The position numbers were made by a program, and so were the translations under genes. From assembly GCF_029392675.1 (NCBI RefSeq), contig NZ_CP113941.1, forward strand, positions 422,001 through 486,000: a stretch of DNA of 64,000 bases, given 5' to 3'. Shown here one piece after another: positions 1 through 64,000 of the stretch; position 1 is the first letter of the stretch, and every line of letters begins with the position of its first letter. This DNA is from Lactobacillus sp. ESL0684. GTDB lineage: Bacteria > Bacillota > Bacilli > Lactobacillales > Lactobacillaceae. Under the pieces are notes generated by a model. It saw only the letters and a list, made by a program, of their open reading frames with translations. It was not told the DNA's origin and ran no database searches.

Positions 1-2298
1 AGTTTACTCAAATTAGTTTCAGTTACGACCGCTGCTGTGCGTGATAGTAATGAGCAGGAGATTGCCACCAGTCAAGTGGTAGTTGGTGATGTTATCCGTC
101 TTGGAGCAGGAGATATGGTTCCGGCAGATATGCGCTTACTATCTAGTAAAGACTTGTTTTGTTCATCGAGTTCATTAAATGGTGAATCTAATCCAGTTGA
201 AAAGATTGCTAGTAAAAAGCCGCATATTGGTCAAGATAACGACTATTTAAACTATCCTAATATTTTGTACGAGGGGACCACTATTGTTTCTGGGTCTGGG
301 TTAGGCGTAGTTTTTGCAACAGGGACGGACACCATGTTTGGTAAATTGGCTCATGATATTTCCCAAAATGATGTTAAGAATACCAATTTTGATGCTGGTA
401 TTAAGAGTATTTCTAAGTTACTACTTACGATGACCTTGGTCATTGCTCCGCTGGTTTTTTTAATTAATGGTTTAACCAAAGGAGATTGGCTAAATGCGTT
501 AGTCTTTGCGATTGCTACTGCAGTGGGTCTAACTCCAGAAATGTTGCCAGTGATTGTGACTACAAATTTAGTTAAAGGGTCAATTGAGATGTCTAAGCAT
601 GGCACAATTGTCAAGAAGATGAATGCAATTCAAAATTTTGGCTCGGCAGATGTGATGTGTACTGATAAGACTGGTACTTTAACACAAGATAAGGTAGTCT
701 TAGAACGCCACTATGATTTGAATTTGCATGAAAGTAAAAAAATCTTGGAATTAAGTTACCTTAATTCTTATTATCAAACTGGGATGAAAAACCTGATCGA
801 TAAGGCAATCATTGAAGCAGCCGGAGACGAGCTCGACATCAACGAAATTCAGCGTGATTATTATAAAATCGATGAAATTCCGTTTGACTTTTCAAGAAGA
901 AGAATGAGTGTGGTAATGGCTAATTCTGACCATAAACATGGTGAGCATTTGCTGGTGACTAAAGGCGCCGCAGAGGAAATGCTAGGTGTGTCAACCAAGG
1001 TGGAAGTAGATGGCCAGATTTTACCGTTAACGGCTGCCCGAAGAGACAAGATTATGGCTCAAGTTAACGAGATGAATGATGATGGTTTGCGGATTATCAT
1101 GTTGGGTTATAAAAATAATCCTGCACCTGTTGGTGAATTTTCGGTTACTGACGAGAATGATTTGATTTTGTGTGGCTTCTTAGCCTTTCTTGACCCACCT
1201 AAGGAAAGTGCTAAGGCAGCACTTGCAAGGTTAAAAGCTGACGGTATTACCGTCAAAATCCTAACTGGAGATAATGAAGCTGTCACTAGAACGGTTGGCT
1301 TGCAAGTGGGATTGAACGTAGATACCGTTTATTCTGGCAGTGATTTAGTAGATAAAAGCCATGAAGAGCTAGCCAAGATGGTGGAAGAATGCAATATCTT
1401 CGTCAAATTATCACCTGAAGATAAGACTCGGATTATTAATTTATTGAAAGAAAATGGGCATACCGTTGGGTACATGGGTGATGGTATCAATGATGCACCA
1501 GCCATGAAAGCAGCTGATGTATCTGTTTCGGTTGATACTGCAGTGGATATTGCTAAGGAATCTGCCGATATCATTTTATTACACAAAGATTTGAATGTGC
1601 TTGAAGAAGGCGTAAGAATTGGACGCAAAGTCTTTGGCAATACCCTGAAGTATATTAAAATTACTCTGTCATCTAACTTCGGTAATATCCTATCAGTGCT
1701 GCTAGCTTCATCATTCTTACCATTCTTACCGATGTTACCCTTACAGCTATTAATTTTAGACTTACTATATGGGACTAGTTGTTTGTCATTGCCATTTGAC
1801 TCAATGTCTAGTGATTACTTAAGTCAGCCGCGAACTTGGTCAACTAAAAAACTACCGAAATTTATGTTTTACTTTGGCCCAACCTCTTCTGTTTTTGATA
1901 TTATCACTTTCGGAATGTTGTATTTTGTAATCTGTCCTGAATTAGTGGGAGGCAACTTTAGCACGCTTGCACCAGCTCAAAAAACAGCGTTTATTGCCTT
2001 ATTCCACACTGGCTGGTTTATTGTATCTTTGTGGACACAAGAAATGGTGATTCACGCCTTGCGTGACCACCGGTTACCGTTTATTAAGCAGCATGCAACG
2101 CCAACGGTTACGCTAGCTACTTTTGGTGCGGGAGTTATTGGTACGATTATTCCATTTTCATTCTTGGCAGAGCCGTTACAATTTGGCCAGCTACCTTTAA
2201 GTTTCTTATGGTTCGTATTAGTGATACTAATCTTTTATATTCTGTTGACAACTTGGGTAAAGCATTTCTATCTTAAGAAAGAACAATTTTTAATTTAG
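1..2298 (+). CDS. mgtA: Magnesium-importing P-type ATPase (MgtA/MgtB, P3B class), 5' end outside the window
   Basis: The reading frame is open from base 1, so the N-terminus lies outside the window; 765 residues are visible and the family usually has about 880-900. In window numbering the phosphorylated Asp is D222 in a CTDKTGTLT motif, a LTGD motif ends at D424, and the hinge motif GDGINDAP starts near residue 493. A PEMLP membrane motif precedes the phosphorylation domain, and several C-terminal hydrophobic segments fit M5-M10 of a P3 ATPase. The family imports Mg2+ across the cytoplasmic membrane using ATP. The first visible residues belong to the actuator domain. No frameshift is seen. 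It converges on the ECF gene at 2332-2880. Family assignment is firm; Mg2+ specificity is inferred. Confidence 0.93.
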   Translation, partial: SLLKLVSVTTAAVRDSNEQEIATSQVVVGDVIRLGAGDMVPADMRLLSSKDLFCSSSSLNGESNPVEKIASKKPHIGQDNDYLNYPNILYEGTTIVSGSGLGVVFATGTDTMFGKLAHDISQNDVKNTNFDAGIKSISKLLLTMTLVIAPLVFLINGLTKGDWLNALVFAIATAVGLTPEMLPVIVTTNLVKGSIEMSKHGTIVKKMNAIQNFGSADVMCTDKTGTLTQDKVVLERHYDLNLHESKKILELSYLNSYYQTGMKNLIDKAIIEAAGDELDINEIQRDYYKIDEIPFDFSRRRMSVVMANSDHKHGEHLLVTKGAAEEMLGVSTKVEVDGQILPLTAARRDKIMAQVNEMNDDGLRIIMLGYKNNPAPVGEFSVTDENDLILCGFLAFLDPPKESAKAALARLKADGITVKILTGDNEAVTRTVGLQVGLNVDTVYSGSDLVDKSHEELAKMVEECNIFVKLSPEDKTRIINLLKENGHTVGYMGDGINDAPAMKAADVSVSVDTAVDIAKESADIILLHKDLNVLEEGVRIGRKVFGNTLKYIKITLSSNFGNILSVLLASSFLPFLPMLPLQLLILDLLYGTSCLSLPFDSMSSDYLSQPRTWSTKKLPKFMFYFGPTSSVFDIITFGMLYFVICPELVGGNFSTLAPAQKTAFIALFHTGWFIVSLWTQEMVIHALRDHRLPFIKQHATPTVTLATFGAGVIGTIIPFSFLAEPLQFGQLPLSFLWFVLVILIFYILLTTWVKHFYLKKEQFLI

Positions 2299-2330
2299 CT
2301 TATTTGATTAAGAAATGTATGGCTAGTTAA

Positions 2331-2356
2331 TCTATCTTTTGATAGAATGATAGATT
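2331..2356. terminator. Weak candidate terminator between convergent mgtA and ECF genes
   Basis: Short overlapping inverted repeats (TCTATC/GATAGA, and AATCTATC with GATAGATT) followed by TTTT on the plus strand. It overlaps the 3' end of the minus-strand gene. The stem is AT-rich, so termination efficiency is uncertain. Confidence 0.3.
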
Positions 2357-2880
2357 TTACGGACAAAGAAGTAGATGATTGGTACCATAATAGCTGTGGA
2401 AATTGAGTTGATGACTGTTGCAGTTTGACTAAAGAATGAGGAAATAATCGCTACTTTGAAGCTAGTACCAACCATTAGTGCTTCAACAATAGAAGCAAGA
2501 TAACTGGTAATTAGTTTGGTAATTCCTGCAACTACCGCAATAATCGTAATATTTTTCTTAGTATCGTGATATTTAGCTAAGCGAAATAAGCCATCAACAA
2601 CTAGGCCAAGAATAATTACTTGAATCATGGTTAGCCATGAAGTGGCAGCATAACCATTTAAGATATCAAAGCCTCCAAGCCCAATTAGACCAGCAATAAT
2701 ACCATTGCGACTACCTAAAAAAAGGATTGCAACTACAGTTAACGTATTGCCGAAGTGAATAAATGGCCGTCCAACAATTGCCGGGATCGGAAATCGTAAG
2801 ATCCAAATGCCAATATAAATGATGGCCGCAAACATTCCAGTCATAGTTAAAGCTGTTAAAGAATTTTTTTGGTTACGCAT
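2332..2880 (-). CDS. ECF transporter substrate-binding (S) component, DUF1393/ECF-ribofla_trS-like
   Basis: A 182-residue, very hydrophobic protein with about five to six membrane segments. The stretch PFIHFGNTLTVVAILFLGSR and the following glycine-rich segment resemble S components of energy-coupling factor vitamin transporters (PF07155-like). S components capture a vitamin or precursor and dock on a shared EcfA-EcfA'-EcfT module. No ATPase or T gene is adjacent, so this is a stand-alone group II S component; a candidate energizing module is at 57849-60324. The start is ATG at 2880 behind AGGAGGA. The substrate cannot be read from the sequence, and no riboswitch was recognised upstream. Confidence 0.8.
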   Translation of the reverse strand: MRNQKNSLTALTMTGMFAAIIYIGIWILRFPIPAIVGRPFIHFGNTLTVVAILFLGSRNGIIAGLIGLGGFDILNGYAATSWLTMIQVIILGLVVDGLFRLAKYHDTKKNITIIAVVAGITKLITSYLASIVEALMVGTSFKVAIISSFFSQTATVINSISTAIMVPIIYFFVRKIYHSIKR

Positions 2881-2977
2881 AATGTCCTCCTAAAGCAATT
2901 AATTATTTTTAGAACTAATTATAGTACTTTTTATAAAATACTTAATCTTTTTTTAGTTAAAAATTCATTTTATCGAA

Positions 2978-3021
2978 AAATAACCTTCAATCATGTCATT
3001 AAGATAGATTGGAGGTTATTT
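2978..3021 (-). terminator. Rho-independent terminator of the APC permease gene
   Basis: AAATAACCTTCAATC (2978-2992) pairs with GATTGGAGGTTATTT (3007-3021), a 15-bp stem with one G-U. On the minus strand the stem is followed by a short T run. It lies four bases beyond the permease stop codon. Confidence 0.85.
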
Positions 3022-3024
3022 CAT

Positions 3025-4332
3025 TTAGGCTCTATTATGTTTATTAGTCCAGTTATACACTGGCCAACCGGTCAAAGTTAATAAAATGCCAGTCAATGCC
3101 AATTTAGGCTGTGTCAGTGTGGTGTTAATAATGATAAATATCGCACCAATAATTGCTAGAATGGGTGGCAAGGGATATAAGGGGATTTTGTATGGACGCA
3201 GTAAATCAGGTTCGCGTTTGCGCAAGATAAAGACGCCAATAAATAATAATAAGGAAAAAATCCAGGAAACATAAACTAACATGTCAGTCAAACTATCAAA
3301 GGTTCCTGAAAAAATCATGATAACTGCAATTGCACATTCGAAAAGCATGCTATTAGTTGGTACTAAGGTTTTGGGATTCAATTTGGCAAAAAAGGCTGCT
3401 TGAGGCAGCTTTTTTTGTTTACCTAGGGTATAAGGCATTCTTGAACCAGCCATCAAATGACCATTGATTGCACCAAAAATTGAAACTAGAATTCCTAAAC
3501 TAATCATAAGGCCGCCAAAACTACCAAAGAGTTTTTGAGCAGCTAATAGTGCAGTTCCCTGATTGCCAACGATTTTGGACCAAGGAATAGTTTTAATGAA
3601 GCCCCAATTAAGTAAGGTATAAATCACGCTGACACCTAGTAGTCCCCAGGTAATTGCTCTGGACAATGTCTTGGCTGGATTCTTAATTTCATTGGCTAAG
3701 TTACCGATACTGAGCCAGCCATCATAGGCAAACAATACGGCAAGTAGAGCCTGACCAAAGGAAAAGGCACTGGTAGCTGAGGTGATCTGAGGACCTGGTG
3801 CACCAGCTAATTGATTGGTTTGGTTTGACCAGATTGCGAAGATACCGATTGCTAAAATAGGTAATAATTTGATAATTAAAGTTAATTTTTGCACCCCACT
3901 ACTTAATTTGGAGCCAAGCCAATTAATTAATAAGATGATGAGCATAACTAGTAAGGCAATGCTTGTGGTCGATAAAGCTTGTAGATGTGGTAACTGTTTT
4001 AATTGAGTTGCAAAGACAATCGAAAGCGCTGCAATATTAGCTGGATAATAAATAATAATTAGTGACCAGCCAAACAGAAAAGCAATTTTGGGTCCATAAA
4101 TGACAGTTAAATATCTTACGGCGCCACCATCTTCTGGGAAGCTAGCGGCTAGTTCCGCTACACTTAAGCCGGCCATGAGTGCAATTAAACCAGCTAGTGG
4201 CCAGACCAGAATACTTAACCAGGCATTATGGGTTAAACTAGAAACACTGGCAATTTTAAAAAATGCTCCCCCACCAATCATGGTACCCATGACGGTAGCT
4301 AAGGCGGCAAAAAGATTTAATTGTCTTTTCAT
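3025..4332 (-). CDS. APC superfamily amino acid permease
   Basis: A 435-residue protein with about 12 predicted membrane segments. Near the N-terminus, GTMIGGGAFF is the glycine-rich unwound helix 1 of APC transporters, and a segment near residues 60-75 carries the helix-2 signature region. It resembles the amino acid/LAT-like branch that includes the serine/threonine exchanger SteT. It probably takes up or exchanges a neutral amino acid at the cytoplasmic membrane. The start is ATG at 4332 with AGAGAGGT upstream. It is transcribed divergently from the ribose operon and stands alone, with its own terminator. Substrate unknown. Confidence 0.85.
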   Translation of the reverse strand: MKRQLNLFAALATVMGTMIGGGAFFKIASVSSLTHNAWLSILVWPLAGLIALMAGLSVAELAASFPEDGGAVRYLTVIYGPKIAFLFGWSLIIIYYPANIAALSIVFATQLKQLPHLQALSTTSIALLVMLIILLINWLGSKLSSGVQKLTLIIKLLPILAIGIFAIWSNQTNQLAGAPGPQITSATSAFSFGQALLAVLFAYDGWLSIGNLANEIKNPAKTLSRAITWGLLGVSVIYTLLNWGFIKTIPWSKIVGNQGTALLAAQKLFGSFGGLMISLGILVSIFGAINGHLMAGSRMPYTLGKQKKLPQAAFFAKLNPKTLVPTNSMLFECAIAVIMIFSGTFDSLTDMLVYVSWIFSLLLFIGVFILRKREPDLLRPYKIPLYPLPPILAIIGAIFIIINTTLTQPKLALTGILLTLTGWPVYNWTNKHNRA

Positions 4333-4431
4333 GATTTGTGACCTCTCTTAATTAAATAATCTTTGTCATTATATGCTAAAAGCAGCTAAAGATAAAATTG
4401 TTCTTGATAGATTGGTGTTAATCGATATTTT

Positions 4432-4459
4432 TTGAAAGCGAATCCAAGTATGCTATCAT
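4432..4459 (+). promoter_or_regulatory. rbs operon promoter overlapped by a cre-like CcpA site
   Basis: TTGAAA (4432-4437), 16-bp spacer, TATCAT (4454-4459) preceded by TG at 4451-4452, giving an extended -10. TGAAAGCGAATCCA (4433-4446) matches the cre consensus TGWAANCGNTNWCA at 12 of 14 positions and covers the -35 element. This suggests carbon catabolite repression of ribose use, by inference from consensus. Confidence 0.6.
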
Positions 4460-4501
4460 TTTTAATGAAAACAAAAATAACACGATCTAAAGGAGATACA
4501 G

Positions 4502-5416
4502 ATGAACAAAGTTGCAGTGATTGGCAGTATTAATCTGGATACTAATTTACGGGTTAAGGTAATGGCCAAGCCGGGGGAGACAATCCATGCTAAAGAGCAT
4601 TACAGCGCAGCCGGTGGTAAAGGAGCAAACCAAGCAGTAGCTGCGGCACGTTCAGGCTGTAAAACTAGCTTTATTGGTGCAGTAGGAAATGATGCACCCG
4701 GAGAGCAAATGCTGGATTTGTTAAAACAAGATGGAATTGATACATCAGGCATTCAGGTTGTTAAGGAGGAATCAACTGGTCAAGCTTTTATCAGCGTTGA
4801 TGATGCAGGACAGAATTCAATTATTATTTATGCAGGTGCCAATGCTGCTTTTGGCAGCGCAGAAGTAACTCAAAATCGTGCTTTGATTACTAACAGTGAT
4901 TTTGTACTAGCCCAATTTGAAACGCCAGTTGAGGCAACTATTAAAGGGTTTGAATTAGCACGTCAAGCTGGTGCTAAAACGATTTTAAATCCTGCTCCGG
5001 CAATGACGCAGATTCCAGTAGAACTGCTTGAGTTGACGGATATGATTACGCCTAATGAAACAGAGGTTGAAACCATTACTGGAGTGCATGTAACAACTGA
5101 AGCTGATGCTCGCAAAGCAGCTGCTAAGTTGCATGCTTTAGGAATTGCTGCGGTGGTAATTACTATTGGCTCAAAAGGTGCTTTTTATGATATTAATGGT
5201 CAAAGCGCACTAGTTCCAGCTTTTAAAGTTAAGGCGGTTGATACCACTGCTGCAGGTGATACTTTTATTGGCGCTATGGTTAGTGTACTTAAACCCGATT
5301 TTAGTAATTTGGCAGCTGCAATTAAGTTTGCTAACAAGGCTTCGTCACTGACGGTTAGCCGCTATGGTGCACAACCGGCGATTCCTTATCAAGCTGAGAT
5401 TGAACAAGTTAAATAA
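4502..5416 (+). CDS. rbsK: Ribokinase
   Basis: A 304-residue PfkB-family sugar kinase that phosphorylates D-ribose to ribose 5-phosphate in the cytoplasm. The first PfkB signature is GGKGANQ (residues 38-44). The second, DTTAAGDTF (247-255), contains the predicted catalytic Asp D253. The N-terminal GSINLD sugar-binding strand and full family length support ribokinase over other PfkB kinases, as does the immediately following rbsD. The start is ATG at 4502 behind AAAGGAG. It is the first gene of rbsK-rbsD-rbsU, with gaps of 14 and 15 nt. Confidence 0.95.
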   Translation: MNKVAVIGSINLDTNLRVKVMAKPGETIHAKEHYSAAGGKGANQAVAAARSGCKTSFIGAVGNDAPGEQMLDLLKQDGIDTSGIQVVKEESTGQAFISVDDAGQNSIIIYAGANAAFGSAEVTQNRALITNSDFVLAQFETPVEATIKGFELARQAGAKTILNPAPAMTQIPVELLELTDMITPNETEVETITGVHVTTEADARKAAAKLHALGIAAVVITIGSKGAFYDINGQSALVPAFKVKAVDTTAAGDTFIGAMVSVLKPDFSNLAAAIKFANKASSLTVSRYGAQPAIPYQAEIEQVK

Positions 5417-5430
5417 TAGAAAGGTAACAA

Positions 5431-5826
5431 ATGAAAAAAACTGCAGTTATTAATTCAAATTTATCACGGGTAATTGCTACAATGGGACATTTTGATAAAT
5501 TAGCTATTGGTGATGCTGGAACGCCTGTCCCTCAGGAAACCGAGAAAATCGACTTGGCAGTTACTAAGGGCATACCTAGTTTTATGGACGTATTAAATAA
5601 TGTCCTAGAAGAACTAGAAATTCAGCGCGTTTTTCTAGCAACCGAAATCAAATCGGAAAATCCACAAATGTTAGCTAGTATTAAAGAACTCCTGCCTGAT
5701 ACGCCAATTGAGTTTATTACCCACGAAGAGTTAAAAGCCAGCCTGAGTGATTGTAAGGCATTTGTTAGAACTGGTGAAATGCCCCCATATGCTAATATTT
5801 TGCTTGAAAGCAACGTGATTTTTTAA
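5431..5826 (+). CDS. rbsD: D-ribose pyranase
   Basis: A 131-residue protein of the RbsD/FucU family, which interconverts the pyranose and furanose forms of ribose so that ribokinase can use it. The N-terminal segment contains [17 protein letters not shown], with the conserved His of the GH motif and the DAG-P signature; the C-terminus has the expected Tyr-Asn pair (PYANIL). Length matches the family. It lies between the kinase and the transporter gene, consistent with one ribose operon. Confidence 0.95.
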
Positions 5827-5841
5827 AAAGGGGAGCAAACA

Positions 5842-6744
5842 TTGCAAATAGCTACATTAAATACGACTGCATTACTAGTTGGGCTAGGACCATTGATTGG
5901 TTGGGGATTGTTTCCGACTATTGCGTCTAAAATTGGTGGTAAGCCAGCTAATCAAATTTTAGGAACTACCTTGGGTACCTTTATTTTTGGATTAGCGTTT
6001 GCCTTGATTGGTGGTTACTCACTACCAACTGGAAGCTCATTATTTCTGTCAATTATTTCTGGAATTGGCTGGGCTAGTGCCCAAATTGTCACTTTCATGT
6101 CCTTTAACTTGGTTGGTTCTTCGAGGGTCATGCCAATTACCACTGCCTTTCAATTACTTGGGGCCTCTTTGTGGGGTGTAATTGCCCTAGGAAATTGGCC
6201 CGGAGTCAAAGCTAAAATTATCGGTGGGTTAGCATTAGTAGCAATTATTATTGGTGCTTATATGACAGTTTGGAGCGAAAATAAAACAGCACAAAAAACG
6301 AATTTGCTTAAAAAAGCAGTTATCTGGCTATTATTTGGTGAAATTGGTTATTGGTTATATTCAGCTGCGCCGCAGGCAGCCCGCGTTGATGGGCAACATG
6401 CATTTTTACCGCAAGCAATTGGGATGCTTTTAACTGGGATTGGCTATGGTATTTATGTTTCTCTTAAAAATCCGAAGCAAAATCCATTTAAAGAGTTAGT
6501 TTCATATCAACAAATTTTTGCTGGGTTCTTTTTTGCTTTTGCTGCTTTGACTTATCTAATTTCGGCACAACCCAATATGAATGGCTTAGCGACTGGCTTC
6601 GTTTTGTCACAGACTTCAGTTATCTTGGCAACCTTAACAGGTATTTGGTTCTTAGGACAAAAAAAGACTAAAAAAGAGCTGATAATTACCATTATTGGTT
6701 TAGTAATCATCTTAATTGCTGCGGCAGTGACAGAATTTATTTAG
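5842..6744 (+). CDS. rbsU: Ribose/glucose uptake permease, GRP family (RbsU-like)
   Basis: A 300-residue protein with about ten predicted membrane helices and the layout of the glucose/ribose porter family within the drug/metabolite superfamily. The start is TTG at 5842, supported by AAGGGGAG eight bases upstream. Linkage to rbsK and rbsD points to ribose; the RbsUDK arrangement is known from lactobacilli, where RbsU replaces an ABC ribose transporter. Glucose transport (GlcU-like) is the alternative. It ends the operon, with a terminator 26 nt downstream. Confidence 0.88.
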   Translation: MQIATLNTTALLVGLGPLIGWGLFPTIASKIGGKPANQILGTTLGTFIFGLAFALIGGYSLPTGSSLFLSIISGIGWASAQIVTFMSFNLVGSSRVMPITTAFQLLGASLWGVIALGNWPGVKAKIIGGLALVAIIIGAYMTVWSENKTAQKTNLLKKAVIWLLFGEIGYWLYSAAPQAARVDGQHAFLPQAIGMLLTGIGYGIYVSLKNPKQNPFKELVSYQQIFAGFFFAFAALTYLISAQPNMNGLATGFVLSQTSVILATLTGIWFLGQKKTKKELIITIIGLVIILIAAAVTEFI

Positions 6745-6769
6745 TAAGACTTTAAATTAGTAATAAACT

Positions 6770-6800
6770 TAGAAACTTCTTGTAGAGTTTCTATTTTTTT
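6770..6800 (+). terminator. Terminator of the rbsKDU operon
   Basis: TAGAAACT (6770-6777) pairs with AGTTTCTA (6786-6793), followed by seven T residues. Confidence 0.8.
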
Positions 6801-6845
6801 ATCATAAAAAAGTGAGATTACTGGCTCATACTTTGGATAAAAAGA

Positions 6846-6874
6846 TTGACAAAAAGTAAGTAAAAGCATAGCAT
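6846..6874 (+). promoter_or_regulatory. Candidate promoter of the amino acid ABC operon leader
   Basis: Consensus TTGACA at 6846-6851 with TAGCAT 17 bp downstream (4 of 6 matches to TATAAT). Transcription from here would start near 6880 and give an untranslated leader of about 240 nt before the first permease gene. It is the best promoter I can see in the 375-bp gap at 6745-7119; another TTGACA at 7004 has no convincing -10. Confidence 0.45.
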
Positions 6875-6919
6875 ATAAGACACTTACAGATAATAAGTAA
6901 GAAAGGAATATAATCTACG

Positions 6920-6985
6920 ATGCAGCTTCAAACTTGTCCAATTCAATGTTTAAATAAATTAACTGTTTGCTATTTGGTGCTGTAG
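6920..6985 (+). CDS. Candidate 21-residue Cys-containing leader peptide
   Basis: ATG at 6920 opens 21 codons ending at TAG 6983-6985, with AAAGGA at 6902-6907 (12-nt spacing, slightly long). Cys codons fall at positions 6 (TGT, 6935), 10 (TGT, 6947) and 17 (TGC, 6968). Three Cys in 21 codons is striking because the binding protein it precedes has none. The stop codon lies inside GTAGTT (6982-6987), which repeats part of the descending arm of the downstream terminator. This fits a ribosome-stalling leader that senses cysteine supply, but such a short frame could occur by chance and translation is unproven. Confidence 0.4.
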   Translation: MQLQTCPIQCLNKLTVCYLVL

Positions 6986-7014
6986 TTGTATTCTACTTTT
7001 TTATTGACAATAGG

Positions 7015-7054
7015 AAAGAACTACGCAAAGTCACATAGACGCGTAGTTCTTTTT
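7015..7054 (+). terminator. Terminator/attenuator hairpin upstream of the amino acid ABC operon
   Basis: AAAGAACTACGC (7015-7026) and GCGTAGTTCTTT (7041-7052) form a perfect 12-bp stem with a 14-nt loop, ending in five T residues. It sits between the probable promoter and the first gene, so it would act as an attenuator. GTAGTT at 6982-6987 could pair with AACTAC at 7019-7024 and disrupt the stem. Confidence 0.75.
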
Positions 7055-7119
7055 CTTAGTAACGGTTAGCTGGACGCAAATAAGTGCCAGTAGTTTGATT
7101 AGGAATTGGGGGGTAAAAG

Positions 7120-7779
7120 ATGAGTTGGCAAATTATTGCGCAAAGTTTACCAATTTTTGGTAAGGCCTTTTTATTAACCATTGGTCTAGCTTTAGTTGGA
7201 ATTTTGGGTTCGCTAATTGTTGGAGTCATCAGTAGTTTAATCCAGTATTTCAAAGTGCCAATTTTAAACCAAATTGTAACGGTTTATGTTGAAGTAGCAC
7301 GTAATACGCCATTATTAATTCAATTGTTCTTCTTGTATTATGCTTTTCCAGTGTTGGGGTTAAAATTGAAAGCAACTACTTGTGGGATTATTGGACTGAT
7401 CTTTTTAGGCGGTGGCTATATGGCTGAAGGCTTTAGTGGCGGCTTTAGTGGAGTCAGTTCCAATCAAATTGATGATGGTAAAGCCTTGGGGATGAATCAG
7501 TTCCAGTTAGCTCGATATGTTATTTTTCCACAAGGCTTTGCTTTGAGCATGCCCGCTTTAACGGCCAATATTATTTTTTTAATCAAAGAAACATCCATCT
7601 TTTCAGTAATTGCTATTCCAGAATTAACCAATACCGCTCTTGACTTAATCGGTATGTATTATCGGTCAAATGAATATCTACTAATATTGGTAATTGCCTA
7701 TGCGATTATTTTAATTCCGGTAATCTTATTACTTAATTATTGGGAAAGGAGAGTTCGTTATGGAACATTCGGCGATTAA
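7120..7779 (+). CDS. Polar amino acid ABC transporter permease 1
   Basis: A 219-residue inner-membrane subunit of the HisM/GlnP type with about five membrane segments. The EAA-type cytoplasmic loop that docks the ATPase is near residues 124-143 (DDGKALGMNQFQLARYVIFP), and ARNTPLLIQLFF is a typical family motif. The start is ATG at 7120 after a run of six G residues. It overlaps the next permease by 20 nt, so the two are probably translationally coupled and form a heterodimeric pore. The substrate is inferred from the binding protein as cysteine or cystine. Confidence 0.9.
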   Translation: MSWQIIAQSLPIFGKAFLLTIGLALVGILGSLIVGVISSLIQYFKVPILNQIVTVYVEVARNTPLLIQLFFLYYAFPVLGLKLKATTCGIIGLIFLGGGYMAEGFSGGFSGVSSNQIDDGKALGMNQFQLARYVIFPQGFALSMPALTANIIFLIKETSIFSVIAIPELTNTALDLIGMYYRSNEYLLILVIAYAIILIPVILLLNYWERRVRYGTFGD

Positions 7780-8434
7780 TGTTTTGTTTGCCGGTGATAA
7801 CTTTGCAAGGCTGATGCAGGGATTGTGGACATCTGTTTGGATTGCTGCAGTTAGCTTAATTATTGGTTTGATCTTAGGGACAATTTTTGGGATTTTACGA
7901 ACGCTACCAAACAAAGTGGTTCGGTTCATTTTACGGCTATACCTGGAATTCTTTCGAATTGTACCAACAATTGTTTTATTGTATTTAGCATATTATATTT
8001 TACCGCGTTCTTTGCATATTAACTGGCCAGCTAGCTGGATGGCAGTGATTGCCTTTTCTTTATGGGTAGCTGCCGAATTTAGTGATATTGTGCGAGGGGC
8101 CATTGAATCGGTTCCAGTAACGCAAAAAGAATCTGGACTTGCCTTGGGATTGAGTCAGGTACAGCTATTTCGGTACGTTTTACTTCCACAAGCTGCTAAA
8201 TTGGAATTGCCGGCTACAATTAATTTGGCTACGCGAGTGATTAAAACCACATCATTGTTAATGACGATCAGCATTATTGATGTTATCGCGGTTGGACAGC
8301 AAATTATGGAAGCTAATAATCAACGGTATCCTAATGCAGTCTTTTGGATTTATGGGTTGATTTTTATTTTGTACTTTGCAATTGATTATCCACTATCAGC
8401 TTGGGCCAAGCGCCTGTCTGCTAAACAAAAGTAG
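7760..8434 (+). CDS. Polar amino acid ABC transporter permease 2
   Basis: A 224-residue second permease of the same family. It has about five membrane segments, the FFRIVPTIVLLY counterpart of the family TP motif, and an EAA loop with KESGLALGLSQVQLFRYVLLP. The start is ATG at 7760 within the end of permease 1, preceded by GGAAAGGAGAG. It ends 9 nt before the ATPase gene. The two permeases are diverged paralogues, which suggests a heterodimeric channel. Confidence 0.9.
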   Translation: MEHSAINVLFAGDNFARLMQGLWTSVWIAAVSLIIGLILGTIFGILRTLPNKVVRFILRLYLEFFRIVPTIVLLYLAYYILPRSLHINWPASWMAVIAFSLWVAAEFSDIVRGAIESVPVTQKESGLALGLSQVQLFRYVLLPQAAKLELPATINLATRVIKTTSLLMTISIIDVIAVGQQIMEANNQRYPNAVFWIYGLIFILYFAIDYPLSAWAKRLSAKQK

Positions 8435-8443
8435 GTGAAATAA

Positions 8444-9184
8444 ATGACAGAAGAAATTTTACGTGTTGACCATTTGAATAAATTTTATGGTGATTGGCAA
8501 GCATTAAAAGATATTAATTTTACGTTGAATGAAGGAGAAGTGTTGACGTTACTTGGGCCATCTGGTTCAGGCAAAAGTACACTTTTGCGCTGTCTGAATG
8601 GACTGGAAGACTTTAGTGATGGCCAGCTTTATTTTAAAGGACAACAGATTCAGCCCACACAGCAAAATTGGCAAGCATTACGCCAAAAGATTGGCATGGT
8701 TTTTCAAAGTTATGATCTATTCCCTAACTTGACTGTTCTTGACAATATTCTATTAGCTCCAGTTAAAGTACAAAAACGTTCTGAAACAGAAGTTAAAAAA
8801 ATGGCAACTCAATTATTAAAGCAAGTTGGTTTATCAGAGTACGCAGCTTCTTATCCGCGAGAATTGTCTGGTGGGCAAAAGCAACGGATCGCGATTGTGC
8901 GAGCTCTAGCAATGCAGCCAGAAATGATGTTGTTTGATGAAGTTACGGCGTCGCTTGACCCAGAAATGGTGCGTGGCGTGCTAGAAATTATGACCAATCT
9001 CGCTAAAAAGCAGCACATGACCATGATTATTGTGACGCATGAAATGAACTTTGCTGCTCAAATAGCTGATCAGGTGTTATTTTTAGAGTCTGGTCAAATT
9101 GTAGAAAGTACTTCCGGCAAACAATTTTTCACTAAACCGCAAACTAAGCGTGCACAGGACTTTTTGACTAGTATGGATTTTTAA
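8444..9184 (+). CDS. Polar amino acid ABC transporter ATP-binding protein
   Basis: A 246-residue cytoplasmic ATPase. Walker A is GPSGSGKST (near residues 38-46), the Q-loop lies in GMVFQSYDLFPNLT, the ABC signature is LSGGQKQR, Walker B is MMLFDEVTASLDP, and the switch His is in IIVTHEM. Note DEVTASLDP where most members of this GlnQ/HisP group have DEPTSALDP: the Pro is replaced by Val while the catalytic Glu is kept. Length is normal. It is the third gene of the operon, 7 nt before the binding-protein gene. Confidence 0.93.
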   Translation: MTEEILRVDHLNKFYGDWQALKDINFTLNEGEVLTLLGPSGSGKSTLLRCLNGLEDFSDGQLYFKGQQIQPTQQNWQALRQKIGMVFQSYDLFPNLTVLDNILLAPVKVQKRSETEVKKMATQLLKQVGLSEYAASYPRELSGGQKQRIAIVRALAMQPEMMLFDEVTASLDPEMVRGVLEIMTNLAKKQHMTMIIVTHEMNFAAQIADQVLFLESGQIVESTSGKQFFTKPQTKRAQDFLTSMDF

Positions 9185-9194
9185 AGGAGAAATG

Positions 9195-10040
9195 ATGAAG
9201 ACACATAAGACTAGAAATATTGTGATTGGTGTTTTGGTAGTAGTTGTGATTGCAATTGCTGCCTTTTTCGGAATTAAGTCATCTAGTAGCAATAATTCTG
9301 CTGCTAATGATAGCAGTGTGAGTGCAATTAAAAAACGCGGAACATTAAAAGTAGCTGTCTTTGGCGATTTGCCGCCCTATGGTTGGGTTAATGATCATGG
9401 CAAACGGGTTGGCTATGATGTTCGTTTAGCTCGCCAATTAGCTAAAGATATGGGGGTGAAAGTTAAATTTGTTCAAGTCAACGCTAATAACCGAGTAGAT
9501 ACGCTGAATGCTAATAAGGCAGATCTAGTCTTGGCTAACTTTACAGTTACACCTGAACGTAAAGAAGTTGTGGATTTTGCTAAGCCTTATATGAAAGTAT
9601 CAGTCGGGGTTATTTCACCTAAGAAAAATCCAGTGACTAAGGCTAGCCAATTAAAAGGTAAGAACTTAATTGTAACCAAAGGTACAACTGCTGAAAATTA
9701 CTTTACTAAACAAAAAGGCGTTGACTTGCTGAAGTTTGATTCTAAGACACAACAGTTTAATGCAATCAAGAATAAACGTGCAGCTGCTTTGGCTGACGAC
9801 AATTCTTATTTATATGCTTGGGTAAAGCATAATCCAAATTATACAGTTGGCATTAAGAATATTGGGCCACAGCAATTTATTTCACCAGCGGTTAAAAAGG
9901 GTAATAAGTCGTTGTTAAATTGGGTAAATAAGGATCTAGCTAAGTTAAACAAGCGGCAATTCTTTATTAATGACTATAATCAAGAATTAAAACCATACTT
10001 TGGTAAAGAAATAAAGCCTAGTGATATTGTCCTAGACTAA
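9195..10040 (+). CDS. Amino acid ABC transporter substrate-binding protein, CjaA-like (probable cysteine/cystine)
   Basis: A periplasmic-binding-fold protein (SBP family 3) of 281 residues from ATG 9195. An in-frame ATG at 9192 is only 2 nt from the GGAG, so 9195 is preferred. A basic N-terminus is followed by one hydrophobic segment (about residues 8-27) and a Ser/Asn-rich linker. There is no Cys, hence no lipobox, so it is probably held by an uncleaved signal anchor. The core resembles what I recall of Campylobacter CjaA, a cysteine receptor: GDLPPYGWV, VNANNRV, LANFTVTPER, PYMKVSVGV, KGTTAENYFT, AWVKHNPNY and PAVKKGNKSL. Cysteine or cystine is inferred from this resemblance. Confidence 0.85.
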   Translation: MKTHKTRNIVIGVLVVVVIAIAAFFGIKSSSSNNSAANDSSVSAIKKRGTLKVAVFGDLPPYGWVNDHGKRVGYDVRLARQLAKDMGVKVKFVQVNANNRVDTLNANKADLVLANFTVTPERKEVVDFAKPYMKVSVGVISPKKNPVTKASQLKGKNLIVTKGTTAENYFTKQKGVDLLKFDSKTQQFNAIKNKRAAALADDNSYLYAWVKHNPNYTVGIKNIGPQQFISPAVKKGNKSLLNWVNKDLAKLNKRQFFINDYNQELKPYFGKEIKPSDIVLD

Positions 10041-10088
10041 TGAAAAATATAATAAATCTTGAAATTTGCTTCTAAAAATGTTAAGGTA

Positions 10089-10132
10089 GTTAACGTTAAT
10101 CGATTAATCTATGACTTGAGATAGAGTCATGG
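10089..10132 (+). promoter_or_regulatory. Palindrome and hairpin in the rpmE2 5' region
   Basis: GTTAAC (10089-10094) adjoins a perfect 12-bp palindrome TTAATCGATTAA (10096-10107). A hairpin follows: CTATGACT (10109-10116) with AGTCATGG (10125-10132), including G-U pairs, just before the AAAGGAG ribosome binding site. A weak promoter, TTGAAA (10059-10064) with TG-T-TAAGGT at 10079-10087, lies upstream. The hairpin could be an L31 autoregulatory leader; the palindrome could be an operator. Both are inferences. Confidence 0.4.
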
Positions 10133-10148
10133 CAAAGGAGTAATAAAC

Positions 10149-10409
10149 ATGAAACAAGGCATTCATCCAGATTATCAAGAAGTTGTCTTCATGGACTCAG
10201 CCACAGGTGCTAAGTTCCTTGCAGGTTCAACTTTAAAACCAGATGAAACAGTTGATTACGAAGGTAAGACTTACCCATTAGTTCGGGTTGAAATTACTTC
10301 TGATTCACATCCATTCTACACAGGCAAGCAGAAGTTTGCTCAAGCAGATGGTCGAATTGAGAAGTTCAACAAGAAATACGGCAAGGACTTCAATACAAGC
10401 AGCAAGTAA
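10149..10409 (+). CDS. rpmE2: 50S ribosomal protein L31 type B (zinc-independent form)
   Basis: An 86-residue protein beginning [16 protein letters not shown], typical of L31 type B. It has no Cys at all, so it lacks the CxxC zinc site of type A. It sits on the large subunit at the bridge to the 30S head. In many Firmicutes the Cys-free form is induced by Zur under zinc limitation; here no Zur-box-like sequence was recognised. It is monocistronic, with a terminator 17 nt after the stop. Confidence 0.95.
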
Positions 10410-10426
10410 TACCTTTGATCTGGTGC

Positions 10427-10454
10427 AAGCAGTCCCATTGGGACTGCTTTTTTA
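10427..10454 (+). terminator. Terminator of rpmE2
   Basis: AAGCAGTCCC (10427-10436) pairs with GGGACTGCTT (10440-10449) around a 3-nt loop, followed by T residues. Confidence 0.9.
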
Positions 10455-10467
10455 TGTGAAACTTAAT

Positions 10468-10476
10468 TGTTATACT
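10468..10476 (+). promoter_or_regulatory. Extended -10 promoter of murF-cshA
   Basis: TGTTATACT: an extended -10 with TATACT at 10471-10476. It comes right after the rpmE2 terminator and 60 nt before murF. The -35 position falls in the T-rich terminator tail and has no clear consensus. Confidence 0.55.
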
Positions 10477-10536
10477 AAGTCAAGAATAAGTGTAATGATT
10501 GCTATGTGAAATTTCTTTTTACAGGAGAAAACTCAA

Positions 10537-11904
10537 ATGAAAATGCAACTGGCAGAAATTGCCAAGGCAATAAATGCAACTTGTGAAGGCGACGAACAAA
10601 TTATTGTTACTTCTGTTGCTTTTGACTCAAGAAAAATTGCAGCTGGTGGTTTATTTGTTCCACTTGAAGGACAAAGAGACGGTCATGACTTCATTAATAG
10701 CGCGATTAATAATGGGGCAGTTGCTACTTTATGGCAAAAAGGTCATCCCAATAAACCTGATAAAATAGCAGTTATTGAGGTTGACGATCCGTTATTGAGT
10801 ATGCAAAAGTTAGCGCAATATTATCTAGAAAAGGTTAATCCAACCGTTATTGGTATTACAGGATCAAATGGTAAGACAACCACCAAAGATATGACGGCTG
10901 CGGTTTTAGCTAAAAGATTTAACGTCCATAAAACTGAGGGTAATTTCAATAATGAGATTGGTGTACCAATGACCATTTTAGAAATGAAGCCTAATACTGA
11001 AATTTTAGTCTTGGAAATGGGTATGGATCACGCTGGTCAACTACATCACTTAAGCGAATTAACGCATCCCGATGTGACAGTTATTACTATGATTGGTGAA
11101 GCGCACATTGAATTTTTAGGTTCTAGGGCAAAAATTGCAGACGCTAAAATGGAGATTACTGATTTCTTGCGTGAAGATGGCGTACTCATCTATAATGGGG
11201 ATGAACCATTGTTGCGCCAGCGCAGTGAGCATGTTGGGCAAGAACAAGTAACTTTTGGTTTTAATAAGGATGATACGGTTTTTGCAACTAGTTTTAGAAC
11301 TTATAAGCACCATGCTAGCTTTAACGTAAATGATTCTGAGCATCAATTCACCATTCCAATGATTGGTAAGCACAATGTGGCGAATGCTGTTGCAGCGCTT
11401 TGTGTTGGTCGTCATTTTGGTGAAAGTGATGAAGAGATTGCAACGGCGTTAGCTAGTTTTACTCCTACTGCTAATCGGATGGAGTGGGAAAAAGGCGACG
11501 TAGGCGAAGACATTATGAGTGATGTCTATAACTCCAATCCAACTGCTGTTCGAGCTGTATTGACTAGTTTTGGTCAAATTCAAGTACCAGTTGGTAGCCG
11601 GCGAATTGCTGTTTTAGGTGATATGCTTGAATTAGGAGAAAACTCAGCTGCTTTGCATGCTGACCTGGCCGATAGTCTTGACCCCAGAGTGATTAACGAA
11701 GTATATTTATTTGGCACGCAAATGGGTTATCTTGCAACTGCGCTAAAAGATAAGTACGCGCCAGAATATTTACATTATTATAAAGAGGATCAAATGCAAC
11801 ACATGGTTGCTGATCTAAAAAGCGATATTAAGCCGCATGACATTGTCGTTTTAAAGGGGTCGCATGGAATGCACCTTGAAAAAGTATTAGAGCGGCTTAG
11901 ATAA
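10537..11904 (+). CDS. murF: UDP-N-acetylmuramoyl-tripeptide--D-alanyl-D-alanine ligase
   Basis: A 455-residue Mur ligase that adds D-Ala-D-Ala to UDP-MurNAc-tripeptide, the last cytoplasmic step of peptidoglycan precursor synthesis. The ATP loop GITGSNGKTTTKD is near residues 106-118. The Mur ligase central motif EMGMDHAGQ and the C-terminal SDVYNSNPTA and DMLELG motifs are intact. Length is normal. The start is ATG at 10537 behind ACAGGAGAA. It is 10 nt from the helicase gene and probably cotranscribed with it. D-alanine supply comes partly from alr, 2 kb downstream. Confidence 0.95.
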   Translation: MKMQLAEIAKAINATCEGDEQIIVTSVAFDSRKIAAGGLFVPLEGQRDGHDFINSAINNGAVATLWQKGHPNKPDKIAVIEVDDPLLSMQKLAQYYLEKVNPTVIGITGSNGKTTTKDMTAAVLAKRFNVHKTEGNFNNEIGVPMTILEMKPNTEILVLEMGMDHAGQLHHLSELTHPDVTVITMIGEAHIEFLGSRAKIADAKMEITDFLREDGVLIYNGDEPLLRQRSEHVGQEQVTFGFNKDDTVFATSFRTYKHHASFNVNDSEHQFTIPMIGKHNVANAVAALCVGRHFGESDEEIATALASFTPTANRMEWEKGDVGEDIMSDVYNSNPTAVRAVLTSFGQIQVPVGSRRIAVLGDMLELGENSAALHADLADSLDPRVINEVYLFGTQMGYLATALKDKYAPEYLHYYKEDQMQHMVADLKSDIKPHDIVVLKGSHGMHLEKVLERLR

Positions 11905-11914
11905 GGAGAATTTA

Positions 11915-13432
11915 GTGAAATTTTCGGAATTAGGATTAAATGATGAATTGCTGAAGGCAATTAAACGTTCGGGCTTTGAGGAAGCAACACCAATTCAGGA
12001 GCAGACTATTCCACTTGCATTAGCAGGTAAGGATGTAATTGGTCAAGCTCAAACTGGTACTGGTAAAACTGCTGCTTTTGCTTTACCGATTTTACAAAAC
12101 CTGGAAAAACAACATAAGACAATTCAGGCTTTGATAATCGAACCGACGCGTGAATTAGCAATTCAAACACAAGAAGAACTTTTCCGTTTAGGCCGTGATG
12201 AAAATGCACGTGTGCAAGTTGTTTATGGTGGGGCAGATATCGGTCGCCAAATTCGTTCACTCAAGAGCCATGTACCAGCAATCTTGGTGGGCACACCAGG
12301 GCGGTTGCTTGATCATTTAAAGCGCAAGACTATTAGTCTTGAAGATGTTAGCACGATTGTGCTTGACGAAGCTGATGAAATGCTTGATATGGGCTTTATC
12401 CAAGATATTGAAAGCATTCTTGGTTATGTCAAGAATCGTAAGCAAACCTTACTATTCAGTGCTACTATGCCTAAGCCGATTTTGCGAATTAGTGAAAAGT
12501 TTATGACGGATCCAGAAATCGTTAGAATCAAGGCTAAGGAATTAACTGCTGATTTGATTGATCAATATTTTGTCCGGTCAAAAGACTCTGAAAAATTTGA
12601 TATTATGTGTCGCCTGTTCGATGTCGAAAGTCCAGATTTAGCGGTTGTCTTTGTAAGGACTAAGCGTCGCGTTGATGAAGTGACTCGCGGATTGCAGGCA
12701 CGCGGTTATAATGCTGCCGGTATTCATGGTGATTTGACTCAAGCACGGAGAATGAGTGTTTTAAAGAAATTCCGAGCTGGTAAATTAGATATTTTAGTGG
12801 CAACTGATGTTGCGGCACGTGGACTAGATATTTCTGGTGTAACGCACGTTTACAATTACGATATTCCACAAGATCCTGATTCTTATGTTCACCGTATTGG
12901 TCGTACTGGTCGTGCAGGACAAAATGGTAACTCAATTACTTTTGTTACACCAAATGAAATTGGTTATATGAAGACAATCGAGCAGTTAACCAAGAAAAAG
13001 ATGACACCGTTAATGCCACCAACTGATGACCAGGCTTTACAGGGTCAATTAAAGGTGGCTAAGTCTAAAGTAACAGATTTGATGAAGGATGATTTATCAA
13101 AGTATACTAAGGATGCTAGTGAGTTATTAGATAATTATTCTGCTGTTGATTTGGTTTCAGCATTTTTGAAGAATTTATCAAAAGATTCATCTGATGTTGA
13201 AGTTAAAATTAGTTCAGAAAAACCTTTGCCTTATCGTGGTGGCAGAGGTAGCCATCGTGGTGGTAACGGCGGTCACGGACGCGGTGGACGTTCACGCGGC
13301 GGTCATGGCAATTACCGTGGAAGTGGTGATCGGAATCGGAGTCGTGGTAATTATCGCGGCGGTGATCGCAATCGTCATAGTGGTGGCCATCACGGTGGTC
13401 ACAACTTTGTGATTAAAAATAAAAAAGATTAA
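11915..13432 (+). CDS. cshA: DEAD-box RNA helicase with RGG/His-rich tail
   Basis: A 505-residue ATP-dependent RNA helicase of the CshA type, implicated in RNA turnover and cold growth. The Q motif (TPIQEQT) and motif I (AQTGTGKT) are near the N-terminus. Motif II reads LDEADEMLDMGF, motif III SATMP, and motif VI HRIGRTGRAG. A GUCT-free C-terminal extension begins with a helical linker and ends, from about residue 440, in a Gly/Arg/His-rich low-complexity tail with repeated RGG-type triplets, probably for RNA binding. The start is GTG at 11915 behind AAGGAGAA. The murF-cshA linkage is common in lactobacilli. Confidence 0.95.
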   Translation: MKFSELGLNDELLKAIKRSGFEEATPIQEQTIPLALAGKDVIGQAQTGTGKTAAFALPILQNLEKQHKTIQALIIEPTRELAIQTQEELFRLGRDENARVQVVYGGADIGRQIRSLKSHVPAILVGTPGRLLDHLKRKTISLEDVSTIVLDEADEMLDMGFIQDIESILGYVKNRKQTLLFSATMPKPILRISEKFMTDPEIVRIKAKELTADLIDQYFVRSKDSEKFDIMCRLFDVESPDLAVVFVRTKRRVDEVTRGLQARGYNAAGIHGDLTQARRMSVLKKFRAGKLDILVATDVAARGLDISGVTHVYNYDIPQDPDSYVHRIGRTGRAGQNGNSITFVTPNEIGYMKTIEQLTKKKMTPLMPPTDDQALQGQLKVAKSKVTDLMKDDLSKYTKDASELLDNYSAVDLVSAFLKNLSKDSSDVEVKISSEKPLPYRGGRGSHRGGNGGHGRGGRSRGGHGNYRGSGDRNRSRGNYRGGDRNRHSGGHHGGHNFVIKNKKD

Positions 13433-13441
13433 TAAATTTAC

Positions 13442-13477
13442 AAAAAGAGTTGTCTTTACTATACAACTCTTTTTTTA
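13442..13477 (+). terminator. Terminator of murF-cshA
   Basis: AAAAAGAGTTGT (13442-13453) pairs with ACAACTCTTTTT (13463-13474), then further T residues. Confidence 0.9.
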
Positions 13478-13506
13478 TATGATAATTTGTTCATTGAGGT
13501 AATATA

Positions 13507-13860
13507 ATGATTTATGGCGTTGGAATAGATGTAATTGAGGTAGCACGTGTAGCAAAAATTGTTGCTAAAGGCGACAATTTTGCCCAAAAAGTATTGACTG
13601 CTGATGAATTTACGCAGTATCAAAGGCTACATGGCAAAAGAAAGGTTGAATATTTAGGTGGACGATTTTCAATCAAAGAGTCTTTTTCTAAGGCATTAGG
13701 AACGGGATTGGGAAAGCATGTTGGCTTGCAGGATGTAGAAACACTCTGGGATGATTTGGGCCACCCTGTTACTACTTCGAATAAGTTTACTGGGAAAATT
13801 TTTCCGAGTATTAGTCATGATAATCATGAAATTGTTACGTTAGTTGTGTTGGAGAAATAA
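13507..13860 (+). CDS. acpS: Holo-[acyl-carrier-protein] synthase
   Basis: A 117-residue phosphopantetheinyl transferase that converts apo-ACP to its active form using CoA. The N-terminal [10 protein letters not shown] carries the metal-binding Asp, and [14 protein letters not shown] contains the conserved Glu and Lys of the family. Length is normal. The start is ATG at 13507 behind TTGAGG. The stop overlaps the ATG of alr (TAATG), so the two are translationally coupled, as is usual in Firmicutes. Confidence 0.95.
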
Positions 13861-14993
13861 TGGTAGTAGGAATTCATCGCCCAGCGCTAGTCCGAGTCGA
13901 CTTAGGGGCAATCAAACAAAATCTTGAACAAGAAATGCGGCATTTGGCACCGGAACAGAAGTTATTTGCGGTAGTTAAAGCAGATGCATATGGTCATGGC
14001 GCTGTTAGGGTAGCTCAAACAGCTGTCAAGGCTGGAGTAAGCGGCTTTTGTGTGGCAATTTTGGATGAAGCTTTAGAATTGCGTCGTGCGGGGATTGTAT
14101 TACCAATTTTAGTTTTGGGAGTAACGTCACCTCAGTACGTCGAATTGGCAGCAGCCAATAGCATTTCGTTAACTGTCCCGGATCTTGATTGGTTAAAGCA
14201 AGCAGCAATTAGGTTGGCCGGGACAGATTTGCAATTAAAAATTCATTTAGCGATTGATTCTGGTATGGGACGTATCGGGTTTAATACGGATGAAGAATTT
14301 GTGGCTGCTAATGACTTTTTACTAAACAATAAATATTTCACTGTTGAAGGAATGTATACTCACTTTGCTTCAGCTGATAGTGCAGATAGTGCTTATTTTG
14401 ATAAGCAGGTGCAATCTTTTACCCATTTTAAAAATCTGCTAAAAGTTAAGCCTAAGTGGATTCATGTTGCTAATACTGCGACTAGTATTTTTGATAAGCA
14501 GGTTAAGAGTGATATTGTCAGATTTGGGATAGGAATGTATGGTTTAAACCCTTCATCTAATCCTACTAGTCCGGATATAGCTAGTGAAATAAAGTTAAAA
14601 CCTGCATTATCATTTGAGAGCGAACTTGTCCAAGTTCACACAGTTCATCAAGGTCAAGGAATTAGTTATGGCTCAACATATGTAGCAGAGACTGATCAAA
14701 TTATTGGGACTGTCCCGATTGGATATGCTGATGGTTTTAATCGTAAGTTTCAAGGATTTAAGATTCAGGTTGGAGACGCTTATTGTCCGATTGTTGGTCG
14801 AGTTTGCATGGATCAGTTAATGGTGCGTTTGCCACATGAAATGCCAGTTGGTAGCCAGGTAATTTTGTTATCAAAAGATCCCGAAGCTCCTAATAGTTTG
14901 AAGCACGCAGCTGATTATTTAGGGACTATTCATTATGAGGTTGCGTGTGCATTGTCGCAGCGTTTGCCAAGAACATATTATCTAGACGACTAA
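13860..14993 (+). CDS. alr: Alanine racemase
   Basis: A 377-residue PLP enzyme interconverting L- and D-alanine, supplying D-Ala for peptidoglycan and teichoic acids. The PLP-binding lysine is K40 in [10 protein letters not shown]. The second catalytic residue, Tyr, lies in GISYGSTY, and VPIGYADGF is the conserved C-terminal motif. Length is normal for the fold-type III enzyme. The ATG at 13860 overlaps the acpS stop by one base. Confidence 0.96.
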
Positions 14994-14994
14994 A

Positions 14995-15027
14995 AAAGCG
15001 TTGTTAACATATTGTTAGCAACGCTTT
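14995..15027. terminator. Bidirectional terminator between alr and the CBS-domain gene
   Basis: AAAGCGTTGTTAACA (14995-15009) pairs with TGTTAGCAACGCTTT (15013-15027), a 15-bp stem with one G-U. The T run is stronger on the minus strand (six T) than on the plus strand (three T), so it mainly ends the minus-strand transcript but can serve both convergent genes. Confidence 0.85.
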
Positions 15028-15047
15028 AATCTTGAAATTAAGCTTCA

Positions 15048-15749
15048 TTAATTCTGATCATCGGTTAAATAAATACCGGGGTTTTCATCGCTCATAATTG
15101 TCATGCCGGCTTGTAAATCTTCGATTTCAGCTACAACGTAACCCTTATGTTCGAGGCGTTTGACGATTTCTCTTAAAGTGTCTTCTTTAACACCAGCGGG
15201 TAAAGTAAACAAAATACGGCGAACAGGGTTGCCTTTTTCTGCAGAAGCAGCGTCTAAACTCATGGTTCCTGCAATACTTGAATATTTACTGATAATTTTT
15301 GTCATTTTGACCAAGTTGCCACGGTCATTATTGGTTAAGACCGTAAAAACATAGGATCCAGTTTTAATATTCCATGCATCTGATAGCATGTCTAATAAAC
15401 GCGAGTGGGTTAAGATACCATAGAATTTACCGCTCTCATCTAAAACTGAGATGTAAGGTAAATCCCTGATTGTGAAGAAAACTTTAAAAAATGGTGAATT
15501 GACTTTAATAGTTTTAGTAGCATTTTTGAGTAATTCGGTAACTGGTAAACTCATATCCTTGCCCTGTGATTTATGGCGATAAATATGCATTTTGTAAATG
15601 TTACCACGAAAGATTGTTCCAGTATCATCTAAAATTGGCACACACCGAAAACCGGAATCTTCAAGAATTTTTAGCGCTTCTTCAAGCGTAGCATGTTCAT
15701 TAACTGTTGTTAGGTAATCTTTTTTGATAACCAAGGATTTAATAAGCAC
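15048..15749 (-). CDS. CBS-domain protein with C-terminal ACT-like region (CbpA-like)
   Basis: A 233-residue cytoplasmic protein. Two CBS motifs span about residues 6-60 and 70-130 (RCVPILDDTG and PYISVLDESGKFYGIL are typical), and the C-terminal 90 residues look like an ACT fold. CBS-ACT proteins bind nucleotides, and Listeria CbpA of this layout binds c-di-AMP; that ligand is an inference here. The start is GTG at 15749 with TGGAGG upstream. A minus-strand promoter TTTAAT-17-TATAAT (15811 to 15783) is preceded by TG. It stands alone, divergent from pth. Confidence 0.75.
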   Translation of the reverse strand: MLIKSLVIKKDYLTTVNEHATLEEALKILEDSGFRCVPILDDTGTIFRGNIYKMHIYRHKSQGKDMSLPVTELLKNATKTIKVNSPFFKVFFTIRDLPYISVLDESGKFYGILTHSRLLDMLSDAWNIKTGSYVFTVLTNNDRGNLVKMTKIISKYSSIAGTMSLDAASAEKGNPVRRILFTLPAGVKEDTLREIVKRLEHKGYVVAEIEDLQAGMTIMSDENPGIYLTDDQN

Positions 15750-15782
15750 GAAATTACCTCCATTGAAAAAATAATCTAAGTA

Positions 15783-15811
15783 ATTATAGCATAGAAAGCT
15801 TTGCGATTAAA
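15783..15811 (-). promoter_or_regulatory. Promoter of the CBS-domain gene
   Basis: On the minus strand TTTAAT (15811-15806), 17-bp spacer, TATAAT (15788-15783), with TGC directly before the -10 (extended -10). Confidence 0.65.
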
Positions 15812-15858
15812 CAAATATTAAAATAAAAATATATTAAAGTTGGACTTTATGTCGGAAT

Positions 15859-15874
15859 CTAACTAAATAGTTAG
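15859..15874. promoter_or_regulatory. Palindrome in the divergent CBS-pth intergenic region
   Basis: CTAACTA-AA-TAGTTAG is a 7+7 bp inverted repeat with a 2-bp centre, located between the two divergent promoters. It could be an operator for either gene; no regulator is identified. Confidence 0.3.
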
Positions 15875-15926
15875 TTATGACTAAAAGTTAAAGGATAGCA
15901 ATTTCAAAATCAAATGTCGATAAGTA

Positions 15927-15935
15927 TGCTATCAT
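15927..15935 (+). promoter_or_regulatory. Extended -10 promoter of pth-mfd
   Basis: TGCTATCAT (15927-15935) is an extended -10, 31 nt before the pth start. The 15 bases AAGTATGCTATCATT around it are identical to those of the rbs promoter (4446-4460). The -35 is not clear. Confidence 0.5.
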
Positions 15936-15965
15936 TAATACGATAAAAAATAAGGGGATTTTTTA

Positions 15966-16532
15966 ATGAAAATTATTGCAGGCTTGGGTAATCCAGGGAA
16001 AAAATATGATGGAACAAAGCATAATACCGGTTTTATGGCACTTGATTATTATTTAAATAATAATGCTTTACAATTAGAACGTGAAAAGTTTGAGGGGAAA
16101 TACACTAAACAGAAAATAGCTGGCGAAGATGTTATTTTACTTGAACCACAAACCTACATGAATGATTCTGGACGTTCAGTTGCCCAGGTAGCCCATTTTT
16201 TTAAAGTTGCTCCGCAAGATATTTTAGTTATTCATGATGATATGGACATGGCGCTTGGCAAAATTAGGATTCGGGCTAACGGCAAGTCTGGTGGTCATAA
16301 CGGTATCAAAAGCATTATTAGCGATTTGGGTAGTAGTGATTTTAATCGGCTAAAAATTGGTATTCGTCATCCAGATAACGCTACTAAGGAAAGCGTTATT
16401 TCTTGGGTTTTGTCACCATTTACTAGTCAGCAACAAACTCAAATGACTGCTGCATTCGCTACGAGCAGTGAGATTATTGCTGATTTTATTGCGGGTAAAA
16501 GTAGTCAATTTTTGATGAATAAATATAATTAA
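15966..16532 (+). CDS. pth: Peptidyl-tRNA hydrolase
   Basis: A 188-residue enzyme that releases tRNA from prematurely dropped peptidyl-tRNA. GLGNPGKKY is followed by the catalytic His, H19, in TKHNTGF. QTYMNDSGRSV, DDMDMALGKIRIR and GGHNGIKS are conserved substrate-binding segments. Length is normal. It is separated by 1 nt from mfd, a linkage common in Firmicutes. Confidence 0.96.
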   Translation: MKIIAGLGNPGKKYDGTKHNTGFMALDYYLNNNALQLEREKFEGKYTKQKIAGEDVILLEPQTYMNDSGRSVAQVAHFFKVAPQDILVIHDDMDMALGKIRIRANGKSGGHNGIKSIISDLGSSDFNRLKIGIRHPDNATKESVISWVLSPFTSQQQTQMTAAFATSSEIIADFIAGKSSQFLMNKYN

Positions 16533-16533
16533 T

Positions 16534-19500
16534 ATGCGTTTAACAAATATACTGGAACAAGATCAAAGTTTAACAAATTTTATTGCTAAAACAACTAAAG
16601 TAAAAAATTCGCTGTTAACTGGGGCTAATGCTGGTGCCTTTAGTTTGCTGCTGGTAGAATTGCTGCAGCAGTTGCAGCAACCCTTAATCTTGATTGAAGA
16701 AAATGAAAATAAGGCGCAAAAGCTATTTAGTGAGTTAAGTGCGATTTTGCCGAATAACACAGTTTATAATTTTCCAGTTGATGCTACTATTGCTACACAG
16801 ACAGCGGTCAGTTCGCCTGACGAGTTAAGCGATCGGATTCAGGCGCTTAATTTTTTGTTGAGTAAAAAGCTGGGAATAGTCGTCACTACACCGCAGGGTT
16901 TGCAATATCAGCTATCAGCACCAGAGGATTTTGCTAATGCTAGGCGCGAGTTTGCTCCAGGTGTAGAAGCTGACTTGACTAATTTGACTAACTGGTTGGT
17001 AAATTCTGGTTATATTAGAGAAAATTTGGTTGCTAAACCGGGTGAATTTGCATTAAGAGGAGATATTCTTGACATTTATCCACTTGATCAAGAAAATCCA
17101 ATCCGAATGGAATTCTTTGGTGACGAAATTGATACGATTAAAGTATTTGATCTAGCAACCCAACGCAGTCAAAAAACATTGGAGCAAGTGGTAATTGGTG
17201 CGGCGCAGGATCGAATTTTTACGACCGAAGATTTTATGCGTGCAGCAGACGCAATCTTGGCAGCTATGGAGTCGGCACCAGCTTCTGAAGCGGCAATTAA
17301 AGAACACTTTGCTCAAACTCTTGATGAGTTAAAGAATCAAACTTTACCACAAAATTATGCTTTTTTAATTGATTTTTTGCTTGAAGAGTCTAGTAGCTTG
17401 TTAGATTATTTGGCAAAGGATGGTCAGATTTTGGTCGATGATTGGCCGTTGATTGATCAAGCAATTAAAACGGTTGATCAACAGAATGCTGGCTTTATTG
17501 ATGATGAGTTAAAAGCTGGAGGTATGCTTCCTGGCCAAGAGTTGCGTGCTAATTTTAACGAATTATGGACAAAAGATGTTCATCATCGCATATATTTTTC
17601 ACTATTTCAGCGCAGCATGGGGCGAATTAGACTAGGTCAATTGTTTGATTGGAAAACCCGTGAGCCAGAACAGTTTTTTAGTCAAATGCCTTTGCTTAAG
17701 ACTGAACTTGAATCTTACCAAAAAAGTGGACAAACTGTGATTTTACAAGCTGACAATGAAAAACGAGCTAATCAGATTAGTCAGACTTTGGCAGATTTTG
17801 ATGTAGCTGCACCAATTGTTGCACCAGAAGACTTAATTTTAGGGCAAACCCAAATTACAGTTGGTGGTTTTGGCAGCGGCTTTAATTTACCTACCAGCAA
17901 CCTAATTTATTTAACTGAGCATGAGTTATTTAACAAGACAACTCATCATAAAAAGCGGATCCCCACACTCGAGAATGCCCAAAGATTACGTAATTATACT
18001 GAATTAAAACCGGGAGACTATGTGGTTCATGTTAATCACGGGATTGGTCGTTTTGAGGGGATTCAGACCCTAGAAAATAATGGCGTCAAGCGTGACTATA
18101 TTACGATTACTTATCAAAAAGGTGATCAATTATTTGTGCCAGCTGATCAGCTTAGCCTAGTTCAAAAATATGTTACTTCCGAAGGCAAGCATCCCCATAT
18201 TAGCAAACTTGGTGGCAGCGAATGGGCTAAGACTAAGCGCAAAGTTCAAGCTAAAGTTGAAGATATTGCCGATGATTTAATTGATTTGTATGCTAAACGT
18301 GAGTCTGAAACAGGTTTTGCTTTTGCAAAGGACGATGAATTACAAGATAAATTTGAAGCGGCTTTTCCTTATGTTGAAACCCCTGATCAATTACGATCAA
18401 TTAAGGAAATTAAACATGACATGGAACAGTCTAAGCCGATGGATCGGTTATTAGTAGGTGATGTTGGTTTTGGTAAAACTGAGGTGGCTTTAAGAGCAGC
18501 CTTTAAGGCAATTGAAAATAATAAACAAGTTGCCTTTTTAGTGCCAACCACAATTTTGGCTCAGCAGCATTACGAAACTATTCAGGATCGTTTTAAGGAC
18601 TTTCCAGTTAACTTTGCTATGTTGTCACGCTTTCAAACTCCTGCTGAATCTAGAAAAATTATTGCTGGGTTAAAAACTGGTAAAATTGATTTAGTTGTAG
18701 GTACGCATCGTTTACTTTCACAAGACGTTCATTTTAAAAATCTAGGTTTACTAATTGTCGATGAAGAACAGCGGTTTGGGGTTAAACATAAAGAAAAGTT
18801 AAAAGAATTAAAAGCTAATATTGATGTGCTTACTTTAACCGCGACGCCAATTCCGCGTACGCTGCACATGTCAATGGTTGGTGTGCGGGATTTGTCGGTA
18901 ATGGAAACTCCACCCTCAAATCGTTATCCGATCCAAACCTATGTTATGGAACAGCTCCCTAGTGTAGTTAAAGATGCATGTTTGCGAGAAATGCAGCGGC
19001 AGGGACAAGTTTTTTATCTGCATAATCGAATTGGCGATATTGATGAGGTAGTCAATCAATTGCAGGACTTGATTCCAACGGCCAGAATTGCCAGCGTTCA
19101 TGGTCGAATGAGTCAAACCCAAATGGAAGATACCTTATATCGATTTTTAAATCGTGAGTTTGATATTTTGGTAACGACTACGATTATTGAAACAGGCATT
19201 GACATGCCGAATGTGAATACAATGATTATTGAAGATGCGGATCGTTATGGATTAAGTCAGCTTTACCAATTGCGGGGCCGAATTGGTCGTAGTGCACGAT
19301 TAGCGTATGCTTATTTCTTATATCAGCCTAATAAAGTTTTGACTGAAATTGGTGAAAAACGGCTTGATGCCATCAGAGATTTTACTGAGTTGGGGTCAGG
19401 CTTTAAAATTGCTATGCGGGACTTGTCAATTCGCGGTGCCGGGAACATGCTAGGTGCTCAGCAGCATGGCTTTATTGATAGCGTTGGTTATGATTTGTAT

Positions 19501-20025
19501 TCTCAGATGTTAGGTGATGCAATCAAACAACGTAAGGGTAAGAAGGTTGTTAAGAAAACCAATGCTGAGCTTGATTTGGGATTGGAAGCATATATTCCAG
19601 ATACTTATATCGGTGATCAGGAAGAAAAAATTGAATTTTATAAAAAAATCAAGGCTGCTGATTCTGATGAGCTGATTCAAATTCAAGATGAATTGATAGA
19701 TCGTTTTGGCGATTATCCGGTACCAGTTGAGAATTTATTGGCAATCTCGAGTTTAAAAATTATGGCAGATTTAGCTCAGGTGGTAGGTATTAGCCGTACT
19801 GATTTGAAAGTTCAGGTTAAATTTACTGAATCTGCAAGTCGCCAGCTTGAGGGACCTAATGTGTTTAAGGCACTTGAACATGTTTCACTTAAAGCAAAAA
19901 TCACATTGGATCCGCAAAAATCACTGTTAGTTTTACTTGAATTACCAGCAAAGTGTAATGATCGCTTGTTAGTTAATGAGTTGACAACGTTTTTAACGGC
20001 AGCAAGTGATATTATTCAAAGATAA
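16534..20025 (+). CDS. mfd: Transcription-repair coupling factor
   Basis: A 1163-residue SF2 translocase that removes stalled RNA polymerase and recruits UvrA. The N-terminal UvrB-like domains are followed by a CarD-like RNA polymerase interaction domain (around residue 490, GDYVVHVNHGIGRFEG). Walker A is GDVGFGKTE near residue 642, the DEEQ box is near 743, motif III is LTATPIPRTL, and the C-terminal TRG-type and regulatory domains follow. Length is full. Cotranscribed with pth and probably with rqcP, 13 nt downstream. Confidence 0.96.
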   Translation: MRLTNILEQDQSLTNFIAKTTKVKNSLLTGANAGAFSLLLVELLQQLQQPLILIEENENKAQKLFSELSAILPNNTVYNFPVDATIATQTAVSSPDELSDRIQALNFLLSKKLGIVVTTPQGLQYQLSAPEDFANARREFAPGVEADLTNLTNWLVNSGYIRENLVAKPGEFALRGDILDIYPLDQENPIRMEFFGDEIDTIKVFDLATQRSQKTLEQVVIGAAQDRIFTTEDFMRAADAILAAMESAPASEAAIKEHFAQTLDELKNQTLPQNYAFLIDFLLEESSSLLDYLAKDGQILVDDWPLIDQAIKTVDQQNAGFIDDELKAGGMLPGQELRANFNELWTKDVHHRIYFSLFQRSMGRIRLGQLFDWKTREPEQFFSQMPLLKTELESYQKSGQTVILQADNEKRANQISQTLADFDVAAPIVAPEDLILGQTQITVGGFGSGFNLPTSNLIYLTEHELFNKTTHHKKRIPTLENAQRLRNYTELKPGDYVVHVNHGIGRFEGIQTLENNGVKRDYITITYQKGDQLFVPADQLSLVQKYVTSEGKHPHISKLGGSEWAKTKRKVQAKVEDIADDLIDLYAKRESETGFAFAKDDELQDKFEAAFPYVETPDQLRSIKEIKHDMEQSKPMDRLLVGDVGFGKTEVALRAAFKAIENNKQVAFLVPTTILAQQHYETIQDRFKDFPVNFAMLSRFQTPAESRKIIAGLKTGKIDLVVGTHRLLSQDVHFKNLGLLIVDEEQRFGVKHKEKLKELKANIDVLTLTATPIPRTLHMSMVGVRDLSVMETPPSNRYPIQTYVMEQLPSVVKDACLREMQRQGQVFYLHNRIGDIDEVVNQLQDLIPTARIASVHGRMSQTQMEDTLYRFLNREFDILVTTTIIETGIDMPNVNTMIIEDADRYGLSQLYQLRGRIGRSARLAYAYFLYQPNKVLTEIGEKRLDAIRDFTELGSGFKIAMRDLSIRGAGNMLGAQQHGFIDSVGYDLYSQMLGDAIKQRKGKKVVKKTNAELDLGLEAYIPDTYIGDQEEKIEFYKKIKAADSDELIQIQDELIDRFGDYPVPVENLLAISSLKIMADLAQVVGISRTDLKVQVKFTESASRQLEGPNVFKALEHVSLKAKITLDPQKSLLVLLELPAKCNDRLLVNELTTFLTAASDIIQR

Positions 20026-20038
20026 AGTGAGGTTTAAA

Positions 20039-20281
20039 ATGAGAATTGATAAATTTTTAAAGGTTTCTCGGTTAGTTAAGAGAAGACCCATTGCTAAAGA
20101 AATGGCCGATCAAGGAAGAATTAAGGTTAATGATCGAGTTGTTAAATCAAGTTACGATGTCCAAATAGGTGACATAATTGAAGTTGGCTATGGTTCAAGA
20201 CAAGTTAAGGCTAAAGTGTGTGCAATTAGGGAAACTACTAAAAAAGCTGAAGCAAGTGAATTATATGAATTGCTAGATTAA
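20039..20281 (+). CDS. rqcP: S4-domain RNA-binding protein RqcP (YabO/Hsp15-like)
   Basis: An 80-residue protein starting MRIDKFLKVSRLVKRR, an S4 RNA-binding domain. ATG 20039 behind GTGAGG is chosen over an upstream in-frame start inside mfd. Family members bind stalled 50S-peptidyl-tRNA complexes and help RqcH add C-terminal alanine tails. The mfd-rqcP-divIC order matches other Firmicutes. Confidence 0.9.
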   Translation: MRIDKFLKVSRLVKRRPIAKEMADQGRIKVNDRVVKSSYDVQIGDIIEVGYGSRQVKAKVCAIRETTKKAEASELYELLD

Positions 20282-20317
20282 TTAGTAGCTAGACTTAATG
20301 ACTTTTATAGTTGGCCT

Positions 20318-20326
20318 TGCTATAAT
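20318..20326 (+). promoter_or_regulatory. Extended -10 promoter of divIC
   Basis: TGCTATAAT (20318-20326), a perfect extended -10, lies 32 nt before the divIC start. No strong -35 is seen. It would drive divIC, the S1 gene and tilS. Confidence 0.6.
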
Positions 20327-20358
20327 GAATTAAATTGTTTTAGTGATAGAGGATAATC

Positions 20359-20736
20359 ATGATGAAGGGACCACGTATTTATAATTCACTCAGCCCACAA
20401 GAGCGAGCAGCGCGTTTAAAGCGTCAACAAGAAAAACGAGCAAAAGAAGTTCATCGCAATCGGCGGAATCGGATTGCGGCCATTTTTGCAATTCTATTCT
20501 TGGTTTTAGGTGTGCAGATAGCAATTACTCATGCTAAAACGGTTAGAATCAATCAGCAAGTTGAAACTACTAAAAAGTCTTTAAAGCAAATTAATCATGA
20601 GAAACGGGCACTATCGACTAAACGTGATGACCTAAAAGACCCAGATTATGTAGCGAAATTGGTGCGATTCAAATTTTTGTATTCCAAGCCAAATGAAACG
20701 ATTTATAATATTCCAGATGGAAAAAGCAATAAATAA
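20359..20736 (+). CDS. divIC: Cell-division septum protein DivIC/FtsB family
   Basis: A 125-residue bitopic membrane protein. The basic cytoplasmic N-terminus (about residues 1-37) is followed by one membrane helix (about 39-58) and an extracytoplasmic coiled coil, ending with the conserved DPDYVAKLVRFKFLYSKPNE segment. DivIC acts with FtsL and DivIB at the division site. The start is ATG at 20359, with AGAGGAT five bases upstream. Its stop overlaps the ATG of the S1 gene. Confidence 0.92.
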   Translation: MMKGPRIYNSLSPQERAARLKRQQEKRAKEVHRNRRNRIAAIFAILFLVLGVQIAITHAKTVRINQQVETTKKSLKQINHEKRALSTKRDDLKDPDYVAKLVRFKFLYSKPNETIYNIPDGKSNK

Positions 20737-21101
20737 TGAAATATCAAGTGGGACAAAGACTTACTGGCAAGATTAATAATATTACTAAACTAGGGATTTT
20801 TATCACTATAGCTGATCATCAAACTGGGTTGATTCATCATAGTGACTTTGGTAATAATTGGCTGCGTGAAAGTCATAATTATCAAGTTGGGCAAACAATT
20901 CGAGTGGTTGTGTTACATAATCACCATGGTAAGCTAGCATTATCTAAAATGCGGGTTAATGATCCTGAATTGCTTGATCCAACTAATCCATTTTCGTCTA
21001 CTAAGCCAGCAGATTTTCAGACTGTTTTGACTGAGACACTCAGTGCTGCTAAAAGTGAAACTGCAAAATTAACAGCGGATTTGGTGAAGTATGCAGATTG
21101 A
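20736..21101 (+). CDS. S1-domain RNA-binding protein (YabR/GSP13-like)
   Basis: A 121-residue protein with one S1 OB-fold in the N-terminal half (YQVGQRLTGKINNITKLGIF, then the GLIHHSDFG strand) and a less conserved C-terminal tail. Relatives associate with ribosomes or act as stress proteins. It overlaps divIC by 1 nt and tilS by 11 nt, so translation is coupled. Specific role unknown. Confidence 0.85.
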   Translation: MKYQVGQRLTGKINNITKLGIFITIADHQTGLIHHSDFGNNWLRESHNYQVGQTIRVVVLHNHHGKLALSKMRVNDPELLDPTNPFSSTKPADFQTVLTETLSAAKSETAKLTADLVKYAD

Positions 21102-22359
21102 TGCATTTTTTAAACAAAACCATTTGGCGTTAACTGGTAAAACTTTAGTTGTAGCCGTCAGTGGTGGCCCCGATTCTATGGCTTTACTAGATTTATTAAA
21201 TACAATTCAGGAACGCTATCAACTGCAGTTAATCGCCGCTCATTTAGATCACCAGTTGCGAAAAGATTCACTGCAAGAAGCAAGAATCATTGCTGAATAT
21301 TGCCAAGATAAACCAATTAAGCAAGTTAATGGTTATTGGCCTAAGTCTGCTCATCCTAAAGTTGGGATTGAAGCTGCGGCACGTCAGTATCGTTATGACT
21401 TTTTACTAAAGGTAATGCGTCAGGAGCATGGCGACTATCTATTAACTGCTCATCATAATGATGATCTGCTAGAAAATATTATCTTGAAGTTTATTCGTTC
21501 AGGTAATCCTAATGAAATGAATAGTTTAAAGGCAGTTACTAAAAGGGAAGAAACTACTTTATTAAGGCCCTTATTGACTGTAAAAAAAGGACAATTATTA
21601 GATTATGTCCAAGATAAAAAAATTACTTTTGTCAAAGACATAACTAATGATGAGGACGACGTTTTACGAAATCGGATTCGTCATCACATCATCCCACTGT
21701 TAAAACAAGAAAATGCGCAAGTTGGTACAAATGCGGTACGCTTTAGCAGACAAATGGAAGTATTGAGTAAAATTACTGAACGCAATTTTGAGCATCTTCC
21801 TAAGCCCCAAGAATTTTTGGGGTGTTCCTATCGTTTGCCTAGTAAAGTACTTAGCACTTTATCTGTATCTGAGCAAACTAGTTATTGGCAGAATTTTATT
21901 TGGCAGACGTTTCAAAGGCGAGTAAACGAAAACTTGGCTAACTTTAAATTGATTAATTATCAAGATTATTTTTATTTGGTTAAAGATAACTTGCCACAGC
22001 CTGTGGAAATTAATGCAATTAGCTTAAATCATGCTTTTAACTTTTTGGATCGTCAATTTTTGGTTACTAAAGAGCCGAGAGCTTTCACTCTATTAGATTG
22101 CTTTTTGGCTCCAGATCAGGTAACTTTTTATGCTGGGTCACTTGCAGCTGGAACTAAGTTAAGATTACGAAACGGTCAGCATGTTAAAAGTAAGAAAAAG
22201 TTTGCCCAAAAAGGGATTCCTAACGTGCTTCGGCCATACTGCTTAACGATTTATGCTGATGGAGAACCAGTATTTATTGAGCAAACATACCATAATCAGG
22301 AATGCAATCAAAATATGATTAATTATTATGTATATCAAAAAAATGGTAAAAAAATTTAA
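21091..22359 (+). CDS. tilS: tRNA(Ile)-lysidine synthase
   Basis: A 422-residue enzyme that uses ATP and lysine to convert C34 of tRNA-Ile(CAU) to lysidine, switching it from Met to Ile decoding. The PP-loop SGGPDS is residues 24-29. TAHHNDDLLEN is the second conserved segment, and NDEDDVLRNRIRH the third. The C-terminal TilS domains are present. It overlaps the S1 gene by 11 nt. In many Firmicutes hprT follows; here ftsH follows directly. Confidence 0.95.
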   Translation: MQIDAFFKQNHLALTGKTLVVAVSGGPDSMALLDLLNTIQERYQLQLIAAHLDHQLRKDSLQEARIIAEYCQDKPIKQVNGYWPKSAHPKVGIEAAARQYRYDFLLKVMRQEHGDYLLTAHHNDDLLENIILKFIRSGNPNEMNSLKAVTKREETTLLRPLLTVKKGQLLDYVQDKKITFVKDITNDEDDVLRNRIRHHIIPLLKQENAQVGTNAVRFSRQMEVLSKITERNFEHLPKPQEFLGCSYRLPSKVLSTLSVSEQTSYWQNFIWQTFQRRVNENLANFKLINYQDYFYLVKDNLPQPVEINAISLNHAFNFLDRQFLVTKEPRAFTLLDCFLAPDQVTFYAGSLAAGTKLRLRNGQHVKSKKKFAQKGIPNVLRPYCLTIYADGEPVFIEQTYHNQECNQNMINYYVYQKNGKKI

Positions 22360-22432
22360 AATATTAGAGCATTAGTGAAATTTGTGTTAAACTTTTATTC
22401 GTATATTTCTATAAACTTTGCGGAGGCTTTTT

Positions 22433-24589
22433 ATGAAAAATAACCGGAATCGGCTGTTTTCGAACGGCTTGTTCTATATTGTTGTCTTCCTTTTATTATT
22501 GGGTGGCATTAACTGGGCACTTGGTGGATCAGACAAATCAGGTGGCAGTGAAAATATTAGTTACTCAGAATTTGTTAAGGACTTGCGTCAGGGCAAAGTT
22601 AAAAACTTTAATGTTCAGCCTGCTAACGGTGTTTATACCGTTTCGGGGAGCTATAAAAATGCTCAAGAAACTAAGGGACAAACAAAAAATAGTTTTGACT
22701 TCTTAAATGGTAATTCTGGCTCACAGGTAAAACGTTTTTCAACTACGATGTTGCAAAATGATTCAAGTGTGGCTAATGTGCAAGATTTGGCACAAAAGAG
22801 TAATACCAAGATGACGACCCAAGGGGAATCCCAGTCAGGTAGTTGGCTATCAACAATTGTGATGCTGGTACCAACTATTCTCTTTATCGTGATGCTCTGG
22901 ATGATGGTTAGCCAAAGTGGCGGCGGTAGTGGCCGCGGCGGCAATGGCGGCATTATGAACTTTGGCCGTTCTCATGTTAAACCTGAGGATCCGAAGAAAA
23001 ATAAAGTTCGTTTCTCGGATGTTGCAGGTGAGGAGGAAGAAAAGCAAGAATTAGTAGAAGTAGTTGAATTTTTGAAGAATCCAGCTAAATTTACTAAATT
23101 GGGAGCCAAAATTCCTTCTGGTGTCTTACTTGAGGGTCCTCCGGGTACAGGTAAGACTTTACTTGCTAGGGCAGTTGCTGGTGAAGCCAATGTACCATTC
23201 TTCTCGATTTCTGGTTCAGACTTTGTTGAAATGTTCGTTGGTGTTGGTGCTAGTAGGGTGCGTGATCTGTTTACTAATGCTAAAAGGAATGCACCAAGTA
23301 TTATCTTTATCGATGAAATCGATGCAATTGGTCGTAGTCGTGGCAGTAGTGCCAGTGGCGGCGGTAACGATGAACGTGAACAAACATTAAATCAATTACT
23401 AGTTGAAATGGATGGATTCCAAGGCAATGAGGGAGTAATTGTGATCGCTGCGACTAACCGTTCAGATGTTTTGGATCCAGCTTTACTTCGTCCAGGACGC
23501 TTTGATCGTAAGGTATTAGTTGGGACTCCTGATGTGCGCGGACGTGAAGCTATTTTACGAGTTCATGCCAAAAATATGCCATTGGCTGACGATGTTGATT
23601 TGAAAGAAATCGCACGACAGACTCCTGGTTTTGTTGGGGCAGATTTAGCCAACTTGTTGAACGAAGCCGCATTACTAGCAGCTCGCCGCAATGGTGGAGA
23701 AATTACTGCTCTTGACCTTGATGAAGCAGAGGATCGTGTAATTGCTGGACCAGCTAAAAAGAACAGTCTTATTTCTAAGAAAGAACGTCAGCGCGTGGCG
23801 TTCCATGAAGCTGGACACTCTATTTGTGGGTTGGTATTAAGTGATTCAAGAACAGTGCGCAAGGTAACAATTGTACCTCATGGTCGTACTGGTGGTTACA
23901 ATTTGATGCTACCTAAAGATGACCAATTCTTGTTAACTAAGAAGCAGTTAATGGAGCAATTAGTTGGTCTGATGGGTGGTCGTGCTGGTGAAGAAGTTGT
24001 AGTTGGTGATCAATCAACTGGAGCTTCTAATGACTTTGAGCAGGCTACGCAAATTGCTCACAGTATGGTTGTTAATTATGGGATGACCGAGTCTTTAGGA
24101 ATGGTTGAACTTGAAAAAGAGGGCGAAACCAATCCTTATGGAATGAAGCCATACAGTGAAGCTACTTCAGCTAAAATTGATGAAGCAGTGAAGCAATTAC
24201 TAGATGAGGCTCATGCAAAAGCGGTTGAAGTGGTTAAGAACAATCGCGAAAAGCATCGTATTATTGCCGAAGCTTTGCTAAAATATGAAACTTTAGACGA
24301 AAAACAAATTATGTCCTTGTATGAAACTGGTAAAATGCCAGAAAAAACTGAACAATTTCCTAGTGAGTCAAAGGCTTCTACTTATGAAGAAGCTAAGGCT
24401 GCAGCTGAGAAAAAGGAAAGTTTAAAGGCACAAGTTGCAGACAAGACACAAGCAGATGATGAAGTTCAAACTAATGCTGAACAAAAGGACAGTGAACAGA
24501 CAACCAAGTCTGACACGGCACCTGCATCGTCATTACAGTCTGAAGCTAATAACGATGACCATCCAACGGATGATCAAAAACAAGATTAA
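22433..24589 (+). CDS. ftsH: ATP-dependent zinc metalloprotease FtsH
   Basis: A 718-residue membrane-anchored AAA+ protease that degrades misassembled membrane and short-lived cytosolic proteins. Two N-terminal membrane helices (about residues 10-28 and 138-160) flank an extracytoplasmic domain. Walker A GPPGTGKT starts near 235, FIDEIDAIG is Walker B, the SRH region reads RPGRFDR, and the zinc site is H458-E-A-G-H462. The C-terminal 80 residues form an acidic, Gln/Lys-rich low-complexity tail. ATG 22433 is chosen because it is 6 nt after GGAGG. A terminator follows. Confidence 0.96.
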
Positions 24590-24593
24590 TATA

Positions 24594-24624
24594 AATAGGG
24601 CCTGGCAAAGGGCTCTATTTTTTT
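24594..24624 (+). terminator. Terminator after ftsH, abutting the hslO ribosome binding site
   Basis: AATAGGGCC (24594-24602) pairs with GGCTCTATT (24611-24619) with one G-U, followed by a T run to 24624. AGGAG of hslO begins at once after the T run, leaving no room for a promoter between them. Confidence 0.8.
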
Positions 24625-24636
24625 AGGAGAATATTA

Positions 24637-25515
24637 ATGAGTGACTATTTAATTAAGGCATTAGATAAAACTAAAAATTTGCGGTTGTTGACGATTACAG
24701 CTAAAGACCTAGTACAGGAAGCTCAGACTAGGCAGGATACTTGGTCAGCTTCTTCGGCTGTTTTAGGTAGAACACTTATTGCTGGTGTTTTGCTAGCTGG
24801 AGCCGAATTGAGTGACAAAGAAGAACTGACTTTGCGACTTTTAGGAGATGGGCCTGTGGGAGCGACAGTTGTCACTGCTCAATCAAACCTGACAGTCAAA
24901 GGCTATGTCAAAAATCCCCATATTGCTTTACCATCGAAAAAGGCTGGGCACATTGATGTTAAAAGTGCAGTTGGATCAGGTTGGCTGCAAGTAACTAAAG
25001 ATTTGGGATTGAAAGAACCTTATACAGGTGAGGTTCCAATCGTGTCTGGAGAAATTGCTGAGGATGTTGCTTATTATTTAACTAAATCAGAGCAAATTCC
25101 ATCTGCAGTTGGTTTGTCAGTATTTGTAAATCCTAACAATACAATTGGTGAAGCTGGTGGCTTTATGTTGCAAGCATTGCCGGGAGCTAGTGATAGCCTA
25201 ATTGATCAGACAATTAATCGAATTAATGAGTTGCCAGCGTTATCGACTTCTTTTTTAGACGGCATGACTCCTGAAGATTTAGCTCGCAAGATTTTGGGAA
25301 CTGACTGCAAAATTTTGACTAAAGATAAGGTTGCTTTCAAATGTGATTGTTCAAGAAAAAAGTATACTGAACTATTGAGAACACTCAAGTCGTCTGAACT
25401 AAAAGCGATGATTACCGAAGATCATGGGGCTGAATTGACTTGTAATTTTTGCTCGCAACAGTATCAATTTACTCAAGAACAATTACAAAATATTTTGGAT
25501 CAAAAACTTAACTAG
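24637..25515 (+). CDS. hslO: Redox-regulated chaperone Hsp33
   Basis: A 292-residue holdase that is activated when its zinc-bound cysteines are oxidised. The C-terminal redox switch has the four cysteines: CDC near residues 234-236 and CNFC near 268-271. Length and N-terminal domain fit the family. ATG 24637 follows TTAGGAGAA. It probably depends on readthrough of the ftsH terminator, or on a promoter inside ftsH, for expression. It usually lies downstream of ftsH in lactobacilli. Confidence 0.95.
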   Translation: MSDYLIKALDKTKNLRLLTITAKDLVQEAQTRQDTWSASSAVLGRTLIAGVLLAGAELSDKEELTLRLLGDGPVGATVVTAQSNLTVKGYVKNPHIALPSKKAGHIDVKSAVGSGWLQVTKDLGLKEPYTGEVPIVSGEIAEDVAYYLTKSEQIPSAVGLSVFVNPNNTIGEAGGFMLQALPGASDSLIDQTINRINELPALSTSFLDGMTPEDLARKILGTDCKILTKDKVAFKCDCSRKKYTELLRTLKSSELKAMITEDHGAELTCNFCSQQYQFTQEQLQNILDQKLN

Positions 25516-25611
25516 TATTTTTTAATCAGATTAAGTTAAAAATCAGGGTGCAGTAAGCAATAATCTTGTTTATAATGGAGAAGTTAAAGAAATTTGAAAA
25601 GGAGTGCAAAA

Positions 25612-26238
25612 ATGCTAAACGTGTATGTTGTGCGTCATGGTCAAACAGATACTAATAAAACTGGCGCCATCAATGGTTCAGGAACTAACTTACCTCTAAA
25701 TGAAACGGGAATTAAACAAGTAGAAACTTTACATAATAGCTTTGATATTAATAAAATTGATTGTGTTTATGCTAGCCCACTAACTCGGGCCAAGCAAACA
25801 GCAGAAATTTTAACCCAAGGTAAACGGGAAATTATTACTGATGACCGGCTTAAGGAAATGGATTATGGTGATTGGGATGGCAAAATTAGTGCCGAAGTCC
25901 GTACTAGTTATCCACAAGTCTTTGATGAGCTAGGCTATTTTAAGAATAATTATAGTGATTATTGTCATGGTGAGAGCTATGAGCACTTGGCTGCACGGCT
26001 AATGGATTTTTGGCATGAGTTAGTGCAAAAGCATGAAGATGAATCTGTCTTGGTGGTCTTTCATGGGACCGCTTCTCGTTCGCTAGTGCAGAATGTTTTA
26101 AAAGTACCTGACATTACATTAATTGGTGAAGTACAGAATGCTGGTGTGATTAACTTTTCTGTTGATGATCGGACTAAAAAAACTTTTTTGCGTTATTATA
26201 ACCGTGTTGCTCCTGGTAAATTTTTTATTGAAAAATAA
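25612..26238 (+). CDS. Histidine phosphatase family protein (phosphoglycerate mutase-like)
   Basis: A 208-residue protein. The N-terminal VVRHGQTDTNKTG contains the phospho-accepting His of the RHG motif; ASPLTRAKQTAEIL and a later FHGTASR supply the other catalytic His and Arg residues. ATG 25612 is preferred over an upstream TTG at 25594 because AAGGAG lies 7 nt before it. Family members range from cofactor-dependent mutases to broad phosphatases; this one is short and more likely a phosphatase. Substrate unknown. A TATAAT at 25571-25576 may be its -10. Confidence 0.85.
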   Translation: MLNVYVVRHGQTDTNKTGAINGSGTNLPLNETGIKQVETLHNSFDINKIDCVYASPLTRAKQTAEILTQGKREIITDDRLKEMDYGDWDGKISAEVRTSYPQVFDELGYFKNNYSDYCHGESYEHLAARLMDFWHELVQKHEDESVLVVFHGTASRSLVQNVLKVPDITLIGEVQNAGVINFSVDDRTKKTFLRYYNRVAPGKFFIEK

Positions 26239-26258
26239 GAGTTCAATTTATCCGCTTT

Positions 26259-26300
26259 TTGATTAAGAAGTTTTGTTAATCAAGCAGGATTTGGTATGAT
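26259..26300 (+). promoter_or_regulatory. dusB-lysS promoter with overlapping inverted repeat
   Basis: TTGTTA (26273-26278), 16-bp spacer, TATGAT (26295-26300) with TG at 26292-26293 (extended -10). A perfect 8-bp inverted repeat, TTGATTAA (26259-26266) and TTAATCAA (26276-26283), covers the -35 and could be an operator or a weak terminator hairpin of the upstream gene. Confidence 0.55.
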
Positions 26301-26326
26301 GTTAGGGTATTTGAAAGGATGATTTA

Positions 26327-27364
26327 GTGGATAATAGCTGGAAAATTCGCGATATTACTATTCCTAATCGCGTTGTTGTCGCACCAATGGCAGGAGTTTC
26401 AAATTCTGCCTTTCGGATGATTTGTAAAGAATTTGGTGCTGGAATGGTAGTTTGCGAAATGATTTCTGATCATGGAATTATTTACCGAAATAAAAAGACG
26501 ATGTCGATGATCAAGGTTGATCCGCGTGAACATCCAATGAGTATTCAAATTTTTGGTGGTACTGAGCAGACTCTATTGCAGGCGGCGCAATATATTGATC
26601 AACACACTGCTGCTGATATTATTGATATTAACTTAGGTTGTCCTGTGCCCAAGATTACTAAAACTGATGCAGGTTCGAAGTGGTTGCTTGATTCAAACAA
26701 GATTTATCAAATGGTGCATACTGTCGTTCAGAATGTTTCTAAACCTGTCAGCGTTAAAATGCGAATTGGGTGGGATCGTAAGCATATTTTTGCGGTTGAA
26801 AATGCATTGGCTGCTCAAGAGGCAGGTGCCAGTATGATCGCGATGCATGGTCGTACACGTAAGCAAATGTATCAAGGACAAGCAGACTGGGAAACGTTAC
26901 ATGAAGTAGCTAAGGTTCTTGATGTACCATTTGTTGCTAATGGAGATATCACTACTCCAGAATTAGCTCAAAAAGCCCTAAAAGAAATTGGTTCAACTGC
27001 GGTAATGGTTGGCCGAGCTGCTCTTGGTAATCCGTGGATTATCAAGGATATGGTTCACTATCTTGATACTGGTGAAAAGTTAATTCCGCAAACAGTAGCT
27101 GAAAAGGTTGCTACGGCTAAACACCAGCTGCAGGCATTAGTTGACTTAAAAGGTGAGCGGATAGCTGTTCCTGAGTTTCGTCAGCAAGCAGCCTACTATT
27201 TAAAAGGAATCCCGCGTTCAGCCAGAACTCGCGCTAAGATAAATGAGGTTTGGACTGCTCAGGAAGTTTATGATTTACTTGATAATTTTGCTGCTGAATA
27301 TGAAAAGCGACAGGCAATGAAAGCTAAAAATGTTAAAACTAAACTAGTAATGGAGGAAAAATAA
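26327..27364 (+). CDS. dusB: tRNA-dihydrouridine synthase
   Basis: A 345-residue FMN-dependent TIM-barrel enzyme that reduces uridines in tRNA D-loops. APMAGVSNSAFR at the N-terminus and NLGCPVPK with the catalytic Cys, C105, are diagnostic; MHGRTRKQMYQG and ANGDI follow in order. The start is GTG at 26327 behind AAAGGATG. Its stop abuts the TTG start of lysS, so the genes are translationally linked. DusB rather than another Dus is inferred from the Firmicute neighbourhood. Confidence 0.93.
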   Translation: MDNSWKIRDITIPNRVVVAPMAGVSNSAFRMICKEFGAGMVVCEMISDHGIIYRNKKTMSMIKVDPREHPMSIQIFGGTEQTLLQAAQYIDQHTAADIIDINLGCPVPKITKTDAGSKWLLDSNKIYQMVHTVVQNVSKPVSVKMRIGWDRKHIFAVENALAAQEAGASMIAMHGRTRKQMYQGQADWETLHEVAKVLDVPFVANGDITTPELAQKALKEIGSTAVMVGRAALGNPWIIKDMVHYLDTGEKLIPQTVAEKVATAKHQLQALVDLKGERIAVPEFRQQAAYYLKGIPRSARTRAKINEVWTAQEVYDLLDNFAAEYEKRQAMKAKNVKTKLVMEEK

Positions 27365-28909
<1,545 letters not shown>

Positions 28910-28939
28910 ACTTATTGTAAGCAATATAATTAGTCAAAA

Positions 28940-28968
28940 AGAGATTCTGTTAACGGAATCTCTCTTTT
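28940..28968 (+). terminator. Terminator of dusB-lysS
   Basis: AGAGATTC (28940-28947) pairs with GAATCTCT (28956-28963), followed by CTTTTT. Confidence 0.85.
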
Positions 28969-28983
28969 TCTTTCAAAAATAGT

Positions 28984-29011
28984 TTGCAAAATTAAAATAG
29001 TTTGCTATAAT
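28984..29011 (+). promoter_or_regulatory. Promoter of the tRNA pair
   Basis: TTGCAA (28984-28989), 16-bp spacer, TATAAT (29006-29011) with TGC directly before it (extended -10). It is 13 nt upstream of tRNA-Gly. Confidence 0.8.
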
Positions 29012-29023
29012 AAAATATGTCTT

Positions 29024-29095
29024 GCGGAAGTAGTTCAGTGGTAGAACATCACCTTGCCATGGTGGGGGTCGCGGGTTCGAATCCCGTCTTCCGCT
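29024..29095 (+). tRNA. tRNA-Gly (anticodon GCC)
   Basis: A 72-nt cloverleaf without an encoded CCA. The acceptor stem GCGGAAG pairs with CTTCCGC (29088-29094) and the discriminator base is T. The anticodon stem CACC/GGTG encloses TTGCCAT, with GCC at 29056-29058. The T-arm is GCGGG-TTCGAAT-CCCGT. A terminator-like hairpin follows after 10 nt. Confidence 0.97.
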
Positions 29096-29105
29096 TAATA
29101 TGATT

Positions 29106-29132
29106 GACTCACCGATCTCGGTGAGTCTTTTT
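29106..29132 (+). terminator. Terminator-like hairpin between tRNA-Gly and tRNA-Pro
   Basis: GACTCACCG (29106-29114) and CGGTGAGTC (29119-29127) form a perfect 9-bp GC-rich stem with a 4-nt loop and five T residues. tRNA-Pro starts only 6 nt after the T run. Confidence 0.85.
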
Positions 29133-29138
29133 ATTAAA

Positions 29139-29212
<74 letters not shown>

Positions 29213-29216
29213 TATC

Positions 29217-29243
29217 AACTGTCCGATAATGGGCAGTTTTTTT
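29217..29243 (+). terminator. Terminator after tRNA-Pro
   Basis: AACTGTCC (29217-29224) pairs with GGGCAGTT (29231-29238), with one G-U, followed by seven T residues overall. Confidence 0.85.
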
Positions 29244-29286
29244 GTTGCTTGTAAAAACCAGAATATTAGCGTGGCTTAAAGGTCTT

Positions 29287-29295
29287 TGGTATAAT
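29287..29295 (+). promoter_or_regulatory. Extended -10 promoter of clpC
   Basis: TGGTATAAT (29287-29295), 75 nt before the clpC start. No clear -35 and no tandem CtsR heptad repeat were found in the clpC upstream region. Confidence 0.55.
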
Positions 29296-29369
29296 GGTAA
29301 CAACGTTTTTGACAAAAAATCATAAGGCAATTAAGGCAAATATTACGTTATTAAAAGGTGGTGCTATCG

Positions 29370-31874
29370 ATGGAAACTTCTTATAGCAAAAGTGCAAATC
29401 AAATTATGGAAATTGCACGTGAACAAGCGCAAAAATTTCATCATCGACTGATTGGAACTGAACATTTATTATTGGCGATGGTGATTGAATCTGATGGCGA
29501 AGCTGGGAAAGATTTGCGTTCATGGGGCGTTACTCCTAAGGCAGTCAGTGAAGAAATTGAACGATATACAGGGTACGGCTCTGCAGCTAAAACATCTTAC
29601 ATGGAAATTTCTCCTCGTTTAGGTATGGCATTGACTTATTCTAAAAATATGGCTGTTCATATGGGGTATGACGAAGTTAATTCAAGATTTCTGCTAATAG
29701 GCTTGATTTCTAGTGAGCAAATTTTATCTGCTGTTATTTTACGTAATTTAAATGTTGATATTCATGAATTAGGACTTAATGTCAAAAAAGCATTGGCGAT
29801 TACTCCTCCTGATAATCAGAATTATCAAGATTACGATGATTTGATTGATGCTAAACCGACAAATCCTGGAAGAAATAAGGCTAAAAGTTTGACTAAGACT
29901 TTGGATCAAGTTTCAGTAGACCTTAATGAACAGGCTAAAAATAATCAAATTGATCCCGTAATTGGACGCGAGCAAGAAGTAAGTCGGGTAATTGAGGTTT
30001 TGTCACGGCGAACTAAAAATAATCCGGTTTTGATCGGTGAGCCAGGTGTGGGTAAAACTGCGGTTGCTGAAGCAATTGCAACTGCGATTGTCAATAAAAA
30101 AGTGCCAGCTGACTTACTTAATAAACGAGTAATCTCATTAGACTTGGGGGGATTAGTTGCTGGTACTAAATATCGTGGTGAATTTGAGGAACGTTTAAAA
30201 AATATTCTCAAAGAAATCAAGCGTGATGGCAAAATTATTCTCTTTATTGATGAATTACATATGATAGTTGGAGCTGGCGGTGCAGAAGGGTCAATTGATG
30301 CGTCTAATATATTGAAACCGTCACTTGCTCGTGGCGATATTCAAATGATTGGTGCTACTACTTATAACGAATATCAAAAGTATATCGAAAAAGATCAAGC
30401 GTTGGCGAGACGGTTTCAGCAGGTTCGCCTAGACGAACCATCACGAGCTGAAACTTTGGCAATTTTGCAAGGTTTAAAGCCTAAGTATGAAAAATTTCAT
30501 CACGTTAAAATTGCAGATGAAGCATTAGCTAGTGCGGTTGACTTGGCTACTCGGTATATTTCTAATCGGTATCTACCAGATAAAGCGATTGATTTAATTG
30601 ATGAAGCTAGTGCGGCAGTTAAGATTGCACATCAGCCTAATCAACCTAGCAATCAGTTATTGCAACTGACCAAGCAAATTGCAACTATTACTGATGAAAA
30701 AAATCAGGCCGCAATTAATCAGAATTTTGTCCAAGCAGCTACTTTACAAGAAAAGCAGAATGCTTTACAAAATTGTAAAGCTCAATTGAATGCTAAGTTG
30801 GAACAAGGTGTTTCGGGGCAGGATACTGTTTTACCTAAAGATGTTGCCCAAGTAGTTTCTGCTTTGACTGGTGTACCAGCCACTCAAATGACTCAAAGCG
30901 AAACCAAACGATTAGCCGATCTAGAGCATGAGCTTCACAAGCGGATTGTTGGTCAGGATCAAGGAGTTAGGTCAGTCAGTCGTGCAATTAGGCGTAGTCG
31001 TAGTGGGATCAAGGATGAAAATCGTCCAATTGGCTCGTTTTTGTTCTTAGGACCAACAGGTGTAGGTAAGACGGAACTTGCCAAAGCGATTGCTGAAACA
31101 GTTTTTGATTCTGAGAATAATTTAATCAGAATTGATATGTCAGAATATATGGATCAGGTTGCCAGTAGTAAATTGATTGGTTCTGCACCAGGTTATGTTG
31201 GCTATGATGAAGGTGGTCAGTTATCTGAGAGGGTACGCCGCCACCCATATTCAGTGATTTTGCTAGATGAGGTAGAAAAGGCGCATCCTGATGTGTTTAA
31301 TCTGCTATTACAAGTATTAGATGACGGCTTTTTAACGGACTCTAAGGGTCGAAAAATTGATTTCCGCAATACAATTATTATCATGACTTCTAATTTGGGT
31401 TCACGTTCTTTGTTTGAAACCAAACAAGTAGGTTTTGCGGCTAATGAAACTAGTCAGGCAAAGCAACAAAAAGAGCGCATTGATCGAGCTTTAAAACAAT
31501 TCTTTAGACCAGAATTTTTGAATCGGATTGATGAAACTATCATTTTTGATGAGCTTGATCAAAAGCAATTACGGCAAATTGTAACTTTGCTAGTTCAAAG
31601 ATTAGTTACTCGCATGCAAAAGCAAGGAATTCAGTTGAAATTGTCACCAGCTGCATTAGACAAAATTGCTAAGGATGGTTATAGTCCGCAGTGGGGAGCT
31701 AGACCTCTGCGTAGAGCTATTCAAACTGATATTGAGGACAAAATTGCTTCACTGCTGATTGCTGGTGATCTGCAGTCGGGAGATTTATTAAAGATTGGCA
31801 GCAGTCATGAAAAATTAAAATTTGCTGTAGTTAAAGCTGGCAATAGTGCTAGTAAATCAAGCTTAGTTAATTGA
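29370..31874 (+). CDS. clpC: AAA+ unfoldase subunit ClpC
   Basis: An 834-residue HSP100 protein that feeds substrates to ClpP. Two Clp-N repeats lie at about residues 1-145. D1 carries Walker [10 protein letters not shown] and Walker B LFIDELH. A middle region with a UVR-like coiled coil ([18 protein letters not shown]) is followed by D2 with Walker [10 protein letters not shown] and the C-terminal D2-small domain. ATG 29370 is chosen because AAAGGTGG lies about 8 nt upstream. It lies between the tRNAs and rpoB; ctsR, mcsA and mcsB, its partners in Bacillus, are not adjacent. Confidence 0.92.
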
Positions 31875-31899
31875 CAAATGAAGTGTAACTTGTTACTAT
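31871..31899 (+). promoter_or_regulatory. Candidate rpoBC promoter overlapping the clpC stop codon
   Basis: Consensus TTGACA (31871-31876) contains the clpC TGA stop; TACTAT (31894-31899) follows after 17 bp. A TATAAT at 31897-31902 would need a 20-bp spacer. The resulting rpoB leader is about 170 nt. Confidence 0.5.
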
Positions 31900-31930
31900 A
31901 ATTGTTGATTTAAAAATGCTGAGTTTCAGA

Positions 31931-31998
31931 ATTTTGCTGATCTATTGTCCAGCAGAATAATAAAAGACAAAAATGACGTGTGTTGTTTTTGTCTTTTT
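31931..31998 (+). promoter_or_regulatory. Structured rpoB 5' leader with terminator-like hairpin
   Basis: Two consecutive hairpins: ATTTTGCTG (31931-31939) with CAGCAGAAT (31950-31958), and AAAAGACAAAAA (31962-31973) with TTTTTGTCTTTT (31986-31997), the latter ending in a T run. The second can terminate clpC, but it also lies inside the rpoB leader, so it may attenuate rpoBC. A Lacto-rpoB RNA motif is known from rpoB leaders of lactic acid bacteria and may correspond; I could not run a covariance search. Confidence 0.6.
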
Positions 31999-32076
31999 TA
32001 TGCAAAAAATTCCAGTTTTTTATTTTTGTAATCGAAATGTAATATTTGCTTTCTCCAACAGAAAGGATGTTTCTCT

Positions 32077-35000
32077 TTGTTAAATGGACACGTAGTTAAC
32101 TATGGTAAACACCGGACAAGACGTAGTTTTTCACGCATTAAAGAAGTGCTGGATCTACCTAACTTGACTGATGTACAGACTGAATCATACAAGTGGTTCC
32201 TTGATGAAGGTATCAAGGAAGTTTTTGATGATATTATGCCAATCAGTGATTATTCTGGTAAACTTTCCCTAGAATATATGGGCTATAAATTAGAAAAACC
32301 GAAGTATACGGTTGATGAGGCTCGTGATCACGATGCAACCTATTCTGCACCGATGCATGTTACGCTTAAACTCGCTAACCAAAAAACCGGTGAGATTAAG
32401 ACCCAGGATGTTTTCTTTGGCGATTTGCCACTCATGACTGAATCTGGCTCTTTTATTATCAATGGTGCTGAGAGAGTTATTGTTTCACAATTGGTTAGAT
32501 CACCGAGTGTTTATTATTCTGGTGATTATGATAAAAATGGTCGGCAAATCTTTGGTACAACAGTTATTCCTAACCGGGGTGCATGGTTAGAATACGAAAC
32601 TGACGCTAAGAATATTTCATATGTTCGAGTTGATCGGACTCGTAAATTGCCATTAACTGTTTTAATTAGAGCAATGGGAATTGGCTCTGACAGTGACATT
32701 CTAGATATGTTTGGTGAGAGTGATACTCTGCAATTTACTTTGGATAAGGATGTCCATAAGAATCCAGCTGATTCTCGTGTTGCAGAGGCTTTAAAGGATG
32801 TTTATGAAAGATTGCGTCCTGGTGAACCGAAGACGACAGATTCGTCACGTTCATTGTTGTATTCACGTTTCTTTGATCCACGTCGTTATGATTTGGCACC
32901 TGTTGGTCGTTACAAGGTCAATAAAAAATTGTCGCTTAAGAATCGCCTTTATGGTCAAACCTTAGCTGAAACTTTAGCAGATCCAGATACTGGTGAAATT
33001 ATTGCTAAAAAAGGTACGGTAATGACTCATGCTGTCATGGATACTTTGGATCCTTATCTTGACCGTGATGATTTTAAGATGGTAACGTATGAGCCTTCAA
33101 AAGAGGGGGTTTTACCTGATCCAATTACTGTTCAAGAAATTAAAGTCTTTTCTAAAGATAATCCTGAACGTGTTGTTAAGATTATGTCTAACGGTCATAT
33201 TGACAAGAATATTAAATATTTAACTCCAGCTGATGTGTTAGCTTCAATCAATTACTTTTTCTTGTTACAAGATGGTATTGGTAACGTTGACGATATCGAC
33301 CACTTGGGTAATCGGCGGATTCGCCGTGTTGGTGAATTGATGCAAAATCAATTACGAATCGGTTTATCCAGAATGGAACGAGTAGTTCGTGAACGGATGT
33401 CTACTCAGGATCAAGCAACAGTTACTCCACAACAATTGATCAATATTAGACCGATTGTTGCCAGCATCAAAGAATTCTTTGGTTCATCACAATTGTCGCA
33501 ATTTATGGATCAACATAATCCTTTAGGCGAATTAACTCATAAGCGTCGGATGTCTGCATTAGGGCCTGGTGGTTTGACACGTGATCGTGCTGGATATGAA
33601 GTTCGGGATGTTCACTATACTCAATATGGTCGTTTATGCCCAATCGAAACTCCAGAAGGTCCTAACATTGGGTTAATTAACTCACTTGCCACATATGCAG
33701 TTATTAACAAGTATGGTTTTATTGAGACTCCTTATCGGCGAGTTTCATGGAAGACTCACAAAGTTACTGACAAGATTGACTATCTGACCGCTGACGTTGA
33801 GGATAATTATACGATTGCTGGAGCTAATACGCGGTTAAATCCAGATGGTTCTTTTAAAGATAAGTTGGTTTTAGCACGTCAAAAAGAAGACAACGTCGAA
33901 GTTAGTCCAGACAAGATTGACTATATGGACGTTATTCCTAAGCAAGTTGTGTCGGTTGCTTCGGCATGTATTCCATTTTTGGAAAATGATGACTCCAATC
34001 GTGCCTTGATGGGTGCTAACCAACAACGTCAGGCAGCTCCATTAATTAATCCGCATAGCTCACTAGTTGGTACTGGGATGGAGTATCGGGCAGCTCATGA
34101 TTCGGGTGCGGCTTTGCTTGCTAAAGCAGATGGTCAGGTCGAATATGTTGATGCTGATACAATTCGCATTCGCCGTGAGGATGATACTTTAGATAAGTAC
34201 ACACTTGAAAAGTATCGTCGTTCCAACAACTCTAAATCTTACAATCAAACGCCAATTGTCAAATTAGGCGATCAAGTTGTCAAGGGTGAAGTTATTGCGA
34301 ATGGTCCAACTATGGATAATGGTGAACTAGCTTTGGGACAAAACCCAGTAATTGCTTTCATGACCTGGAACATGTACAACTATGAAGATGCAATCTTGCT
34401 ATCTGAGCGGTTAGTCAAAGATGATGTCTATACTTCAATTAGTATTGAAGATTATGAATCTGAAGCCCGTGATACTAAACTAGGACCAGAAGAAATTACA
34501 CGTGAATTACCTAATGTTGGTGAGGATGCATTAAAAGATCTTGATGAGCACGGTATTATTCGGGTTGGTGCCGAAGTTCATGATGGGGACATCTTAGTTG
34601 GTAAGGTAACGCCTAAAGGAGTTACTGAATTATCAGCTGAGGAAAGATTATTGCATGCGATTTTTGGTGAAAAAGCTCGTGAAGTACGTGATACCTCATT
34701 GCGTGTACCACATGGTGGTGGCGGAATTGTCCGTGATGTAAAAGTTTATAATCGTGAAAACGGCGATGAACTTTCACCAGGTGTTAATACGCTAGTTCGG
34801 GTATATATTGCGCAGAAACGTAAAATTCAAGTCGGAGACAAAATGTCTGGTCGACATGGTAATAAGGGTACGGTAGCAGCTGTTATGCCTGAAGAGGATA
34901 TGCCTTACTTACCAGATGGTACGCCAGTTGATATCTGTTTGAACCCAATGGGTGTTCCGTCACGTATGAATATCGGGCAGCTTTTGGAATTGCACTTAGG

Positions 35001-35721
35001 TAGAGCTGCTAATACGTTGGGTATCCATGTAGCTACCCCAGCCTTTGATGGTGCTAATGAGGACGATGTTTGGGATACAGTTCATAAAGCAGGAATTGAC
35101 AAAGATGGTAAGACTGTTTTATATGATGGTCGTACAGGTGAGCCGTTCCATAACCGTGTTTCGGTCGGAATTATGCATTATCTGAAGTTAACTCACATGG
35201 TTGATGATAAGATTCATGCTCGTTCAATTGGGCCTTACTCATTGGTTACTCAACAACCTTTAGGTGGTAAAGCACAATTTGGTGGTCAGCGTTTTGGTGA
35301 AATGGAAGTTTGGGCTCTGGAAGCTTATGGTGCTGCGTATACTTTACAAGAAATTTTGACTTACAAGTCAGATGATGTTGTTGGTCGTGTCAAGGCATAT
35401 GAGGCAATCGTCAAGGGTGAGCGAATTCCTAAGCCAGGTGTACCTGAATCGTTCCGAGTTTTGGTAAAAGAACTACAATCATTAGGACTAGATATCCGTG
35501 TACTTGATTTGGATCATAAGGAAGTTGAGTTGCGGGATATGGATGAAGATTCTAATGAGCATTTAAATATTGATACCTTATCGAAGATGGCTGAAGAACA
35601 AGAAAAGAAAAAGTTAGCCCAAGAAACTGTCAAGTCTGAAGACGAAGACACTAAAGAGTTACCAGCAAATGCTGAACCAGTGACTGATAACTCTAATGAT
35701 GACACCAAAATTTCTAAATAA
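32077..35721 (+). CDS. rpoB: RNA polymerase beta subunit
   Basis: A 1214-residue subunit forming half of the RNA polymerase active cleft. The rifampicin-binding region is intact and wild-type-like ([20 protein letters not shown], then [11 protein letters not shown]), with Gln, Asp, His and Ser at the usual resistance positions. The C-terminal [20 protein letters not shown] motif is present, followed by an acidic tail of about 50 residues. The start is TTG at 32077 behind GAAAGGATG, reading [10 protein letters not shown]. It lies 16 nt before rpoC. Confidence 0.97.
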
Positions 35722-35737
35722 GTAGGAGGTTAAGCTT

Positions 35738-38700
35738 TTGATCGATGTAAATAAGTTTGAAAGTATGCAAATTGGACTTGCATCACCTAATAAAATCCGT
35801 AGCTGGTCATACGGTGAAGTCAAAAAACCGGAAACGATCAATTATCGTACTCTGAAACCAGAAAAAGATGGTTTATTTGACGAGAGAATATTTGGACCAA
35901 CTAAAGATTGGGCTTGTGCCTGTGGTAAGTATAAGGGTGTTAGATATCGCGGAATTGTTTGTGATCGCTGCGGGGTTGAAGTTACTAACGCTAAAGTCAG
36001 ACGCGAGCGGATGGGTCATATTGAATTAGCTGCTCCTGTTACTCATATTTGGTATTTCAAGGGAATTCCATCAAGAATGGGATTAATTCTTGATATTTCA
36101 CCAAAGTTATTAGAAGAAGTAATTTATTTTGCAGCTTATATCGTGATTGATCCAGGTGATACAGATCTTGAATTTAAGCAGTTATTAACTGAAGCTGAAT
36201 ATCGTGAACAAAAAGGCAAGTATGGTAATCGCTTTACTGCTAAAATGGGTGCTGAAGCCATTCGAGATTTATTACGCAAAGTTGACTTAAATCAAGAAGT
36301 CGTTGATTTAAAGAAAGAACTAGAAACAGCAACTGGCCAAAAACGGACTAGAGCTATTCGTAGATTAGACATTTTAGATGCCTTTAAGGATTCGGGTAAT
36401 AGTCCTGAGTGGATGGTAATGGATGCTGTTCCAGTTATTCCTCCGGACCTACGCCCAATGGTGCAACTGGAAGGTGGGCGATTTGCTACCTCTGATTTGA
36501 ATGACTTATATCGGCGGGTAATTAATCGTAATAATCGGTTGAAGCGATTGCTTGATTTAAATGCACCAAATATTATTGTGCAAAATGAAAAGCGAATGCT
36601 GCAAGAAGCTGTTGATGCCTTAATTGATAATGGTCGCCGCGGTCGACCAGTTGTTGGACCAGGTAATAGACCTCTAAAATCCTTATCACACTTACTTAAG
36701 GGTAAACAGGGACGTTTCCGTCAAAACTTGCTTGGTAAACGGGTTGATTATTCTGGTCGTTCGGTTATCGATGTTTCACCAAAATTAAAATTTTACCAGT
36801 GTGGTGTTCCACGTCCAATGGCTTTGGAATTGTTTAAACCATTTGTAATGCATGAACTGGTTAAGCGCGGAATTGCATCCAATATTAAGAGTGCTAAGCG
36901 TAAGATTGATCGTGAAGACGATGATGTCTGGGATGTACTTGAAGATGTTATCAAAGAAAGAACGGTTTTGTTAAATCGGGCGCCGACATTGCACCGATTG
37001 AGTATTCAAGCTTTTGAACCGGTTTTGGTACCAGGTAAGTCAATTCGGTTACATCCATTAGCCTGTGAAGCTTATAATGCCGACTTTGATGGTGACCAGA
37101 TGGCGATTCACGTGCCATTATCTGATGAAGCCGTAGCTGAGTCACGAATGTTAATGATGGCTTCGCACCATATCTTGGCGCCTAAAGATGGTAAGCCGAT
37201 CGTAACTCCATCTCAGGATGTTGTGTTAGGTAATTATTGGTTAACCCAAGCAGAACGTGGCCGCGAGGGTGAGGGTATGATTTTTAATTCGATTGCTGAA
37301 GCTACAATAGCTTATAACAATGGGATAATTCATTACCATACTATTATTGGGCTTAATGCTGCGTCGATGCCTGATAAAACTTGGCCTAAGGATTGCGAAA
37401 ATGGTATTTTTGTAACTACCTATGGTAAGGCGATTTTTAACCAAATTTTCCCTGAAGATTACTTCTATGTTAATGAACCAACTGAAGAGAACTTGAATAA
37501 TCCACTGGCTAGGAAGTATTTCTTAGAACCAGGTGAAGATATTTATGAGAAGATTGATAATATTGGATCTGACTTAGTGGATACTCCATTTAAGAAGTCA
37601 TTCTTATCGGATTCAATTGCCACAATTTATAAGTACTATAAAGTACAAAGAACCTCAGATTATTTAGATGACTTAAAGACTTTGGGTTATACCAGTTCAA
37701 CAACTTCTGGTATTACTATTGGGATGACTGATGTTCCAGAAATTGATGATAAAGATGAAAAGGTAGACAAAGCCCATAAGCAAGTTGACGTAGTTTCTAA
37801 GCAATTCAGACGTGGTTTGATTACTGAACAAGAACGTCACGATCGTGTAATTAGTATTTGGAATGATTGTAAGGATCAAGTTCAGGACGAAATTGCCCAA
37901 ATTTATGATCCACATAATCCAATTACAATCATGGCTGACTCGGGTGCGCGTGGTAACATTTCCAACTTTACTCAGCTGGCCGGAATGCGTGGCTTGATGG
38001 CTACTCCTAACGGTGGACTATTTGAAATTCCAGTTACTTCAAACTTTAAAGAAGGTTTGTCCGTTTTGGAGCTGTTCATGTCAACTCACGGTGCTCGTAA
38101 GGGAATGACTGATACGGCGCTAAAGACTGCTCAGTCTGGTTACTTAACTAGACGTTTGGTTGATGTTGCCCAAGATGTGATTATTCGTGAAGAAGACTGT
38201 GGAACTGACCGTGGTATTGTGGTTCACGCGATTATGGAAGGTGACGAATTAATCGAGCCGTTGTTTGATCGACTACTTGGACGTTTTACTGGTGAAACTG
38301 TTAAAGATCCACAAACAGGTGAAACAATTGTTGGTCCTGACGTAATGTTAGACGAAAAGCTAGCACATCAGATTTGTGATGTTGGTGTAACTAACGTTAA
38401 GATTCGTTCGATTTTAACTTGTGATACTTCACATGGTGTTTGTCGTAAATGTTACGGAATGAACCTAGCTACTGCTGAAGAAGTAGAAGTCGGTGAAGCA
38501 GTTGGTACTGTTGCCGCTCAATCAATTGGTGAACCAGGTACGCAACTTACTTTACGTACTTTCCACAATGGTGGGGTTGCTGGTGCTGAGGATATTACTC
38601 AAGGGTTGCCTCGTGTGCAAGAATTGTTTGAAGCAAGAAATCCTAAAGGTCGTGCGGTTATTTCTGAAGTTGACGGTGTAATTGATTCAGTTCAAGAAAA

Positions 38701-39403
38701 TCCGGCGGAGCATACACGTGAAATTACTGTTAAAGGTAAGATTGATACTAGAAGTTATAGTGTGCCATATACTGCTTCAGTAGCTGTTGCAGAAGGTGAT
38801 GAGGTTCGCCGTGGTGATAAGCTGACTTTGGGATCAGTCGATCCAAAAGAATTAATTCAGGTAACTGATACTTTAACTACTGAAGAATATATTTTAGTTG
38901 AAGTTCAAAAAGCCTATCGAATGCAGGGGGTTGATATTTCTGATAAACACGTCGAAGTATTGACTAGACAAATGCTGCAAAAGGTTCGAGTACTTGATCC
39001 AGGTGAAACAGATCTATTACCAGGTGAAACTTTAGACATCGATCAATTTAAGGAACGTAACAAATCAGTTATTATTTCTGGTGGGATACCTGCAACTGCA
39101 CAGAGCATAATTTTGGGTATTACTAAGGCTGCGCTCGAAACTAACAGTTTCTTGTCTGCCGCTTCGTTCCAGGAGACGACTCGTGTTCTGACTGATGCTT
39201 CTATTAGAGGCAAGAATGATCCATTGCTTGGATTAAAAGAAAATGTTATTATCGGAAAAATTATTCCGGCTGGTACTGGTCTCCCAGTTTACCGTGATAT
39301 GGAACCTGATGCTGATGTTAAGAAGCCGAAGTCTGTTTATTCAATTGCTGATATTGAAAAGCAGATGAAGGAAGCTGACAAGGCAAAGGTGCCACAAAAA
39401 TAG
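35738..39403 (+). CDS. rpoC: RNA polymerase beta' subunit
   Basis: A 1221-residue catalytic subunit. The N-terminal zinc site is [20 protein letters not shown]. The Mg2+-binding motif NADFDGDQ starts at residue 447, with the three catalytic Asp residues at 449, 451 and 453. A second zinc cluster lies near [11 protein letters not shown]. The start is TTG at 35738, eight bases after GTAGGAGG. It is cotranscribed with rpoB and ends at a strong terminator. Confidence 0.97.
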
Positions 39404-39405
39404 AT

Positions 39406-39445
39406 AAAAAAGTGTTCTACTATGATTTTTAGTAGAACACTTTTT
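39406..39445. terminator. Bidirectional terminator between rpoC and comC
   Basis: AAAAAGTGTTCTACTA and TAGTAGAACACTTTTT form a 16-bp stem (39407-39422 with 39430-39445), with A and T runs on both sides. It overlaps the stop codon of the convergent minus-strand gene. Confidence 0.92.
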
Positions 39446-40136
39446 AGTTGAAAGGCAGTTGCAATATTAATCCTAAGAATAAATATGGGATAAAGGCAAC
39501 TGCTTTTTGTGTTGAATATTTTTTACGTTGGAAACAAAAGTACAAAATTAAACAAACTGATCCAGTTAAAAAAACTAGATTAGCGAAATGAGGACTAAAG
39601 AAAAATACTAGAACTAGATAAATAATTAAGTCGCCGCTACCAAGTTTGTGTTGCCAAACGAACGTTATCAATAGTAGTGAAATTGGCAAAAATTCTAGGT
39701 AATCAAGCAATTGATAGTGAGACAAGCTAGTAAGTCTAATGAAAGCTAAAAAAATTGCTGGCAAAATCATCACTAGATGAAACTCTTGCACTTCGAAATC
39801 GCAAATCGCGGCTAATAAAATCGAAAAAAGAATAATACAGGTTAAGAGATCATTGGATTGACTCAAATCCAGGCTTATAAAGGAGAAACCACCGAATGCT
39901 TCAATTATTGGTAATTTCACTGGAATAGGATTGTGGCAATAGCTGCACTTACCGTGCAAAAAAAGATAAGAAATTAGTGGTATTTCATCCAGCAAGCCTA
40001 GTTCGGTATAACAAATTTGACAGTAAGAGTGTGGAGACCAAAAATTTGCTTGATCAAACCGATCGCAGATAAGGGCAGCGTGTGAGGCAACACAAGCTCC
40101 GATTAAAAAGTTAGTAATTGAATAAAACCATTCCAT
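39444..40136 (-). CDS. comC: Type IV prepilin-like leader peptidase, competence type
   Basis: A 230-residue membrane protein with about seven to eight helices. The N-terminal cytoplasmic domain has two Cys pairs, C39/C42 and C64/C67, the zinc-type site of prepilin peptidases. The two aspartates of the aspartic protease are in AAICDFEVQEF and in LGSGD (about residues 166-170, the GxGD motif). It would cleave and possibly methylate ComGC-type pseudopilins. The start is ATG at 40136 behind AAGGAG. No truncation is seen, so it should be functional. It sits alone between rpoC and rpsL. Confidence 0.88.
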   Translation of the reverse strand: MEWFYSITNFLIGACVASHAALICDRFDQANFWSPHSYCQICYTELGLLDEIPLISYLFLHGKCSYCHNPIPVKLPIIEAFGGFSFISLDLSQSNDLLTCIILFSILLAAICDFEVQEFHLVMILPAIFLAFIRLTSLSHYQLLDYLEFLPISLLLITFVWQHKLGSGDLIIYLVLVFFFSPHFANLVFLTGSVCLILYFCFQRKKYSTQKAVAFIPYLFLGLILQLPFN

Positions 40137-40214
40137 AATAAGCTCCTTAGTTTTTTAATTCAAACATAAGTATGAAAAATATTGCAGTTTATTTTTTAAA
40201 ATAAATAATAGCAA

Positions 40215-40242
40215 TTGATTTATCTCTAAAAACGAGTACAAT
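40215..40242 (+). promoter_or_regulatory. Promoter of the str operon (rpsL-rpsG-fusA)
   Basis: TTGATT (40215-40220), 16-bp spacer, TACAAT (40237-40242). The leader of about 87 nt contains a hairpin, TTCAGGA (40267-40273) with TCCTGGA (40288-40294), and a small TGTG/CACA hairpin before the AGGAGG. Confidence 0.65.
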
Positions 40243-40335
40243 AGATTTGTATGTTTTTAATGATTATTCAGGATCTAAAAAAGAAACTCCTGGATGTGTG
40301 AACACAACAATTATTTTTTTAGGAGGAAACATTTA

Positions 40336-40743
40336 ATGCCAACCATTAATCAATTGGTAAGAAAAGGCCGTCACACTAAGACGACTAAATCAAAATCACC
40401 AGCCCTAAGTTACGGCTACAACAGTATGAAGAAGGAATTAGTATTCAACCCAGCACCACAAATGCGTGGTGTTGCAACTCGTGTTGGTACTATGACACCA
40501 AAGAAGCCAAACTCAGCATTACGTAAGTATGCCCGTGTTCGTTTGTCAAACTTAATCGAAGTTACTGCATATATTCCTGGTGAAGGCCACAATTTGCAAG
40601 AGCACTCCGTTGTTTTAATCCGTGGTGGACGTGTAAAGGACCTTCCTGGTGTTCGTTATCATATTGTTCGTGGTGCGCTTGATACTGCTGGTGTTGACGG
40701 CAGAAAACAAGGTCGTTCCAAGTACGGTGCCAAGAAAGATTAA
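40336..40743 (+). CDS. rpsL: 30S ribosomal protein S12
   Basis: A 135-residue protein of the decoding centre. ATG 40336 ([12 protein letters not shown]) behind AGGAGG is chosen over an upstream in-frame start. The [10 protein letters not shown] and [11 protein letters not shown] segments carry the wild-type lysines at the streptomycin-resistance positions. First gene of the str operon. Confidence 0.97.
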
Positions 40744-40757
40744 GGAGGAGTTAAATA

Positions 40758-41228
40758 ATGCCTAGAAAAGGACATGTAACTAAAAGAGACGTTTTAGCAG
40801 ATCCAGTATATAATTCAAAACTTGTTACCAAGTTAATCAACCATTTGATGGTTGATGGTAAGAGAGCTAAGGCTTCCTCTATTCTTTATGATGCTTTTGA
40901 TATTATCAAGGACAAGACCGATAAAGAGCCACTTGATGTTTTTGAAGAAGCAATGAACAATGTGATGCCTGTTTTGGAAGTTAAAGCACGCCGGATCGGT
41001 GGTTCTAACTATCAAATTCCAGTTGAAGTACGTCCAGAAAGAAGAACTACTTTAGGTTTAAGATGGCTTGTTTCATACGCACGTTTACGTAATGAACACA
41101 CAATGGATGAACGCTTAGCTAATGAAATTATCGACGCTTCAAATAACACTGGTTCAGCAGTCAAGAAGCGTGAAGATGTTCACCGGATGGCTGAAGCTAA
41201 CCGGGCATTTGCTCACTACCGCTTCTAA
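40758..41228 (+). CDS. rpsG: 30S ribosomal protein S7
   Basis: A 156-residue primary 16S rRNA-binding protein of the 30S head. It starts [20 protein letters not shown], and the conserved [18 protein letters not shown] segment is present. It follows rpsL by 14 nt and precedes fusA by 31 nt. Confidence 0.97.
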
Positions 41229-41259
41229 TTTGATTAATTTTTTAAGGAGATAAGAATTT

Positions 41260-43353
41260 ATGGCTAATAAGCGTGAATTTCCATTAGAAAAGACGCGTAA
41301 TATTGGTATCATGGCCCACATCGATGCGGGTAAGACTACCACTACTGAACGTATCCTTTACTACACTGGTAAAATCCATAAAATTGGTGAAACCCACGAG
41401 GGTGACAGCCAAATGGACTGGATGGATGAAGAAAAAGAACGTGGGATTACCATTACATCAGCTGCTACTACAGCTCAATGGAAAGACTACAGAATTAACA
41501 TTATTGATACACCAGGACACGTTGACTTCACTATCGAAGTTGAGCGTTCATTACGTGTGCTTGATGGTGCTGTAACTGTGCTTGATGCACAAGCTGGGGT
41601 TGAACCACAAACTGAAAATGTTTGGCGTCAAGCTGAAACTTATGGTGTTCCAAGAATCGTATTCATCAACAAGATGGATAAAATTGGTGCAGATTTTGAT
41701 AAATCAGTTACTTCTTTACATGAACGGTTAAATGCTAACGCTATAGCAGTACAAATGCCAATTGGTTCTGCTGATACTTTTGAAGGTGTTATCAATTTAA
41801 TTGATATGGAAGCTGATATTTACGACGAAGATAAGCTTGGTTCAAGTTGGGAAACTGTTGCAGTACCTGATGAATACAAAGAAGAAGCTGAAAAGCGTCG
41901 TAATGAATTAATTGAGCAAGTAGCTGACGTTGATGATGGCATCATGGAAAAGTACCTTAATGGTGATGAAATTTCTATCGATGAATTAAAAGCTGCTATT
42001 CGTAAGGCTACCTTGGACTTAAAGGCTTTCCCAGTTTTTGCTGGTTCGGCATTTAAGAACAAGGGTGTACAAATGATGCTTGACGGTGTGGTTGATTACT
42101 TACCATCACCATTAGATGTTAAGCCTTATGTTGCTCATGATCCTAAGACTGACGAAGAAGTTGAATTAGTTGCAGGAGATGACAAGCCATTCTCAGCTTT
42201 AGCCTTTAAGATTGCTACTGACCCATTTGTTGGTCGTTTAACTTATATTCGTGTTTATACTGGTTCACTTGAATCGGGTTCATACGTGTTGAATGCTTCT
42301 AAGAATAGTCGTGAACGTGTTGGTCGTTTGCTTCAGATGCATGCTAACTCAAGAAGTGAAATTTCAGAAGTCTTTTCAGGTGATATTGCCGGTGCAATCG
42401 GCTTGAAAAACACTACTACTGGTGATTCATTGACTGATCCAGATCATCCATTAATTTTGGAAAGTTTGGAAGTTCCAGATCCAGTTATTCAAGTTTCAAT
42501 TGAGCCTGAATCAAAGGCTGACCGTGATAAACTTGATGTTGCTTTGCAAAAACTGACTGAAGAGGATCCTACTTTTAGAGCCGAAACTAACGCTGAAACT
42601 GGGCAAACTTTGATTTCTGGGATGGGTGAATTACACTTACAGATCATGGTTGAACGTATGAAACGTGAATTCCATGTCGAAGCTAAGATTGGTGAGCCAC
42701 AAGTTGCTTATCGTGAGACATTCACTAAGAGTGCCAAGGCTCAAGGTAAGTTTGTTCGTCAATCCGGTGGTAAGGGTCAATATGGTGATGTTTGGGTTGA
42801 ATTTACTCCAAATGATCGCGGTAAAGGCTACGAATTCGAAGATGCCATTGTTGGTGGTGTAGTTCCTCGTGAATTTATTCCTTCAGTTGATGCTGGACTG
42901 CAAGAATCAATGCAGAATGGTATTTTAGCTGGATATCCACTGATTGATGTTAAGGCTAAACTTTATGATGGTAGTTATCACGAAGTCGATTCAAGCGAAA
43001 CTGCCTTTAAGGTTGCTGCTTCATATGCATTAAGAAATGCTGCACCTAAGGCTGGTGCTGTTATCTTGGAACCAATCATGAAGGTACAAGTAATTACTCC
43101 TGAAGAATATCTTGGTGATGTAATGGGCTCGATTACTGCACGTCGTGGTACGATGGATAACATGCAAGATCGTTCAGGTGCTAAAGTATTGAATTCAATG
43201 GTGCCACTTGCTGAAATGTTTGGTTATGCAACTACTTTGCGTTCGTCAACTCAAGGTCGTGGGACATTTACAATGGTATTTGATCACTATTCACCAACTC
43301 CTAAGTCAATTCAAGAAGATATTATTAAGCAACGTGGTGGAAAGTCCGAATAA
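41260..43353 (+). CDS. fusA: Elongation factor G
   Basis: A 697-residue GTPase that drives ribosomal translocation. G1 is AHIDAGKTT (residues 18-26), G3 DTPGHVDF and G4 NKMDKIGA. Domain IV and the C-terminal domain V ([16 protein letters not shown]) are complete. It ends the str operon; tuf does not follow, and a terminator is placed 26 nt downstream. A diverged relative is at 62146. Confidence 0.97.
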
Positions 43354-43378
43354 CTTACGATAATAATTTTAAATAATC

Positions 43379-43410
43379 GAGATACTGGTAGAGCCAGTAT
43401 CTCTTTTTTT
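43379..43410 (+). terminator. Terminator of the str operon
   Basis: GAGATACTGG (43379-43388) pairs with CCAGTATCTC (43394-43403) around a 5-nt loop, then seven T residues. Confidence 0.92.
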
Positions 43411-43525
43411 ATAAGTAGATATTTTTAGTTTTTATAAAATATTTATATGGTGAAAATACAATTTATTTTAATCAGTAATTTTGTTAGAAAATGATCTAAA
43501 AAATATAATTAAAAGCCTGTAAGCC
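43411..43525. other. Non-coding AT-rich spacer between the str terminator and the S10 promoter
   Basis: The first part of the 366-bp gap between fusA and rpsJ. No reading frame with a ribosome binding site and no stable hairpin was found; it may act as an UP-type AT-rich region for the S10 promoter. Confidence 0.5.
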
Positions 43526-43554
43526 TTGATATTTCAACTAAAAGCAGGTATACT
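43526..43554 (+). promoter_or_regulatory. Promoter of the S10-spc-alpha cluster
   Basis: TTGATA (43526-43531), 17-bp spacer, TATACT (43549-43554). This is the only strong promoter seen before rpsJ, and it lies 165 nt upstream of the start codon. Confidence 0.8.
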
Positions 43555-43560
43555 AGTCTT

Positions 43561-43719
43561 TGTGTGTTTAGGGCATATTCTGTCTTAAGCCGCGAAATGT
43601 AGTAAAGCGTTGATGCAAAAGGTTGCGGCACACCAGGCTGCATTGCCACAGGAGGCGTAGCCGGTAATTTTTGCGGAGGCTAGTCATCTTTTAAAGAAGA
43701 CGTATAAGGAGGTAATTCA
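43561..43719 (+). promoter_or_regulatory. Structured 5' leader of the S10 operon
   Basis: About 158 nt of GC-richer RNA in an AT-rich context. GCCGC (43589-43593) can pair with GCGGC (43625-43629). A GGCT/AGCC pairing and a TAGCC/GGCTA pairing surround the middle. A final hairpin, GTC-A-TCTT with AAGA-A-GAC (43683-43701), lies just before the ribosome binding site. The length and structure suggest an autogenous ribosomal-protein leader, as with E. coli L4; the ligand is unknown here. Confidence 0.55.
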
Positions 43720-44028
43720 ATGGCAAGTCAATCTATTCGGATAAGACTTAAGTCTTACGAACATGGTATTCTCGATGAATCAGCTGCTAAGATTGTAGCT
43801 ACTGCGAAGAGAACTGGTGCTGAAATTTCAGGTCCAGTTCCACTTCCAACTGAAAGAGTTTTGTTTACTGTTCTTCGTTCACCACATAAGAACAAGGATT
43901 CACGTGAACAATTTGAAATGCGCACGCATAAGCGGTTAATCGACATTTTAAATCCAACACCTAAGACTGTTGATTCTTTAATGAAGCTCGATCTACCAAG
44001 TGGTGTAGACATCGAAATCAAATTATAA
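43720..44028 (+). CDS. rpsJ: 30S ribosomal protein S10
   Basis: A 102-residue protein of the 30S head, which also serves as transcription factor Nus[16 protein letters not shown] and the [10 protein letters not shown] loop are typical. First gene of the S10 operon, behind AAGGAGG. Confidence 0.97.
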
Positions 44029-44053
44029 TTTTTAAAGAGAAAGAGGTGTAATC

Positions 44054-44683
44054 ATGACCAAAGGAATCTTAGGAAAAAAAGTCGGTATGACTCAAATTTT
44101 CACTAAAGATGGTATCCTTGTCCCTGTAACTGTTGTCGAAGCAACACCTAACGTTGTTATGCAAGTTAAGACTGTTGAATCAGACGGCTATGAAGCAGTG
44201 CAATTGGGTTACCAAGATAAGCGTGAAGTTTTGAGCAACAAACCAGAAAAAGGTCATGCTTCTAAAGCAAAGACTTCGCCTAAGCGCTTCATACGTGAAA
44301 TCCGCGGAGTTGAGCTTAAGGACTACGAAGTCGGCTCAGAAATAACTGTGGACACATTTAAGGATGGCGACGTTGTTGACGTTACCGGAATTACAAGAGG
44401 TCATGGATACCAGGGTAACATTAAGCGTTGGAACCAATCACGTGGACCAGAAACTCACGGATCAAGATATCACAGAATTCCTGGTTCAATGGGTTCAATC
44501 ATTAATCGTGTACCAAAGGGTAAGAGATTACCAGGTCACATGGGTACTAAGAAAGTTACCATTGAAAACTTAGTAATTGAAAAAGTTGTAGCAGATAAGA
44601 ATGTTTTGCTGATTAAAGGCAATGTTCCTGGTGCTAAGAACTCATTAATTACTGTTAAATCTGCTGTTAAGATTAATAAGTAG
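44054..44683 (+). CDS. rplC: 50S ribosomal protein L3
   Basis: A 209-residue early-assembly protein near the peptidyl-transferase centre. It starts [16 protein letters not shown], and the [13 protein letters not shown] segment and central extension are present. Normal length and position, 25 nt after rpsJ. Confidence 0.97.
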
Positions 44684-44697
44684 AAAGGAGGACAAGA

Positions 44698-45330
44698 ATG
44701 GCTAATTTAAAAGTTATCGATCAAACAGGCAAAGATGCTGGTGAAGTTACTTTAAATGATCAAGTATTTGGGATTAAACCAAACGAAAGTGTTGTGTTTG
44801 ATGCAATTATCAGACAAAGAGCTGGTAAGCGTCAAGGTACTTCTAAAGTTAAGAATAGATCTGCAGTTCGCGGTGGTGGTAAAAAGCCATGGAAGCAAAA
44901 GGGTACTGGACGTGCTCGTCAAGGTTCCATCAGATCACCACAATGGCGTGGTGGTGGTGTAGTATTTGGCCCAACTCCTCGCTCATATTCATACTCAATG
45001 CCAAGAAAGCAACGCCGGTTGGCTATCAAGTCAGTTCTTTCTCAAAAATTACTTGACAATGACTTAGTTGTTTTAGATCAATTGACTATGGCTGCTCCAA
45101 AGACTAAAGAGCTTAAGTCAACTTTAGATGGTTTAAAAGTTGAAGGTAAGGTTTTAATTGTTTCAGAAGATAGAAACGTACAACTTTCGGCTAAAAATTT
45201 ACCTAAGGTTAAAGTAGTTACTATTAATGGCGTAAATGTTGAAGATGTTGTTAATTGTGACAAGATGATTTTGACTAAAGACGCTGTGGAAAAGCTAGAA
45301 AAGAATGTTGAGGGGGCTTCAGAAAAATGA
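44698..45330 (+). CDS. rplD: 50S ribosomal protein L4
   Basis: A 210-residue protein lining the exit tunnel. The basic loop [19 protein letters not shown] is present and wild-type-like in the region of macrolide-resistance changes. In E. coli L4 represses the S10 operon; whether it acts on the leader here is unknown. It overlaps rplW by 4 nt (ATGA). Confidence 0.97.
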
Positions 45331-45632
45331 GTGCACATGATATCATTTTAAGACCTGTCATTACTGAAAAGTCAACGAACTTAATGGATGATAAGAAGTA
45401 CACTTTCAACGTGCTTTTGACCGCAACCAAAACACAAGTTCGCAATGCTGTTGAAGAAATCTTTGATGTTAAAGTCAAAAAAGTTAATATCATGAATGTT
45501 CGCGGAAGCGACAAACGTGTTGGTCGTTACACTGGTAAGACCGCTCGCAGTCGTAAAGCAATCGTAACTTTAACTGACGATTCAAATGACATTAAGATTT
45601 TCAAAGACGAAGAGAATAAAGAAAACAAGTAA
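45327..45632 (+). CDS. rplW: 50S ribosomal protein L23
   Basis: A 101-residue protein at the tunnel exit, docking site for trigger factor and [17 protein letters not shown] at the N-terminus and the NPxxT-like VLLTATKTQ segment are typical. Translationally coupled to rplD. Confidence 0.96.
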
Positions 45633-45647
45633 TAGGAGGTCAGTCAA

Positions 45648-46484
45648 TTGGCTATTAAAATTTATAAGCCAACCACAAATGGTCGCCGTAATATGACTTC
45701 TTCCGACTTTGCTGAGATTACTACTAGCAAGCCAGAACGGACTCTGTTAGAATCACAATCACATACAGCAGGTCGTAATTCATATGGTCATATTACTAGT
45801 AGACATCGTGGTGGTGGACATAAGCAAAAGTACCGTATTATCGATTTTAAGCGTAATAAGGACAATACTAAAGCAGTTGTTAAGACAATCGAATACGATC
45901 CAAATAGAACTGCTAATATTGCTCTTCTTCACTACACTGACGGTGTGAAAACTTATATTTTAGCACCTAAAGGCTTAAAAGTCGGTGATGTTGTTGAATC
46001 TGGTGCTGATGCAGACATCAAGCCAGGTAATGCTTTACCACTTAAGAATATTCCTACTGGTACTTCAATTCACAATATTGAATTGAAACCTGAAAAAGGT
46101 GGTCAATTAGTTAGAAGTGCTGGTACTAGTGCTCAAGTATTAGGTGTTGATGGCAACTATACCTTAGTTAGACTACAAAGTGGTGAAGTTCGTAAGATTT
46201 TATCTGCTTGTCGTGCAACTATTGGTGTTGTTGGTAATGAGCAACATTCATTAATTCAACTTGGTAAAGCTGGTCGTAGTCGTTGGTTGGGTAGACGTCC
46301 TCAATCTAGAGGTTCTGTAATGAACCCTAACGATCACCCACATGGTGGTGGTGAAGGTAAAGCTCCAGTTGGACGTCCACAACCTATGACTCCTTGGGGT
46401 AAGAAGAGTCGTGGCGTTAAGACTAGAAATTCTAAGAAAGCCAGCGAGAAGTTAATTATTCGTCACCGTAAGGGTAGCAAATAA
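45648..46484 (+). CDS. rplB: 50S ribosomal protein L2
   Basis: A 278-residue rRNA-binding protein needed for peptidyl transfer and subunit joining. [17 protein letters not shown] at the N-terminus and the C-terminal [15 protein letters not shown], with the conserved His, are intact. The start is TTG at 45648 behind TAGGAGG. Confidence 0.97.
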
Positions 46485-46502
46485 TAAAAGGAGGGTTAAT
46501 TA

Positions 46503-46787
46503 ATGAGCCGTAGTATTAAAAAAGGGCCTTTTGCTGATGAGTCATTGTTAAAAAAGGTCAATGCACAAGCTGATGCGGATAAGAAGCAAGTTATTAAAAC
46601 TTGGTCACGTCGTTCAACTATTTTCCCTTCCTTTGTTGGTTTGACTATAGCTGTTTACGATGGTAGAAAGCATGTTCCAGTTTATATTACTGAAGACATG
46701 GTTGGTCATAAATTAGGTGAATTTGTCCCAACGAGAACATTCCGTGGACACAAGACATCTGACGATAAAGCCACTGCAAAAGCTTAA
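46503..46787 (+). CDS. rpsS: 30S ribosomal protein S19
   Basis: A 94-residue protein of the 30S head contacting the A-site finger. [19 protein letters not shown] and the [14 protein letters not shown] segment are typical. It follows rplB by 18 nt, behind AAAGGAGG. Confidence 0.97.
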
Positions 46788-46806
46788 AGGAAGGAGAAAC
46801 ACTTAA

Positions 46807-47160
46807 ATGGCAGAACAAATTAGTTCAGCTAAGGCTGAAGCAAGAACTGTTCGGATTACTGCAAGAAAAGCTCGTTTAGTTATCGACTTAATTCGTGGTA
46901 AAGACGTTGCTGAAGCGTTAGCAATTTTGCAATTCACGCCTAGAGCTGCTTCCCCAATCGTTGAAAAAGTTTTACGTTCAGCTATTGCTAACGCAGAACA
47001 CAACTACGATCTTGAGAGTGCAAATTTATACGTATCTGAAGCATATGTTAACGAAGGTGCAACTTTAAAGAGATTTCGGCCACGTGCCAAAGGTATGGCT
47101 TCTCCAATCAATAAGAGAACTAGCCATATAGTTGTTGTAGTTTCAGAAAAGAACGATTAA
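46807..47160 (+). CDS. rplV: 50S ribosomal protein L22
   Basis: A 117-residue protein lining the exit tunnel. [16 protein letters not shown] and the C-terminal beta-hairpin segment [17 protein letters not shown], site of macrolide-resistance changes elsewhere, are complete. Confidence 0.97.
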
Positions 47161-47173
47161 GGGAGGTATATTA

Positions 47174-47845
47174 ATGGGTCAAAAGATTAACCCAAATGGG
47201 TTCCGTCTCGGCGTTATTCGCGATTGGGAATCTAAATGGTATGCTGACAGAGGTTATAAGGAAACTTTAAATGAAGATTTACGCATTAGAAAATTTATTT
47301 CTAAAAAGTTAAAATCCGCCTCTGTTTCTACTGTTGAAATTGAACGTGCAGCAAACAGAATCAATGTCTCAATCAATACTTCAAAACCAGGAATGGTTAT
47401 TGGTAAGGGCGGTTCTGAGGTTGAAACATTAAGAAAAGAATTAAATGCTTTAACTAAGAAACAAGTTCACGTCAATATTGTTGAAATTAAGAAACCAGAT
47501 CTTGATGCCAAGCTTGTAGCTGATAGTATTGCTAGTCAACTAGAAGCACGTATTGCTTTTAGACGTGCAATGCGTCAAGCTACTCAAAGAACTATGCGTG
47601 CAGGTGCCAAAGGAATTAGAGTGCAAACCTCTGGTCGTCTAAATGGTGCTGATATGGCAAGAAGAGAATGGCACACAGAAGGTCGTGTTCCATTGCAAAC
47701 TTTGAGAGCTGATATTGATTATGCTTGGGTAAATGCTTACACTACATATGGTGAAATTGGTGTCCAAGTTTGGGTCAACCGTGGCGAAGTCTTGCCTACT
47801 AAGAGCAAGCAACCCGCTAAAGCTGCGAAGGGAGGAAACAAATAA
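47174..47845 (+). CDS. rpsC: 30S ribosomal protein S3
   Basis: A 223-residue protein at the mRNA entry channel. [18 protein letters not shown] is typical. The KH domain carries the [16 protein letters not shown] loop, and [13 protein letters not shown] follows. It overlaps rplP by 1 nt. Confidence 0.97.
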
Positions 47846-48285
47846 TGCCTTTAGTACCAAAACGAGTAAAACACCGTCGTGAATTCCGTGGTAAGATGCG
47901 TGGTGCTGCTAAAGGTGGCAAGACAATCGCTTTTGGCGAATATGGCTTGCAAGCCCTCGAATCGCACTGGATTACTACTCAACAAATTGAAGCTGCTCGT
48001 GTAGCGATGACTCGTTACATGAAGCGTGGTGGTAAAGTTTGGATCAGAATTTTCCCTCAAAAGTCATACACTGCTAAAGGTGTTGGTGTACGTATGGGTT
48101 CTGGTAAAGGTGCACCTGCTGGCTGGGTAGCTGTAGTAAAAAGAGAAAAGATTATGTTTGAAATTGGTGGTGTTGATGAAGCAACTGCTCGTGAGGCTTT
48201 AAGACTTGCTTCAACTAAATTACCAATCAAATGTAAGTTTGTAGCTAAAAGTTCGGAAGTAGGTGGCAATTCTAATGAAGACTAA
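47845..48285 (+). CDS. rplP: 50S ribosomal protein L16
   Basis: A 146-residue protein near the A-site t[21 protein letters not shown] and the [17 protein letters not shown] segment are typical, and the Arg that is hydroxylated in some species lies in this loop. The last codons overlap rpmC by 11 nt. Confidence 0.97.
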
Positions 48286-48472
48286 GGATATCAGAGCGCT
48301 AACCACTGAGCAAATGTTGGATAAGGAAAAGCAATATAAAGAAGAACTTTTTAATTTGCGTTTTCAACAAGCAACGGGTCAATTAGAAAATACCGCTCGC
48401 CTAAGTAAAGTCCGTAAAAACATTGCTAGAATTAAAACAATTCTCAGTGAAGATGCACTGAAAAAAGATTAG
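48275..48472 (+). CDS. rpmC: 50S ribosomal protein L29
   Basis: A 65-residue tunnel-exit protein. ATG 48275 ([13 protein letters not shown]) is chosen over an upstream in-frame start because it gives the family N-terminus and normal length. It starts inside the end of rplP. Confidence 0.95.
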
Positions 48473-48490
48473 TGGAAGGGAGTTATTAAC

Positions 48491-48757
48491 TTGAGCGAAT
48501 CAATCGAAAGAAATCATCGTCATGTATATCAAGGTCGTGTAATTTCTGATAAGAACGACAAGACAATTACTGTTGTTGTTGACACTTATAAGAACCACCC
48601 TGTTTATAAGAAGCGCATTAGATATTCTAAGAAATATTATGCACAAGATGAAAATAATGAAGCTAAAGTTGGCGATACTGTTCGTATCATGGAAACTCGT
48701 CCATTGTCTCGTACAAAGCGCTTCCGTTTAGTAGAAATTGTTAAAAAATCTGTTTAA
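48491..48757 (+). CDS. rpsQ: 30S ribosomal protein S17
   Basis: An 88-residue OB-fold protein binding 16S rRNA. The start is TTG at 48491 behind GAAGGGAG. The [19 protein letters not shown] and [19 protein letters not shown] segments are diagnostic. Confidence 0.96.
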
Positions 48758-48789
48758 TTTTGCGGATTTTATGAGGGGAGGATTAAACA

Positions 48790-49158
48790 GTGATTCAAAA
48801 TGAATCCCGTTTGAGAGTTGCTGATAACTCTGGTGCTAGAGAACTATTAGTTATTAGAGTCTTAGGTGGATCAAAGCGTAAGACCGGTAACATCGGTGAT
48901 GTCGTAGTAGCAACTGTTAAACAAGCAACACCAGGTGGCGTTGTCAAAAAAGGTGACGTTGTTAAAGCTGTCATTGTTAGAACAAAATCAGGCGCTCGTC
49001 GCGAAGATGGCTCATATATCAAGTTTGATGAGAATGCTGGCGTAGTTATTAATGCAGATAAGAGCCCACGTGGTACTCGTATCTTTGGGCCTGTTGCACG
49101 TGAGTTACGTGAGCACGATTTTATGAAGATCGTCTCTCTTGCTCCTGAAGTCTTATAA
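48790..49158 (+). CDS. rplN: 50S ribosomal protein L14
   Basis: A 122-residue protein at the subunit interface. It starts [20 protein letters not shown] from a GTG codon at 48790 behind [29 protein letters not shown] is conserved. First gene of the classical spc operon. Confidence 0.97.
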
Positions 49159-49175
49159 TTAAGTGAGGTGCACTG

Positions 49176-49424
49176 ATGTTTGTTAAAACTGGTGACAAAG
49201 TAAAAGTTATTGCCGGAAAAGATAAAGGTAAAGAAGGTACTGTTCTTTCAGTTAATGTCAAGAAAAACCGTGTGGTTGTAAAAGGCGTAAATACTGTTAA
49301 AAAACATGAAAAGCCTTCACAAAATAATTCTAACGGTGGTGTGGTTGAATCAGAAGGTTCAATTCACGCATCCAATGTTAAAGTTATTGCAAAAGCTGAA
49401 AACAAAAAAGAAGATAAGGAATAG
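49176..49424 (+). CDS. rplX: 50S ribosomal protein L24
   Basis: An 82-residue KOW-motif assembly initiator ([20 protein letters not shown]). It is short, with a Lys/Glu-rich C-terminal end; most bacterial L24 proteins have about 100 residues, but about 80 is known in lactobacilli. Confidence 0.95.
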
Positions 49425-49438
49425 AGAGGAGGATACAA

Positions 49439-49981
49439 ATGGCAAATTATTTAGCTCAAGAATATAAAGAAAAAATGGTTCCAGCAATGCAGGAAAAATT
49501 TAGTTATGACTCTGTTATGCAGGTACCAAAGATCGAAAAAGTAGTCTTGAACATGGGTGTTGGTGATGCAGTTTCTAATGCTAAAAATTTAGATGAAGCT
49601 GTTGAAGAATTAACTTTGATTTCTGGTCAAAAGCCATTGGTTACAAAGGCTAAGAAATCCATTGCTAACTTCCGTTTGCGTGAAGGTATGTCTATTGGTG
49701 CTAAGGTTACTCTTAGAGGGAATAGAATGTATGATTTCTTATATAAGTTAATCAACGTATCTCTTCCACGTGTTCGTGACTTTCGCGGTGTTTCAAGTCG
49801 GTCATTTGACGGTCGTGGCAACTACACTTTAGGTATTAAAGAGCAATTGATTTTTCCCGAAATTGACTTTGATAAGGTAAACCGTACTAGAGGTTTAGAT
49901 GTTGTTATCGTTACTACTGCCAATACAGACGAAGAAGCACGTGAGCTTTTAAGTCAATTTGGTATGCCGTTTGCAAAATAA
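49439..49981 (+). CDS. rplE: 50S ribosomal protein L5
   Basis: A 180-residue 5S rRNA-binding protein of the central protuberance. [14 protein letters not shown] and [20 protein letters not shown] are typical. Normal length. Confidence 0.97.
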
Positions 49982-49993
49982 TGGAGGACATTA

Positions 49994-50179
49994 ATGGCTA
50001 AAACATCACAAAAAATCAGAAATCATCGTCCTGCTAAATTTTCATCACGCGAATATACTCGCTGTGAGCAATGTGGTCGTCCACACTCAGTATACCGTAA
50101 GTTTGGCTTATGCCGTATTTGCTTGAAAGATTTAGCTCACAAAGGTCAAATCCCAGGTCTTAAAAAGGCTAGTTGGTAA
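49994..50179 (+). CDS. rpsZ: 30S ribosomal protein S14 type Z (zinc-binding)
   Basis: A 61-residue S14 of the short zinc type, with four cysteines in CEQC and CRIC. This contrasts with the Cys-free L31 at 10149. The longer zinc-free S14 (rpsN2) is not in this window. Confidence 0.96.
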
Positions 50180-50200
50180 TACGGTTAGGAGGATAGCATA

Positions 50201-50599
50201 ATGGTCATGACAGATCCGATCGCAGATTATTTGACTAGAATTAGAAATGCCAACATGGCAAAGCATGATTCAGTTGAAATTCCTGCATCAAATATTAAAA
50301 AATCTATTTCGGAAATTTTGAAACGCGAAGGTTTTATCCGTGATTACGAAGTTGCTGATGATAACAAACAAGGCATTATCAAGGTTTTCTTGAAATATGG
50401 TCCAAACGGAGAACGTGTCATTTCAGGTTTAAAACGTATTTCTAAGCCAGGTCTTAGAAATTATGTAAGTGCTGAAGACTTACCTAAAGTTCTTAATGGT
50501 TTAGGTATTGCCGTCGTTTCTACTTCTGCCGGTGTAGTTACCGATAAGGAAGCAAGACAGAAAAACGTCGGTGGCGAAGTTCTTGCGTACGTTTGGTAA
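50201..50599 (+). CDS. rpsH: 30S ribosomal protein S8
   Basis: A 132-residue primary 16S-binding protein. [15 protein letters not shown] and the C-terminal [18 protein letters not shown] are typical. ATG 50201 lies 7 nt after AGGAGGA; the second ATG two codons later is too close a competitor to exclude. Confidence 0.96.
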
Positions 50600-50623
50600 T
50601 TCTGACAGAAAGGAGAACATGCA

Positions 50624-51154
50624 ATGAGCCGTATAGGTTTAAAAACAATTGAGGTCCCTGAAAGTGTCACTGTTACCAAAGAAGGCGACAATATAACTGT
50701 TAAGGGCCCAAAGGGTGAATTAACTAGATACTTTGACCCAAAGATTACTTTCAATCAAGCTGATGGCAAAATCAACTTTTCTCGTTCAAATGAAAATGAT
50801 AAAGCACTTCATGGCACTGAGAGAGCTAATTTAGCTTCAATGGTTGAAGGCGTAGTTAATGGCTATAAGAAGACTTTAAAGTTGATTGGTGTTGGTTACC
50901 GTGCTACTACTCAAGGTGACAAGTTAACTTTAAACGTTGGATATTCACAACCAGTTGAAATGACTGCACCTAAGGGAATTTCCGTTAAAGCTACTTCAGC
51001 AACTGAAATTGAAGTAGAAGGAATTTCTAAACAAGGTGTAGGTCAATTTGCTGCTGAAATCCGCGGTGTACGTCCACCTGAGCCTTATAAGGGTAAAGGT
51101 ATTCGTTATGTTGACGAATACGTACGTCGTAAGGAAGGTAAAACAGGTAAATAA
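50624..51154 (+). CDS. rplF: 50S ribosomal protein L6
   Basis: A 176-residue protein near the sarcin-ricin loop. [15 protein letters not shown] and the C-terminal [16 protein letters not shown], a signature of L6, are present. Confidence 0.97.
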
Positions 51155-51179
51155 TAATTAATTTTTTTGAGGTGAAATT

Positions 51180-51539
51180 GTGATTTCAAAACCAGATAAA
51201 AACAAGTTACGCTTAAAGCGTCACAAACGTATTCGTGGCAAGATTTCTGGTACTGCTGAGCGCCCACGCTTAAGCGTTTTTCGTTCAAACAAAAACATCT
51301 ACGCTCAATTAATTGATGACGTAGCGGGTGTAACGCTAGCAAGTGCCTCAACTTTAGACGATTCTATTGCTAAGGATTCCACTAAAGTAGAACAAGCAGA
51401 AGCTGTTGGTAAAGCAATCGCTGAAGCAGCAAAAGCTAAGAACATTACAAATATTGTTTTTGATAGAAGTGGTTATTTATACCATGGCCGTATTTCAGCC
51501 TTGGCAGATGCTGCTCGCGAAAACGGATTAGATTTCTAG
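51180..51539 (+). CDS. rplR: 50S ribosomal protein L18
   Basis: A 119-residue 5S rRNA-binding protein. The start is GTG at 51180 behind [27 protein letters not shown] and [20 protein letters not shown] are conserved. Confidence 0.97.
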
Positions 51540-51554
51540 GAAGGAGAATAATAC

Positions 51555-52061
51555 ATGGCAAACCGCAACGATTCTCGTAATAATCGCAGAAATAAAGACG
51601 ACATCGAAGATCAGTTAGTATCAATTAATCGTGTCACTAAGGTTGTCAAGGGTGGTCAGCGAATGAGATTTGCTGCCTTGGTAGTTGTTGGCGACAAAAA
51701 AGGTCGTGTAGGCTTTGGTACTGGTAAAGCTCAAGAAGTTCCAGAAGCAATCCGTAAGGCTGTTGAAGCTGGTAAAAAGAACATGATTAATGTTCCTACG
51801 GTTGGTACTACCATTCCTCACGAAGTAATTGGTCACTATGGTTCAGGTAGTATTTTGTTTAAGCCTGCACCAGCTGGTTCAGGTATTGCAGCTGGTGGTG
51901 CTGTTCGTATCGTAATGGATATGGCAGGTATTGCTGACGTTACTTCTAAGTCACTTGGTTCCAATACACCAATTAATGTTGTACGTGCAACAATTGATGG
52001 TTTGAAAAAACTTAGAACGAGTGAAGAAGTTGAAAAGCTTCGCCACGCAGATTTAGATTAG
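51555..52061 (+). CDS. rpsE: 30S ribosomal protein S5
   Basis: A 168-residue protein with a double-stranded RNA-binding fold; it affects accuracy. [20 protein letters not shown] and [19 protein letters not shown] are typical, and the spectinomycin-loop region appears unaltered. Confidence 0.97.
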
Positions 52062-52072
52062 GGAGACAATAA

Positions 52073-52258
52073 ATGACTGAATTAAAAGTTACTTTAATTA
52101 GAAGTGCTGCGCACCGTCTACCTAACCAAAAGAAAATTGTTAAGGCTCTTGGCTTAGGTAGAGTTAACAGCTCAGCTGTTCTACCAGACAATGCTGCTAC
52201 ACGTGGGGCACTGATGAAGATTGCTCACTTAATTTCTGTTGAAGAAATTAATAAATAA
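52073..52258 (+). CDS. rpmD: 50S ribosomal protein L30
   Basis: A 61-residue protein: [20 protein letters not shown] and the [17 protein letters not shown] segment are typical of L30. Normal length, 12 nt after rpsE. Confidence 0.96.
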
Positions 52259-52281
52259 TTTATTGAGGAGGTGCCGAATTA

Positions 52282-52722
52282 ATGAAGCTTCATGAATTAC
52301 ATGCTGCAGAGGGTTCACGCAATACTAGAAAACGTGTTGGACGTGGTACTTCAAGTGGTTATGGTAAGACTTCTGGTCGTGGACAAAAGGGTCAATTGGC
52401 CCGTCAAGGCGGACATACTCGTTTAGGTTTTGAAGGTGGCCAAATGCCATTGTTTAGAACTATGCCTAAGCGTGGTTTTAAGAATGTCAACCGTAAAGAA
52501 TATGCAATTGTTAATTTAGATGACTTAAACAAGTTTGAAGATAACAGTGATGTAACTATTACTGATCTAAAAGAAAAAGGCTTGGTAAAGAAAGAGTTAT
52601 CAGGTGTTAAAGTACTTGCTAAAGGCGAGTTAAAAGTTAAGTTAAATGTAAAGGTTAATAAAGTTTCCGCTGCTGCCAAAAAAGCTATTGAAGCAGCTGG
52701 TGGATCTGTTGAGGTGATCTAA
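52282..52722 (+). CDS. rplO: 50S ribosomal protein L15
   Basis: A 146-residue assembly protein with the Gly/Arg-rich N-terminal extension ([19 protein letters not shown]). Its stop overlaps the secY start by one base, so the two are coupled. Confidence 0.97.
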
Positions 52723-54017
52723 TGTTTTCGACCTTGAAGAACGCCTTTAAGGATAAAGAAATTAGAAATAAAATTTATTTTACACTCTTTATCCTTTTGC
52801 TATATCGCATCGGTGCCAATATCGCTGTTCCCGGTGTTAATGCAAAAGCGATCACTCAAGTTGCTCAGACTGGATTAGTACCAATGTTGGATACTGTTTC
52901 AGGTGGTGGACTAGATAATTATTCAATTTTTTCTCTCGGAGTTTCTCCCTATATAACAGCACAAATTGTTATTCAGCTGTTGCAAATGGATATTGTTCCT
53001 GTTTTAGTTGAATGGGGAAAGCAAGGAGAAGTAGGTCGGCGTAAAACAAATCAGGTCACTCGTTGGCTTGCACTTGTAGTTGCATTTGTTCAGAGTATTG
53101 GGATCACTCTTGGTTTCAATTCGTTAACACAAATGGGATTAGTAAAAACGCAAACGTGGCAGACTTATGTAGAAATTGCCATAATTATGACTGCCGGCAC
53201 TATGCTACTTACTTGGCTTGGTGATGAAATCACTGACAAAGGTCTAGGTAATGGTGTTTCTGTTATAATCTTTGGTGGAATTATTGCACGATTACCAGGT
53301 GGTCTTTGGCAAATTTTCAAAGAGGACGTTATAAATAATAACGCGAGTGATCGTTGGCAAGGAATTTTGTTCTTCATCGCGATTATCATTGCAATTCTCA
53401 TCGTAACGCAATTGGTTACATGGGTTGAACAGGCAGATCGTCGTATTCCAATTCAATATACAAAAAGGGCTACTGTCAGTGGTTCAGAAAGTTTTTTGCC
53501 ATTAAAGGTCAATGTTTCAGGTGTTATTCCAGTAATTTTCGCAAGTTCGTTTATTATTACACCTGCAACTATTCTAATGCTCTTTCAAAGAACTCAAGGC
53601 GATCAGCAATGGTACAAAGTAATGACCAGTATTTTTAGTATGCAAACGACACCAGGTGTAATCATTTACACTGTACTAATTATCTTGTTTACTTTCTTCT
53701 ATGCTTTTGTTCAGGTTAACCCTGAGAAGCTGGCTAAGAATTTGCAAAAACAAGGTGCTTATATACCAAGTGTCTGGCCTGGTAAGGATACCCAAAGTTA
53801 CGTTTCAAAATTGTTGATTAGATTATCAACAGTTGGATCAGTTTTCTTAGGTTTAGTTGCCTTATTGCCACAGCTTGCTACTAATTTCTGGGACTTACCT
53901 AGTTCAATTGGTTTAGGTGGAACAAGCCTTTTGATTGTTATTGGGGTAGTTTTGGAGCTATCTCGTCAAATTAATGGATTATTAATGAAGAGAGAATATG
54001 TTGGATTCATCAGATAG
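52722..54017 (+). CDS. secY: Preprotein translocase subunit SecY
   Basis: A 431-residue core of the SecYEG channel with ten predicted membrane helices. [13 protein letters not shown], the plug region, [20 protein letters not shown] and the cytoplasmic loop with [10 protein letters not shown] are conserved. The overlapping start with rplO couples secretion-channel and ribosome synthesis. Confidence 0.97.
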
Positions 54018-54028
54018 GAAATGGAAAA

Positions 54029-54682
54029 ATGATTAACTTATTTCTTTTGGGATTGCCAGGAGCTGGCAAAGGTACGGTATCAGAGCAAATTGTTGATAAA
54101 TATCACTTAACTCATATTTCAACTGGGGATATGTTTAGGGAAGCAATGGCTAATGAGACTAAAGTTGGTCTTGAAGCTAAAAGTTATATTGACAAAGGTA
54201 ATTTGGTACCTGATGAAGTAACTGCTAAATTAGTTGAGGAACGTCTGGCTCAGCCTGACATTAAAAATGGTTATATTTTGGATGGTTTTCCAAGAACAAC
54301 TGTCCAAGCTGAAATGTTGGATGAAATCACTAAAAGGCTTAGTAAACCTTTAACAAAAGTTATTTCGCTTGAAGTTAAAGAAGATATTCTAGTCAAGCGT
54401 TTATCTGCTCGCTTTATGTGTAAAAAATGTGGTGCTACTTATAACAAGATTACTAAGATGCCTAAAGAAAAAGACACCTGTGATCGTTGTGGTAGTCATG
54501 AATTTTATCAACGTGAAGATGACAAACCAGAAGTAGTTAAGAATCGTTTAGAAGTTAACGAAAAGATGAATACGCCTTTGAAAAACTTTTATCAAGCAAA
54601 GGGTTTGCTAACAACTGTAAATGGTGAACAAACTCCAGAAAAAGTTTTTGAAAGTGTAGACACAGTTTTAAGCGATAACTAA
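54029..54682 (+). CDS. adk: Adenylate kinase
   Basis: A 217-residue long-type enzyme (2 ADP = ATP + AMP). P-loop GLPGAGKGT is residues 7-15, STGDMFRE and [11 protein letters not shown] are the AMP-binding parts, and the LID has a four-Cys zinc site (CKKC and CDRC). It follows secY by 11 nt. Confidence 0.97.
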
Positions 54683-54685
54683 TAA

Positions 54686-54714
54686 TTTAGATATTTGCTT
54701 GGACGTGTTATAAT
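54686..54714 (+). promoter_or_regulatory. Internal promoter before infA
   Basis: TTTAGA (54686-54691), 17-bp spacer, TATAAT (54709-54714) with TG-T before the -10. It lies in the 68-nt adk-infA gap and would give infA to rplQ an independent supply. Confidence 0.65.
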
Positions 54715-54750
54715 CTCAAAGTATGACTGTTTAATTGCGGAGGAAAGACT

Positions 54751-54972
54751 TTGGCAAAAGATGATGTCATTGAAGTAAAAGGTAAGGTTGTAGATACTTT
54801 GCCTAATGCTATGTTTAAAGTTGAATTGGAAAATGGAGCTGTTATTTTAGCACATGTTTCCGGCAAGATTAGAATGCACTACATTCGTATTTTGCCTGGT
54901 GACCGTGTTACTGTGGAACTTTCTCCTTACGATTTAACAAAAGGTAGAATTACGTATCGGTTTATAAAGTAA
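54751..54972 (+). CDS. infA: Translation initiation factor IF-1
   Basis: A 73-residue single OB-fold protein that blocks the A site during initiation. [20 protein letters not shown] and [19 protein letters not shown] are conserved. The start is TTG at 54751 behind TGCGGAGG. Confidence 0.96.
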
Positions 54973-54986
54973 TAACGGGGGTAAAC

Positions 54987-55103
54987 ATGAAGGTTAGACC
55001 ATCTGTTAAACCAATGTGTGAACATTGTAAGATTATTAAAAGACATGGTCGTGTAATGGTTATTTGTTCTGCAAATCCAAAGCACAAGCAACGTCAAGGT
55101 TAA
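54987..55103 (+). CDS. rpmJ: 50S ribosomal protein L36
   Basis: A 38-residue zinc-ribbon protein, [19 protein letters not shown] followed by the second Cys and the His of the zinc site (three Cys plus one His in total). This is the zinc-binding form. It lies 14 nt after infA, with a GGGG-rich ribosome binding site. Confidence 0.96.
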
Positions 55104-55126
55104 AAATAAAATAGGAGGTGCAATTT

Positions 55127-55477
55127 ATGGCACGTATTGCTGGTGTTGACTTACCAAGAGATAAAAGAATAGTTGTTGCTTTAACATATATTTATGGTAT
55201 TGGTGAACCAACAGCTCAAAAGATTTGTTCAGATGCTGGTGTTTCTGAAGACATCCGTTCAAAAGATTTGACTCCAGATGATCAAGAAAAGCTGCGGATG
55301 GAAGTTGACAAATACCGTGTTGAAGGTGACTTGCGTAGACAAGTTAGCATGAATGTTAAGCGGTTAATTGATATCGGTTCATACCGCGGCATTCGCCATC
55401 GTCGTGGCCTTCCGGTTCGTGGACAAAATACCAAGAATAATGCACGGACTCGTAAGGGTAGTAAAAAGAATAGATAA
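55127..55477 (+). CDS. rpsM: 30S ribosomal protein S13
   Basis: A 116-residue protein of the 30S head. ATG 55127 ([14 protein letters not shown]) behind AGGAGGTG is preferred to an upstream in-frame start. The C-terminal [19 protein letters not shown] tail is intact. Confidence 0.97.
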
Positions 55478-55498
55478 ATTTTATAAGGAGGTTTATTG

Positions 55499-55877
55499 AT
55501 GCCAAAAACAGCACGTAAGCGTCGTGTGAAGAAGCACGTTGAAAAAGGCGTTGCGCATATTCATTCAACGTTTAATAATACTTTAGTCATGATTACTGAC
55601 GTACAAGGTAATGCAGTTGCTTGGTCTTCAGCTGGTGCATTGGGCTTTAAGGGTAGTCGTAAGTCTACTCCTTTTGCAGCTCAAATGGCAGCAGAAGCAG
55701 CAGCTAAGAGTGCAATGGATCAAGGCATGAAACATGTAGAAGTTTCTGTTAAGGGTCCTGGCGCTGGTCGTGAATCTGCTATTAGATCACTGCAAGCCGC
55801 TGGTCTTGAAATCACTACAATTCGTGATGTTACTCCAGTTCCCCACAATGGTTCCAGACCACCAAAACGTCGTCGTG
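55499..55877 (+). CDS. rpsK: 30S ribosomal protein S11
   Basis: A 127-residue protein of the platform, starting [20 protein letters not shown] at ATG 55499 (a TTG directly upstream is less likely). The C-terminal [17 protein letters not shown] is the family signature. The stop codon TAA is at 55880-55882, so the full frame including stop ends at 55882. Confidence 0.95.
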
Positions 55878-55927
55878 TATAATTTTGTTCTTAATGAAGA
55901 ACATTGCGTTTTGAAAGGGGCCTAGTA

Positions 55928-56866
55928 ATGATTGAATTTGAAAAACCCAATATTACCGTTGTTGACCAAGAGAAGTCTTACGGCAAATTTATTATTGAAC
56001 CACTTGAACGTGGCTTTGGTACTACTTTAGGTAACTCATTACGTAGAGTTTTACTTACGTCTATCCCAGGAACCGGTCTGGTTTATGTTCAAGTCGATGG
56101 TGTCTTGCATGAATTTTCAACAGTACCCGGTGTTCGCGAAGATGTAACTAAAATGATTCTGAATTTGAAGAAACTTGAATTAAAGTCTCTTTCAGATGAA
56201 CAAAAGCTTATTGAGTTGGATATTGAAGGACCGGCTACTGTAACTGCCGATGATCTTAAAGTTGATTCAGATGTTCAAATACTGAATCCAGATCAATATA
56301 TTTGTACTATTGCTGATGGCAGTCACTTGCATATGCAAATTGCTGTCAAAAATGGTCGTGGATATGTAGCGGCGAGTGACAATAAGAGTGAAGATATGCC
56401 AATTGGGGTTATACCAGTAGATTCTCTTTTCTCACCAATTAAAAAAGTTAATTATCAGGTTGAATCGACTCGGGTTGGAAAAAGGGATGACTTTGACAAG
56501 CTTACTTTAGAAGTTTGGACTGATGGTTCAATCAAACCTAATGATGCCCTTAGTTTTGCTGCTAAAATTTTAGTAGAACACTTCAAAGTGTTTGAAACTG
56601 CTGATGCAAGTACAAAATTTGATGATGTTATGATTGAAAAAGAAGACAATACAGCAGAGAAAAAACTTGAAATGACAATTGAAGAGTTAGATTTATCTGT
56701 TCGTTCATATAACTGTCTTAAACGTGCAGGCATTAATACTTTGCAAGAGTTAACTGATAAGACTGAAGCAGATATGATGCGAGTACGTAATTTGGGTCGT
56801 AAATCATTGGAAGAAGTTAAGAACAAATTAGCTGACTTAGGACTTTCACTTCGTCAAGAAGATTAA
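55928..56866 (+). CDS. rpoA: RNA polymerase alpha subunit
   Basis: A 312-residue protein. The N-terminal dimerisation domain includes [20 protein letters not shown]. An acidic linker follows, and the C-terminal domain with [19 protein letters not shown] and [13 protein letters not shown] binds UP elements and regulators. ATG 55928 (MIEFEKPNI) is chosen; AAAGGGGCC lies upstream. Confidence 0.97.
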
Positions 56867-56891
56867 TGAAAAATAAAAGGAGGTAAACTTG

Positions 56892-57275
56892 ATGGCATAC
56901 CGTAAATTAGGCTGGGACAGTGCACATAGGAAAGCAATGCTGAGAGAAATGACCACTCAACTGATCATTAAAGAGCGGATTGTTACTACTGAAACTCGTG
57001 CCAAAGAGATTCGTAAAACAGCCGAAAAAATGATTACTTTAGGTAAACGTGGTGACTTGGCCGCAAGAAGAAAAGCTGCTGCTTTTGTTCGCGATGAAGT
57101 TGCTGATATCCATGAAGAAGATGATGCAGTAGTTGTTAAATCAGCATTGCAAAAGCTTTTTAGTGATATTGCTCCACGTTACAAAGATCGTAATGGTGGT
57201 TATACTAGAATTATGAAGTTAGCTAACCCTCGTAAGGGTGATGCAGCTCCAATGGTTGTTCTTGAATTAGTTTAG
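56892..57275 (+). CDS. rplQ: 50S ribosomal protein L17
   Basis: A 127-residue tunnel-exit protein: [20 protein letters not shown] and the C-terminal [20 protein letters not shown] are typical. ATG 56892 is preferred to the adjacent TTG. Last gene of the alpha operon, followed by a structured 3' element. Confidence 0.97.
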
Positions 57276-57404
57276 TTTCAGAACAACAAACTTAATAGCT
57301 ATTAAGAATTATCCATGAAAGTGAGAATAAGCGTTAAGATGATGACGAAAGTTTAGTCTAGCTTAGATAATAAAAGTTATCCCTCTTCATGGATGATTTT
57401 TTTT
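57276..57404 (+). ncRNA. L17 downstream element-like structured 3' UTR of rplQ
   Basis: Directly after rplQ, ATCCATGAA (57311-57319) pairs with TTCATGGAT (57386-57394), closing about 66 nt of further structure, and a run of T residues follows. Position and shape match the L17 downstream element motif known from lactic acid bacteria and Listeria. It probably ends the alpha operon transcript and may have a regulatory role. A covariance search was not possible. Confidence 0.7.
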
Positions 57405-57415
57405 GCTTTTTTATA

Positions 57416-57465
57416 AAAATGGCTACTAACAGATTTATATTTTATCTTGTTAGTAGCCATTTTAA
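57416..57465 (-). terminator. Terminator of the small membrane protein gene
   Basis: AAAATGGCTACTAACA (57416-57431) pairs with TGTTAGTAGCCATTTT (57448-57463). It is symmetric and lies just downstream of the minus-strand stop; it would also back up the L17 element on the plus strand. Confidence 0.8.
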
Positions 57466-57477
57466 TTATTTAGACAC

Positions 57478-57675
57478 TTAATTCAATAAATTGTATAGCT
57501 GGTCATATACTTGATGTGAGAATCCAGGTGCAAATAACAAAATTATCCCTAGTAAAAGTAGAGCTATTACGACTGTAATTATTAACATCTTCCAAAATTT
57601 AGATGTAATTTTGGAACTTATAACAAGTAAAATTATTCCAATAATTAATGTTGATAGTAGCATTGTAAAGCCCAT
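57478..57675 (-). CDS. Small hypothetical membrane protein
   Basis: A 65-residue protein that I do not recognise. Two hydrophobic helices (about residues 2-20 and 29-50) are joined by a short basic loop (SSKITSKFWK), with a polar C-terminus. ATG 57675 is chosen because GGGTGGTGATC, close to the full anti-Shine-Dalgarno complement, lies just upstream; GTG at 57687 overlaps that site. It has its own terminator, which supports a real gene. It is divergent from the ECF module. Confidence 0.6.
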   Translation of the reverse strand: MGFTMLLSTLIIGIILLVISSKITSKFWKMLIITVVIALLLLGIILLFAPGFSHQVYDQLYNLLN

Positions 57676-57813
57676 ATTGATCACCACCCTTTTATATAAT
57701 ATATATTTTACTGTATATTAATTAAGTTATAGTTAAGAATGGAAAAATTATAATTAAAATTAATACTTAATAAAAAAATAAATTAAGTAATATCACAAAT
57801 AACTGGTCATTTT

Positions 57814-57822
57814 TGGTACAAT
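57814..57822 (+). promoter_or_regulatory. Extended -10 promoter of the ecf-truA operon
   Basis: TGGTACAAT (57814-57822), 26 nt before the ecfA1 start. The -35 region is not well conserved. The intergenic region 57688-57848 is very AT-rich and otherwise shows nothing clear. Confidence 0.5.
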
Positions 57823-57848
57823 AGAAAAGATTATAGGACGGTGAAAAG

Positions 57849-58700
57849 ATGGCTGAAAATAGTATTATTAAGATTAAAAATGTAAGTTATACTTATCCCG
57901 AAACCAAGAAGCCGGCAATAGACCAGATTAGTTTTGAAGTTGAAAGAGGATCGTGGACTGCAATAATTGGACATAATGGTAGTGGCAAATCAACTATTAT
58001 TAGATTAATTAATGGTTTGTTAGTTCCAGATGAACAGGGACAACCGTATATTGAGGTTGATGGTGTAGAGCTAACTGATGATACAGTTTGGCAGATTAGA
58101 AACAAGGTCGGGGTAGTTTTTCAAAATCCTGACAATCAATTTGTTGGCGCTACTGTAGCTGACGATGTGGCTTTTGGTTTGGAAAACCGCGGTGTTGCTC
58201 GTAATGAGATGTTGAAGATTATTCCTAAAGTTCTTGAAGCAGTAGGAATGTCTTCAAGTAGTGATGTTGAGCCTGCCAATTTGTCAGGAGGACAAAAGCA
58301 AAGAGTAGCAATAGCTGGTATTTTGGCAATTAAACCTAAAATTATTATTTTAGATGAGGCAACCTCAATGCTTGATCCTGAAGGAAAAAATCAAATTTTG
58401 GAAATTGTGCGCCAAATGAAAGAAAAATATCATTTAACAGTTATTTCAATTACGCATGATATTGATGAGGCTAGTCAAGCCGATCAGGTAATCGTTATGA
58501 ATGATGGCAAGCTAGTTGATCAAGGATCAACCAAAAAGATTTTTAATCAAACACAGTTACTTGATGATTTAGGACTTGATGTGCCATTTTTTCAACAAAT
58601 AAAAATAAGACTTATACAAGATGGCATCAAACTGCCTAATGATATTGATTCAGAAGAAGAGATGATCAATTACTTATGTCAATTAAATTCGAAAATGTAA
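57849..58700 (+). CDS. ecfA1: ECF transporter ATPase A1
   Basis: A 283-residue ABC ATPase of the shared energy-coupling factor module. Walker A is GHNGSGKST (residues 41-49), the Q-loop [15 protein letters not shown], the signature LSGGQKQR, Walker [14 protein letters not shown], and the switch His is in ISITHD. The C-terminal extension is typical of EcfA. It overlaps ecfA2 by 25 nt. The module powers S components for vitamins, such as the one at 2332-2880. Confidence 0.95.
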
Positions 58701-59521
58701 GCTATATTTATGCACAAGATTCGCCAACTGAAAAAATTGGGTTGAAGAATATTAATTTTGAAATACAAGATGGCTCTTTTGTAGCAATCATTGGGCATAC
58801 TGGTAGTGGCAAGTCGACTTTAATGCAGCATTTTAATGCCTTACTTAAGCCTGCAACAGGGAAAATTGAAATTGCTGGGACGACAATTACACCTGAAACA
58901 ACCAATAAAAATCTAAAAGAATTACGACGAAAAGTGAGCTTAGTGTTTCAATTTCCAGAATCGCAATTATTTGAAAGTACTGTCTTAGATGATATTGCAT
59001 ATGGACCAAAAAATTTCGGTTATAATAATGCAGAGGCTAATGAGCTGGCAAAAAAATGGCTGAAAAAAGTGGGATTGCCTGATTCACTTGCTAGTGTATC
59101 TCCATTCGAATTATCTGGCGGACAGATGCGTCGAGTAGCAATAGCTGGGGTAATGGCTTATGAACCAGATATTCTTTGTTTAGATGAACCAGTCGCAGGA
59201 CTTGATCCACAAGCGCGCAAGCAAATTATGCAACTATTTGCTGAATATCAAACAGAAGGGCACACTGTTATTTTGGTAACTCATAATATGGATGATGTAG
59301 TAGATTATGCCGATGACGTAATTGTTATGGAACAAGGAAAAATGATAAAGCATGATCGTCCAAGCAAAGTTTTTCAGAAGCGCAGTTGGCTTCGACAACA
59401 TCACTTAGATGAACCTAAAGCAATGCTGTTTGCCAGTCGTTTGCATAATTATACTTTTCCACAGCTGCCGCTTACAAGTAATGACTTGGTGAAAGCAATT
59501 GCAGAAAATTTGCGGAGGTAG
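58676..59521 (+). CDS. ecfA2: ECF transporter ATPase A2
   Basis: A 281-residue partner ATPase. Walker A is GHTGSGKST, the Q-loop [15 protein letters not shown], the signature LSGGQMRR, Walker [14 protein letters not shown], and the switch His is in LVTHNMDD. It forms a heterodimer with EcfA1 in known ECF complexes. Start ATG 58676 lies inside ecfA1, a sign of coupled synthesis. The T gene follows 5 nt later. Confidence 0.95.
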
Positions 59522-59526
59522 TTTAG

Positions 59527-60324
59527 ATGAGTAAGATTTTAATTGGACGTTATGTCCCGGGAAATTCACTTGTTTATAAAATGGATCCGCGTGGAAAACT
59601 GCTAGCAACCATCTTCTTTATTTTGATTATTTTTCTAGCTAATAATCCAGTCACGTATGCAATTGTGACAATATATAGCTTGTTAGCTGTTGCAGCGACA
59701 AAGTTAAAACCACGAGTTTTCTGGGATGGCGTCAAGCCAATGATTTGGCTGATTTTTTTCACTTCTGTCTTACAATTATTTTTCACAGTGGGTGGAACTG
59801 TTTATTGGCAGTGGGCATTTCTCGCGATTTCAAGTTATGGGATAGAGAATGCAGTCTTTATTTTTATTCGATTTACGGTGATTATTTTAATTTCAACGGT
59901 AATGACGGTAACTACAATGCCGCTTGAAATTGCTGATGCGATGGAATGGCTTCTGACGCCATTGAAATTGTTTAAAGTTCCTGTGGATAAAATTGCCTTA
60001 GTTATGTCGATTGCACTTCGCTTTGTGCCAACTTTATTTGATGAAACGGTTAAGATAATGAATGCACAACGTTCTCGCGGAGCTGATTTTAATGACGGAG
60101 GCTTGATTAAGCGCGCTAAAGCAATCACACCTTTATTAGTGCCATTGTTTATTAGTTCTTTGGAAACAGCCCTTGATTTGTCAACGGCAATGGAATCACG
60201 TGGCTATCGCGGTGATGCAGGCAGAACCAAATATCGTATTTTACGCTGGTCAAAATATGATCTATATAATTTAGGCTATTTTGCTAGTTTAATTATATTA
60301 CTAATAATTTTTAGGACTGCATAA
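59527..60324 (+). CDS. ecfT: ECF transporter transmembrane subunit T
   Basis: A 265-residue membrane scaffold with about five to six helices. The two coupling motifs that contact the ATPases are AQRSRGADF and MESRGYRG. Normal length. Its stop overlaps the truA ATG (TAATG). Confidence 0.95.
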
Positions 60325-61109
60325 TGAAAACTAATTATAAAATGACCCTGGCATATGATGGGTATTTATTTCATGGTTTCCAGTCACAGCCAAACCAGAG
60401 AACGGTTCAAGGTACTATTGAAGCTGCTCTGAAAAAAATGTCTAAGGGTAAGACGATTCAGGTTGAAGGCTCAGGTCGAACTGATGCTGGTGTTCATGCG
60501 CTAGGGCAAGTAATTCAATTTATTTATGAAGGCAATCCGATTGTTCCTGAAAGAATGTTGTTTGCGCTAAATTCAATGATGCCGCTAGATATTGTTTTTA
60601 AAGAGTGTGAAATTGTTAATTCGGATTTTCATGCCCGTTACAGTGTTAAAGGTAAATGGTATCGATATCGAGTTAGTCTGGATAAGTTCGTTGATCCTTT
60701 CAAACGATTTTATACCGGTCACTATCCTTATCCAGTTGATATCGCAAAGATGAAATTAGCTGGTCATGATTTACTGGGAAGGCATGATTTTACAAGTTTT
60801 GCGGCAAGTGGTGGCCAAATAAAAAATAAGGTTCGCACTATGTATTATGTCAATGTTGAAAAAGATGAGGCTAGCAATGAAGTAATTTTTGACTTTATTT
60901 GCTCTGGCTTTTTGTATAATATGGTGCGGATTTTAGTGGCTACTTTACTTGAAATAGGTAATGATAAACGACCTATAGATGATATTCCCCGGGTAATAAT
61001 GGCTAAAGATCGTGAACAAGTCAGGGAAACAGCTCAAGCAAGTGGGTTATATCTATACCATGTTTTTTATGAAGACGTACCTGAAAAATATCGACAAGAC
61101 TTAGCCTAA
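60324..61109 (+). CDS. truA: tRNA pseudouridine(38-40) synthase
   Basis: A 261-residue enzyme that converts uridines 38-40 of tRNA anticodon arms to pseudouridine. The catalytic Asp is D54 in [25 protein letters not shown] near the N-terminus and [17 protein letters not shown] near the C-terminus are conserved. It overlaps ecfT by 1 nt; ecf-truA linkage is common in Firmicutes. Confidence 0.96.
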
Positions 61110-61111
61110 CA

Positions 61112-61140
61112 TTGACATTTTAGTAAAAATGGCGTATTCT
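61112..61140 (+). promoter_or_regulatory. Promoter of rplM-rpsI
   Basis: TTGACA (61112-61117), 17-bp spacer, TATTCT (61135-61140), just after the truA stop. Confidence 0.75.
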
Positions 61141-61146
61141 AGTACA

Positions 61147-61215
61147 GTATGTTTGTCCATGATAGGCCCCGGAAACTTATTGTTTTCAAACAACGTATAA
61201 ACGGAGGAAATTACA
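61147..61215 (+). promoter_or_regulatory. L13 leader-like 5' UTR of rplM
   Basis: About 69 nt between the predicted transcript start and rplM. GTTTG (near 61151) can pair with CAAAC (near 61188), enclosing a GGCCCCGG segment and a smaller hairpin, with the AACGGAGG ribosome binding site after it. An L13 leader is known before rplM in Firmicutes, and this region is in the right place. Assignment rests on position and simple pairing. Confidence 0.55.
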
Positions 61216-61659
61216 TTGCGTACTACACAATTAGCAAAACCTAATGAAATTGAACGTAAGTGGTATGTTATTGACGCAACAGATGTATCTTTAGGTCGTC
61301 TGTCTACTGCAGTAGCCACTATATTAAGAGGCAAAAATAAGCCTCAATATACACCGAATGTTGATACTGGTGATAACGTGATTATTATCAACGCTGCCAA
61401 GATTAAGTTGACTGGTAAAAAGGCTACTGATAAGATTTACTACCATCACTCTGAATATCTTGGCGGTATGAAGGCCACTCCAGCTGGTGAATTGCTTGCC
61501 AAGAATCCAGTTAGATTAGTTGAATTGTCAGTTAAGGGTATGCTTCCAAAGAACACTCTTGGTCATCAAGAATTTTTGAAGATGCACGTTTATGCAGATG
61601 CTAATCATAAGCATGAAGCACAAAAGCCTGAAGAATTAGACATTAAAAAATTAATCTAG
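61216..61659 (+). CDS. rplM: 50S ribosomal protein L13
   Basis: A 147-residue early-assembly 23S-binding protein. [17 protein letters not shown] and [11 protein letters not shown]-like [11 protein letters not shown] are typical. The start is TTG at 61216 behind ACGGAGG. Followed 11 nt later by rpsI. Confidence 0.97.
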
Positions 61660-61670
61660 GAGGTTAAATA

Positions 61671-62066
61671 ATGGCACAACAAGTTGCATATGCAGGTACT
61701 GGTCGGCGCAAAGATGCAGTTGCGCGTGTACGTTTGGTACCAGGCAGTGGAAAAATTACAGTTAATAATAAGGATGTTGATCAATACATCCCATTTCCTA
61801 ACTTGGTTAAGGATTTAAAGCAACCATTGACTTTAACTGAAACAGAAGGTCAATATGACGTTAACGTTAATGTTAATGGTGGTGGCTTTGCTGGTCAAGC
61901 TGGTGCGATTCGTTTAGGTGTTGCACGTGCTCTTCTTGAAGTTGATCCAGATTTCCGTGGTCCTTTGAAGAAGGCAGGCTTCCTAACTCGTGATCCTAGA
62001 ATGGTCGAAAGAAAGAAGCCAGGTTTGAAGAAGGCTCGTAAGGCTTCTCAATTCTCAAAACGTTAA
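61671..62066 (+). CDS. rpsI: 30S ribosomal protein S9
   Basis: A 131-residue protein whose C-terminal tail reaches P-site t[22 protein letters not shown] at the N-terminus and the terminal [12 protein letters not shown] are typical. The usual rplM-rpsI pair, followed by a terminator. Confidence 0.97.
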
Positions 62067-62085
62067 TTTACATTACGTTTATTCA

Positions 62086-62115
62086 AAAAAGTATCCTTTG
62101 CGGGATACTTTTTTT
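62086..62115 (+). terminator. Terminator of rplM-rpsI, close to the TetM-like gene
   Basis: AAAAAGTATCC (62086-62096) pairs with GGATACTTTTT (62103-62113) around a 6-nt loop, then a T run. Only about 17 nt separate it from the ACGGAGG of the next gene. Confidence 0.9.
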
Positions 62116-62145
62116 GTTTACTAATTGGTGAACGGAGGAATTGCT

Positions 62146-64000
62146 ATGAAAAAGGTTGTAATCGGTATTTTGGCTAACGTTGATGCTGGAAAGACATCGC
62201 TTGCAGAAGCAATGCTTTATCAGTCTGGAGCTATTCGCCATTTAGGTCGAGTGGATAAGCAAGATGCTTTTTTAGATCCTGATCAACTAGAAAGACAACG
62301 TGGTATCACTATTTTTTCACACCAGGCTAATCTAGAATATCAAACAACGCAGCTGACTTTACTTGATACTCCAGGACATATTGATTTTGCTAGTCAAACA
62401 GAGGCAGTCTTGAGTGTGTTAGACTACGCGATTTTAGTAGTTTCAGCTACCTCTGGAGTGCAAAGTTATACACGTAAAATTTGGCAACTATTGCATCACT
62501 ATCAAGTTCCTACTTTTATTTTTGTTAATAAAATGGATGTCGCTAATCAAGAAATTAGTTGTTTAATGAGTCAATTACAAGAAAATCTCTCTACTAATTG
62601 CATATCTTTTGCTGATAAAACTAATTTATCAGCTGAAGCATATGAAGAACTTGCTTTACAAGATGAACAATTGCTCAGCGAATACTTGACTAAGGGGAAG
62701 CTAACAACTGAAACAATTCAAGTACTTATTCAACAGCGAAAAGTATTTCCTTGCTTTTTTGGTTCAGCACTCAAATTAACAGGAATTAGTAAATTTTTAA
62801 CAGGTTTGAATGATTGGACAGCAGAGTATCATTCTGAAGAAACGGAATTTAGTGCACGAGTCTTTAAAATCTCACATAATCAAAAAGGTGAGCGGTTAAC
62901 ATGGCTGAGAGTTTTTGCTGGTAAATTGCAGCCGCGGCAGCCTTTAGGTAGTGAGCAAAAGGTAAGTGAACTCCGAGTTTATCAAGGAGATAAGTATCAA
63001 GGAGTTGACAGAATTACAGCTGGAGCAGTTTGTACGATTCCGGGTTTAAAAAATACTTATGTAGGTCAAGGTTTAGGAAAACTTTCAGATAGTGTGCAGC
63101 CGGAGCTTAAACCAGTTCTAACCTATGAAGTTGCTACTGGAGAGTACGATCCGTTAATTTGTCTTGAAGCGCTACGAGAATTAGAAGATGAAGATCAGCA
63201 GTTGCATGTTCTTTGGAACCGGCACCAGCAGAAACTTAGTATTCGGATTATGGGTAAAGTGCAATTGGAAATTTTACAGCAATTACTAGCTGATAGATAT
63301 GACTTAAAACTTAAATTTGTTGAAGGTAAGGTGCTTTATCAAGAGGCAATTACCCAATCAGTCGAGGGAGTAGGTCACTTTGAACCATTACGTCATTATG
63401 CAGAAGTTCACCTATTACTTGAACCAGGACCTCTTGGCAGTGGCCTGACCTTTGCCAATAACTGCCCCAATGATATGCTGGCAACAAATTGGCAAAAGCA
63501 GATTATGAGTGATTTGACAAATAAAGAACATCTGGGGGTGTTACTTGGGGCGCCATTGACTGATGTAAAGTTGACTTTGATTAGCGGGAAATATAGTAAC
63601 AAACATACTGTTGGTGGTGATTTTCGGCAGGCCACGTGGCGAGCTGTTAGACAGGGACTAATGGTTTTAAAGAAGCAAGGACAGTGTCAGTTGCTTGAAC
63701 CGTGGTATCAATTTAGTCTGACTGTAAATCAAGAGCAAGTAGGACGTGCCCTTAATGATTTGCAGTTAATGAATGCTACATTTCAATTGCCTAAAATAAG
63801 TGGTCAACAAGCAACGCAAACAATTAAGGGTAAGGCTCCAGTTACCAAAATGCAAAATTATGCCCAAACTTTGCGATCGTATACCCATGGTCAGGGACAA
63901 TTAGAATGTAGCTTTGCGGGATATCAACCGTGTCAAGCTGCAGCACCAATTATTGCGCAAAGTAATTATCAGCCAACTAGTGATTTAGATAATACACCCG
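62146..64000 (+). CDS. TetM/TetO-like translational GTPase, 3' end outside the window
   Basis: At least 618 residues from ATG 62146 behind ACGGAGGA; the frame is open at the window edge. It belongs to the ribosomal protection protein branch of EF-G-like GTPases: G1 ANVDAGKTSL, GAIRHLGRVDKQ, LERQRGITI, G3 LLDTPGHIDF, G4 FVNKMD. Domains II-IV are present and the C-terminal domain is almost complete. The domain IV loop that reads YSPVST in Tet(M) is YSNKHT here (Y483-T488), so Pro and Val thought to act near the drug site are absent. It is probably a chromosomal translation factor of unknown role rather than a resistance gene. Confidence 0.85.
   Translation, partial: MKKVVIGILANVDAGKTSLAEAMLYQSGAIRHLGRVDKQDAFLDPDQLERQRGITIFSHQANLEYQTTQLTLLDTPGHIDFASQTEAVLSVLDYAILVVSATSGVQSYTRKIWQLLHHYQVPTFIFVNKMDVANQEISCLMSQLQENLSTNCISFADKTNLSAEAYEELALQDEQLLSEYLTKGKLTTETIQVLIQQRKVFPCFFGSALKLTGISKFLTGLNDWTAEYHSEETEFSARVFKISHNQKGERLTWLRVFAGKLQPRQPLGSEQKVSELRVYQGDKYQGVDRITAGAVCTIPGLKNTYVGQGLGKLSDSVQPELKPVLTYEVATGEYDPLICLEALRELEDEDQQLHVLWNRHQQKLSIRIMGKVQLEILQQLLADRYDLKLKFVEGKVLYQEAITQSVEGVGHFEPLRHYAEVHLLLEPGPLGSGLTFANNCPNDMLATNWQKQIMSDLTNKEHLGVLLGAPLTDVKLTLISGKYSNKHTVGGDFRQATWRAVRQGLMVLKKQGQCQLLEPWYQFSLTVNQEQVGRALNDLQLMNATFQLPKISGQQATQTIKGKAPVTKMQNYAQTLRSYTHGQGQLECSFAGYQPCQAAAPIIAQSNYQPTSDLDNTP

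Follow-up and report, generated by a model that had tools for sequence, protein, structure and literature searches.

Among the Firmicutes, leader-peptide attenuators have been described for histidine, in the leader of hisS/hisZ (PMC2965389), and for leucine, in a leucine-rich leader of S. aureus (PMC5794164). Cysteine leader peptides are known from Actinobacteria, those of Mycobacterium being without a conserved terminator hairpin (PMC1262725), and the polycysteine leaderless ORFs of mycobacteria (Canestrari et al. 2020, cited in PMC9031893) act on translation (PMC9031893). In the Rhodobacterales, ribosome-mediated attenuation has been proposed for uORFC-8-2, which precedes cysS (PMC8632094). 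A different device is found in L. paracasei FAM18149, where a cysteine-specific T-box (TGC) precedes the plasmid operon glnP2-glnM2-artM2-glnH4; log2 ratios of -2.5 to -2.9 were reported for methionine-deficient versus cysteine-deficient medium, corresponding to approximately 6-fold higher expression without cysteine (PMC6004538). A search of open-access literature found no description of Cys leader peptides for Lactobacillaceae or other Firmicutes.

The leader described here lies in a 64-kb window (the whole stretch of DNA that was analysed) from a 1.89-Mb Lactobacillus genome. Sequence comparison and modelling together indicate that it is very probably a ribosome-mediated transcription attenuator that senses the supply of Cys-tRNA(Cys) and controls a cysteine/cystine importer. 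As in the Actinobacteria, a short ORF with runs of Cys codons precedes cysteine-related genes, but unlike in the actinobacterial and mycobacterial leaders the ORF is led by a Shine-Dalgarno (SD) sequence and is accompanied by a terminator and an antiterminator. The window leader, with its SD, its terminator and a -10 box that ends 45 nt before the ATG, does not belong to the mycobacterial leaderless type. Its likeness to uORFC-8-2 consists in Cys codons within an upstream ORF followed by an intrinsic terminator, yet that element is alphaproteobacterial, serves cysS, and carries its Cys codons within the first stem. The cysteine T-box (RF00230) and the leader would both read the charging of tRNA-Cys at orthologous operons, but the T-box binds the tRNA directly, without a leader peptide.

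Anatomy of the leader and its operon

All features of the locus lie on the forward strand. The promoter (TTGACA-N17-TAGCAT, 6846-6874), which is kept in relatives, ends 45 nt before the ATG of a 21-codon ORF at 6920-6985 that encodes the leader peptide MQLQTCPIQCLNKLTVCYLVL. This leader is poor in cysteine, with just three scattered Cys codons: TGT at 6935-6937 (codon 6), TGT at 6947-6949 (codon 10), and TGC at 6968-6970 (codon 17). Its SD, AAAGGA (6902-6907), is separated from the ATG by 12 nt, a long spacing compared with about 9 nt in the nearest relatives. An intrinsic terminator (3:4, 7015-7057) precedes the first permease gene; its stem of AAAGAACTACGC (7015-7026) and GCGTAGTTCTTT (7041-7052) is a perfect 12 bp with a 14-nt loop, and TTTTTCTT (7050-7057) closes it as the U tract. 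The initial annotation had placed the 21-codon frame, its Cys codons, the terminator, and the hexamers GTAGTT and AACTAC, and every coordinate agreed with direct reading: GTAGTT lies at 6982-6987, with the stop codon TAG at 6983-6985, and AACTAC at 7019-7024.

Since the ORF comprises only 21 codons, and the terminator alone is ordinary, the frame might be a chance ORF before an ordinary terminator. This is scarcely credible, as an SD-preceded ORF of 12-40 codons with at least three Cys at the window's density arose in 0.04% (0.0004) of 5000 dinucleotide shuffles of the leader, and homologous Cys leaders with covarying pairings occur in many lineages. Across both strands of the window, 69 SD-preceded ORFs of 12-40 codons were counted, and the one at 6920-6985 is the single case with at least three Cys. 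A search of the same genome by di-Cys pattern gave no convincing further Cys leader; the in-frame matches that were followed were rejected as lying inside longer reading frames, and one other match as belonging to a terminator.

The four genes at 7120-10040 are arranged in the order permease, permease, ATPase, binding protein. The first gene after the leader is amino-acid ABC transporter permease 1 (7120-7779), followed by amino-acid ABC transporter permease 2 (7760-8434), an ABC transporter ATP-binding protein (8444-9184), and a cysteine-type substrate-binding protein (SBP_bac_3, 9192-10040). The best solved relatives of the binding protein are 2yjp (E 1e-79) and 1xt8 (E 2e-71), which we take to be the cysteine receptor of Neisseria and CjaA, the cysteine receptor of Campylobacter, respectively. 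The downstream genes are considered cysteine-related because the binding protein is closest to these two structures and an orthologous operon carries a UGC T-box. A cysteine/cystine ABC importer is thus the best explanation of the operon, its substrate being a prediction. Nothing elsewhere in the window's genome exceeds 32% identity to the binding protein. In the permease tree, the window groups with bee-gut strains such as ESL0679.

Three further observations concern the surroundings of the leader. The promoter spacer AAAAGTAAGTAAAAGCA (6852-6868) has a core, AAAAGTAAGT, that is conserved across Lactobacillus leaders, including those without the Cys frame; this conservation exceeds what a promoter needs and may mark an operator. 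An L31-Firmicutes ribosomal protein leader (RF03156, 10109-10140) precedes an 86-aa ORF at 10149-10409, and an L13 leader (RF00555) lies at 61146-61196.

Cysteine codons in related leaders

Distinct upstream regions of the permease orthologue were collected (143 in total), and leader ORFs were chosen by SD and ATG only, their Cys content being ignored. Cys leaders are present in 62 of the 143 regions, and at least three Cys occur in 42 of the 61 SD-picked leader ORFs, against 5% in shuffles. L005 and L008-L011, five leaders from the bee gut whose SD is weak, were included manually and do not enter the counts. Most leaders of Lactobacillus, Limosilactobacillus, and Companilactobacillus contain short Cys-rich ORFs, such as MLNNVMPNEFCSACCVVCNKLFGVIKIQ, MRNLNNVKQMQACCCVVMMQNTLLYYFSMPNTTLN, and MLNLQAVCQNCVCCPKDNTFLHTLIQHDVLRYNL. 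In these genera and in some Clostridia, orthologous leaders with motifs such as CCSCC, CCCVV, and CCCxCC far exceed the window leader in cysteine content. A peptide-based device had been expected to be unusual in lactobacilli; instead, in Lactobacillus and Limosilactobacillus it proves to be the arrangement most often found before this operon. Cys-rich leaders were also seen at five Clostridial loci, including L067 (..KMCCCMNCCFHMD..) and L074 (..TCCCKCCSCQSE). Their occurrence there is patchy, since a Bacillota search with a Clostridial permease yielded a Cys leader at none of eight further loci. No relatives were found in viral contigs.

The Cys codons are retained while their surroundings change. 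Across nine 28-codon Limosilactobacillus leaders, Cys11, Cys14, and Cys15 are invariant and their neighbours vary, with synonymous TGT/TGC changes at Cys11 and Cys15. Cys6 and Cys10 of the window correspond to Cys7 and Cys11 of its nearest relatives, MQKVQNCLTECLLKINGHSLFLQLISL, despite different flanking codons; Cys17 is absent from those relatives. Motifs resembling CCxCC, as found in many leaders, would bind metal or be redox-active, and the ORF product could on that account be a working Cys-rich microprotein (binding metals or thiols), or an arrest peptide responsive to metal or redox state, instead of a codon sensor. This is very unlikely, however: beyond cysteine the peptide sequences vary greatly from genus to genus, the N- and C-terminal codons that are conserved coincide with the ones pairing in the RNA, the window leader has spaced Cys only, and the operon is a predicted cysteine importer that stands under a Cys T-box elsewhere.

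Leaders of the bee-gut clade carry two or three Cys codons, fewer than elsewhere. In one sister bee-gut lineage (L003, L099, and L091), promoter and terminator are kept and the Cys frame is absent, which is read as secondary loss; in L098 the frame is truncated, with one Cys left. A terminator kept without its Cys frame had been named in the initial annotation as a case against attenuation. Such a case does exist, in that one lineage.

Other geometries were also observed. At L187 and L188 (-55 and -52 relative to the permease), Cys ORFs (MRMCQAMCMCKQQ.. and MCPCMCVMHQQ..) overlap the start of the permease, and no terminator lies between the two; this may be a translational variant akin to the mycobacterial type. 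The leaders of L139, L147, and L150 end in ..SMMACC, with Cys-Cys last before the stop and hairpins directly after. Given these differing geometries, the family does not share one uniform mechanism. In a further set of Lactobacillus loci (L016-L018, L020, L022, and L025, second copies in some genomes), no recognisable leader stands before the permease; the importer thus also exists without the attenuator.

T-boxes at the same position

No T-box (RF00230) was matched in the window leader at E<=10, the relaxed Rfam threshold, nor was any other Rfam family at the relaxed threshold. The window's own genome contains about 20 T-boxes, none of them at the leader. In Lentilactobacillus, Secundilactobacillus, and other Lactobacillaceae, a T-box occupies the same position, mostly with a UGC specifier, and the same operon stands under a UGC T-box in Lentilactobacillus and in Lacticaseibacillus paracasei. 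The region of L013 matches RF00230 end to end with 71 bits (E 1.8e-15), and that of the plasmid operon of L. paracasei ATCC 334 likewise with 62.8 bits (E 1.8e-13), both scores being below the Rfam gathering score of 93. GAAAGTGC is present in the specifier region of both. The binding proteins of ATCC 334 and the window share 79% identity, and we infer that the FAM18149 operon of PMC6004538 is the same operon as that of ATCC 334.

A Cys leader and a T-box were never seen together at one locus among the upstream regions examined. In the permease tree, the rows with a Cys leader (58) and those with a T-box (39) cluster, none of 500 shuffles scoring as low, and several switches between the two are apparent. 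At six loci before orthologous operons (L035, L044, L176, L184, L192, and L193), the T-box specifier looks by pattern match like ATG (Met), not TGC, which suggests a switch of the regulating amino acid.

Alternative pairings and their covariation

Three strands upstream of the terminator 3' arm can pair in alternative ways. Strand 1 (6895-6927) comprises the SD, the start codon, and the first codons of the leader ORF, and acts as a putative protector by pairing with strand 2. Strand 2, the 5' strand of the antiterminator, spans 6977-6996 (6975-7006 when paired to strand 1) and overlaps the stop codon, while strand 3 (7010-7028), its antiterminator partner, consists of the terminator 5' arm and its upstream flank. 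In the window, the predicted 1:2 pairing (6895-6927 with 6975-7006) has an energy of -22.9 kcal/mol versus -13.0 +/- 2.9 for shuffled sequences (p=0.003), and ranks among the strongest of the leaders compared; the 2:3 pairing (6977-6996 with 7010-7028) has -14.1 versus -10.6 +/- 2.5 (p=0.09 for the window alone). The core of 6-7 bp described earlier underestimates the antiterminator: the pairing takes in approximately 20 nt, to which the relatives add the terminator loop. The protector strand, which would hide the leader SD, was absent from the initial annotation.

Across the family, strand 2 tested against the terminator 5' arm alone gave no signal (mean rank 0.51), and this version of the test was rejected. 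In the alignment, a motif is found at the ORF end, ATTCAG-n4-CGTACTTC in Lactobacillus and ATTCAGTAATTTGTACTCTAGT in Limosilactobacillus. It is complementary to the terminator arm and loop (..GATCTACGAACTGAAT.. or ACTAGGCTTACAATTCTGAAT), and also to the leader SD and first codons (GGAGTAC..ATG CTG AAT). After the motif had been seen, the 2:3 test was widened to the terminator loop and the 8 nt upstream of the stem, and in this form each region tends to favour the partner from its own leader (mean rank 0.23, null 0.5). The 1:2 test, which underwent no such adjustment, likewise favours the own partner (mean rank 0.18, null 0.5), with p<0.1 in 23 of 31 representatives. Because the 2:3 test was redefined after the data were seen, it is given less weight than the 1:2 test and the covariation counts.

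For the covariation counts, the cores of 18 leaders were aligned by hand. In the 1:2 pairing, 84% of cells are paired, against at most 40% when slid, and 6 of 12 pairs are changed on both sides. In the 2:3 pairing, 91% of cells are paired, against at most 37% when slid, with three compensatory pairs, one of which is CG in 13 leaders and UA in 5. Since strand 2 is common to both pairings, all three strands change together. The alignment across lactobacilli that had been proposed earlier thus finds the Cys codons and both pairings conserved, with compensatory changes. An antiterminator that is exclusive with the terminator, with strand 2 near the ORF end, is seen at the level of the family; in the window alone the corresponding value is p=0.09. 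A search with the strand-2 motif in six Limosilactobacillus genomes found no further Cys leader, so the element looks specific to this operon.

The weak 2:3 pairing and the long SD spacing of the window, together with the fewer Cys codons of its clade and the loss and truncation in neighbouring lineages, could also mean that the family is a real cysteine attenuator of which the window holds a decaying copy, with Cys sensing weak or lost and promoter and terminator left. Yet its 1:2 pairing is among the strongest, Cys6 and Cys10 still match those of its relatives, and strand 2 still overlaps the stop codon, all of which makes decay unlikely. The initial annotation had read the leader as a cysteine attenuator, and this reading is supported: as the sequences diverge, the Cys codons are kept, strand 2 stays at the end of the ORF, and both pairings persist, and in other genera a Cys-type T-box stands before the same operon.

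Folding around the ribosome and the proposed mechanism

The window leader was folded under constraints representing ribosome footprints, before and after strand 4 is made. Before strand 4, the model without a ribosome gives P(1:2)=0.86 and P(2:3)=0.05. With a ribosome stalled at Cys6, P(2:3) becomes 0.58-0.65, and with one stalled at Cys10 and a second ribosome queued behind it, 0.66. If no ribosome is queued, strand 2 is not freed by a stall at Cys10 or at Cys17. With a ribosome at the stop codon, P(2:3)=0, and 1:2 is likewise not formed. After completion of strand 4, the terminator prevails whichever ribosome state is modelled (P 0.99), and the antiterminator must therefore act kinetically, by forming first. 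The model of classical attenuation likewise assumes that the antiterminator wins in this manner.

Together, these states suggest the following mechanism. Without translation, strand 1 would pair with strand 2, leaving strand 3 free to form the 3:4 terminator, and the operon would be off. When cysteine is ample, the ribosome translating the ORF would reach the stop codon and cover strand 2, so that transcription would again terminate. Under a shortage of Cys-tRNA, the ribosome would stall at the Cys codons, perhaps followed by a queued one, and so would occupy strand 1 and leave strand 2 free. Strand 2 would then pair with the terminator 5' arm once this is transcribed, and RNA polymerase would read through into the operon, switching it on in response to cysteine shortage.

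Most of the relatives folded in the same way gave the on/off pattern of the window, usually with a second ribosome having to be queued on the SD; the pattern was not clean in L103, nor in L002, for which the second terminator was scored. As the leader's own SD and start make up strand 1, and the Cys block lies about one ribosome downstream, one stalled ribosome would be insufficient in most relatives. The modelling thereby raises the tentative possibility, which we consider doubtful, that in most relatives the attenuator reads queues, with a second ribosome on the SD having to hold strand 1 for the antiterminator to form. If this were true, the switch would measure sustained stalling, in the form of ribosome queues, and not a single pause.

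Discussion

The leader shares with the classical trp/his/ilv attenuators, represented in Firmicutes by the His and Leu leaders, its codons for the end product, a strand 2 at the end of the ORF, mutually exclusive 1:2, 2:3, and 3:4 pairings, and an intrinsic terminator. It differs from them in three respects: the amino acid is cysteine and the gene controlled encodes a transporter; the leader's own SD and start codon, before the regulatory codons, serve as strand 1; and the antiterminator of the relatives takes up the terminator loop as well as the 5' arm. Pairing between a leader's SD and a segment downstream of it is likewise described for the E. coli trp leader, and for this reason the architecture is not called new in kind.

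Our observations suggest that attenuation by Cys-codon leader peptides is a widespread arrangement ahead of the cysteine importer in gut and bee lactobacilli, with scattered occurrences in Clostridia, although T-boxes would have been expected. At one operon, within one bacterial family, there would thus be two alternating ways of reading the charging of Cys-tRNA, which makes this operon a clean case in which to study how one RNA sensor takes the place of another. The distribution of the two also predicts which lactobacilli would raise cysteine uptake on starvation, and through which element they would do so.
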